Source of the DNA: Myxococcales bacterium
Lineage (GTDB): Bacteria; Myxococcota_A; UBA9042
Reading direction: 5' to 3'
Assembly (NCBI GenBank): GCA_023954815.1
Contig: JAGSHB010000037.1
Location: forward strand, 1 to 39,021
Length of the DNA: 39,021 nt
How positions within the stretch are numbered: position 1 is the stretch's first letter; every line of letters begins with the position of its first letter. The notes beneath the pieces are model-generated. The model was not told where the DNA came from and made no database searches. It saw only the letters and a program-made list of their open reading frames with translations. Both the position numbers and the translations under genes were made by a program. Shown here piece by piece: positions 1-39,021 of the stretch.

Positions 1-1043
1 CCGCACTTCTTCGGCGGCGGGCAGTCCCCACAATCCTTAGCGCAATTGCCGCAAGTTTCCCCAGAATTCGGGCTGCACACCCCATTTCCGCAAGTCTCTG
101 GGCAGGTGCCACAGTCCTTCGGGCAGCTGCCACAGCTCTCGCCACTCGTGGGATCGCAGGTCCCATCGCCGCACTTTTTCGGTGGCGGACAGGCGCCGCA
201 ATCTTTCGCGCAACTGCCGCATGACTCAGCGTTTTTCGGCTGACAGATCCCATCTCCGCAGGTCGGACACGCGCCGCAATCTCCAGCGCACGTCTTGCAC
301 GTCTCGCTGGATTTCGGGTCGCAGATGCCGTCACCGCACTTGCCTGGGCAGACGCCGCAGTCCTTCGAACAGCCCTGGCAGCTCTCGCCCTTGGCAGGCT
401 CGCACAGCCCGTCGCCACACACCGCGCTGCATGCGCCGCAATCGGCCGGGCACGTGCTGCATAGCTCGCCGGAGATCGTGTCGCATAGGCCGTCGCCACA
501 GACCTTGCAGCCGCCGCAATCTTTCGCACACGACTTGCAGTCCTCCCCAAACGACGGCGCGCAGATCCCATCGCCACATACCGCGCATGCGCCGCAGTCT
601 GCCGCGCATGATTGGCAGGACTCGCCCGCCTTGGGCTCGCACACGCCGTTGCCACAATCTGCCGGGCAGGCCCCACAATCGCTCTTGCAGGTGGCGCAAC
701 TCTCGCCCTTGGTCGGGTCACAGGTCGCGTCGCCACAGGACGGCGTGCAGGTAGCGCCGCAGCCGCCACATAGCGTCGCGCAGCTGGCATCCCACGCGCT
801 CGTACAGCAGCTCGGGTCAATCTTGCAGACGCAGGCTTCACATCCACAATCATCGCATCCCGGCGAGTTGTTCGGTGTGCACCCTTTTCCGTCCGCACAC
901 GTGCCGCAGTCCTTTGCGCACGTCAGACACGATTCCGTCTTGTCGCAGGTGCCGTTGCCGCAGACCGAGACACACAGGCCGCAGTCGGTCGGGCAGGCCG
1001 TGCAGTCTTCTCCAGCCTTGGCGTCACATGTGCCGTCGCCACA
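1..1043 (-). repeat. Tandem Cys-rich coding repeats, about 75-87 nt per unit
   Basis: On the minus strand the sequence encodes successive units starting with CGDG or CGNG, followed by GESC or GEDC, CxxC or CxxD, and DCGxC. Roughly eleven to twelve copies are visible. Unit length varies between about 24 and 29 residues, and the copies differ at the DNA level, so this is an old, diverged array and not a recent expansion. It continues past the left edge. Confidence 0.85.
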
Positions 1044-1445
1044 CCCTTTGGCGAGACATACGCCCTCGCTGCAGACCGATCCGCCCGTGCAGATGCTCAA
1101 CGGCTCGACCAACCCGTTGCCGGCCTCGTTACAGGTCACCGAGTAGGAGCCAAGGCACATGACCTCGCCCGGTGTACACGGGTTTTTGTAGCACTGCTCC
1201 AGATCCAGGTGGCAGCTCATCCCCTCGTCGCAGTCCGCATTTGAGACGCAGCTGCCGTCGCCACTGCCGCTGCCGTCAACGACGTCACTGAGTTGGGCAT
1301 CGGCCGCCAAGGCGTCTGCGTACGGGTTGGTAAACGCCTTGATCGGCTGGATCTCGTCGTTGTCACACCCAGTGAGCGCCATGATCAGGGCGAGACCGAG
1401 CCAAAGCCCTTGAATCGGTGAGAGTGACTTCGTGCGCGTGACCAT
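1..1445 (-). CDS. Cys-rich repeat lipoprotein (C-terminus beyond window)
   Basis: About 481 codons are visible and the frame stays open to the window edge, so the C-terminus is missing. The start is the ATG at 1445. The N-terminus is a lipoprotein signal peptide ending in the lipobox ALTGC (Cys27), so the protein is probably exported and lipidated. An acidic and Ser/Gly-rich linker follows, and then about a dozen Cys-rich units of the form CGDGxCDPxxGESCxxCxxDCGxC. They are interrupted once by a different Cys motif around CKIDPSCCTSAWDASC. Such units are common in cell-surface proteins of Myxococcota and relatives (family knowledge). They probably form small disulfide- or metal-stabilised modules. 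No enzyme domain is visible. The function is unknown; a surface, spacer or adhesion role is only a guess. Confidence 0.88.
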   Translation of the reverse strand, partial: MVTRTKSLSPIQGLWLGLALIMALTGCDNDEIQPIKAFTNPYADALAADAQLSDVVDGSGSGDGSCVSNADCDEGMSCHLDLEQCYKNPCTPGEVMCLGSYSVTCNEAGNGLVEPLSICTGGSVCSEGVCLAKGCGDGTCDAKAGEDCTACPTDCGLCVSVCGNGTCDKTESCLTCAKDCGTCADGKGCTPNNSPGCDDCGCEACVCKIDPSCCTSAWDASCATLCGGCGATCTPSCGDATCDPTKGESCATCKSDCGACPADCGNGVCEPKAGESCQSCAADCGACAVCGDGICAPSFGEDCKSCAKDCGGCKVCGDGLCDTISGELCSTCPADCGACSAVCGDGLCEPAKGESCQGCSKDCGVCPGKCGDGICDPKSSETCKTCAGDCGACPTCGDGICQPKNAESCGSCAKDCGACPPPKKCGDGTCDPTSGESCGSCPKDCGTCPETCGNGVCSPNSGETCGNCAKDCGDCPPPKKC

Positions 1446-1469
1446 GGCGGCTCCAACTGATGGGCCGCG

Positions 1470-1478
1470 AGTGTAGCA
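1470..1478 (-). promoter_or_regulatory. Possible extended -10 promoter for the Cys-rich lipoprotein gene
   Basis: On the minus strand the sequence reads TGCTACACT, a TGn extended -10 element with hexamer TACACT. It lies about 25 nt upstream of the ATG at 1445. No convincing -35 hexamer is placed 17 nt upstream. This is a weak prediction from sequence only. Confidence 0.3.
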
Positions 1479-1513
1479 CCAACCACAACATCGGCTATCA
1501 GCAATACAAAGGA

Positions 1514-1537
1514 ACGACTGTGCATCTGTGCAGTCGT
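1514..1537. repeat. Inverted repeat, 7-bp arms
   Basis: ACGACTG at 1514-1520 is the exact complement of CAGTCGT at 1531-1537, with a 10-nt spacer that contains a repeated TGTGCA. It sits in the 275-bp interval between the Cys-rich lipoprotein start and the pilin terminator. It could be an operator for the lipoprotein promoter or a simple hairpin. There is no U-tract to support termination. Confidence 0.35.
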
Positions 1538-1649
1538 CTCACCAACTCAAGTGCGTCTTGTGTTGGTCAGCGTAGCGATTTTCCGTCGCTGGCGCCTATC
1601 CATTCGTACTTCTTGCACCAGCAACCTTCACGAGACACCCCAAAACGGA

Positions 1650-1679
1650 CGAAGGCCCCTGCTTTCGCAGAGGCCTTCG
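1650..1679 (-). terminator. Rho-independent terminator after the pilin gene
   Basis: CGAAGGCC pairs with GGCCTTCG, and inside it CTGC-TTTC-GCAG pairs again, giving a nearly continuous stem of about 12 bp with a tetraloop. On the minus strand the stem is followed by GTCCGTTTTGG, a short U-rich stretch. It lies about 40 nt beyond the pilin stop codon, the expected place for a highly expressed gene. Confidence 0.65.
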
Positions 1680-1720
1680 CGCCGTTTCGCTAGCCAGCAA
1701 GCTGGCCACCTAGAGAAGGA

Positions 1721-2293
1721 TTACTCAGTCTCGAGGTTACGGAAGATGGCGGAAGCGTTGACCGAGTCGCACTCACCGAAGCGAGCCTTGGGGTCACCAG
1801 CGCCGACGATCTGGAAGGTCGAGTAGGTGCTGTCGCAGTCAAGGTCAGCGTTCGCAGTAGCGGTGTACTTAGCGGTCGAGAGCGTACCGGTCGACTCGTA
1901 CTTGTACTGGAAGTAGTGCTGGTCAGTGATCGAGAACTTAAGCGCCGACCAGGAGCTGTTGTTCCACGAAGCGGGCGACGAATCGCAGCGGTCATCCTTA
2001 TCGGTGTCAGCGCTGCGGCAGCAACCAGAACCGGTCGGGGCGTAGCTCACGGTCTTCGGGTACTGGCAGGGCAGACGGGTCTGCGTGCCGGCCTTCGTAC
2101 GAGGAGCGGTGTAGTACGACGCCGAACCCTTCTTCAGAAGGTCGAGCATCTCGTTTGCTTCAGCCGTCTTGGCGGCGCGCATGTACTTGGTGAACTGAGG
2201 TACCGCGACCACCGCCAGAATGGCGATAATGGCGACAACAATCATGAGCTCGATGAGGGTAAAACCCTTGTTTTCACGTAGATTCTTAAACAT
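1721..2293 (-). CDS. pilA: Type IV major pilin-like prepilin
   Basis: A 190-residue prepilin. The start is the ATG at 2293, preceded by a strong AGGGAGAGAGGA ribosome binding site; an upstream in-frame start has no such support. It has a short charged leader, the prepilin peptidase site KG|FTLIELM with Glu5 of the mature protein, and the hydrophobic alpha1 helix (residues about 11-35). The C-terminal globular part carries several Cys residues, including a GSGCC pair, and an Asp-rich stretch around DTDKDD. It would be processed by PilD and assembled by PilB/PilC/PilQ, none of which are in this window. Signs of strong, regulated expression are its own terminator and a -24/-12 promoter. It could be a minor pilin or pseudopilin, but the size and isolated, strongly promoted position favour a major pilin. 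Confidence 0.88.
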   Translation of the reverse strand: MFKNLRENKGFTLIELMIVVAIIAILAVVAVPQFTKYMRAAKTAEANEMLDLLKKGSASYYTAPRTKAGTQTRLPCQYPKTVSYAPTGSGCCRSADTDKDDRCDSSPASWNNSSWSALKFSITDQHYFQYKYESTGTLSTAKYTATANADLDCDSTYSTFQIVGAGDPKARFGECDSVNASAIFRNLETE

Positions 2294-2387
2294 GGTCCTC
2301 TCTCCCTTTTTTGGTTGTCTCGCCACAGCACGGCGAGCGCCTGTCTACAATCAGGCCGCCTATCCGACGTGCCGTGCGAGAGAGAAG

Positions 2388-2403
2388 TGCAGATCTGGTG
2401 CCA
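2388..2403 (-). promoter_or_regulatory. Sigma-54 (-24/-12) promoter of the pilin gene
   Basis: The minus strand reads TGGCACCAGATCTGCA. This keeps the GG at -24 and the GC at -12 with the required 10-bp spacing, and matches the consensus TGGCACGNNNNTTGCA at all but two defined positions. Transcription would start near 2378, leaving a leader of about 85 nt before the pilin ATG. Sigma-54 plus the PilR activator drives pilA in Myxococcus and Pseudomonas (established knowledge), so the match is also expected biologically. Confidence 0.8.
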
Positions 2404-2458
2404 AACGCGAAATTAATTTCATAAAATCCTGAAAACACAGGCTAAAAGTGGGGTTTTC

Positions 2459-2574
2459 GACAGTTGGGCTCTCGGCGCCAAACGGCGGTCTGTCGACAAT
2501 TGTCAGGATCCGGTGACAAATATTGGCACCATCGCCGCGATCGGTGTCGGAAATTGGCAGCGGCGCCATCTGTC
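2459..2574 (-). promoter_or_regulatory. Cluster of TGTC sites, candidate PilR enhancer
   Basis: Words of the type (C/G/T)TGTC occur on both strands at 2459-2463, 2490-2494, 2495-2499, 2500-2504, 2515-2519, 2544-2548 and 2570-2574. The central part is the overlapping palindromes TGTCGACA and GACAATTGTC. They lie about 55-170 bp upstream of the -24 element, a usual place for a bacterial enhancer-binding protein. Pseudomonas PilR recognises repeated (C/G)TGTC words (family knowledge). Assignment to PilR here is inference. Confidence 0.45.
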
Positions 2575-2606
2575 GGTCTAATGACGGGTTTTCACTCCAA
2601 AAATGA

Positions 2607-2639
2607 AGACGCCCCCAACGACTAGCGGTGGGGGCGTCT
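2607..2639 (-). terminator. Strong terminator hairpin after the VWA lipoprotein gene
   Basis: AGACGCCCCCA at 2607-2617 pairs perfectly with TGGGGGCGTCT at 2629-2639 across an 11-nt loop. On the minus strand the stem is followed by TCATTTTTGG, a U-rich tail. It begins about 30 nt after the stop codon at 2672. On the plus strand CCGTTTTAG follows, so the hairpin may work in both directions, although no plus-strand gene enters it. Confidence 0.8.
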
Positions 2640-2671
2640 CCGTTTTAGGTGGCCATGTGGCCGAGGCGCGT

Positions 2672-4765
2672 CTACAGGCCGAGGTCGGCGGCGTAGTTGA
2701 TCTCGATCTTGTCCTTCGGATCTGGCACTTCACTGAAGAACACAGCGTCGTTGTAGACCTGACAGAACCCCTCGATGCAGGTCAGCCCTGGCGAGCAATC
2801 GCGGGTCTCCTTGCACGGCGAACTTTCGCCATCGATACCGGTCTTGCCGGAGCGACAGTCAGGAGACGGGGCGATGTAGAAGCTCTTGGTGTTCCCCGGC
2901 TGCGGTCCATCGCCGTACTCCATGGTCTCTGCGTCTGCGCCATCGCCGCGTCGACGTGTGACCGTCAGCATCGGCTGGCCGTCCTCCCCGGTGTACGGCG
3001 GCTGCGGCAGGCACACCTTAATGACGCGCTTGAGAATGGTCGTCGCAATGGACTTGAGCGCTGGGCCAAAGTCGGACCCGGCGCAAATATTCTGCACAAC
3101 GCCGTTGTCACGGAAGGCTTCGGCGAGCTGCACGTAGCGCGACCCGTAACCTGCCTCGCCGCGCTTGTCAGAACGACAGACGTACGGCACCTGGCCCGGC
3201 CCCTGGTTCAGCAGCATCGAGTGGTAGTAGTTCACACGGTCACGGGACTTAAACTTAGCGTCCGCGGTCGTATCACCACTGATGGCTGCCACAATGACGC
3301 GCGAGGGATCGTCCTTCAGGCTCTTGAACCGGTTGACGAACTCACTGACGGGCGCGAACTGTGACGCGGTCTTCTTGAACTTGTCGGTATCGACGTCCGC
3401 CTTTGCCTGACACGCCAACTGCTCCTTGCTGCCCGCCTTGCAGCCCTTGGGGCACTTCAGCAAGCCGGCCTTGTCCTTGTTTGTAGAGCCGGGCGTACAG
3501 TCGGAGTCGCAGTAGTAGTTGAGATTCTTCTTCCGCCGGTATTCGCAGAAGCCAGCCGACAGCTCTTTGTTGCCGCCCAACGCGTCGCCGTACGTTTGGC
3601 AGCGCTGCCACACTTCCTTCAAGATGACGTCTTTGTTCAGCGGGTTGAGATCGAGGTTCATCGAGCAGTCATCATCGTCGGAGATGAACACCAAAACGAG
3701 GTAGGCGTCGTCACGCACCAGCTGATTGTACTGGCAGTTCTTCTTGTCTTTCAGCGGTTCACACCACTTCTTCTTGTCCTTGTCGCATTTGGCCTGGTTG
3801 AAGTCCTTTGTGCACCACTCTTTCTTGCTCTCCGTGCAGCACGCGCGCAGGGACTTCACGCAGGCGTCGTAGCTGCAGTTTGGGCCTTCTGGGTCCAACG
3901 CTGTCCACGCTGAGCGGAAACCACCCTCAAATCCAGCCTCTTGGGTACTGGCAGCGCCGAGCGTCGCGTTGCAGCGGAACAGGTCGAGATTGTCCTTTTC
4001 TAGCACCGCGGGAAGCTTGTCCTCCGTGGGGCAATCGGCGGTGTCTGGCGGGAACATGCAGCCCTTCACACCGGCGATATTCTTGCAGATCGACCGCTGC
4101 TTTCCCTTCGGTACCTTGGGCTCGAAAATAGCGCGGCAGTCCGCATCGGACGTGCACTTGGCGACACACTTGCTGTTAATCGAGCAATTGAGGTTGCTGG
4201 TCAGGGTTGCTGACGACAGCTTGTCGCATTCCCACTTGCCGCCGACATAGGGATTGGTCCACTTCTTCTTGTCGACGCACATCGAGGCGTCGCTCACGAC
4301 CGGGAACGGGTACGCCGTGGGCTTGGTCGGCGTGCAGTCATCGTTCTTCAGGCAGGGCATCACGACCCGCTCGAAGCAGTTTGGCGGAAAGAGCTTGGCG
4401 GCACGGTGGCTGAAACGCCCCACGACCTTGATGTCGACCTTGTCCGGTACCTGCTGAACGCTGACCACAGCCATGCGTGCGTCGATGGCGCCGAGGGACT
4501 TGAGCGTCTCCGTAAAAGCACTAAAAGCGGCGGCGAGGTCGCGTTGCTCCTGGCACATGGACGGCGAGTGATCGATGACCCACAAAAAGTCGAGTTTGAC
4601 AGGTTTATCGCCCGACAGTTTGTCGGTCACCCGCACTTCGAAGGTCTCTAGCAAGCTGTGTACGGGATAGTCGTTACAAGACAGTGCCACGCCTGCGAGC
4701 GTGACCCAGGCCAACAATTGGCCGATTTTCGCGGGCCAACGACGGGCCTGAGCGGTATTGAGCAT
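2672..4765 (-). CDS. Cys-rich von Willebrand A (VWA)-like lipoprotein
   Basis: A 697-residue exported protein. The start at 4765 gives a compact lipoprotein signal with lipobox VALSC (Cys30) and an AGGA ribosome site; the ATG at 4792 is an alternative. After the signal the strand FLWVID leads into a MIDAS-like DHSPS (Asp65, Ser67, Ser69), the metal-binding start of a VWA domain. The helix and the AVVSVQ strand that follow also fit. A later FISDDDDCS segment and a second half ending in Cys-rich motifs (CSPGLTC, EGFC) complete it. Many Lys- and Cys-rich inserts interrupt the VWA core. Similar VWA lipoproteins are abundant in Myxococcota; their ligands are unknown. It lies 114 nt downstream of the BtuF-like gene but has its own possible promoter and terminator. 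Confidence 0.85.
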   Translation of the reverse strand: MLNTAQARRWPAKIGQLLAWVTLAGVALSCNDYPVHSLLETFEVRVTDKLSGDKPVKLDFLWVIDHSPSMCQEQRDLAAAFSAFTETLKSLGAIDARMAVVSVQQVPDKVDIKVVGRFSHRAAKLFPPNCFERVVMPCLKNDDCTPTKPTAYPFPVVSDASMCVDKKKWTNPYVGGKWECDKLSSATLTSNLNCSINSKCVAKCTSDADCRAIFEPKVPKGKQRSICKNIAGVKGCMFPPDTADCPTEDKLPAVLEKDNLDLFRCNATLGAASTQEAGFEGGFRSAWTALDPEGPNCSYDACVKSLRACCTESKKEWCTKDFNQAKCDKDKKKWCEPLKDKKNCQYNQLVRDDAYLVLVFISDDDDCSMNLDLNPLNKDVILKEVWQRCQTYGDALGGNKELSAGFCEYRRKKNLNYYCDSDCTPGSTNKDKAGLLKCPKGCKAGSKEQLACQAKADVDTDKFKKTASQFAPVSEFVNRFKSLKDDPSRVIVAAISGDTTADAKFKSRDRVNYYHSMLLNQGPGQVPYVCRSDKRGEAGYGSRYVQLAEAFRDNGVVQNICAGSDFGPALKSIATTILKRVIKVCLPQPPYTGEDGQPMLTVTRRRGDGADAETMEYGDGPQPGNTKSFYIAPSPDCRSGKTGIDGESSPCKETRDCSPGLTCIEGFCQVYNDAVFFSEVPDPKDKIEINYAADLGL

Positions 4766-4833
4766 GGTTGCGTCCTGCTTACGGGCGAGCATCGTAGCGA
4801 CTCCGAATGCCGATTGTGCGGCGAGCGGACGGT

Positions 4834-4863
4834 ACAATAGCAGAATGGACCTCAGCGGGCCAA
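4834..4863 (-). promoter_or_regulatory. Possible sigma-70-type promoter for the VWA gene
   Basis: On the minus strand TTGGCC (4858-4863) and TATTGT (4834-4839) are separated by 18 bp, each matching four of six consensus bases. They lie 70-100 nt upstream of the VWA start, in the gap after the BtuF-like gene. A weak prediction; read-through from the upstream operon is also possible. Confidence 0.3.
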
Positions 4864-4879
4864 GCGCACGAATCCTAGG

Positions 4880-5830
4880 TCACTGCGGGGCGATTGCATC
4901 TCGAATCTGCGTCGGCAGGGGCGGGGGCTGGGTACGGTGAATGAGCGCAGCGAGCTGCCGCAGTCCAAGCAGGAGCCGCGGGCCTGGGCGACTGAATAGA
5001 TCAGCTTCGATGGCAAACACGCGATCGTTTTTCACCGCCGGGAGTTGGTCCCAACCTGGTCGTGCCTTGAGTTCAGCGATGCGCGTGGCATGAAACTCTC
5101 GCGGGCAACTCAGCACGATCAGCGCCGGGCGCGCGGCCAACACTTGTTCGGTCGAGACTTGAAACCAGCTGCCACCGTTGGCCATGACGTTGATTCCGCC
5201 AGCCGCCACAATGACATCGTCCACAAAAGTGCCGCGACCGACGGTGTGAGGACGACCACGGCCAGCGTCGAGCTCGACGTAGACCTTGGTACCCACGGGC
5301 TTGAGTTGACGGATCGCCTGCACTTCCTGGTTCCAATGGGTATGAAGCTGTTGTGCCCGCGCGGGTTGGCCACAGAGATCGCCAATGGTCTCGATCGTCC
5401 GCCCGATGTCGTCGAGCCGCTCCGGCGCGAGGCCTGTCCACGGAATACCCGCCGCGGCGAGCCCCGTCTGGAGTTGCTTTGGCGGAAAGTGAGTGAGGAC
5501 GCGATCGGGCTTGGCGGTGACGATGGCTTCCACCGATGGCACGAGTCCCGTCAGTTTGGGGGCACGCAATGCCGCCGCCGGAAAGTCGCTCCAGCCATCC
5601 CGCGCAACCAGCGCGTCGCCGCAACCGACCGCAAATAGCACCTCAGTGAGAGCGGGGGACAGGGAGACGACGCGCTGGGCTGGCGCGGCGAGAGCGGAGG
5701 ACGTTTTTGCTTGGTCGTCGGAGCGCTGACAGCCACAAGCTCCCAACGCCAGCGTCATGGCGATCAGGCAGCGGAAAAGCGTGGCGCTAGAGGCATCGAC
5801 GGGCCCGAAAAACCGGGCAGTAGGCGCCAT
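4880..5830 (-). CDS. btuF: BtuF-type periplasmic corrinoid-binding lipoprotein
   Basis: A 316-residue substrate-binding protein of the BtuF/FhuD (helical backbone) class. It begins with a lipoprotein signal ending LGAC (Cys32). The mature part starts with RVVSLSPALTEVLFAVG, the usual first strand and helix. It contains the PSVEAIVTAKPDRVL segment, the aromatic WFQVSTEQVLAARPALIV segment, and a C-terminal FSRPGPRLLLGLRQL helix. These correspond closely to the matching parts of E. coli BtuF. It would hand B12 or another corrinoid to a BtuCD permease, which is not in this window. Its ATG overlaps the stop codon of the propeller gene (TAATG), so translation is coupled. Heme or iron-siderophore binding is the main alternative. 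Confidence 0.82.
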   Translation of the reverse strand: MAPTARFFGPVDASSATLFRCLIAMTLALGACGCQRSDDQAKTSSALAAPAQRVVSLSPALTEVLFAVGCGDALVARDGWSDFPAAALRAPKLTGLVPSVEAIVTAKPDRVLTHFPPKQLQTGLAAAGIPWTGLAPERLDDIGRTIETIGDLCGQPARAQQLHTHWNQEVQAIRQLKPVGTKVYVELDAGRGRPHTVGRGTFVDDVIVAAGGINVMANGGSWFQVSTEQVLAARPALIVLSCPREFHATRIAELKARPGWDQLPAVKNDRVFAIEADLFSRPGPRLLLGLRQLAALIHRTQPPPLPTQIRDAIAPQ

Positions 5831-7101
5831 TACAGCTTGCCTCGAAAAGCGAAATGCACCGCCGGAAGGGCGTCCAGAGAGAGGTGTTTGAGCAGTTTGG
5901 TCCCAGCACCGCTGACGTCCAAAATGACGATGTCACCGTCTTTATCGTGGGCGTCGCTCACCCAGAGGCGATTGTTGATGCTGTCGTACCAGAGTCCGCC
6001 AATCGCAAATGGGCGGCTGCCCCTCCAAACCAGTGTGGGCGGGCTCTTGCCAGTGGGATCGTAGCGCCACACCTCATCCGGTGCCTTCGTTGGGGCGAGG
6101 GTACCGAGTCGTACGAACCAACCGCGCTTATCACCGTCCTGTACGACTGGAAAGCCAATGACACCGCCGACAGCGCTCCCTTTGACGATGACCTGGACGG
6201 CACCGGAGTTCGGGTCGAGTCGGTAGATTCCCGAGCGGGAAATTTGGTCGGCGGGCTTGGCCTGGAACCAGCCGCTGCAGGTGCCAATCAGCCCGCTGCC
6301 ACCCCGACGCAGGGTGGTGCAATTGTCCAATTCAGCGATAGCGCTCCGGCGCGAGACCTTGCGCGTATCCAAGTCCACTTCGACCACGCGGCCCGGGCCG
6401 ATAGCGCTGAAGTCCTTGGCGAAGGAAGCGAGGGGCAGCCAGATCTTGCTGCCCGAACGAACACCACGCCCCGGGAAGGCCATGGCGTCCTTCAGCGTGG
6501 CCTCGTCACCCAATGCGATGCGGGCCGTGGCCGTGCCTGTAGCGCTGAGGATGAGTATGTCGTCTCCGCCGCTCAGCAGGGAGGCCGTCGGGGTCGGATC
6601 GGGTTGCGCTCGAACCACGATCACCTCGTCGCCGTGACGCCACACATCTTGCGGATTCGCCTGAAACCCATCGCTGAGGGGCCACTGGGTAGGGGCGCCC
6701 CCTCCGACCCAGGTCAGCACACTTTGGGCACGGTCGAGCACAGGGAAGCGCCCATCCGACCGGGCCTCGCTGCCGGGGACGACATCACCGCTCAATGCGC
6801 TGCCAGAGGCAGAAACGACGGTTCCCGAGTGCAAGAACCCGGCGTTCGCAACCGTCATTTTGTCGGGGTCGACCCACGAGAGTTGTGTGCTGCCATAGTC
6901 TGTCGCCACCACCAACAGTGCGCCTTCCGCATCGCCGTTACCACCGCTGGAGGCCCCCGCAGTGTCATCGATACACCCGGAAAAGAACCCCGCCATCACG
7001 GCGAGTCCGAGCCATCCCACGAGCTGGCAAGAGACGTCGATTGGGGGCCATCTGCGCTTCAGTTTGCACCTCTTGGTCGCCAGACCAGGTTCAGCATCCA
7101 A
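5830..7101 (-). CDS. Beta-propeller surface lipoprotein, BtuG-like
   Basis: A 423-residue protein with a lipoprotein signal (basic KLKRRW, hydrophobic core, FSGC with Cys43). The mature part is made of repeated blade-like segments such as LLVVATDYGSTQLSWVD, DDILILSATG, GRVVEVDLDT, DEVWRYDPTG and GDIVILDVSG. This is the pattern of a YncE/DUF5074-type seven-bladed propeller. It lies between a TonB-dependent receptor and a BtuF-like protein and overlaps both genes. In Bacteroides, BtuG is a surface propeller lipoprotein that captures B12 for BtuB (established knowledge). Position and fold suggest the same role here; that is inference, since no binding residue can be recognised. The start at 7101 lies inside the receptor gene (43-nt overlap) and gives a rather long n-region; a later non-ATG start is possible. 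Confidence 0.8.
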   Translation of the reverse strand: MDAEPGLATKRCKLKRRWPPIDVSCQLVGWLGLAVMAGFFSGCIDDTAGASSGGNGDAEGALLVVATDYGSTQLSWVDPDKMTVANAGFLHSGTVVSASGSALSGDVVPGSEARSDGRFPVLDRAQSVLTWVGGGAPTQWPLSDGFQANPQDVWRHGDEVIVVRAQPDPTPTASLLSGGDDILILSATGTATARIALGDEATLKDAMAFPGRGVRSGSKIWLPLASFAKDFSAIGPGRVVEVDLDTRKVSRRSAIAELDNCTTLRRGGSGLIGTCSGWFQAKPADQISRSGIYRLDPNSGAVQVIVKGSAVGGVIGFPVVQDGDKRGWFVRLGTLAPTKAPDEVWRYDPTGKSPPTLVWRGSRPFAIGGLWYDSINNRLWVSDAHDKDGDIVILDVSGAGTKLLKHLSLDALPAVHFAFRGKL

Positions 7102-9230
7102 GTTCGTCCCGGCAGTGGAAGCCCGACGCGGTCAAACTGCGCGGTGTCGAGCACGTTGTCGAATCGGGCGGCGATCCGCCAGTTGCCCCGCTGGACGTGC
7201 AGTGATGCATCCAGTTGCGATCGGGCCGGGATAATCAGCAAATTAGCGCGATCTGCGAAGGTGCCCGCTTGCCATGCGGCGGCGATTCGTGCGCCTACAA
7301 AGGTATGAGCGAGCAGTCGAATCCGGCGCAAGACAGCGCTCAGGTGCCACCGCGTTGCCGGCCGAAGCGGAAGCGCCGTGTCCTTGTACGCGTCGGTCTC
7401 GTCTCGTGCATGCAACAGGCTCCACCCACCCTTCAAGCGCACGTGCTGCCCCCACGTGAGGGCGCCACTGAGTTCTGCGCCAGCGAGCATAGCCGACCCG
7501 ATGTTCGTGTAGATCGCTTGACCGGGCCCGGCCCGCACCAGCTGAATCAAGTCAGTCCTGTCGCTCGCGAAGACGTTGAGGGACGCCTCAATCCGATCGA
7601 GACCGATACCCTCGAGCAGCGCAGGACTCGCTCTCAGGGTGGTTGCCAGCGTGAGCGTTGTCGCCCTTTCATCCTTGAGCTTCGGTTGCGGTCGCACAGT
7701 GCCGTCGTTGCCGTAGAGCTCGACGATTGTAGGCGGGCGGTTTGCGATCGCCAGGCCTGCGGACAGCCGCCACCAGGGGGCCAGCCGATATCCAGCTCCC
7801 AACTCGGCAGTACCGAGCACGCGGGCTGGCACATCGATGCGCTCCCAACGACCGGTCCATGACTCATCGATAAAACGCCGACTCCACAGGGCTTGGCCTC
7901 GAACGGTCGGCGAGAGACGAAGACGCCCCAAGCGCACATCCGCACCGGCGCTGCCGGTTGCAGCCGCCTGCCAAGCGGACGGTGAGCTGCGGTCGACCAG
8001 CAGATCTTCGGTTTGTGCATGCCCAAGCCGAAGCGCGATGGCAGCGCGCGGGCGACCGACTCCGCGGGAACGTCGCCATCGGAACCCCGCGTCCACTGAC
8101 TTCAGGGTTTGAATGCGCGATTGTGCCGGACCCAGCTCTCCCAGCTCATCGGTCACTTGCTGTCTCTCCAACCCACCGCGCAGCCAAACCTCTTTCGCAT
8201 GGCCTTTGCGGCGTGACTGCGCTCGGAGGATGACGTTGTGGGTGTGGGCGTCCAATGCGGCGGAGACCGCTTCTGCGGCGGCGAGACCAGGGAGCCCCTG
8301 ACTGCGCCACGCGCCTAACCACACCAGGCTGCCGCGCCAGCGCTGTCCCAATGCAAACCGCTGCCGCAAGAGCCCGCTAATGCGCTGGACCCTGTTATTT
8401 CGGCGTTTTTTCACGCGATCGTCTTTGGGGTTCAGGGGCGTCCCCGCGTTGTGGAGGTACGGATAGTCTCCCGCACTCGTCAGCCATCCGAGGCTCAGGC
8501 CACTGCCTTTGGACCAACCCCATCGGCCCTCTAGCGCGAAGACCCCATAACTGCCCAGTCCCGCCCGAACCTCCGACCCACGCCGCCTCGGTCGCAGGCG
8601 AATGACGCCGCCGATCGGCGTATCTCCGAGGCTCCCCGGCGCACGACTTCGCCACAGCTCCAGCCCCGCCAATGCGGTTTTGGGGATCGCCTCCAGATCC
8701 ACTGGCCGACCGCTCGCGGACCGCAGCGGGATGTCTCCCAACGTGACCATCGACTGCTGCGGACTCGCGCCGCGCACCATGACCCGTGTCGTACCCCCGT
8801 GCCCGCCCACGCGCGTCACCCGTAGACCCGGCAACCGATCGAGCGCTTCACTGAGGTCACGGGCTTCGTCCTGCAACATGCGCTGGCTCACAACGGCCAC
8901 ATGAGCGGACTCACGGCGGGCAGCTCGAGATGGGCGCGCTCGCCCAACACGCACCGCTCGCGTGGTCACCTCTGCAATGTTGCTGCCCCGGTCGCGTGTC
9001 CGTTGGGGATCGCGGCGCTGGGTTGGCGTGGCGCTCGGAGCCAAGGCGACTGGCACATCTGATTTGGTGCTATTTGCTTGAGTGAGCGGTCTTTGGGCGG
9101 GTTCCGAGCTCGCCGATTCAGCAGCGTCACACGGCCACGCGGCACCCAGCGCAACCACAAAAAGACCCCAAGCGACGAGCCATTGCTGCACGGTGGACAG
9201 CGCATGACTCGTCGCCTGGGGCGCGTGCAC
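7059..9230 (-). CDS. TonB-dependent outer-membrane receptor, BtuB-like
   Basis: A 723-residue receptor with a GTG start at 9230, only 8 nt after the previous stop codon; no clear ribosome site is seen, so coupling is likely. The signal peptide core is WLVAWGLFVVALGAAW. A disordered Thr/Ala/Pro-rich stretch (about 40-95) leads to a plug domain with DLSEALDRLPGLRVTRVGG, RVMVRGASP and the GDIPLRS loop, ending near GVIRLRPRR. The remainder is a 22-strand barrel pattern with alternating residues up to LNLVWRPRGAN. It lacks the usual final aromatic residue. EVTTRAVRVG before the plug may be the TonB box. Plug type, barrel length and the downstream BtuF-like gene suggest corrinoid uptake. Iron chelates cannot be excluded. 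Confidence 0.88.
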   Translation of the reverse strand: MHAPQATSHALSTVQQWLVAWGLFVVALGAAWPCDAAESASSEPAQRPLTQANSTKSDVPVALAPSATPTQRRDPQRTRDRGSNIAEVTTRAVRVGRARPSRAARRESAHVAVVSQRMLQDEARDLSEALDRLPGLRVTRVGGHGGTTRVMVRGASPQQSMVTLGDIPLRSASGRPVDLEAIPKTALAGLELWRSRAPGSLGDTPIGGVIRLRPRRRGSEVRAGLGSYGVFALEGRWGWSKGSGLSLGWLTSAGDYPYLHNAGTPLNPKDDRVKKRRNNRVQRISGLLRQRFALGQRWRGSLVWLGAWRSQGLPGLAAAEAVSAALDAHTHNVILRAQSRRKGHAKEVWLRGGLERQQVTDELGELGPAQSRIQTLKSVDAGFRWRRSRGVGRPRAAIALRLGHAQTEDLLVDRSSPSAWQAAATGSAGADVRLGRLRLSPTVRGQALWSRRFIDESWTGRWERIDVPARVLGTAELGAGYRLAPWWRLSAGLAIANRPPTIVELYGNDGTVRPQPKLKDERATTLTLATTLRASPALLEGIGLDRIEASLNVFASDRTDLIQLVRAGPGQAIYTNIGSAMLAGAELSGALTWGQHVRLKGGWSLLHARDETDAYKDTALPLRPATRWHLSAVLRRIRLLAHTFVGARIAAAWQAGTFADRANLLIIPARSQLDASLHVQRGNWRIAARFDNVLDTAQFDRVGLPLPGRTWMLNLVWRPRGAN

Positions 9231-9238
9231 AGTGCGTC

Positions 9239-10396
9239 TTAGGGAGCGGCGCAGATGTTGCTGCTCTGGTTGCAGGCCGACAGAAACAACGGCGTGGTGA
9301 TGGCCGTGTGCTTGGCGGCTGGGATGCTCTCAATCTTCATCGAGCCGCCGAAGTAGATCTGCCCGTCCGAATTGTCGATCGTCGATACCGACACGCCGAT
9401 GACCTTACTGGTGATTCCGCACAGTACGAGGCCCTTGGCACCCGCCGGGATGGTGCACGTGGGTGTGGCGAACTGCAGGTCGATGACCCGCTGCGAGTAC
9501 TCACTATTCGAGCTGATGGCGCAGGGCTTCTTTGCAAACGCGTCGGTCATCGGGACGACGACCTTGTTGTTGCCGTCACGAATCTCGATCAACACCGACT
9601 GCGTGTTCTTGTCGAAGCAGGATTTGCTGTCCGAGAACTGCCAATCGAGGCTGATGGTGGCCCGCAGATCGACCATGGCGATCGGCTCCTTGACGATGAC
9701 AGACATGCCCGGCGCGACCACGATGGGGGCTGTTGGCTGTGCATTGCCCCAGGTCAGAACGCCCCCGGCCGTGGCGCCGTCGAGCTGCACGCGGTAGGTG
9801 CCTGGCGCGACGCCGGTCATGTTGATGCCGCCGTCTTTGCAGGCCGTCGATGCCGTTGAGAGCACTTTGCTGCCCGATACGCCCAGCAAGCTAACCGTGA
9901 CCGTCGCGAGTCCGACTTTGGCGCAGCCGGTCACGGCCGCTTCGGAGCCGATGGTCCAGTGAACCTGGAGCTCACCATTGCCGGTTCCCACGCCACCGCC
10001 ACCCTGGACGAGCGGGATCGTCTCCGTCGCTGTGGTCTGGTTCATGAACACACTGATATTCGACGTGGTGCCGCCGCCGACCTTTTGTCCATTCGGACTG
10101 AGGGCGTCGATGCCGATGGTGTAGGTGCCCGGCGGCAAGAAGACCGAGTGAACACCACGATTGCATTCGATGTTATTGACCTCGGTCTGTTGCACACCGT
10201 CGCGCATGGCGCGGATGCGGACCGTACTGGCGCCGAGCGCGTTGCAGTCGGCCGCGCTCCAGTTGACATCGAGCACGCCGTTGGCGCCGCCATTGGATTG
10301 TACGACGCAGCCGGAAGCCATCAGCGCGAGCGCGACAGCCACAATAAGGGACAAGCGTTTTGCGGGACGAAAAGCTTTTGCAACAAGGGTCTTCAT
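9239..10396 (-). CDS. Repeat-domain lipoprotein, first gene of the uptake operon
   Basis: A 385-residue lipoprotein with signal ending MASGC (Cys30) and a GGAGA ribosome site before the ATG at 10396. Three similar modules can be seen, starting near LDVNWSAADCNALGAS, LQVHWTIGSEAAVTGC and ISLDWQFSDSKSCFDK. Each has a W, one or more Cys and a V-R/V-S strand, and the first two end in a PPGTY/APGTY turn. They look like beta-sandwich (carboxypeptidase-regulatory or PEGA-like) folds. No enzyme motif is present. It is followed after 8 nt by the TonB receptor, so it probably belongs to the same transcript. It may be a surface accessory of the receptor, but that is only inference from position. Confidence 0.8.
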   Translation of the reverse strand: MKTLVAKAFRPAKRLSLIVAVALALMASGCVVQSNGGANGVLDVNWSAADCNALGASTVRIRAMRDGVQQTEVNNIECNRGVHSVFLPPGTYTIGIDALSPNGQKVGGGTTSNISVFMNQTTATETIPLVQGGGGVGTGNGELQVHWTIGSEAAVTGCAKVGLATVTVSLLGVSGSKVLSTASTACKDGGINMTGVAPGTYRVQLDGATAGGVLTWGNAQPTAPIVVAPGMSVIVKEPIAMVDLRATISLDWQFSDSKSCFDKNTQSVLIEIRDGNNKVVVPMTDAFAKKPCAISSNSEYSQRVIDLQFATPTCTIPAGAKGLVLCGITSKVIGVSVSTIDNSDGQIYFGGSMKIESIPAAKHTAITTPLFLSACNQSSNICAAP

Positions 10397-10471
10397 CGTG
10401 GGTCTCCTGAGTCCGAGCGACTAGCTGGCGAAGTGAATGTGCCGCCTCACTCATCTAACGACCGGGGTCGC

Positions 10472-10500
10472 ATTGTATTCAGTCCGCGCCGGAGTGCCAG
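10472..10500 (-). promoter_or_regulatory. Likely sigma-70-type promoter of the TonB receptor operon
   Basis: On the minus strand CTGGCA (10495-10500) and TACAAT (10472-10477) are spaced by exactly 17 bp. The -10 hexamer matches five of six consensus bases and the -35 four of six. Transcription would begin near 10465, leaving a leader of about 70 nt, too short for a cobalamin riboswitch. Confidence 0.5.
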
Positions 10501-10587
10501 CCCAATGGTCGCTAGCGTGTTGGAAAATGGACGTCTTTAACAAGGGGGGGGAAACTAATGGTGGCCGCACGGCTCAGGAGTTGAGGT

Positions 10588-11412
10588 ATGGGTAGACGCA
10601 ACGGACGGCATCCAATGGAATCTTGCGTGGTCCTATCGGTCTGTGCGGTGTCGTTGTTGCTGACCGGATGCGGCGGTGCGGCACCGATCTATCCGACTAC
10701 GCCGGACGAAGTCGCGTTGCTGCAACCTGCTTCCAGCGGTCACTTCCTGCCACCCCAGCGTCGATATGTTCACCCGGCGCTGCGCCAACGCATCGGCCGG
10801 TCGCGCCGGCCTGCCGGGCCTGCTCGTGCGCGGCGAACGCCTCGACCGCGGCGGTCGACCCAATTGCAGCGCAAGCGCCACAAACGGTCTGATTCTCAGG
10901 CGAAATCGCGTCAAACCCGCTCGCGCATTCCGAGTCGCCAAACGGCGCTGTTGGGTCAGCAGCGGGTCGAGGCAGCCACGGAGTTGTTGGGCACGGCGGG
11001 GCTCAAAGAACGCGCGTTTGTCGACCATGTACTACATGCCGTTGGTGCGCCGATCAGCGTGGCTCGGCAACGTCCCTACGCTGGCGCCCTCTGGCACTCC
11101 CTGCGTAATCGTCGCGTTCGCCAGCCGCGGCCAGGTGATCTCGTCTTTTTCCGAAACACCATGGATCTGAACGGCAACGGGCGACCCGATGACGGCGTCA
11201 CCTGGGTTGCCGTGGTCGAGCGTGTCGATGGTCGCCGCGTGCTCTTCGTTGGCCAGCGGGCGGGCAAGGTGCGGCGCATGTCGCTGTCGCGTTCCCGGCC
11301 TCGTGTGGTTCGAACTGACGGCCAGGTGCTCAACACCCGCCTCGTACAGTGGCCCCGTGAATCCCGCCCACGCACTGCCGGTCAGTGCTTCGCGGGCTTC
11401 GCTCGTCCGTAG
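10588..11412 (+). CDS. Degenerate NlpC/P60-like lipoprotein
   Basis: A 274-residue lipoprotein (lipobox LLTGC, Cys28) starting at an ATG with AGGAG seven nt upstream. Residues about 30-120 are very rich in Arg, Pro and Gln and probably disordered. The C-terminal half follows the layout of NlpC/P60 amidases of Myxococcota: a helix AATELLG, a segment FVDHVLHAVGAP, PRPGDLVFF, the NGNGRPDDG loop, a WVAVVERVDGRRVLFVG strand pair, and a closing AGQCFAGFARP. The catalytic Cys of the usual DCSGFV motif is absent (KERAFV), and the catalytic His before the VGIV-type strand is replaced by Trp (TWVAVV). It is therefore probably a binding pseudoenzyme, perhaps on peptidoglycan. The family assignment rests on motif order only. 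Confidence 0.72.
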   Translation: MGRRNGRHPMESCVVLSVCAVSLLLTGCGGAAPIYPTTPDEVALLQPASSGHFLPPQRRYVHPALRQRIGRSRRPAGPARARRTPRPRRSTQLQRKRHKRSDSQAKSRQTRSRIPSRQTALLGQQRVEAATELLGTAGLKERAFVDHVLHAVGAPISVARQRPYAGALWHSLRNRRVRQPRPGDLVFFRNTMDLNGNGRPDDGVTWVAVVERVDGRRVLFVGQRAGKVRRMSLSRSRPRVVRTDGQVLNTRLVQWPRESRPRTAGQCFAGFARP

Positions 11413-11509
11413 ACATCACACGCGAGCCTCGGCCAATACGGTGAATTTCTTGCGCGTTGGCTTTCTCCCGGGACACTTGGGGCAGTCCAGCGCAACCGAG
11501 GAGGACGCC

Positions 11510-11713
11510 GTGGAACTATTGACTGCCATCGTACCGGGTCGCACGTACATCTTGTGCCTGCGGGACGGGTCTTATGAAGGTAAGATTATTCGAAAATCCG
11601 ATCGCATCATCGAGGTTGTGTGTGACGGAAAGCTGCTGCGTCTCGATGCGCGACAGCTTCGCGCAGTATTGGAGCCCCGGGTCTCACCGCGCGCAGATCC
11701 TCGTGTAGCGTAG
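11510..11713 (+). CDS. Small Sm/Hfq-fold-like protein
   Basis: A 67-residue protein from a GTG start with a near-perfect GAGGAGG ribosome site five nt upstream (11498-11504). The same frame is open further upstream, but that part overlaps the NlpC-like gene and lacks a ribosome site. The pattern YILCLRDGSYEGKIIRKSD, then IIEVVCDGKLLRLD, then ARQLRAVLEP resembles the order of strands in Sm-like proteins: a Gly after the first strand, G-K/Q-I, and a final strand like Hfq YKHAIS. The tail is Arg/Pro-rich. An RNA-binding role is inference; an SH3-like barrel is an alternative. It ends two nt before the stop codon of convergent mutS2. Confidence 0.6.
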   Translation: MELLTAIVPGRTYILCLRDGSYEGKIIRKSDRIIEVVCDGKLLRLDARQLRAVLEPRVSPRADPRVA

Positions 11714-11715
11714 GC

Positions 11716-14160
11716 CTACCCGCGCTTCATCCACACCATCGTCGCGCCGTCCCCACCTTCGCCGCGCCGACCAAGACGGTGACGATCGACCTGTGCGTGC
11801 TTACCGAGATGACGGGTCACCGCGCTCCGAACGGCGCCCGTGCCGATTCCGTGCACAATGCAGACGCCGATGACGCCGCCCATCATGGCGCGGTCAAGGT
11901 GCCGATCCACCTGCGAAATCGCCTCATCGACCCGTAGCCCGCGCAGATCGCAGGTCCACTCCGCTCGCCTGAAGCTGCTCGTGTCGTCGTCATTGAGCGG
12001 CCCCATGGTGGCCTCTTGTTCACCCTGCTTACTGGCACCTGACTGAGGCTTCCAGCCCTGTTTTTTCGAGGTTTTCTTCGGTTGCGCTGGGCGCAGCTCG
12101 GAGACCAGCGCCCGCACCTCCAGACCGCCAGCGCTCACCCGGGCACGGCCTCGTTTGACGTCCACTTCGAGGACGGTGGCTTCGCGGCGAAGACCGATGT
12201 GGAAGACGGTGTCGCCGGGGCTCAGCGACTCCGCATCGAGCTGGGCCGACCGCATGGGTGCGTGCGCCGGATCCACGGTTCGAGCGGCACGGGCGAGTTT
12301 GCGTTGTGCGGCCAGCCGCCGGGACAGGCGCGCCACGTCCGCGCCGTCAAACTTGGGATCGGCGAGCTTGCGTCGGGCTTCATCAGCCAACTTCATCGCA
12401 CCTTCGAGTTCATCGATCGCCTTGCCAGCGAGCTGGTTGATCCGCCGTTCGACGGCGCGCTTTTCTGCGCGGCGCTGGTCCTCTAACCGCTGACGCGCCG
12501 CCTCTGTCAGTTCGCGCTGCCGCGTCGCCACACGCAGCTCCTCTTCAAGGTCGGCGCGCATGGCCTGCAGCTGTTCTAGCAGGCGCTCCGTTTCTTGGCC
12601 GCCGCCGCCAATGAGCGCGCTGGCCCGATCCACGACGCGCTTGTCGAGACCCATGCGGGCAGCCAGCGCCAGCGGCGATGATGATCCCACAGCCCCCATT
12701 TCCAGCTGAAAGCTCGGCGTGAGCGAGTTTCCATCGAGTTTGAGCGCGGCATTGGCAAATCGTTGATCAGCCACGGCGAGCAGTTTCACCGCCTCAAAGT
12801 GCGTCGAAGCCAACCCCAGACAGTGACGATCGGCGAACGCCTCCAATACCGCGCGTGCGAGCGCTGCCCCGGCGCTTGGTTCGGTGCCAGCGGCCAGCTC
12901 ATCGAGTAAAATGAGGGCGGGCGGGCGATCAACATCAACAGAAGTGGGCTCGCCCGCGGCTGTCAGCGCGCCCTGAATGCGCCCCAGGTGTCCGGAGAAT
13001 GTCGACAGCCCCTGATCGAGATCCTGCGCATCGCCGAGCACGACGTGGGTGGCGCTGACCCAGGGTACTTCACTGCCCTCTGCCGCACAGATGTAGAGGC
13101 CATGGGCCGCCATCTCAACAGCGAGTCCAACAGTCGTCAGGGCGATCGTCTTGCCACCGCCGTTGGGACCGCTGACCACCAGCCACGAGGCGGGAGATTG
13201 CAGTGCGATGCTGTTGGCAATGACCTTCACACCCTCCAACAGCAGCACCGCATGACGGGCTTGTCGCAGATTGAGGCGCGATGACAGCGTCGGGCGACAC
13301 GCGCCAAGGTGGTGGGCGAGCTGGGCGGCGGCGAAGATCAAATCGATCCGTGCCAATCCGATGCTGAGACGGGCGATATCCTCTGCCGCATCGCCGACTG
13401 CCTCACTGAACGCCGACAAAATACGGTGCTCCTCGCGCTTCACGGCGTCGATGGCCAGGGCGAGTGCGTTATTGCCAACCACAAGCTCTGTCGGCTCCAC
13501 GTACACGGTCTGCCCGGTATGGGAACTACCGTGAACAATGCCGCCGATCGCACGCTTATCGCTTGATTTTACGGGCAGAACATAGCGTCCATCGCGGACG
13601 GTCCAGTAGTCGTCTTGCAGCAATCCTTGCTCGTCGCTGTCCTTCATCAGGTGAGCGATGCGCTTACGCAGACCCACCGATCGCCGCCGTACATCCTGGC
13701 GCAGCCGCGCGAGTTCATCGCTCGCCTCGTCGACCAGGTTGTCGTCTTCGTCAAAGGCATCCGAGAGGGCAAAGGCGAGGTGTCGCAGGGTCGGTAGCGC
13801 TTTGGCTTCGTCAGCGAGCGTCGGTGCAACTTCGCGCCAGGCATTGTTTGCATCCGCGACCCGCACACCACAACGCAGCAGGGCGCCCAGGGGCCTAAGT
13901 GAACCGCCATCGAGAACGCCGCCACGTGCTGCCCGGTGACATGCATCCGAAAATGACAGCCGCTCATACAGAGCCGGCGCTAGATCGGCCTCAGCCAGAC
14001 GCGTCGCTTCTTCAATACGACCCAGCCGTTGGGACGCCTCCCGAGCGTCACGCGCTCTGATCAACCCGACTGCGGATTGCGCCCCACCGTCCGTCTGACA
14101 CCGATTGGCCAGGGCCTTGAGCACCCGACCGAGCTGCAAAATATCCGTGTCTGCTGACAT
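11716..14160 (-). CDS. mutS2: MutS2 family DNA/ribosome-processing ATPase
   Basis: An 814-residue MutS2. The start at 14160 has an AGGAGA ribosome site; an ATG 15 codons upstream has none. The N-terminal part is the all-helical lever/clamp region with the family motif YVLPVKSSDKRAIGGIVHGSSHTGQTVYVEP. The ATPase follows with Walker A GPNGGGKT near residue 331, Walker B LILLDELAAGTEP near 413, and the conserved STHFEAVK switch. A coiled coil (about 520-600) and a KOW-like stretch lead to the C-terminal Smr nuclease domain (DLRGLRVDEA, then VCIVHGIGTGAVR). MutS2 suppresses recombination and, in some bacteria, rescues collided ribosomes (family knowledge). All key motifs are intact. It is divergent from the ATPase/TPR gene. 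Confidence 0.95.
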   Translation of the reverse strand: MSADTDILQLGRVLKALANRCQTDGGAQSAVGLIRARDAREASQRLGRIEEATRLAEADLAPALYERLSFSDACHRAARGGVLDGGSLRPLGALLRCGVRVADANNAWREVAPTLADEAKALPTLRHLAFALSDAFDEDDNLVDEASDELARLRQDVRRRSVGLRKRIAHLMKDSDEQGLLQDDYWTVRDGRYVLPVKSSDKRAIGGIVHGSSHTGQTVYVEPTELVVGNNALALAIDAVKREEHRILSAFSEAVGDAAEDIARLSIGLARIDLIFAAAQLAHHLGACRPTLSSRLNLRQARHAVLLLEGVKVIANSIALQSPASWLVVSGPNGGGKTIALTTVGLAVEMAAHGLYICAAEGSEVPWVSATHVVLGDAQDLDQGLSTFSGHLGRIQGALTAAGEPTSVDVDRPPALILLDELAAGTEPSAGAALARAVLEAFADRHCLGLASTHFEAVKLLAVADQRFANAALKLDGNSLTPSFQLEMGAVGSSSPLALAARMGLDKRVVDRASALIGGGGQETERLLEQLQAMRADLEEELRVATRQRELTEAARQRLEDQRRAEKRAVERRINQLAGKAIDELEGAMKLADEARRKLADPKFDGADVARLSRRLAAQRKLARAARTVDPAHAPMRSAQLDAESLSPGDTVFHIGLRREATVLEVDVKRGRARVSAGGLEVRALVSELRPAQPKKTSKKQGWKPQSGASKQGEQEATMGPLNDDDTSSFRRAEWTCDLRGLRVDEAISQVDRHLDRAMMGGVIGVCIVHGIGTGAVRSAVTRHLGKHAQVDRHRLGRRGEGGDGATMVWMKRG

Positions 14161-14195
14161 CGCCGTCTCCTGGTTGGCCGCCTCATTGGGGTGCC

Positions 14196-14225
14196 TTGCC
14201 ACCACTTGTGAGCGCCTTCTATCAT
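14196..14225 (+). promoter_or_regulatory. Sigma-70-type promoter of the ATPase/TPR gene
   Basis: TTGCCA (14196-14201) and TATCAT (14220-14225) each match five of six consensus bases with an 18-bp spacer. The pair sits between the divergent mutS2 and ATPase genes. Transcription would start near 14232 and give a leader of about 57 nt. Confidence 0.55.
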
Positions 14226-14288
14226 CGCCCTTCCAGATGTCGAAGGCATGACCGTTTCGCCCGCCTGAAATCGACTGGATTGAGGATC

Positions 14289-16958
14289 ATGCACGACACC
14301 CCCGGGAACTCGAAACCACGCGCGCTAGAGATTGGGCGCACACGCAAAACCTGGAGTGAGTTCAGGCATGCGGGGCGCGGAAAGACGACGCTTCTTGGCA
14401 AGCGCGTGCCGTTCATTGGTCGACGTACGCAGCTCGAAGGCGCGTACGATGCGGTACGGGATGCGTTGAACAAGCGCGAGGTCCGGATCGCCTGGATTCA
14501 TGGGGCGGCAGGTGTCGGCAAGTCGCGGTTGCTCGCTGAGCTTGAGCGCGCCGTGGCTCCGGATCGCCGCGGTGTGGGCTGGATGAAGGTCAACACAGCG
14601 ACCGACGGTCCTCCAACGCTGGTCGGGAAGGTGCTGTTGGAGCTACTCGGTGGCCCTGAAGTGATGAGTGCAGGCTCGCCCTGGCGACACGCGCTCCGCC
14701 AACTCGAGACGTTGGTCGGTGAAAAGCACGCCACCGAGTGCATGAACATCGTCGCGCCACTCGTTGGGCTCCTCCACCCCGATGAAGACGAGGCAGCACG
14801 GTTTCGCGCCCGTGAAGCGCCGGAAGAGGTCGCGATTCAGTTCGCCGGCAGTTTACTGCGGACCCGCGGTCGCGCTGGCCCATTTGTGATTCGCTTGGAC
14901 GCGACGCGTGGTGGCATCGAAGAGGTCGCCAACTTCGCCAAAGGGATGACTGAGGCCCTGTCTGGTATCGCCGCTGCGCTGCTCATCGAAGCTCGCATCC
15001 CGCCGCCGCGTGGGGTTGTGGGCATCGAGATGGCCCTGGAGCCCATCGACAAGGTGGCGTCGACCAAGCTGGTTCAGCACCTGTTGCGGGATCTCGATGG
15101 CGCACCGACTGGCCTCCTGGAGGAGTTGGTTCAGCGCGGCATGGGCAATCCCGAGCGGTTGTTGGATCTGGTGCGCGGCATGGTTGCGGCACGGGATATC
15201 GAAGTTGACGAGGGTATGTGGCGCTGGTGCGGTCACACCGATCAGGGCGGCGCGGCTTTTCTCCCGGACGCGGGCGAGCAAGGTGACGGTCGTCATCTGC
15301 CCGATCGTTTGGCGCGGCTTCCCGCTGAGCTGCGGTCGGTCCTTGAATGCGCGGCTGTCTACGGTCAAGTCTTCTGGTTCGGTGGTGTGCTGAGCGTCCT
15401 ACGCGGGGTGAGCACCGATCCCACCGCAGCGATGACCGACCAAGATCGCAGCAAGCTGAAGCAGTCGCTGATGCATATGCAAGGGATGGAGCTCATCACC
15501 TACGTCGAGCACTCGAAAATGAGTCGGGAGTTGCAGTTTCGCTTTGAGCATCCTGGCGATGCGGCTCGGCTCACGGCAGCGTTGCCAGCGGAGCGTCGTC
15601 GGCGCGTCGCTCGTCTCGCGGGTCAGTGGCTCAATGCCCGGCCGCGGCAAGACCCGGTGGCGGATGCAGCCCGCATCGCGGAACTTTATCAACAAGGCGG
15701 GCGTCTGCGTCTCGCCGCCGAACGTTTCCTTGAAGCCGGCAGCGCTGCGCGCGGTGTGGGCCAAGTTCAGCGTGCTGTGTCGTTGTTTTCAGCGGGGGCG
15801 CAGCTCACGGATACAGATGATGCAGATCTGGGCGCCGACCTGCGCGTTGCCCACGGCGGCGGACTGCTGCGCCTAAGCCGCCACGCAGACGCAGAGCCCG
15901 TATTGCTCGAGGCTTTGCGGCTAGCGCGCTGCTTGGACGATGACGTTCGGTGCGGAATCGCGCAGCTGCGGGTCGCACAGGTCGCACGTGTTTCGGGCCG
16001 ATACGGCATGGCCCTGAAGTTTCTGGAGGGAGCCCTCAAACATCTGCGCGTGGCCGGCGCGCATCGTTGGATTTCCGACGTGATGGATGAGATCGGTCTG
16101 GTGCATCTGGTCCGTGGTGAGCGCGACGCCTATCGCCAAGCGCTGGCGCATTTCCTCAAGGCGCTGGCCTTGCGTCGGCGCGCAGCAGATCGCCGCGTCG
16201 TCGCCCGCAGTCTCTGCCACATCGCGCAGGTTCAACTGGCACGAGGCCACTTCGATGACGCCCAGGACGCCGCCCAAGAAGCGCTGCAAATCGGCGAGCA
16301 GATCGAAGATCGCTGGGGGCGTGCGAAGGCCCTGTTGGTTCTCGGTCAGGTGCACGGCGCTGCTGGCAAAACCCGCGCTGCCCTAGCGGTTTGGAGCCAG
16401 GCGATCGAGTTGGCCCACGAGGTCGGCGATCCCGCTAGACGCGTCCATGGCGTCATCCTTCAGGCCGAGATGCTCATTGCCAGCGGTCGATGGCAGGAGG
16501 GGGCGGCCGTCATGGTCGACTCCTTGGCATTGGCGCGGGAAATCAACGATCCGGTGCTGCTGAGCGGAATTTACAGGGTACAGGCGTCAATTTCGCTGGA
16601 GCGTGATGCGCTTGAGACTGCCGATCTCGACTCACAGCGGGCCGTTGAAGTCGCGCGCGAGTCGGGGGCTCGCGTCCAGGTCGCGTTGGCGCAGCTGGTA
16701 CGGGGCGCCGTTCTCGGTACGCGGGCATTGACAGAAACCGGCGCCAACGTGACTGCCGTGGATCACCAAGCAACCGATGCATTTGAGGACGCGCTCACGA
16801 CGCTCGGCGACATGGGTGATCTGGTTCATCGCCACACAGGGCTGCTTTCGTATGCCAACTTCTTGCAGCAACGGGGCGGCGGTCCTCGATTGGCTGATGT
16901 GGAGCAACGCTTGGCGGCTGTAGAGGCCGATCTGGCCCAGGTGAGCGGCAGGGCCTAG
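14289..16958 (+). CDS. STAND-like AAA ATPase with TPR-type helical repeats
   Basis: An 889-residue cytoplasmic protein. The ATG at 14289 has a GAGG ribosome site; an ATG further upstream would overlap the promoter. After about 40 basic residues comes FIGRRTQLEGAYDAV, the entry of an AAA_16 ATPase, then Walker A GAAGVGKS at residues 72-79. A helical linker and winged-helix-like segment follow (about 330-440). From about residue 440 to the end the sequence consists of TPR-like helix pairs such as ADAEPVLLEALRLARCL and DDAQDAAQEALQIGEQI. This layout is that of the ATPase half of large signalling proteins that usually carry a kinase, cyclase or HTH domain; here no such output domain is visible. 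Its partner and signal are unknown. Confidence 0.85.
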   Translation: MHDTPGNSKPRALEIGRTRKTWSEFRHAGRGKTTLLGKRVPFIGRRTQLEGAYDAVRDALNKREVRIAWIHGAAGVGKSRLLAELERAVAPDRRGVGWMKVNTATDGPPTLVGKVLLELLGGPEVMSAGSPWRHALRQLETLVGEKHATECMNIVAPLVGLLHPDEDEAARFRAREAPEEVAIQFAGSLLRTRGRAGPFVIRLDATRGGIEEVANFAKGMTEALSGIAAALLIEARIPPPRGVVGIEMALEPIDKVASTKLVQHLLRDLDGAPTGLLEELVQRGMGNPERLLDLVRGMVAARDIEVDEGMWRWCGHTDQGGAAFLPDAGEQGDGRHLPDRLARLPAELRSVLECAAVYGQVFWFGGVLSVLRGVSTDPTAAMTDQDRSKLKQSLMHMQGMELITYVEHSKMSRELQFRFEHPGDAARLTAALPAERRRRVARLAGQWLNARPRQDPVADAARIAELYQQGGRLRLAAERFLEAGSAARGVGQVQRAVSLFSAGAQLTDTDDADLGADLRVAHGGGLLRLSRHADAEPVLLEALRLARCLDDDVRCGIAQLRVAQVARVSGRYGMALKFLEGALKHLRVAGAHRWISDVMDEIGLVHLVRGERDAYRQALAHFLKALALRRRAADRRVVARSLCHIAQVQLARGHFDDAQDAAQEALQIGEQIEDRWGRAKALLVLGQVHGAAGKTRAALAVWSQAIELAHEVGDPARRVHGVILQAEMLIASGRWQEGAAVMVDSLALAREINDPVLLSGIYRVQASISLERDALETADLDSQRAVEVARESGARVQVALAQLVRGAVLGTRALTETGANVTAVDHQATDAFEDALTTLGDMGDLVHRHTGLLSYANFLQQRGGGPRLADVEQRLAAVEADLAQVSGRA

Positions 16959-16979
16959 CCCGACATCCCAGCGCAATGG

Positions 16980-18635
16980 CTACCAGTTTAGGGACAGCCG
17001 TGCGCCAGCCTGGCCGAGAGAGACCACCGGCGACACCGACATGTTTGCGAGCCACGAGGGGCTACTCGCTGCCGCGGCGCTAGCGGAATCGGCGGTGAGG
17101 AACATCCACGCTCCGAGGAGCGCGACCGCCCCGCCAACGCCGGACGCGATCACGCCGGCGCGCCAGTTCGATTCGGCACCGTCGAAATCGCGGTCGTACT
17201 TGTAGTGACGCATAGGCAGCTTGTTCGCGGCGTCCGCGATCGCGACGGCGTCCAGCACCAACCATGCCCCCGCCAATCCGGTGACCGCCCCAGCGCCCAT
17301 CAAATAGATCGCGCGGCCTCTCTCGCCGAGCCCATCGTCGCCAAATAGGTAGATACCGCCGGCGATGAGGGATGCGACGCCGATGCCTGCGCTACCGTAT
17401 CCAGCGAACGTGACGTTCGCCGCACTGTCATAGTACGAGTCGTATTGCGAGTGACCTAAACTCAGGCCATTGGCGTAGTTAGCCTGTGACACCCCGTAAA
17501 CGGACGCTCCAACCCCGCCAGCCAAAAGCGCGACGCCAATCCCGGAGTAAATCCACCCCTTCATGGTTCCTGAGATGGCTCCGGCGGACACACCTGCGTC
17601 CGCACCCTCATCGCCTGCAGCCGCATCGTCGGCTTCATCGGCTTCGGGCGGTGGCCCGTCGGGCGCGTCGGGCGCGTCAATCGCCGGCGATACGCCCGCG
17701 CCCGCATCCACCTTTCGCCAGTCTGGCCCTTTTTGTTTTTGGACCTCAGGCGCCTCACCCGATCCACGATAGCGGGGCCGCGAGTTCTTTCTGTCCGGCT
17801 TGCGACGACCCAAACGGTGACGTTCTCCGCGATTAGCCAGCTCCAGCGGGGTCAATTTCCGACGCACATTCGAGGCAGCCCGTCGCGTGTGCCCCTTCGC
17901 AAGCGCGCGTTCCAAGAAGATCTCGATTGTGCGCTTGTCCCCCGGGCGCAGCGTTAAGGTGCGGACCCAGCTGACGTGGCCGGGAGCGCGCACCTCGATC
18001 AGCGACTTGCCCGGCGGTAGTGTGAACGCGCGCTTGTTGGAAAAGCCGAGGAAGTCACGTGCCAGCCAGATCTCCGCATTGACCGGCTTCACAACGAATT
18101 TCACGACCGGTTGGACGGCATAGACCAACTTGATGTCGATCCGGCGCTCTTCACCGGCCTTGGCCGTCATGATCTGTCGGCGGGCGTGGAAGTCCGTCTT
18201 GCGTACATCCAGTTGGTGACTACCGCTCGGTAGCCAGAGGCGAAAGTGGTCGGTCATGGGACGGAAGAGTTGACCGTCGACCCGCAGCTGGGCTCCGGGC
18301 GGTGAGACATGGATCTCAACCACGCCAAACCCGAGGTCACGTAGTGGCCACCGAAGCTTGGCCTCCATCCGGCTCGCTTCATTGCGAATCGCGGCGGTGG
18401 CATCGGGACAGTTGACCGCACGACCAACCCAGTTGATTGCCTTGCCGACCCGGTTCTGTTGCAGGTACTCACGGGCCAACCGCATCGCTAGACGTGCCCT
18501 CGGGCGCTTGTTGAAGGCACGTTCTCCGTGCTTGTCGGCGTGTGCGGGGACTCCAATCAGACTCGTCGCCAGGATCACGACCACCATCAGACGAAGCGCG
18601 GTCGTGAGTGGGGCAGGGCCGATGGGAGGGTACAT
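16980..18635 (-). CDS. PEGA-domain membrane protein
   Basis: A 551-residue protein. The start at 18635 has an AAGG site and gives a signal peptide ending VPAHA; the frame upstream of it runs into the promoter. A helical segment (about 35-100) is followed by two or three PEGA-type domains, recognisable by VVEIHVSPPGAQLRVDGQ, LPSGSHQLDVRK, VVKPVNAEIWLA and LPPGKSLIEVRAPG. Then comes a basic linker and an Asp/Ala/Pro-rich disordered stretch (about 300-370). The C-terminal third has four Gly/Ala-rich hydrophobic segments that could span the membrane, for example GIGVALLAGGVGASVYGVS. PEGA proteins bind cell-wall or surface partners in Myxococcota (family knowledge). No catalytic motif is seen. It is convergent with the ATPase gene, 21 nt apart. 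Confidence 0.82.
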   Translation of the reverse strand: MYPPIGPAPLTTALRLMVVVILATSLIGVPAHADKHGERAFNKRPRARLAMRLAREYLQQNRVGKAINWVGRAVNCPDATAAIRNEASRMEAKLRWPLRDLGFGVVEIHVSPPGAQLRVDGQLFRPMTDHFRLWLPSGSHQLDVRKTDFHARRQIMTAKAGEERRIDIKLVYAVQPVVKFVVKPVNAEIWLARDFLGFSNKRAFTLPPGKSLIEVRAPGHVSWVRTLTLRPGDKRTIEIFLERALAKGHTRRAASNVRRKLTPLELANRGERHRLGRRKPDRKNSRPRYRGSGEAPEVQKQKGPDWRKVDAGAGVSPAIDAPDAPDGPPPEADEADDAAAGDEGADAGVSAGAISGTMKGWIYSGIGVALLAGGVGASVYGVSQANYANGLSLGHSQYDSYYDSAANVTFAGYGSAGIGVASLIAGGIYLFGDDGLGERGRAIYLMGAGAVTGLAGAWLVLDAVAIADAANKLPMRHYKYDRDFDGAESNWRAGVIASGVGGAVALLGAWMFLTADSASAAAASSPSWLANMSVSPVVSLGQAGARLSLNW

Positions 18636-18662
18636 GAGCAACCTTGGTATACTGGAGCGGAA

Positions 18663-18692
18663 AATATAGCAGCGGAGCCGACCTGGAGCCAA
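18663..18692 (-). promoter_or_regulatory. Sigma-70-type promoter of the PEGA gene
   Basis: On the minus strand TTGGCT (18687-18692) and TATATT (18663-18668) are separated by 18 bp. The -10 matches five of six consensus bases and the -35 four. It lies about 30 nt upstream of the PEGA start codon, giving a leader of roughly 20 nt. Confidence 0.5.
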
Positions 18693-18817
18693 GCGCCTAT
18701 CGGACTTTCATTTGGCTCGTTAGGATGCGTCACTCAGCTATTTTGCCGAGTTTTCGAGGGTTGCGGCCGACGATGATCGTTCAATTGACGCGCACGCTAT
18801 CGACCCAACGGAGCGCA

Positions 18818-21307
18818 ATGAAGCATTCACCTTCGACGCATGTCATGCCCACTGGCCGGATACTGAATTGCGTGAGGTGGCTCGTTCTCCTGATCGTCAT
18901 GCTGTCACTGGCTGCATGTAGCCGGCGGCCATCGACGCGTCCGGCCCCTCGGGTGACGCCGTCGTCCGAGGGGCAGCCTGCGCCTGTGGTCAAAAAGGAG
19001 GCTGTGGTGGCGGCTACTAGGCTCGATCGGCATCCGTCTTCTGTGCTTTGGTCAGATGACCTGCACGCCAAGGTTGCTGCGGAAAAAGCGAAACTCACCT
19101 CGAAATACCGCCCGCGGACACGACATTTTGACGGCAAGGAGCACAAGTCCAGCGGTCGGCACGCTGACCCTGTCGCGCCTGCGGGGGCGAAGCCGAACTT
19201 CACCAATCGTCTGTTGCTTGAAGCGAGCCCTTACCTGCGCCAACACGCCCACAATCCGGTCGATTGGCGGCCATGGGGCCCGGCAGCCTTCGCTGAGGCA
19301 CGCAAGCTGGGCAGGCCCATCTTCCTGAGCATCGGCTACGCGACCTGCCACTGGTGCCACGTGATGGAGCACGAGAGTTTTGAGGATTTGGAGATCGCAG
19401 CGCTGCTCAACAGCCGGTACGTGCCGATCAAGGTCGATCGGGAAGAGCGCCCGGATGTGGATGCCATCTATATGGCGGCGGTTCACGCGCTTCATGGCCG
19501 CGGTGGATGGCCGATGAGCGTCTGGATTGCGCCGGGCAAAGGTGGGGCAGGGCGTGAGCTCTTGGGCGTGCCCTACTTTGCGGGCACCTACTTCCCGCCG
19601 CGGGCAGGATCGCGCGGTAGTCGCCAGGGTTTTCAAGGGCTACTTCTCGAGTTGTCCGATCGTCATGCGCGTTCTCCCGACAAGGTCGTGGCGAAGGGCG
19701 AAATCGTCGCACGGCGGATTCGGGCCAATCTCTCAGCTCGTCACGGCGGCGGGACCGTTGGGCCGCAGGTCGTCGATCGCCTCGTGGCTCAGGTCGCAGC
19801 CGGGTTCGATGGGGTCCATGGCGGGCGACGTGGACGGCCGAAATTTCCGTCCAACACGCCCTACGGCATGCTGCTGCGACACTACTTGCGAACCGGCAAC
19901 AACCCGAGTTTGCACATGGCGAGTCACACGCTCAAACAGATGGCGCGCGGCGGGATTTATGACCACGTCGCCGGTGGGTTTTCCCGCTACAGCACCGACA
20001 CCCGTTGGCTCGTGCCGCATTTTGAGAAGATGCTCTACGACCAAGCGCTCATCATGCGTGGGCTCGTCGAGGCCCACGTCGCCTCGCCTGATCCCGAGTT
20101 GGTGCGGACGATCAGCGAGACCGCGCTGTATGTGATGCGGGATATGCGACATCCGGGCGGTGCATTTTACTCAGCGACCGACGCGGACAGTGAGGGAGAG
20201 GAGGGGCTGTATTTTCTGTGGACGCCAGCCCAGCTCAAGACCGTCTTAGGGGACGCCGACGGAAAGCTGATCGCCAGCGTCTATGGCGTAACTCCGGGCG
20301 GAAACTTCGAAGGCCGCTCGATTTTGAACCTCAGTCGCAGCCTTGAATCTGAGGCGAGGTCCCGCAAACAACCGCTGCCGGCCTTCACCCACCGCATCCG
20401 CAAGGCGCTGGACAAACTCGATGTGGTTCGTCGCAAGCGCATCCCGCCGCTGCTCGATGACAAGATCATCACCGCTTGGAATGGGCTCATGGTCGGCTCA
20501 CTGGCCCACGCCGGTTTTTATCTCGGTGAGCCGACATGGATTGGCGCTGCGGCGGAAGCGGCATCTTGGCTGCTCGATCACATGAAGTCGGCTGATGGAC
20601 GGTTGTTCCGGATCGCGCGTGGATCAGGGAAAGCCCGGATCGACGGGGTTTTGGACGACTACGCCTACTTCATCTCGGGTCTGCTCGATCTGTACGAAGC
20701 GACTGGCAAGGCCCGCTGGCTGAGCGCTGCGCTGTCGCTCCAAAAGACGCAGGATCGCTACTTTCTCGACGCGCGCCACGGCGCCTACTTTGCGACGGCC
20801 CAGAGCGCCGCGCCGCTATTGGCACGGGAAAAACCGGACTACGACGGCGCACGGCCGAGTGGCAACTCCATCGCGGCGATGAACCTTGTCCGCCTTGGCG
20901 CGCTGACGGGTGATCGCGCCTGGACGACACGGGCGCGCATGACCATCACTGCATTTGCCGGGCGCCTGCAACGCGCGCCGCGAGCCATGAGCGAAGCCCT
21001 GATGGCGGTTGAGGCGCTCGGCTGGCCCATGCGCGAGGTCGTGTTGGTGCGGCCCAAAGGCGGGGACTTGGGGCCGATGCGCCGTATTCTTCGCACGACT
21101 TGGCAGCCCCATCGTGTGCTGATCACGATGGAGGAGGGCAGTGCTGAGTTGGCGGAACTGGCGAAACTCACTCCGCTGGTGCGCGCCAAGGTCGCACGGG
21201 GCGGAAAAGTCACGGCTTACGTGTGCGTCGAAGGATCATGCAAGCTGCCCACCACCGATCCCGGCGTGCTCAAGAAGCAACTCTTGGAGCCAATGGACCC
21301 CCGGTAG
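18818..21307 (+). CDS. DUF255/YyaL-family thioredoxin-like protein, lipoprotein form
   Basis: An 829-residue protein. The ATG at 18818 has GGAG eight nt upstream and opens a lipoprotein signal ending SLAAC (Cys34); longer in-frame starts have no ribosome site. After a Pro/Ser/Lys linker the DUF255 domain starts at [21 protein letters not shown], with the thioredoxin-like site [12 protein letters not shown] near residues 176-187 and the GGWPMSVW motif. A long helical-barrel part follows ([47 protein letters not shown]), typical of the YyaL/SPATA20 family. The family is normally described as cytoplasmic; the lipoprotein signal places this one outside the inner membrane. The reaction is not known. 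All family motifs look intact. Confidence 0.9.
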
Positions 21308-21342
21308 TCGGGATCGCAGCGACGGCCCCTTTCTTGCGCGGT

Positions 21343-21585
21343 CTACTTAGCGACTTTCGCGCGTGCGTCTTCGTCCCGACGCTCGTTGTGGAGCCGATCA
21401 GCCTTGTCCTGCATAGAGGCAAGCTTTCGGTATAACTGGCTAAAGTGTGGGTTCTCAATGAACTTCAACAGGTGATTCCGCCCCCGAAATTCCGAGGTCG
21501 TCGCGGTGTCGATGATCTCTTTGAGAATGCGAATTTCGTTGCGAGTGAAGGAGTTACTCACCCGGATGACGGACTGCTTGGTCAT
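21343..21585 (-). CDS. Small conserved-looking protein of unknown function
   Basis: An 80-residue protein beginning MTKQSVIRVSNSF from the ATG at 21585; an ATG 14 codons upstream has no ribosome site. It is charged and mostly helical: a TRNEIRILKEIIDTA helix, then a central FRGRNHLLKFIENPHFSQLYRKL segment, and a Lys/Arg/Asp-rich tail. No Cys, signal or membrane segment is present, so it is probably cytoplasmic. Its G+C content is lower than that of its neighbours, which could mean transfer or a poorly conserved gene. It is convergent with the DUF255 gene. I do not recognise a family. Confidence 0.55.
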   Translation of the reverse strand: MTKQSVIRVSNSFTRNEIRILKEIIDTATTSEFRGRNHLLKFIENPHFSQLYRKLASMQDKADRLHNERRDEDARAKVAK

Positions 21586-21724
21586 GCTGCGCTCACTGTA
21601 GTTCAAAAGATTGGGACGGCCATGCAATGGTCGCAGCGCAAGTCAGGCGCGCCATTCAAGCGAGCATGGATCAAAGTAAGGGCGCTTGCCAAGTGAGCAG
21701 TCAAACGTGCCGTCATGCCGCGCG

Positions 21725-21753
21725 TTGTCACACTTTCGCAGCCTCTGTAGCCT
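21725..21753 (+). promoter_or_regulatory. Possible promoter of the catabolic operon
   Basis: TTGTCA (21725-21730), matching five of six -35 bases, is followed after 17 bp by TAGCCT (21748-21753), which matches only three -10 bases. It is about 85 nt upstream of the threonine aldolase start. A weak prediction, possibly activator-dependent. Confidence 0.3.
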
Positions 21754-21838
21754 CGCAGCGATCGACGCTGACTCACGTTCGCACGGATTCTTGAGCCACT
21801 GTCGGTGAGGATGCCGCAAGAGTTTGGAGTCCATTTCG

Positions 21839-22927
21839 ATGTTGGTCGATCTACGCAGCGACACAGTCACCCGCCCCAGCGCCGCAATGCGACAGGCCAT
21901 GGCCACCGCAGACGTCGGCGACGATGGGTTTCGTGATGACCCGACGCTCATTCGGCTAGAGACAACAGTGGCGGCGCTGCTGGGGAAGGAGGCCGCCCTA
22001 TTTGTGCCGTCGGGCACCATGGCCAACCAGATCGCGATTCGTTTGCAGACGCAGCCAGGCGATGAAGTCCTCTGTCACCAAGCGAGTCACATCTTTGACC
22101 ATGAATGCGGCGGCGCGGCGGCGATCAGCGGTGTCACCCTGCGACCACTCGACAGCGCAGACGGGACCCTGCCGCCGGCCAGTGTGCGGCGTCACCTGCA
22201 CGTCGGGGAAGATGGCAGGACGGCGCCGACAACCCTCCTGTGCCTCGAAAATACCCACAATGACCGCGGCGGCCGCGTTCTGCCTCCCGGCCATGGCGAC
22301 GAACTTGCGGCCTTGGTTCGACCAGCGGGCGTGTCCTTGCACCTCGACGGCGCCCGGCTCTTCAACGCACAGGTGGCCTCAGACATACCGGTTTCCACCC
22401 TCGCAGCCCCCTTCAACACCGTCAGCGTTTGCATGAGCAAGGGGTTGGGCGCACCGGTTGGAAGCCTGTTGGTGGGAGCTCGTGAGCACTGCGAACGCGG
22501 TCGGCGGATCAGGCGCTATCTCGGCGGTTTGATGCGGCAGGCCGGCGTTTTGGCTGCAGCCGCGCTACACGGACTCGAGCACAACATCGCTCGTCTGGCC
22601 CACGACCACGAGCGCGCGGCCCTACTCGGTCGCAGCTTGGCGGCGATGCCCCATGTCACCGTCGTGACGCCACAGACCAACCTCGTCTATTTCGCCCTTC
22701 AGTCCAGTCATCCCCTGCGTCAAACTGGCGCCGCGACGGAACTTACGGCTGATCTCGCAGCCAACGGTGTCCGTATTACCGGAGATGGCATACAGTTTCG
22801 GGCGGTCACTCATCTCGACGTCGACGACGCTGGTTTACAGCACGCGATTGCGGTGATCGCCCGCACGCTCAATCCTGCGATCCAGATCGCAGTGCCAGAA
22901 CCCTCAGGAGCATCCCATGGAGTTTGA
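21839..22927 (+). CDS. ltaE: Low-specificity L-threonine aldolase
   Basis: A 362-residue PLP enzyme that cleaves threonine or allo-threonine to glycine and acetaldehyde (family knowledge). The start at 21839 has GGAG nine nt upstream; the TTG five codons earlier is less likely. Family motifs are clear: VDLRSDTVTRPSAAMRQAM at the N-terminus, ADVGDDGFRDDPT, LFVPSGTMANQ, HIFDHECGG, LENTHNDRGG, HLDGARLFNA and the PLP lysine in MSKGLGAPVGS (Lys201). It overlaps the start of the molybdenum hydroxylase gene by 11 nt, so the two are translated together. Glycine and acetaldehyde could be linked to the hydroxylase chemistry, but no direct pathway is evident. Confidence 0.93.
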   Translation: MLVDLRSDTVTRPSAAMRQAMATADVGDDGFRDDPTLIRLETTVAALLGKEAALFVPSGTMANQIAIRLQTQPGDEVLCHQASHIFDHECGGAAAISGVTLRPLDSADGTLPPASVRRHLHVGEDGRTAPTTLLCLENTHNDRGGRVLPPGHGDELAALVRPAGVSLHLDGARLFNAQVASDIPVSTLAAPFNTVSVCMSKGLGAPVGSLLVGAREHCERGRRIRRYLGGLMRQAGVLAAAALHGLEHNIARLAHDHERAALLGRSLAAMPHVTVVTPQTNLVYFALQSSHPLRQTGAATELTADLAANGVRITGDGIQFRAVTHLDVDDAGLQHAIAVIARTLNPAIQIAVPEPSGASHGV

Positions 22928-25517
22928 ACTCAACGGCAAGTCCGTCACTTGGACAGGCGACGAGAAGTCACTGCTCGTCGACGCGCTCCGGGACGATTTC
23001 GATCTGCGGTCCATCAAGGTGGGGTGCTCGCCACAGGCCGGTTGTGGCACCTGTTTGGTCGAGGTCGATGGTCGACCGCAGCTGTCGTGCGCGTTCAAAA
23101 TGCGCCGAGTTGAGGGCTCCTCGGTACGCACGCTTGAAGGGATGAGCGCGGAGATCACGGATACCCTGTCGGCCTCCTTCGCCGAACATGGCGGCGCGCA
23201 GTGCGGATTTTGCACGCCCGGCATCGCCATGCGTGCGGCGCTAATGCTCGAAGAGGATCCGGCGGTGGAGCGTGATGCCGTCAGTCGCAACCTCAAACAA
23301 CACCTGTGTCGCTGCACCGGCTACACCAAAATCTTGGACGCCGTCGAAGGTGCCGGCAAGCGCCTGCGCGGTCTCGAAGACAAGGGCAACGCCGACGGAA
23401 ATGGCCGGGTCGGCGGCAGCCTGGAAAAGCTCGATGCCCGGCAGCTGACCCTCGGCAAGCGCCCTTTCGTGGCCGACCTGCGTGCAGCCGAAATCGGGCT
23501 AGAAGGCCTACTTCACGGGGCTTTGGTGCTCAGCGAGCATGCCCGAGCCGAAGTGCAGGCCATCGATACGACGGCGGCAGCAGCGGCTCCTGGCGTGGTG
23601 AGAGTCCTGACCGCAGCGGACATCCCTGGCGAGCAATATGTCGGGCTGATCGTCAATGACTGGCCTGTGATGGTGGCAGTCGGCGAGCTCACCCGCTACG
23701 TCGGCGATGTGTTGGCAGTGGTGGTCGCCGATTCGGTGCAAAACGCCAGAGCCGCCACGGAGCTGGTCCAGATTCAGTACGACGTGCAAAAACCAGTCAT
23801 CGATCCCGAAGCGGCCATATTGCCGAACTCGCCGCTGGTCCACGCTTCGGGCAATCTGCTCTCGACGGTGACCCTGCGCCGCGGTGACGCCGACGCTGCC
23901 TTGGCCAAGTGCGCCCACGTGGTCGAGCACACCTTCGACACCCAGCGCATCGAGCATGCCTACCTGGAGCCAGAGTGCTGCATCGCTGCGCCGAAAAAGG
24001 GCGGCGTGCGCCTCTGGTCGCAGAGCCAGGGTGTGTACAAAGACCGCGCCCAAGTGAGCCGCATGCTCGGCCTGCCGGAGGAGTCTGTGCAGGTCACGCT
24101 GGTGCCAAACGGCGGCGGTTTCGGCGGCAAAGAGGACATGAGCGTCCAAGGGCAAACCGCGCTTGCGGCCTACATTCTTCAGCGTCCGGTGCGTATCGAG
24201 CTGACCCGCGATGAGTCGATTCGGCTCAGCCCCAAGCGTCACCCCATCAAGATGCACTACATCGTCGGCTGTGATGCAGAAGGCATGCTGCAGGTGGTTT
24301 GGGCGCGCATGATTGGCGACACCGGCGCCTATGCCTCCGTCGGAATGAAAGTGCTGGAGCGTGCCGCCGGTCACAGCACGGGCGCCTATTCGGTGCCCAA
24401 CGTCGATGTGGAAGCGCTGACGGTCTACACCAACAACCTGCCGTGTGGTGCGTTCCGTGGATTCGGCGCCAACCAGGCCAATTTCGGGATGGAGACGTGT
24501 GTCGACATGCTGGCCGAGGCCGGCGGCTTCGATCGCTGGCAGATGCGCTGGGACAACGCCCTGCGTCGTGGTTCGACGACGGCGACCGGGCAGGTGCTGG
24601 GCGGCGGCGTTGGTGTACGCGCTTGTTTGGAGGCCATTGAGCCGCACTTCCGTAATGCGAAGTTCGCTGGCATCGCCGCGGGCCTGAAAAATACCGGCGT
24701 CGGCAACGGCAAGGCCGATGAGGGCAGGGCCAAGATCGTCGTCGTATCACCCACCCACATCGAGGTGCACCACGGCTGGACGGATATGGGTCAAGGCGCT
24801 GACACCATGGCGGTGCAGTTCTTCTGCAACGAGACCGGTTTGCCGCCCGAAGTCGTCAAGGTCGTGGTCGACACAGACCATCAGGTGATCTGCGGGATGA
24901 CGACAGCTTCGCGGGCCACTTCGCTCATCGGCAACGCGGTGATCGAGACCTGCAAGCCCTTCAACGCCGATCGCGCTGAAGTGGGCTTGGAAGGCATGGT
25001 CGGTCGCGTGTACCGCGGCGAGTGGATCTGCGACTGGACGACCAAGATTGGCGCCAATGTCGACGAGGTGAAGACCCACTACAGCTACAGCTATGCCGCG
25101 CAGGTCGCGATCGTCGGTGACGACGGTAAGATCGAAAAGGTCGTCGCGGCTCACGACGCGGGCAAGATCGTCAATCCGATGCTGTTTGAAGGCCAGATTG
25201 AGGGCTCCGTGCACATGGGGCTCGGCTACGCCTTACAGGAAGATATGCCTTGCGATGATGAGGGCTGGCCCGTCAGCACGCGCATCAAAGATTGCGGCGT
25301 TCTATTGGCCCACGAGACCCCCGAAATCGAGGTGATTGGCGTAGAAGTGGCCGATCCCATCGGGCCGCATGGTGCCAAAGGTGTCGGCGAGATCGGCCTC
25401 GTGCCGACGGCGCCCGCGGTTGGCAACGCGTTGTGGGCGTTCGACGGTGAGCGCCGATTGAAGCTGCCATTTTATCCCATCAAACGTCGCAGCCGTCGCA
25501 AGCGCGCTAAGCGCTAA
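22917..25517 (+). CDS. Fused 2Fe-2S/molybdopterin hydroxylase, selenium-dependent xanthine dehydrogenase type
   Basis: An 866-residue xanthine oxidase-family enzyme with AGGAG before its ATG. The N-terminal ferredoxin-type cluster site is GCSPQAGCGTC (near residues 36-46); the second 2Fe-2S site is CGFCTPG plus CRCTGY (near 97-132). The molybdopterin part starts near residue 170 and holds the cofactor loop PNGGGFGGKEDMS (near 398), the CGAFRGFGANQANFGME segment and the active-site Glu in GAKGVGEIGLVP (near 823). Length, fusion of the two parts and lack of an FAD domain match the group described as selenium-dependent xanthine dehydrogenase (TIGR03311) rather than classical XDH. Substrate could be xanthine, hypoxanthine or another purine; an aldehyde is less likely. 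No FAD subunit gene is adjacent, so the electron acceptor is unknown. Confidence 0.88.
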   Translation: MEFELNGKSVTWTGDEKSLLVDALRDDFDLRSIKVGCSPQAGCGTCLVEVDGRPQLSCAFKMRRVEGSSVRTLEGMSAEITDTLSASFAEHGGAQCGFCTPGIAMRAALMLEEDPAVERDAVSRNLKQHLCRCTGYTKILDAVEGAGKRLRGLEDKGNADGNGRVGGSLEKLDARQLTLGKRPFVADLRAAEIGLEGLLHGALVLSEHARAEVQAIDTTAAAAAPGVVRVLTAADIPGEQYVGLIVNDWPVMVAVGELTRYVGDVLAVVVADSVQNARAATELVQIQYDVQKPVIDPEAAILPNSPLVHASGNLLSTVTLRRGDADAALAKCAHVVEHTFDTQRIEHAYLEPECCIAAPKKGGVRLWSQSQGVYKDRAQVSRMLGLPEESVQVTLVPNGGGFGGKEDMSVQGQTALAAYILQRPVRIELTRDESIRLSPKRHPIKMHYIVGCDAEGMLQVVWARMIGDTGAYASVGMKVLERAAGHSTGAYSVPNVDVEALTVYTNNLPCGAFRGFGANQANFGMETCVDMLAEAGGFDRWQMRWDNALRRGSTTATGQVLGGGVGVRACLEAIEPHFRNAKFAGIAAGLKNTGVGNGKADEGRAKIVVVSPTHIEVHHGWTDMGQGADTMAVQFFCNETGLPPEVVKVVVDTDHQVICGMTTASRATSLIGNAVIETCKPFNADRAEVGLEGMVGRVYRGEWICDWTTKIGANVDEVKTHYSYSYAAQVAIVGDDGKIEKVVAAHDAGKIVNPMLFEGQIEGSVHMGLGYALQEDMPCDDEGWPVSTRIKDCGVLLAHETPEIEVIGVEVADPIGPHGAKGVGEIGLVPTAPAVGNALWAFDGERRLKLPFYPIKRRSRRKRAKR

Positions 25518-25587
25518 GCGGTTGAGTTTTCGGGGCGTGGCGCCGCCACTGGGCTTTGCGCTGCCTCCCGCACCGGAGTGCTAGGCC

Positions 25588-26913
25588 ATGGTGAAGCCCC
25601 ATGACGACCCCGCAGCTGAGGTGCCAATTGGACAGGACATCACGCTTACGGGCGTGGTCGCTCAGGTGACAGGTACAGGTGTCAGAGAGCCCGGTACCGA
25701 TGGCGCGGCGTTAGATGATGCCGCCGAGATGAAGACGGCCGAGTACAAAGCGGTCGCCTCTGCCGGTCCCCGTACCGACGACACGCGTGTCGATGACCGC
25801 ACTGCCTCCGTTCCTGCCTTGCCTGCCATGGCCGGTGAGCCTGAGCCGGAATCGGTTGTCAGCACGCCCAGACGCCGGCCTCATACAGACTCTGGGATGC
25901 ACGTTGCCACTCCGCCGGCGCAGGCGGCGCTCCAGATGATCCGACCCTTGGTGGCCTGGTCGCCGGCGGATAGGTTGCTCGCCGCCAAACTGCACCACGA
26001 CATCATCGCCCCCCACACCGAGGCCCTAGCGCGGGATTTCTTCGACAACATGGCTAAGCACCCCGCCGTGCGCATGTTTGTCGGTGCGGGGCCTGCGCGC
26101 GCACGCATGGCGTCCATGTTGCGGGCGCACCTCGACACGTTTGCGAAGTCACCCCTCAGTGATCCCTGGGTGTTGGCGCGGATTCGAATCGGTCACGCCC
26201 ATGCCCGGGTGGGCCTGCCGATCGCCGCGTATCTCGCCAGCATTCACGCGCTGGAGGCCCTGATCGAGCCGAAGTTTCCGCCTCATCTCGCCGCACGGCG
26301 CACGGAGGGCCGTAAACTTCGCGAACTGTTGCGGCGGCTCTTGGTCATTGAAGCCGCCTTAGTCACGCAGGCCCATCACTCCGCTCAGGTCGATGCGCTC
26401 AATGATGCGATGCGGCAGCAGGCCCGGGCAGGTTTCGCCCGCCAATACGGCACACAGGTCGACCCGGTCACGTTGCTAGCTCGGCCGCAGCACTTGCGTA
26501 CTCAGCTAGCTGCAGCCCTGCAGCGTCCCGTTCGAAAGGGGCGTGGCTGTGCGTTGATGGTCCTGGAGTTGGTGGGTCTGCAGGAGGCGGCGTGGCATCG
26601 CGGCTACGCCTACCGCGACGGGATCCTTGCCGAAACAGGGGCCCGCCTGCGCGCCACATTACGCGGCGCTGATGTAGCTGGAATCGAGCCCGACGGCCGT
26701 ATTTTCGCGCTGCTTACCCAGCTTAAAACCAAGGAAGTGCCCATCGTCGCCCGCCGGATTCGCACCGCGATCGAGGAGAGCGCGTATGCCATCGGAGGCC
26801 ATAGTTATCGTCAGGAGCTGCGAATCGGCGTCGCCCTTCCAGCGCCACAAGACGCAGCTAGTCCGACGAATTCCCTGATTGAGCGAGCGTTGGCAGACCT
26901 CACCATGGCCTGA
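25588..26913 (+). CDS. Globin-coupled sensor with degenerate GGDEF domain
   Basis: A 441-residue cytoplasmic protein. Residues 1-110 are disordered (Pro, Thr, Asp rich). A globin-coupled sensor domain spans about 118-270: DFFDNMAKHP, RMASMLRAHLDTF, and the proximal-His segment RIRIGHAHARVGLPIAAY, with His205 placed as in HemAT-type sensors. The C-terminal part (about 310-435) aligns with a GGDEF domain (ILAETGARLRATLRGADV, then FALLTQ, then ARRIRTAIEE). The GGDEF signature is changed to PDGRI and the metal-binding Asp of the first strand is lost, so it cannot be an active diguanylate cyclase. It probably senses oxygen or NO and signals by protein contact. It sits within the purine/pyrimidine-type operon, suggesting oxygen control of that pathway. 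Confidence 0.78.
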   Translation: MVKPHDDPAAEVPIGQDITLTGVVAQVTGTGVREPGTDGAALDDAAEMKTAEYKAVASAGPRTDDTRVDDRTASVPALPAMAGEPEPESVVSTPRRRPHTDSGMHVATPPAQAALQMIRPLVAWSPADRLLAAKLHHDIIAPHTEALARDFFDNMAKHPAVRMFVGAGPARARMASMLRAHLDTFAKSPLSDPWVLARIRIGHAHARVGLPIAAYLASIHALEALIEPKFPPHLAARRTEGRKLRELLRRLLVIEAALVTQAHHSAQVDALNDAMRQQARAGFARQYGTQVDPVTLLARPQHLRTQLAAALQRPVRKGRGCALMVLELVGLQEAAWHRGYAYRDGILAETGARLRATLRGADVAGIEPDGRIFALLTQLKTKEVPIVARRIRTAIEESAYAIGGHSYRQELRIGVALPAPQDAASPTNSLIERALADLTMA

Positions 26914-27034
26914 GGGCTTGCAACGACGGTAGCTTAGGGCAGCATGCTTGTTCCCTTGGGGCGTCCTCTGGCCCAGCGTGCGTCTTCGCCTCCCACGCAC
27001 CCCTTCACAATGACCTGAGATGATTGAGAGCTTT

Positions 27035-28297
27035 ATGAGCGCAGACTTGCATATTGACGGCCTCCGCCTCCTCGCCAAGATCGAACAACTCGGCGCCATC
27101 GGCGCGCTACCCGGTGGAGGCGTCAGTCGCCTGGCATTTACGAAAGAAGACGGCCTCGGGCGCGCGCAAGTGCGAGAGTGGATGACGGAACTCGGGCTTG
27201 CCGTGCGTATGGATGCGCTCGGCAACGTCATCGGGCGGCGCGCTGGCGAGGCCGATCACCTGCCAGCGGTCATGACGGGCTCCCACATCGACACGGTCGC
27301 GACCGGCGGCAAATACGACGGCAACCTCGGGGTTCTAGCTGGTCTGGAGGTCATTGAAACCCTCAACGACCGCGGTATCACCACCCTGCGCCCGCTTGAA
27401 GTCGGATTCTTCAGCAACGAGGAGGGCAGTCGTTTCGCGCCGGATATGATGGGCGCGCTGGTCTACATGGGCGACATGTCTCTCGCTGATGCGTGCGCCA
27501 GTGTCGACAACGACGGTGTCAGCGTTGGCGAGGCCCTGGCGTCCATCGACCAAGTTGGCGATGCCCAGATCCCCGGTCCCACGCCCCACGCATTCGTTGA
27601 GCTCCATATCGAGCAAGGGCCGATTCTGGATAAGGAACGCCTCGATATCGGCGCCGTCACCGCGGTGCAGGGCATCTCTTGGCAGCGCTTTACCTTCTAC
27701 GGCGTCAGCAACCACGCCGGCACCTGCCCGATGTCCATGCGCCATGACGCTGGATATGTCGCCGCCGAGGTGACGCGCAAAGTGCGGCAGATGACCCGGC
27801 ATTCTCCCGATTCCGTGGGAACGGTTGGCGTGATCAACATGCATCCGAACCTAGTCAACGTGGTGCCGAATCGCGTGGAGATGACCGTCGATCTGCGTCA
27901 TGTCGACGAGGCCGAGTTGGTGGAGGCAGAGGCGGTCCTGCTGGCCTTTGTCGCGGCCACTTGTGAGGCAGAAGGGGTGACCTTTCGGACGGATCGGCTG
28001 GCGCGATTCCAGCCCCATACGTTTTCGCCCGCAGTCACAGGTCTCATCGCCGAACATGCGGCCGAACTGGGGCTGAGTCATCGCCTCATGTCGAGCGGAG
28101 CGGGCCACGACGCCCAGATCATCGGCAGAAAGTGCCCCGCAGGGATGATCTTCGTTCCGAGCGTCGACGGCATCAGCCACAACATCAAAGAGCATACAGA
28201 GCCCCATCACCTCATCGCTGGCGCCGATGTGCTGCTGCGCACGATGGTGAGTTTGGCCAATCAGCCAGCGGGCGGCACCCAGGCGGGAGATTTATGA
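27035..28297 (+). CDS. M20-family carbamoyl amidohydrolase (beta-ureidopropionase/allantoate amidohydrolase type)
   Basis: A 420-residue metal-dependent amidase that removes a carbamoyl group from N-carbamoyl amino acids, beta-ureidopropionate or allantoate (family knowledge). The start at 27035 is chosen for family length; an ATG at 27020 is equally possible. Metal ligands are visible: His84 (GSHIDTVATGGKYDG), Asp95, Glu129/Glu130 (SNEEGSRF), His191 (HIEQGP) and His382 (GISHNIKEH). The dimerisation domain shows GVSNHAGTCPMSMR and the substrate loop SSGAGHDA. It overlaps the next gene by ATGA, so both products are likely made together. The exact substrate cannot be read from the sequence. Confidence 0.9.
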   Translation: MSADLHIDGLRLLAKIEQLGAIGALPGGGVSRLAFTKEDGLGRAQVREWMTELGLAVRMDALGNVIGRRAGEADHLPAVMTGSHIDTVATGGKYDGNLGVLAGLEVIETLNDRGITTLRPLEVGFFSNEEGSRFAPDMMGALVYMGDMSLADACASVDNDGVSVGEALASIDQVGDAQIPGPTPHAFVELHIEQGPILDKERLDIGAVTAVQGISWQRFTFYGVSNHAGTCPMSMRHDAGYVAAEVTRKVRQMTRHSPDSVGTVGVINMHPNLVNVVPNRVEMTVDLRHVDEAELVEAEAVLLAFVAATCEAEGVTFRTDRLARFQPHTFSPAVTGLIAEHAAELGLSHRLMSSGAGHDAQIIGRKCPAGMIFVPSVDGISHNIKEHTEPHHLIAGADVLLRTMVSLANQPAGGTQAGDL

Positions 28298-29280
28298 GCG
28301 AGAACAGGCCAACTAAGGGCATGGTGCGCTGCGCGATGACGGAAACGGTCAACGCCTATGACAAGATGCCAGCGCGCGTCAAAGACTTGTCGGAGCTCGT
28401 GCCGCACCTCGAAGATCTGCGAGCGGCAAACGTCGCACACAACATCGACCTGATTCGTCAGGCGGCGGCGCGCGGTGTGCAAGTTGTCGGTCTTGGCGAG
28501 TTTTGCACGACGCCCTACTTCGCCATGAGTCGCCATCCCATGTGGCTGTCGCTTGCAGAAGATCCCCTCAACGGGCCGAGCATCACCGCGTTTTCGGAAG
28601 TGGCTGCAGAGCTGGAAGTTGTCATTGTGGCGCCGATCTACGAGCGCTGCCGGCAGGATGGTCGCCTGTTCAACACCGCCGTGGTCATCGACGCCGACGG
28701 CATGGTGCTCGGCGGCTACCGCAAGACCCACGTTCCCGACGGCAGCAATGAAAAGGGCAGCTTTCACGAACGCTTCTACTACGAGGGTCCAGACGGCCCG
28801 GCGCCGGTTCAAGTTCCGGGCGCAAATATCTCCAATAACCTCATGTTTCCGGTCTTTCGGACGCGTTGGCTGCCGATCGGCGTGAGCATTTGCTACGACC
28901 GACACTTCGGTGGCGTGCACCGTTCATTGGCCGAAAATGGCGCCCATTTGATCTTCGCGCCAGCGGTGACCTTCGGTGAGCAATCGGAGCGCATGTGGGA
29001 GCTGGAATTTCCGGTCGACGCCGCTCGCTATCGGGTCTGGATCGCCGGCTCGAACCGTCTTGGAGCGGAAGCGCCGTGGGGCCAACACTTCTACGGTCGT
29101 AGCTACGTCGCAGCGCCTGATGGGCGGCCAGAGGTCGATCGCAGCACCGACAAGCTCGTGATCTTTGACGTGCCGGCCCGGGTCGATCGATACAACGACC
29201 CAAGTGGATGGCGACTTGTGGAAGATCGGCGGGATGACCTCTACGGCGCCCGCACCCGCAAGACACGCCGCACCGACTGA
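28294..29280 (+). CDS. Nitrilase-superfamily beta-ureidopropionase-like amidohydrolase
   Basis: A 328-residue carbon-nitrogen hydrolase. The start is the ATG at 28294, overlapping the preceding TGA. The catalytic triad is complete: Glu69 in GLGEFCTTPYF, Lys144 in GYRKTHVPDG and Cys200 in VSICYDRHFGG. The tail segments LIFAPAVTFGEQSERMWELE and HFYGRSYVAAPDG are closest to beta-ureidopropionase (eukaryotic UPB1) and N-carbamoylputrescine amidase. It would release ammonia, CO2 and an amino acid. That two different folds with the same type of reaction are encoded side by side is unusual. N-carbamoyl-D-amino acid hydrolysis is an alternative. Confidence 0.88.
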   Translation: MSENRPTKGMVRCAMTETVNAYDKMPARVKDLSELVPHLEDLRAANVAHNIDLIRQAAARGVQVVGLGEFCTTPYFAMSRHPMWLSLAEDPLNGPSITAFSEVAAELEVVIVAPIYERCRQDGRLFNTAVVIDADGMVLGGYRKTHVPDGSNEKGSFHERFYYEGPDGPAPVQVPGANISNNLMFPVFRTRWLPIGVSICYDRHFGGVHRSLAENGAHLIFAPAVTFGEQSERMWELEFPVDAARYRVWIAGSNRLGAEAPWGQHFYGRSYVAAPDGRPEVDRSTDKLVIFDVPARVDRYNDPSGWRLVEDRRDDLYGARTRKTRRTD

Positions 29281-29322
29281 TATTGTCGCAGCAGCCCCAT
29301 GCTTTCAGACCAAGGAAACGCC

Positions 29323-31491
29323 ATGCAGCACCCCTTTGCCAACTTCAGCTTCCGGGGGCCGATGACGTTCACGTTGGCCATTGCTCTGACCGCGGTGACG
29401 GCGGGAGCGGCTCATGGAAAGGGCGCCCAAACCGCACGAACCCACAAGATTGTTGCCGCCGACTACTTCGGGCTCGCCCATGTCGCGCAGGTCGCGCCAT
29501 CACCTGATGGGGCCATGGTCGCCTGGGCGGAGCTGCGTTGGAAAAAGGGCAATAAGCGCCGGAATATCGATCTGTGGGTGGTCAACTCTCGTACCCAGAA
29601 GACCCGTCGACTGACGTTCGACTCGGCGCCCGATCTGCATCCGCAGTGGAGCGCGGACGGCAAGTGGCTCTACTTCGCATCCAATCGAAAGCGTGCCAAA
29701 TCCAAGGCGCCCTACGATGGCAAGCGCCAGGTGTTTCGCATTCGTCCCGACGGCACCGGTCTCATGGCGGTGACGCGCGTCGCTGGCGGCATCGAGTCGT
29801 ATCACCTCACAGGTGACAGCGCGGCCTTGGTCTACACGACCGGCAAAAAGCACGTCTCGAAAGGCGTCCACAAGGGGCTGCGGAGCAAGTACGGCAAGCT
29901 GAATTACGGCCGCGGGGTCAGTAAACTCAGTCATATTTGGCGACTCGACCTCGCCACATGGCGCACCAAGCGACTGACCAAGAAGGCCGATCGTTTCATC
30001 CGCAGCTTCGACGTTTCCGCCGACCAGACCCGCGTTGTGGCGATCACCGTGCCCACCCGCAAGCTCATCGACAACGAGGGTTGGTCGAAGGTTGAGATCT
30101 TCGATTTGGCGAGCCAAAAGTGGACCGCGCTACAGGACGACCTGTGGCGGAAAAAGGCGCCGTCGCCCTTTGGCTGGCTGACGAGTCCGGTGTTCGCGCC
30201 AGATGGCAAAAAGCTCGCATTTCGCGTCGATTTCGATGGTTACCCCGGTGAGCTCATCGTCGTGGAGGTCAATGGCACGACCCAGGGCAAGACCTGGAAG
30301 ATGAAGCGCGGCGGCGAGATCACACTCAGCGGGCACGCGGCCTGGAAACCCGGCGCGACGGGCGGCGATAGCGAGCTCTGCGTCAAAGCTATCCGCAACG
30401 CTCGGCACGGTGTGTATTGCTGGGAGGATGTCGCGGGTGGCAAGCACGGCGATCAGCGCATCGTCACCGCGGCGGCCAGTGGCAACGTCTCCGCTTGGGC
30501 GATGAGCAAAGACGGTGACAACGTGGCAATGGCGATGAGCGATGTGACCCATCCGCCGGACGTCTTTGTCTGCGACCAGGACGGGAGCAAGCACTACAAA
30601 CGACTGACTCGGGTCAACCCGCAGGTCGATACCTGGAAGCTTCCGCAGATTTCGACCGTGCGTTGGAAGAGCGCCGATGGCACCCAGGTCGAAGGCATTT
30701 TGGAGTTGCCGCCGGGCTACAAGAAGGCCAGTGGGCCGCTGCCGCTGGTCGTTGAGATTCACGGTGGTCCGACCTCCGCGACCGCCCTGGAGCTGCGCTT
30801 TTGGATCTACGGGCGGACGCTGTTCGCGAGTCGCGGCTGGGCGCTGTTGAGTCCGAATTATCGCGGCTCCACCGGCTATGGCGACAAGTTCCTGACCGAT
30901 CTCATCGGCCACAAGAACGACCGTGATGTCGCCGATATTATGGCCGGTGTCGACGCGCTCATCAAACGGGGTATCGCCAAGGCCGACCAGCTCGCAGTGA
31001 TGGGTTGGAGCAACGGCGGCTACCTGACGAACTGCCTCATCACTGTGACGAACCGCTTCAAAGCTGCCTCGAGCGGCGCAGGCGTCTTCGACACCGCCAT
31101 GCAGTGGATGATTGAGGACACGCCAGGTCACGTCATCAACTACAATAAGGGACAGCCCTGGACGCGCTCTGCCGCCATGAGCAAGAGCTCGCCGCTGTAC
31201 AACGTGCACAAGGTCAAGACGCCGACGCTGATCCATGTGGGCGAGCACGATCCACGGGTGCCGCCGCAGCACAGTCGCGGGCTGTTTCGCGCCTTGGATC
31301 AGTACCTCAAGGTGCCGACAGAGCTCATCGTCTATCCGGGCGAGGGCCACGGTCTGACCACCTACACGCACCGCGAAGCAAAGATGGCCTGGGACATCGC
31401 CTGGTTTGACCGCTGGGTCCTCGGCAAGGGCAAAAAGAACAAGCCCAAAGCCAGCGCAAAGCCCGTAAAATCGGGGGCGAAATCGAAATAG
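29323..31491 (+). CDS. Secreted S9 family prolyl oligopeptidase
   Basis: A 722-residue peptidase. The ATG at 29323 has AAGGA nearby and opens a signal peptide (LAIALTAVTAGAAHG), so it is exported. Residues about 40-420 form a beta-propeller of PD40/WD40-like repeats (LHPQWSADGKWLYFASN, RQVFRIRPDGTGL). The C-terminal alpha/beta hydrolase domain shows VVEIHGGPTS, NYRGSTGYGDKF, the catalytic Ser in GWSNGGYLTN (near 562), Asp in GEHDPRVPP (near 642) and His in GEGHGLT (near 675). The tail is Lys-rich. It cleaves short peptides, often after Pro or other small residues (family knowledge). It follows the amidohydrolases by about 40 nt and may be co-transcribed. Confidence 0.93.
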   Translation: MQHPFANFSFRGPMTFTLAIALTAVTAGAAHGKGAQTARTHKIVAADYFGLAHVAQVAPSPDGAMVAWAELRWKKGNKRRNIDLWVVNSRTQKTRRLTFDSAPDLHPQWSADGKWLYFASNRKRAKSKAPYDGKRQVFRIRPDGTGLMAVTRVAGGIESYHLTGDSAALVYTTGKKHVSKGVHKGLRSKYGKLNYGRGVSKLSHIWRLDLATWRTKRLTKKADRFIRSFDVSADQTRVVAITVPTRKLIDNEGWSKVEIFDLASQKWTALQDDLWRKKAPSPFGWLTSPVFAPDGKKLAFRVDFDGYPGELIVVEVNGTTQGKTWKMKRGGEITLSGHAAWKPGATGGDSELCVKAIRNARHGVYCWEDVAGGKHGDQRIVTAAASGNVSAWAMSKDGDNVAMAMSDVTHPPDVFVCDQDGSKHYKRLTRVNPQVDTWKLPQISTVRWKSADGTQVEGILELPPGYKKASGPLPLVVEIHGGPTSATALELRFWIYGRTLFASRGWALLSPNYRGSTGYGDKFLTDLIGHKNDRDVADIMAGVDALIKRGIAKADQLAVMGWSNGGYLTNCLITVTNRFKAASSGAGVFDTAMQWMIEDTPGHVINYNKGQPWTRSAAMSKSSPLYNVHKVKTPTLIHVGEHDPRVPPQHSRGLFRALDQYLKVPTELIVYPGEGHGLTTYTHREAKMAWDIAWFDRWVLGKGKKNKPKASAKPVKSGAKSK

Positions 31492-31542
31492 GACTCATGT
31501 AGTCTTGCGGCTCCCACCTTGTCACAGCGCTCGGAGCCCACG

Positions 31543-32529
31543 ATGTATCCTTGGCCCCAGACCCCTATCGATCTGCAACGGGCGCGCGATCCCGGCGAAC
31601 TCAGCGCCGAGAAAATCATGCTCTTCGGTGCGATTCCCGCGTGCATTGTCCTCGCGATTTACGTGGTCGTGAGTTTCGGCATGTTGCTGGTACTCGCGGG
31701 CATGTTCGCCGCGTTCTACTTCGCAATTGAATGGATGATGCTGTCCTACTTCCGCGGCCACGGGGTCTTGGTTGGCCCGGAGCAGTACCCCGAACTCGAC
31801 GCCATGACAGAGAACTTCTCGCGGCGTCTCGGCGTGCCCAGGCCCGAGGTCTACGTGGTTCAGCAGAGCCTGTGGAACGCCTTTGCGGCAAAGGCCGTTG
31901 GCTCACGGATCATCGTTTTGTATAGCGGCGCAGTCGACGCGCTCCTGCTCGGCGGGTCGCCTGAAGATCTCGGATTCTTGGTCGGTCATGAGATGGGCCA
32001 TCACGCCTGCGGTCACCTCGACTGGAAGTACCGATTGGTTCGCCTTGGCGCCTGGATTCCCTTTCTCGGTCAGTACCACCGCCGCTCCATGGAGCTGTCA
32101 TGTGATCGCATCGCCTTGGCGTGTGTCGGTCAGACCAACATCGCCGTGCGCGGCCTGTTGAGTATGACCGTGGGCATCACCATGATGGCGCGCACCAACC
32201 TAGCCGCCGTCCAGGAGCAATGGCGTAGCGCGCGGCGGCAGATTGGGGTGACGATCCTGACGTTCTATTCGATGTATCCGCCCCATCTCCAGCGGATGGA
32301 GTCTGTGCTCGCAGCAGCCGAGCAATGGGGATTTGCCCCGCCGAATTTCGCCGCTCCTAGTGGAGGTGCGATACCAGCTGTAGGCCAGACGATCGCGCCG
32401 CCTCCCCAGGCCGCCGCGCTCAGTGCACCGGTGCCGCCGCCTCCGCCGGCTCAGCCCACCATCGCGCCGCCGCCGAGTGCGACCGTCGCTTCCGACGTCA
32501 GTCAGCAAGAGCTCTCCCCGCGGGGCTGA
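31543..32529 (+). CDS. M48 family membrane metalloprotease
   Basis: A 328-residue protein. The ATG at 31543 has GGAG; an upstream TTG is unlikely. Two adjoining membrane segments lie at about 25-65 (IPACIVLAIYVVVSFGMLL, then AGMFAAFYFAIEWMM). The zinc site is HEMGH (149-153), with the third ligand Glu184 in SMELSCDRIAL. A Pro/Ala-rich tail (about 265-320) follows, probably disordered. This resembles HtpX/Ste24-type membrane proteases but lacks further membrane spans. Substrates are unknown; membrane protein quality control is the usual role of relatives. Confidence 0.88.
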   Translation: MYPWPQTPIDLQRARDPGELSAEKIMLFGAIPACIVLAIYVVVSFGMLLVLAGMFAAFYFAIEWMMLSYFRGHGVLVGPEQYPELDAMTENFSRRLGVPRPEVYVVQQSLWNAFAAKAVGSRIIVLYSGAVDALLLGGSPEDLGFLVGHEMGHHACGHLDWKYRLVRLGAWIPFLGQYHRRSMELSCDRIALACVGQTNIAVRGLLSMTVGITMMARTNLAAVQEQWRSARRQIGVTILTFYSMYPPHLQRMESVLAAAEQWGFAPPNFAAPSGGAIPAVGQTIAPPPQAAALSAPVPPPPPAQPTIAPPPSATVASDVSQQELSPRG

Positions 32530-32654
32530 GCGCTGGTGCCTGCTGGAGTAGGGTTTGCTTCAGAATCACCAGTTGATTGCCTCTGCCCGCTCACCTCCCA
32601 TGGGCAGCACGTGGGCATTTTGTGGCCCCATCATTTCCTAACATTCAAGCGAAG

Positions 32655-32683
32655 TTGACGCCGTATTTCCAGGGTGCTATGGC
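32655..32683 (+). promoter_or_regulatory. Possible promoter of the trypsin-like gene
   Basis: TTGACG (32655-32660), five of six -35 bases, is followed after 17 bp by TATGGC (32678-32683), which matches three -10 bases. It lies in the 283-bp gap 32530-32812, which otherwise shows no gene or hairpin. About 130 nt upstream of the start codon. Confidence 0.35.
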
Positions 32684-32812
32684 GGTCACTCTCCAAGACG
32701 CGGAAGTTTTCCGCACTTTTGATGGATCGAATCTCGGACGCGTGCGTCGTACTGACCCAGGGCCCAATTGTTGGGCTGGGTGGCGGCCTCGCTCCGTGGA
32801 AGGATTACGAAC

Positions 32813-33865
32813 ATGAGCACAGCATCGACGATGTTTGCAGCATGGGATGTTCGCCGCAGCGCCTCTTCCAGAGGCCTTGTGGTCGCCCTCCTCCTCGCCC
32901 TCGGCCTTGGCGCTGCTTGCAGCCCAACCAATCAATGGCGGGACCAGACCTTAGCGCTAAAAGCCCAGGGATACGCCTTCAAAGGCACCAAACTTCGCAA
33001 AGTCGCGTGGTCGGGCTCGGGTGTGTGGATCGACGAGCACACCATGGTGACCAATGCCCACGTCGCCACACGGGCCCTGCGTCTGCGCGGCACCGATGAC
33101 CGTGGCCAGCGCTATCGGTTCACCAAGGTCCTCGCCATCGATGGCGCCAATGACATCGCTGTCCTGCACGCACGGCGGGGCAACGAGGACGTCTCGACGG
33201 AACTCGTCGACGAGCGCCCGGAAGATCCCAAAGACCTGCGCGGCACCAAGGTGCTGGCCATCGGTAACACCGGCGGGCAGGGCTTGTCGGTCTACAACGG
33301 CCAAGTGACCAACTACCTCAGGCGTGGTCGCTACGAGAACATCGTACACAGCGCCGACATCTCCTCGGGCAGCTCCGGTGGTCCCCTGTGGGACGACAGC
33401 GGCCGCCTCCTCGGCATCAACAAGAGCATCAACCTGCGCTTGCGGCAGTCGTTCGCGACGCCCGCCTGGGTGGTCAAGCGCGTGCTGCGCAAGGGTCGGC
33501 GCAACGACGGGGCCAGCCTGAAAGAGGCCTTCTCGCCGCGGAAACTGCCCATGGCGTTTTCGGTCAAGCGCCGCTTTTGCCTCAATCCTGGGCAGAAAAT
33601 CGTCGCCCCCATCGCCGTCGTCGGAACGGCCGATATCGTCGCCGCGGTGAAGTTCAAAACGGCGGGTACGCCCCTGTTTTTCGGGCTCGTGCGCGGTCGC
33701 AGCATCATGAGCAAGGGACTTCTCACGAAGAACCTCTTCGCCGCCTGGGGCACTCCGGGGCCAGGCGTCTACAAGGTCGTACTGGTCAACCCAAAGAAGA
33801 TGACGAAGCAAGCGTGCGGCATCGTCGGGCTCGGCCGGGTCGCTTGGGAAAAGCGACTGAAATAA
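32813..33865 (+). CDS. Trypsin-like serine protease, probable lipoprotein
   Basis: A 350-residue exported protease. The ATG at 32813 has AAGGA ten nt upstream. The signal ends GLGAAC (Cys36), a weak lipobox without Leu at -3, so either lipidation or plain secretion is possible. The S1 domain has a complete triad: His83 (VTNAHVA), Asp114 (NDIAVLH) and Ser188 (SSGSSGGPL). The overall shape is that of DegP-type proteases, but there is no PDZ domain. Residues about 245-350 form a separate beta-rich C-terminal domain (LNPGQKIVAPIAVVG, GPGVYKVVLVNP), perhaps substrate binding. It starts the block of secreted-protease genes. Confidence 0.88.
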   Translation: MSTASTMFAAWDVRRSASSRGLVVALLLALGLGAACSPTNQWRDQTLALKAQGYAFKGTKLRKVAWSGSGVWIDEHTMVTNAHVATRALRLRGTDDRGQRYRFTKVLAIDGANDIAVLHARRGNEDVSTELVDERPEDPKDLRGTKVLAIGNTGGQGLSVYNGQVTNYLRRGRYENIVHSADISSGSSGGPLWDDSGRLLGINKSINLRLRQSFATPAWVVKRVLRKGRRNDGASLKEAFSPRKLPMAFSVKRRFCLNPGQKIVAPIAVVGTADIVAAVKFKTAGTPLFFGLVRGRSIMSKGLLTKNLFAAWGTPGPGVYKVVLVNPKKMTKQACGIVGLGRVAWEKRLK

Positions 33866-33964
33866 GTCCACTTGCGCAACTGGAGCCGTTGGCAACTGGC
33901 ACACATTGACAACGCGCGCTCCAACCGCCGCACCGTCGGCAGCATGTGACTGAAGGAGAAATCG

Positions 33965-34939
33965 ATGAAGAACCTCGCTACACGCAAACTAGGTCGCGGA
34001 TTTATCGCGGCCGTGATGATGACCTGCCTGGCATTTGCCGGCCCCGCGCTGGCCCGCAAGCCAGCCAAGAAAAAGAAGAAGAGCAAGCCAGCTGCGACCA
34101 AGAAGGCGGAGGCCAAGCCCGCCAAGCCTGTGGAGGTCAAGCCCGCCGAGACCAAGCCGGCAGCTGTTCCAGTGACAGCGGAGTCCATCAAAGCTCCGGG
34201 CGACGCGGACATTTTGGAGGCGGAGACCGTCGCCGTGCAGCCAGTTCTGGGTGTGGGCGCTGGTGCCAACGTGGCTTGGTACGACATCGCCAACTACGCC
34301 AAGCTCGCCAAGGTCGACAAGGCGTCTGCCAAAGAGGTGGCAAGCCTCGCTATCGCCGTCCCCAAAGCTGTGGACAAGGGGTTTGGTTTCGCTGGTGCAT
34401 CTGGCGCCAAAGACATTCGCGTCTTGCAGTTCTCCATCGCCCTCGGCGCCCTTCCGGCGCTGCTCCGCGCTGGTGCTGGCAAGTCGGCCAAGAAATATGC
34501 AGGCATGCTCAAGGCCAACAAGGGTGCGCTCGCCGTGCTGAGTCCCGCTTCGCGGTCAGCCGCTGAGTTGATGATTACCTCGGCGGCATCCGGTCGGAAC
34601 CTCGCCAAGCTCAATAAGTTCTTCCTGGCTGAGGCGCTGAAAGCCGGCGTTCGTGGCGTATCTGCGGGACCGCAGCGCGCGCACGGCTACTACATTGCCG
34701 GTGTCTGGGCGGGCGGCGCGCTGCTCTACGGCATGCTCGGCGGCAACAACACCTACGCCGACATGGCTGAGCCCATCGCCATCATGCTCGACAAGGACGC
34801 GAGCTTCGGAGGCTCGGATCGCGCGCTGGCGACCCGCCTTCGCACCATCGCCAAGCAGCTCAGAGCGAAGAAGCCTGATGTGCGCGCTATCAAGAGCGAG
34901 CTCGCCGCGATGATGAAGGTCAGCGCGGACCAGAAATAG
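33965..34939 (+). CDS. Secreted Lys/Pro-rich N-terminus protein of unknown function
   Basis: A 324-residue protein with a strong AAGGAGA ribosome site and a signal peptide cut after PALA. A Lys/Pro/Ala-rich stretch (about 32-70) probably interacts with acidic polymers or acts as a spacer. The remaining 250 residues are helical, with several Ala/Leu helices (ALGALPALLRAGAGKSAKKY, ALATRLRTIAKQLRAK) and a Gly/Ala stretch GVWAGGALLYGMLGGNN. I recognise no family. The next gene begins directly after its stop codon (TAG-GTG), so the two are tightly coupled and its function may be tied to the TPR-CHAT protein. Confidence 0.78.
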   Translation: MKNLATRKLGRGFIAAVMMTCLAFAGPALARKPAKKKKKSKPAATKKAEAKPAKPVEVKPAETKPAAVPVTAESIKAPGDADILEAETVAVQPVLGVGAGANVAWYDIANYAKLAKVDKASAKEVASLAIAVPKAVDKGFGFAGASGAKDIRVLQFSIALGALPALLRAGAGKSAKKYAGMLKANKGALAVLSPASRSAAELMITSAASGRNLAKLNKFFLAEALKAGVRGVSAGPQRAHGYYIAGVWAGGALLYGMLGGNNTYADMAEPIAIMLDKDASFGGSDRALATRLRTIAKQLRAKKPDVRAIKSELAAMMKVSADQK

Positions 34940-37900
34940 GTGAGGGCGGGTCCTGCCTCACTCGTTGGCTTCTGTGCCCGGGTGCTGCTGTTGGTGCTGG
35001 TGACTTCGGCGTCGCCGCTAGGTTTTGTCTACGGGCAGCCGACCAAGGCGGCAAGTCCTCCCAAGAAGTCGCCACCCTCGCCTGCCACCCAAGCGCTTTG
35101 TGGTCACTTCACCCAACGCAACGATCTGTCCTTGTGTCGAATTGCCTGCCCGCGTTGGCCAGCGACTCGCCACTGTCTCCTAGCGCGCCGTTTCGGCGAC
35201 CTCGGCATGGCGGTCTTGATTCACGCGATCAAGCACAAGCGCCCCGTCCTTCAAGTGGCCAAGGAAGGCAAGATGCCGGCGGCGGACGGGCGCGCCCTGA
35301 TGCTGTGGGCGGATGTTGCCGGCTTCAGATCGGTGGCTTGGGTGAAGCCGCCGCCGCTCGACAAGACTGGAAAGAAGGACGTTCAGCGCGCTCTGAGCTT
35401 GCGAAAGGACGCGGTCGTCGCCCACCGAAAGCACGATGCGACGACGACGTTGCGGTTGTTGCGCCAGGCGCACGCCCTGTTCATGCGACGACTCGGCCCC
35501 AACCACCCGCGCACCTTTGAGACAGCTGGCCAGGTCGCTTACACCCTGATTCGGCTTCGAAACTTCGATGCCGCAGACAAAGTACTGAAGCAGCTTCTCA
35601 TTCGGCAGAAGGTTGCCTATGGCCCGGGTCATCCAAACACGGCCGACGCGAGGCAGCTGCTCGGTCAGATTGCCTTCGAACGACAGCAGTATGACAAGGC
35701 TCGGACCCACTACTTGGCGGCCATGAAGGTCGCTGTGTCGGTATGGGGCACCTCGCACCCAAAGGTCCGGGTGCTCTGGAATAATCTTGCCGGAACGCTA
35801 AATGAGTTGGGCGATGACGCGGGCTACGAGCGCGCCTACCGTCGTAGCTTAGCCATCGCTCAAACCATCTTCGGCCCTGACCACAACTATGTTGCGACCG
35901 ATCTGACCAACCTGGGTGTGCTGCTGATGGAGCGCGCCAAGCACCAAGAAGCTGAGCGTCGGTTGCTCGGTGGCATTCGGATTCGCCAAAAAAATGACGC
36001 ACCAGCGGCTGACATTGCCGGTAGTTATCACAACCTGGGCGCGCTGAAGCAGTTTGGTGGGGATTTCGCGCAGGCGAAGCGGTACTTGAGCAAAGCCCTT
36101 GAATTTTGGGGGCGTGGTCATGATCCAAAGCGGCTCAAACGAGCGAGCACGCTCCTCATTTTGGGTCAGGTGTTGCAGGCGATGGGTGATTTTCAGGGCG
36201 CTATGGTCGGATTTCGGCAGTGTCTGGACATTCGACAGGCCGGGCTCCCGCGCGGTCACCCTGACACCGCGCGTGTGCTGATGCAGATGGGCCAACTCAT
36301 GGATTACATCGCCGCAAAAACACCAGCGGGCCAGGAGCGGACGGACGCGCTAGACAAGGCACGCCAGCTGCTCTCTTCCGCGCACGTGCAGACGCGCAAG
36401 GCGCTTGGCGAGGGCCACCCGGACACCATGCGCAGATTGGCTGCCCTTGCGAATCATTTCGTGAGTCGTGGTGAACCGAAGAAGGCGGCGCCGTTGCTAG
36501 CGCGGGTCGTCAAGCAGCTCACCGCAAAGCTTGGGCCTGCTCATCCGCAAGTCGGCGCAGTCTGGAATAATCTCGGCGTGGCTCAGGCGGACGCAGGGCA
36601 ACTCTCGCAGGCGTTGAAGTCCTATCAGAAAGCGGAGAACGTGCTCACCCGGGCGCAGGGGGCCTGGCATCCCGACGTGCAGGCTGTCAGGCTTAATCGG
36701 GCGCGCATGCTCCTGGCCTTGGGGCGGGTGCGTGCCGCGACCAAGGTTGCGTCCACTGCATCCGATCAGCTCCTGGACCACATCGCCGCCTCGGCCTCGT
36801 CGGCGAGTAGCGACATGGCGCTGTTGCAGCAGGTCTCTCGCGTCAGCGGCCTCTTCAACGTGGCGACGAGCGCCTATGCCCTCGCTCGCAACCCACGCGG
36901 CGGATTTGCACACGCGCTGCGTTGGCAGGGCGCGGGGACACGATTCGAGCAACTTTGGCGTCAACTCAAGCGCGCCGAGGCGACGGCCAGCCCTCAAGGA
37001 CGTCGGACGCTTCAAGCCTACCAGCAGGCGAAGCGGACGCTGTTGAGGCTGCGCGGCGCGGGACCTGCGGGCTCGGCGAAGGACACCATCTCGCGCGATG
37101 CGGCTGCGCGGCGGCGTAGTTTGGCCGCCGTTCGCAAGCGGCTAGCGGGCCTGCAGCGTGATATCGCTCGGCATGTCCCAGTGCTTTCGCGACATTCGCA
37201 GGCGCTCCGACCGACGGTGAAGGGCGTATGTGCTGCCCTGCGGCGAGACCGGTCATCCCTGGTGGATTTCGTACAGTACGTTCGTCTTCCCACGGGTGAG
37301 GCGCGCTATGGTGCGTACGTGGTCGATGGCAAGCGCTGCAAGGTGCGCTGGATCGAGCTGGGAGCGGCTTCAAATGTCGAGGCAGCCGTCGGCGCGTGGC
37401 GCTCCGGAATCGATGCTGCCACGCGGTGTTTTGGGCGCCGTAAGGTGCGCTTCTGCAAACGCCCATTTCGGGCGCTCGATCAGGCTGGCAAGCGTCTGCG
37501 CAAGCTGATTTGGGACCCACTTGGCGGCGCGCTCGGTGCTGGGAGTCGAACGTGGATCGTACCCTCCGCAGCGCTTGCCTCTGTGGCCTTCGATGCCTTG
37601 CCGAGCCGAGAGGGGCGCTACCTCATCGAAGATCGAGTCCTCGGATACCTACCGCACCCCGCGGCAGCGGTGGCGGTGAGGGCTCGGCACCCCCGGTCAG
37701 GACAGAGCGCGCTTGTCGTCGGCGACCTGGACTACAACGCTGCCGATTCGCCGAACCGTGCCACGCGAGCTTGGCAGACGTGTACTGCGGCTGGCTGCTC
37801 GGTCGCAAAAAGCCCTAAATCACGGCCTATCATCGAATTTTCGGCTACTGTGCGAGGTGCGCCCGTTTGTGGGCGTCTGGCGTCTTGGCGCCCCTTACCG

Positions 37901-38587
37901 CAAACAGAGGCGTCAACGGTCGCTCGCGCGTTAGCCGGGCGCCTCGGGGGGCGTGTGTGGCTGGCTCCTGGGCGATCTGCTCCGGAGGCTGTGGTCCGAG
38001 CGGCGCTCCCTGGTCGACGCTACATTCACCTCGCGACTCACGGGTTCTTCTCCGATCGCAAGACGTGCAGCAAACCTGTGTCCCAGCAACGCATCAACAG
38101 GCTGCTCGCGAGTGATGCAACAGCAGCTGGCGCCACGCCCCTCATCGATCCCATGGCGATGAGCGCCGTCGTGCTCTCGGGGGCCAATGGTTTCGGGCGC
38201 GCTAGGCACCCAAGGTCTGACGGCGTCTTGAGCGCCCGAGAGGTGGCTCGTCTGGACCTGAATGGCACGGCGCTCGCCGTGTTGTCGGCCTGCGAGACGG
38301 GCCTTGGCGTCCAGACCAGCGCAGAGGGCTCACTCGGGTTGAGTCGCGCTTTCTTGGTCGCTGGCGCCGCTCACACCATCGTGTCGTTGTGGCAGGTGCC
38401 ATCGCGCGAGACCACGGTGCTGTTTGAGCGCTTCTACAAGGAGCTGGCCGCCCAGAAGTCCCACGATGACCCAGTGACTGCGCTGCGTCGCGCCCGCCTT
38501 GCGCTGTTGGCGGACCTGCGCGCCCGAAACTTGGCCGCGTCGACCTTTCTTTGGGCGGCTTTTGTACCTTTGTCGAGCGGGCTGTAG
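34940..38587 (+). CDS. Secreted TPR-CHAT caspase-like protease
   Basis: A 1215-residue protein from a GTG directly after the previous stop codon; an in-frame GTG at 34982 is an alternative. A signal peptide is visible (VLLLVLVTSASPLGFVYG). Residues about 150-640 are kinesin light chain-like tetratricopeptide repeats with the G..HP motif (LGPNHPRTFE, YGPGHPNTAD, LGEGHPDTMR, LGPAHPQVGA). A helical linker (about 640-780) leads to a CHAT domain to the C-terminus: LVDFVQYVRLPTGEARY, then the catalytic His1034 (HLATHGFFS) and Cys1118 (LSACETGLG), and the closing AGAAHTIVSLWQVPS. The dyad is intact, so protease activity is expected. CHAT proteins are caspase relatives. Export is unusual, since most such proteins act in the cytoplasm. 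Activation through a ligand of the TPR part is inference. Confidence 0.92.
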   Translation: MRAGPASLVGFCARVLLLVLVTSASPLGFVYGQPTKAASPPKKSPPSPATQALCGHFTQRNDLSLCRIACPRWPATRHCLLARRFGDLGMAVLIHAIKHKRPVLQVAKEGKMPAADGRALMLWADVAGFRSVAWVKPPPLDKTGKKDVQRALSLRKDAVVAHRKHDATTTLRLLRQAHALFMRRLGPNHPRTFETAGQVAYTLIRLRNFDAADKVLKQLLIRQKVAYGPGHPNTADARQLLGQIAFERQQYDKARTHYLAAMKVAVSVWGTSHPKVRVLWNNLAGTLNELGDDAGYERAYRRSLAIAQTIFGPDHNYVATDLTNLGVLLMERAKHQEAERRLLGGIRIRQKNDAPAADIAGSYHNLGALKQFGGDFAQAKRYLSKALEFWGRGHDPKRLKRASTLLILGQVLQAMGDFQGAMVGFRQCLDIRQAGLPRGHPDTARVLMQMGQLMDYIAAKTPAGQERTDALDKARQLLSSAHVQTRKALGEGHPDTMRRLAALANHFVSRGEPKKAAPLLARVVKQLTAKLGPAHPQVGAVWNNLGVAQADAGQLSQALKSYQKAENVLTRAQGAWHPDVQAVRLNRARMLLALGRVRAATKVASTASDQLLDHIAASASSASSDMALLQQVSRVSGLFNVATSAYALARNPRGGFAHALRWQGAGTRFEQLWRQLKRAEATASPQGRRTLQAYQQAKRTLLRLRGAGPAGSAKDTISRDAAARRRSLAAVRKRLAGLQRDIARHVPVLSRHSQALRPTVKGVCAALRRDRSSLVDFVQYVRLPTGEARYGAYVVDGKRCKVRWIELGAASNVEAAVGAWRSGIDAATRCFGRRKVRFCKRPFRALDQAGKRLRKLIWDPLGGALGAGSRTWIVPSAALASVAFDALPSREGRYLIEDRVLGYLPHPAAAVAVRARHPRSGQSALVVGDLDYNAADSPNRATRAWQTCTAAGCSVAKSPKSRPIIEFSATVRGAPVCGRLASWRPLPQTEASTVARALAGRLGGRVWLAPGRSAPEAVVRAALPGRRYIHLATHGFFSDRKTCSKPVSQQRINRLLASDATAAGATPLIDPMAMSAVVLSGANGFGRARHPRSDGVLSAREVARLDLNGTALAVLSACETGLGVQTSAEGSLGLSRAFLVAGAAHTIVSLWQVPSRETTVLFERFYKELAAQKSHDDPVTALRRARLALLADLRARNLAASTFLWAAFVPLSSGL

Positions 38588-38635
38588 CGCTTTCGGTTGG
38601 GCCGTGCGTCTGATGTGGGCACAGGGGAGGATTTC

Positions 38636-39021
38636 ATGGGTATCCAGCGACAAAGACACCAGCGCATCTTGGCCAAGCATCGGCTCGCATTGCTCTCGCT
38701 GTTTTTCAGCTTCGGCCTCGGAAATTCAGCCCTTGCGGCGGAAAAGCGCTGCAATGGCGCCGCTCCGACCCATATCTGCAAAGCGTTCGAGGCAGCGCCC
38801 AAAGCCGACGTAAACGCCAAGACAACCCAGGCCGTCATCGCCGTTTGGAAGAAGCTAGAGGCCCCCTTTGCCGCCCTCACAGGCCGGTCGACGGGCATGA
38901 CCGTGCTCTCGGACAAGGCACGCTTTCACGGCAAGCCCTTTCCGCCAGCCGCCTACATCTGCCCGGGCGCTCCGCCGGTGGTCTACGTGCCCCACACCCT
39001 GGTCGATCGCGTCTTGGTGAC
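38636..39021 (+). CDS. Secreted protein, N-terminal part (C-terminus beyond window)
   Basis: 128 codons are visible from the ATG at 38636, which has GGGGAGG upstream; the frame is open at the window end. The signal peptide is basic (RQRHQRILAKHR) with core LALLSLFFSFGLG, cut after ALA. The mature part has several Cys (RCNGAAPTHIC) and ends with YICPGAPPVVYVPHTLVDRV. This last piece resembles the stretch that precedes the HExxH site in some secreted M48-like metallopeptidases of Myxococcota, but the active site itself would lie outside the window. That assignment is only a suggestion. It probably belongs with the TPR-CHAT gene just upstream (48 nt). Confidence 0.75.
   Translation, partial: MGIQRQRHQRILAKHRLALLSLFFSFGLGNSALAAEKRCNGAAPTHICKAFEAAPKADVNAKTTQAVIAVWKKLEAPFAALTGRSTGMTVLSDKARFHGKPFPPAAYICPGAPPVVYVPHTLVDRVLV

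Follow-up and report, generated by a model that had tools for sequence, protein, structure and literature searches.

An operon in a 39,021-nucleotide stretch of Myxococcales DNA (the window) very probably specifies those components of a corrinoid (vitamin B12) importer that belong to the outer membrane and periplasm, among them a beta-propeller lipoprotein that would work like the BtuG proteins of Bacteroides. The locus consists of four minus-strand genes between positions 4880 and 10396, encoding a lipoprotein, a TonB receptor, the propeller lipoprotein, and a BtuF-like protein (Table 1). BtuG has been reported as exclusive to Bacteroidetes (PMC6143338), and no BtuG-like protein described in Myxococcota was found in the literature that we searched. 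Our results suggest that BtuG-type B12 capture is far more widespread than thought.

Table 1. Features of the putative corrinoid uptake locus (window coordinates)
Feature	Position	Strand	Remarks
Leading lipoprotein	9239..10396	-	385 aa; tandem Ig/FN3-like beta modules
TonB-dependent outer-membrane receptor, BtuB-like	7059..9230	-	Pfam Plug and barrel; family profile nearest E. coli BtuB
BtuG-like beta-propeller lipoprotein	5830..7101	-	Likely start CTG at 7062; lipid Cys codon 6975-6973 (CIDDT)
CTGA, probable 4-nt stop/start overlap of receptor and propeller	7059..7062	-	AAGAGGTG upstream
BtuF-like periplasmic corrinoid-binding protein (predicted)	4880..5830	-	Sole Peripla_BP_2 gene found in the genome

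All four open reading frames listed in an earlier, sequence-only reading of this DNA are present, as is the TAATG at 5830 that it described as shared by the propeller stop and the BtuF start. The same reading gave the receptor and propeller genes a 43-nt overlap, which is true of the listed frame, beginning at its first TTG (7101), but the actual overlap is probably 4 nt. At most loci of relatives, the receptor gene ends and the propeller gene begins within a shared ATGA or GTGA, and the homologous junction in the window reads AAGAGGTGCAAACTGA, with a CTGA behind the Shine-Dalgarno-like AAGAGGTG; because of this correspondence, a CTG start is more likely than the TTG. The gene set is no chance run of open reading frames, since the receptor-propeller pair was found again in 23 other genomes of a first sample and in further genomes of a second. 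In the closest family, the BtuF gene usually comes next after the pair.

As the propeller protein has no Pfam or NCBIfam match, the earlier guess that it is a beta-propeller needed a structure model. The AlphaFold2 model, built with 29 relatives, is confident (mean pLDDT, 92; pTM, 0.90) and confirmed the guess, with 28 strands arranged as a seven-bladed beta-propeller and no sign of a non-propeller fold. Its nearest solved structures are the BtuG1, BtuG2, and BtuG3 proteins of Bacteroides thetaiotaomicron. Ranks 1 to 6 of a Foldseek search against the PDB are all BtuG (E values of 2.6e-12 to 1.3e-10; next, 1.1e-8), as are ranks 1 to 11 of a structural Z ranking (Z of 31.3 to 29.1; next, 28.1), where the BtuG rows cover 308 to 321 residues at an rmsd of about 3 Å and 10 to 18% identity. 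For the modeled structure, the lead of BtuG over other propellers (Z of 29 to 31 versus 28) is clear but not large. Among the matches listed in the Z ranking, a list that is not a full search, BtuG is the only B12-binding family.

Single-sequence comparison did not recover this relationship. A phmmer search of the window propeller against all PDB sequences, with BtuG1 to BtuG3 among them, returned no BtuG at E <= 1, and neither did a narrow profile of 30 propeller members searched against PDB sequences. A diverse profile of 27 members matched at least seven BtuG chains weakly (E values of 4.9e-4 to 7.4e-3), and its list also holds some other propellers and matches due to chance. Because BtuG leads the fold rankings and the diverse profile matches it weakly, distant homology between the propeller and BtuG is likely. 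In 2018, BtuG was defined by BlastP-type homology to BT1490/BT1954/BT2095 at E < 1e-10 (PMC6143338). The window propeller falls outside this definition, the broad family profile reaching an E value of about 5e-4, and we call it a BtuG-like variant on the basis of fold and context. DUF5074 was considered as a path to BtuG and rejected, as its matches in the host genome and in relatives are other genes.

The propeller was detected in 30 of 90 relatives with a single query. A profile search of 284 genomes of the phylum detected it in 100, with 60 loci classed as strong. Relatives that carry a name are uncultured Myxococcales MAGs. Of the 60 strong loci, 36 have a cobalamin riboswitch on the same strand no more than 5 kb upstream, against 0.04 expected by chance, and several of the remaining 24 are near contig ends. 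The order riboswitch-receptor-propeller-BtuF recurs within the same bacterial family, whereas in other families the BtuF gene is often not adjoining. The sequence-only reading had proposed searching other Myxococcota for the gene set near cobalamin riboswitches; that linkage, along with linkage to BtuF, is what the loci show, and conserved linkage to iron or heme genes, which would have counted against a corrinoid role, was not found. These statistics also bear on whether the propeller is simply a generic protein of the YVTN or lactonase type, lying beside a TonB receptor by coincidence. Propellers are common and populate a crowded fold space (Foldseek gave 792 PDB matches at E <= 0.001), but BtuG structures top both structural rankings, and recurrent adjacency to the receptor and to cobalamin riboswitches across many families of the phylum contradicts such a coincidence, which we consider extremely improbable. 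In one genome (G196, one contig of 10,327,335 bases), three propeller matches (L122, L123, and L134) occur along with six cobalamin riboswitches.

The receptor contains Plug and TonB barrel domains (Pfam), and the host genome has six TonB-plug genes, including that of the receptor. As a single sequence its assignment is ambiguous among NCBIfam models, with MxcH, a siderophore receptor, scoring 75 bits versus 64.4 bits for TonB-B12, the latter being under the curated cutoff of 599.7 bits. A family profile built from 19 receptors of the same loci and compared with solved structures gave a clearer ranking. E. coli BtuB came first (E value of about 3e-45), followed by 9gbc, a TonB-linked receptor without a ligand name, and then by Bacteroides BtuB1, BtuB3, and BtuB2 (2e-32 to 7e-29), with the remaining receptors at 1e-27 and weaker. 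At the level of the family profile, the propeller gene therefore adjoins a btuB homologue.

The match to BtuF reported from the sequence was reproduced. The BtuF-like protein carries a Peripla_BP_2 domain (Pfam E value of 1.6e-29), its best NCBIfam model is BtuF (104 bits, under the curated cutoff of 234), and its best PDB match is 5ysc, a vitamin B12-binding protein. The host genome also has a single FecCD permease (contig C16). Its best models are BtuC (230 bits), and the gene is followed by one for an ABC ATPase with a heme-transporter model as its best match. The genome encodes MetH, methylmalonyl-CoA mutase, and isobutyryl-CoA mutase, but neither CbiC nor MetE was found. Based on this gene inventory, the host is apparently a B12 auxotroph that scavenges corrinoids through one import route, although the absences are no proof, as the genome is only 97% complete and is split into 314 contigs.

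Import of a siderophore or heme, with the propeller acting like the ferrichrome-binding XusB of Bacteroides, would fit the MxcH score of the single receptor and the presence of XusB (9hqk) among the fold matches. XusB of Bacteroides fragilis (PDB 9hqk and 9hqe) is likewise a propeller lipoprotein that serves TonB-dependent uptake of a small ligand, but its ligand is a siderophore and its fold similarity is lower (rank 26). We rejected this reading on the conserved cobalamin riboswitches and on the receptor profile, whose nearest solved receptor is BtuB, and the sole substrate-binding protein and permease found have BtuF and BtuC as their best NCBIfam matches; siderophore or heme uptake is thus very improbable.

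Across the propeller family, the invariant residues comprise D26, SGD, DR, GFxxNPQD, and VxR, which suggest that a face for a ligand or partner is conserved, as well as an invariant Cys pair. In the weak profile alignment, the family motif GFxxNPQD...VxR aligns with GFTSPRYIHFLSDEKAYVTQ of BtuG2. In BtuG2, Trp194 narrows the upper-ligand cavity (PMC10404256); this residue has no counterpart in the propeller family in that weak alignment, so the pocket may differ from that of BtuG2. The window propeller has the lipobox GFFSGC. Of 30 members, 28 have a lipobox Cys, and the remaining two start near contig ends. From the lipid Cys the window protein reads CIDDTAG; within the same bacterial family CxDDT is common, but not elsewhere, and no typical Bacteroidota export signal was seen in the propeller. 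A more distant propeller subfamily (L128-L133, L138, and L139) carries the motif GxGSNPQD and directly adjoins TonB receptors.

These features also leave some room for a propeller that is an accessory of a corrinoid receptor and itself binds no corrinoid, being periplasm facing and structural or receptor stabilizing. The unmatched Trp194 would be compatible with such a role, as would the residues after the lipid Cys, given that surface export of Myxococcota lipoproteins is not readable from sequence here. However, it is specifically the BtuG proteins, which bind corrinoid, that come nearest in fold, the invariant residues point to a conserved ligand or partner face, and in nine loci the propeller start lies within 300 nt of the riboswitch; we judge a nonbinding accessory to be rather unlikely. 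The BtuG role, which the sequence-only reading had drawn from fold pattern and position, gains support from a fold nearest to BtuG, from riboswitch linkage, and from a receptor family nearest to BtuB. In a BtuG-like mechanism, the propeller, as an outer-membrane lipoprotein presumably exposed at the surface, would capture corrinoid there and hand it to the adjoining BtuB-like receptor through a putative lid-type contact. Powered by TonB, the receptor would pass the corrinoid to the BtuF-like protein, which would feed the BtuC-like permease and ATPase encoded on contig C16. As an apparent B12 auxotroph, the host would rely on this route.

Within the window itself no cobalamin riboswitch was detected with Rfam, nor with permissive Rfam settings on positions 9000 to 10800. 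In a same-genus genome (G002), the riboswitch sits between the front lipoprotein and the receptor, whereas the locus of another (G003) has none, with permissive filters too. Because only about 8 nt separate the lipoprotein stop from the receptor start in the window, the riboswitch seems to have been lost from this operon. RNA folding of the junction gave no structure beyond chance (z of +1.0). Elsewhere in the host genome, the best cobalamin riboswitch (C266:814-960) precedes a gene for a secreted protein with two LIC13354-family repeats (L062:997-2115, +), and in G003 a protein similar to the LIC13354-repeat protein also follows a riboswitch (contig C354; L064:7178-8434, -).

The extra lipoprotein that the sequence-only reading placed in front of the operon is present there and is probably cotranscribed with the other genes in the window, but its inclusion in the uptake system did not hold up. 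It is conserved beside the operon only in the same bacterial family, and its model consists of tandem Ig/FN3-type modules. As a candidate for a known B12-binding protein it was rejected, having no Pfam match and structure matches only to Ig/FN3-type folds, with no B12 protein among them. Because it lies on the far (upstream) side of the riboswitch in relatives and has an Ig-like fold without a B12-protein match, we leave it out of the established parts of the corrinoid system. Other Myxococcota encode a lipoprotein between the cobalamin riboswitch and the receptor (L048:12509-14197, -; L050:1286-2656, +; L054:6274-7533, +; L056:6768-7787, +). This protein has an FAVFENGF...ELAFVEVSSDG-like motif, in two of the four cases weakly resembles LIC_13355 (NCBIfam NF033170), and is a candidate for a further corrinoid uptake component.

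The system shares features with two known B12 uptake systems. As in E. coli, there is a BtuB-like receptor, a BtuF-like substrate-binding protein, and, elsewhere in the genome, a BtuC-like permease with an adjoining ABC ATPase. The E. coli btuB and btuF genes do not form one operon, and to our knowledge E. coli has no surface propeller. In common with the BtuG1/2/3-BtuB systems of B. thetaiotaomicron (PDB 8bmx, 8bmy, 8bn0, 8okv, 8p97, 8blw, and 3dsm), which supply the nearest solved folds, a propeller lipoprotein gene lies beside a BtuB-type receptor, with riboswitch linkage that is seen here in relatives. Unlike Bacteroides BtuG, with which it shares 10 to 18% identity, the window propeller is missed by single-sequence search, belongs to another phylum, and shows no typical Bacteroidota export signal, and the Myxococcota propellers have their own invariant Cys pair and GFxxNPQD motif. 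The Myxococcota receptor family also has a stronger match in E. coli BtuB than in Bacteroides BtuB, which would speak against a recent event that simply transferred a btuB-btuG pair from Bacteroidota. There is precedent for B12 scavengers beyond Bacteroidota, as the DUF4465 B12-binding proteins (BtuJ), reported from eight clades including Myxococcota (PMC13398666), are also extracytoplasmic, but BtuJ is a beta jelly roll, a fold other than that of the propeller, and is not the propeller gene.

On balance, we lean slightly toward a Myxococcota-wide, anciently divergent form of corrinoid capture that combines a BtuG-like propeller with a BtuB that resembles the proteobacterial type more closely than the Bacteroidota type, in which case lid-assisted B12 uptake would have been separately recruited or would be much older than the Bacteroidota system. 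The genomes sampled were all Myxococcota and therefore do not separate transfer from independent origin. Lipoprotein-assisted uptake had been proposed as a general Bacteroides feature; if the corrinoid role is correct, surface B12 capture would be a general strategy that reaches environmental, apparently B12-auxotrophic bacteria, and Myxococcota would provide a second lineage in which to study propeller-to-BtuB corrinoid handover. The finding also offers a route to annotating many unnamed propeller lipoproteins.

Two further genes of the window are of separate interest. At 25588-26913 (+), a Protoglobin-GGDEF protein is a globin-coupled diguanylate cyclase and likely a gas-sensing regulator, and the protein encoded at 34940-38587 (+) has a long array of TPRs and, at its C terminus, a CHAT domain.
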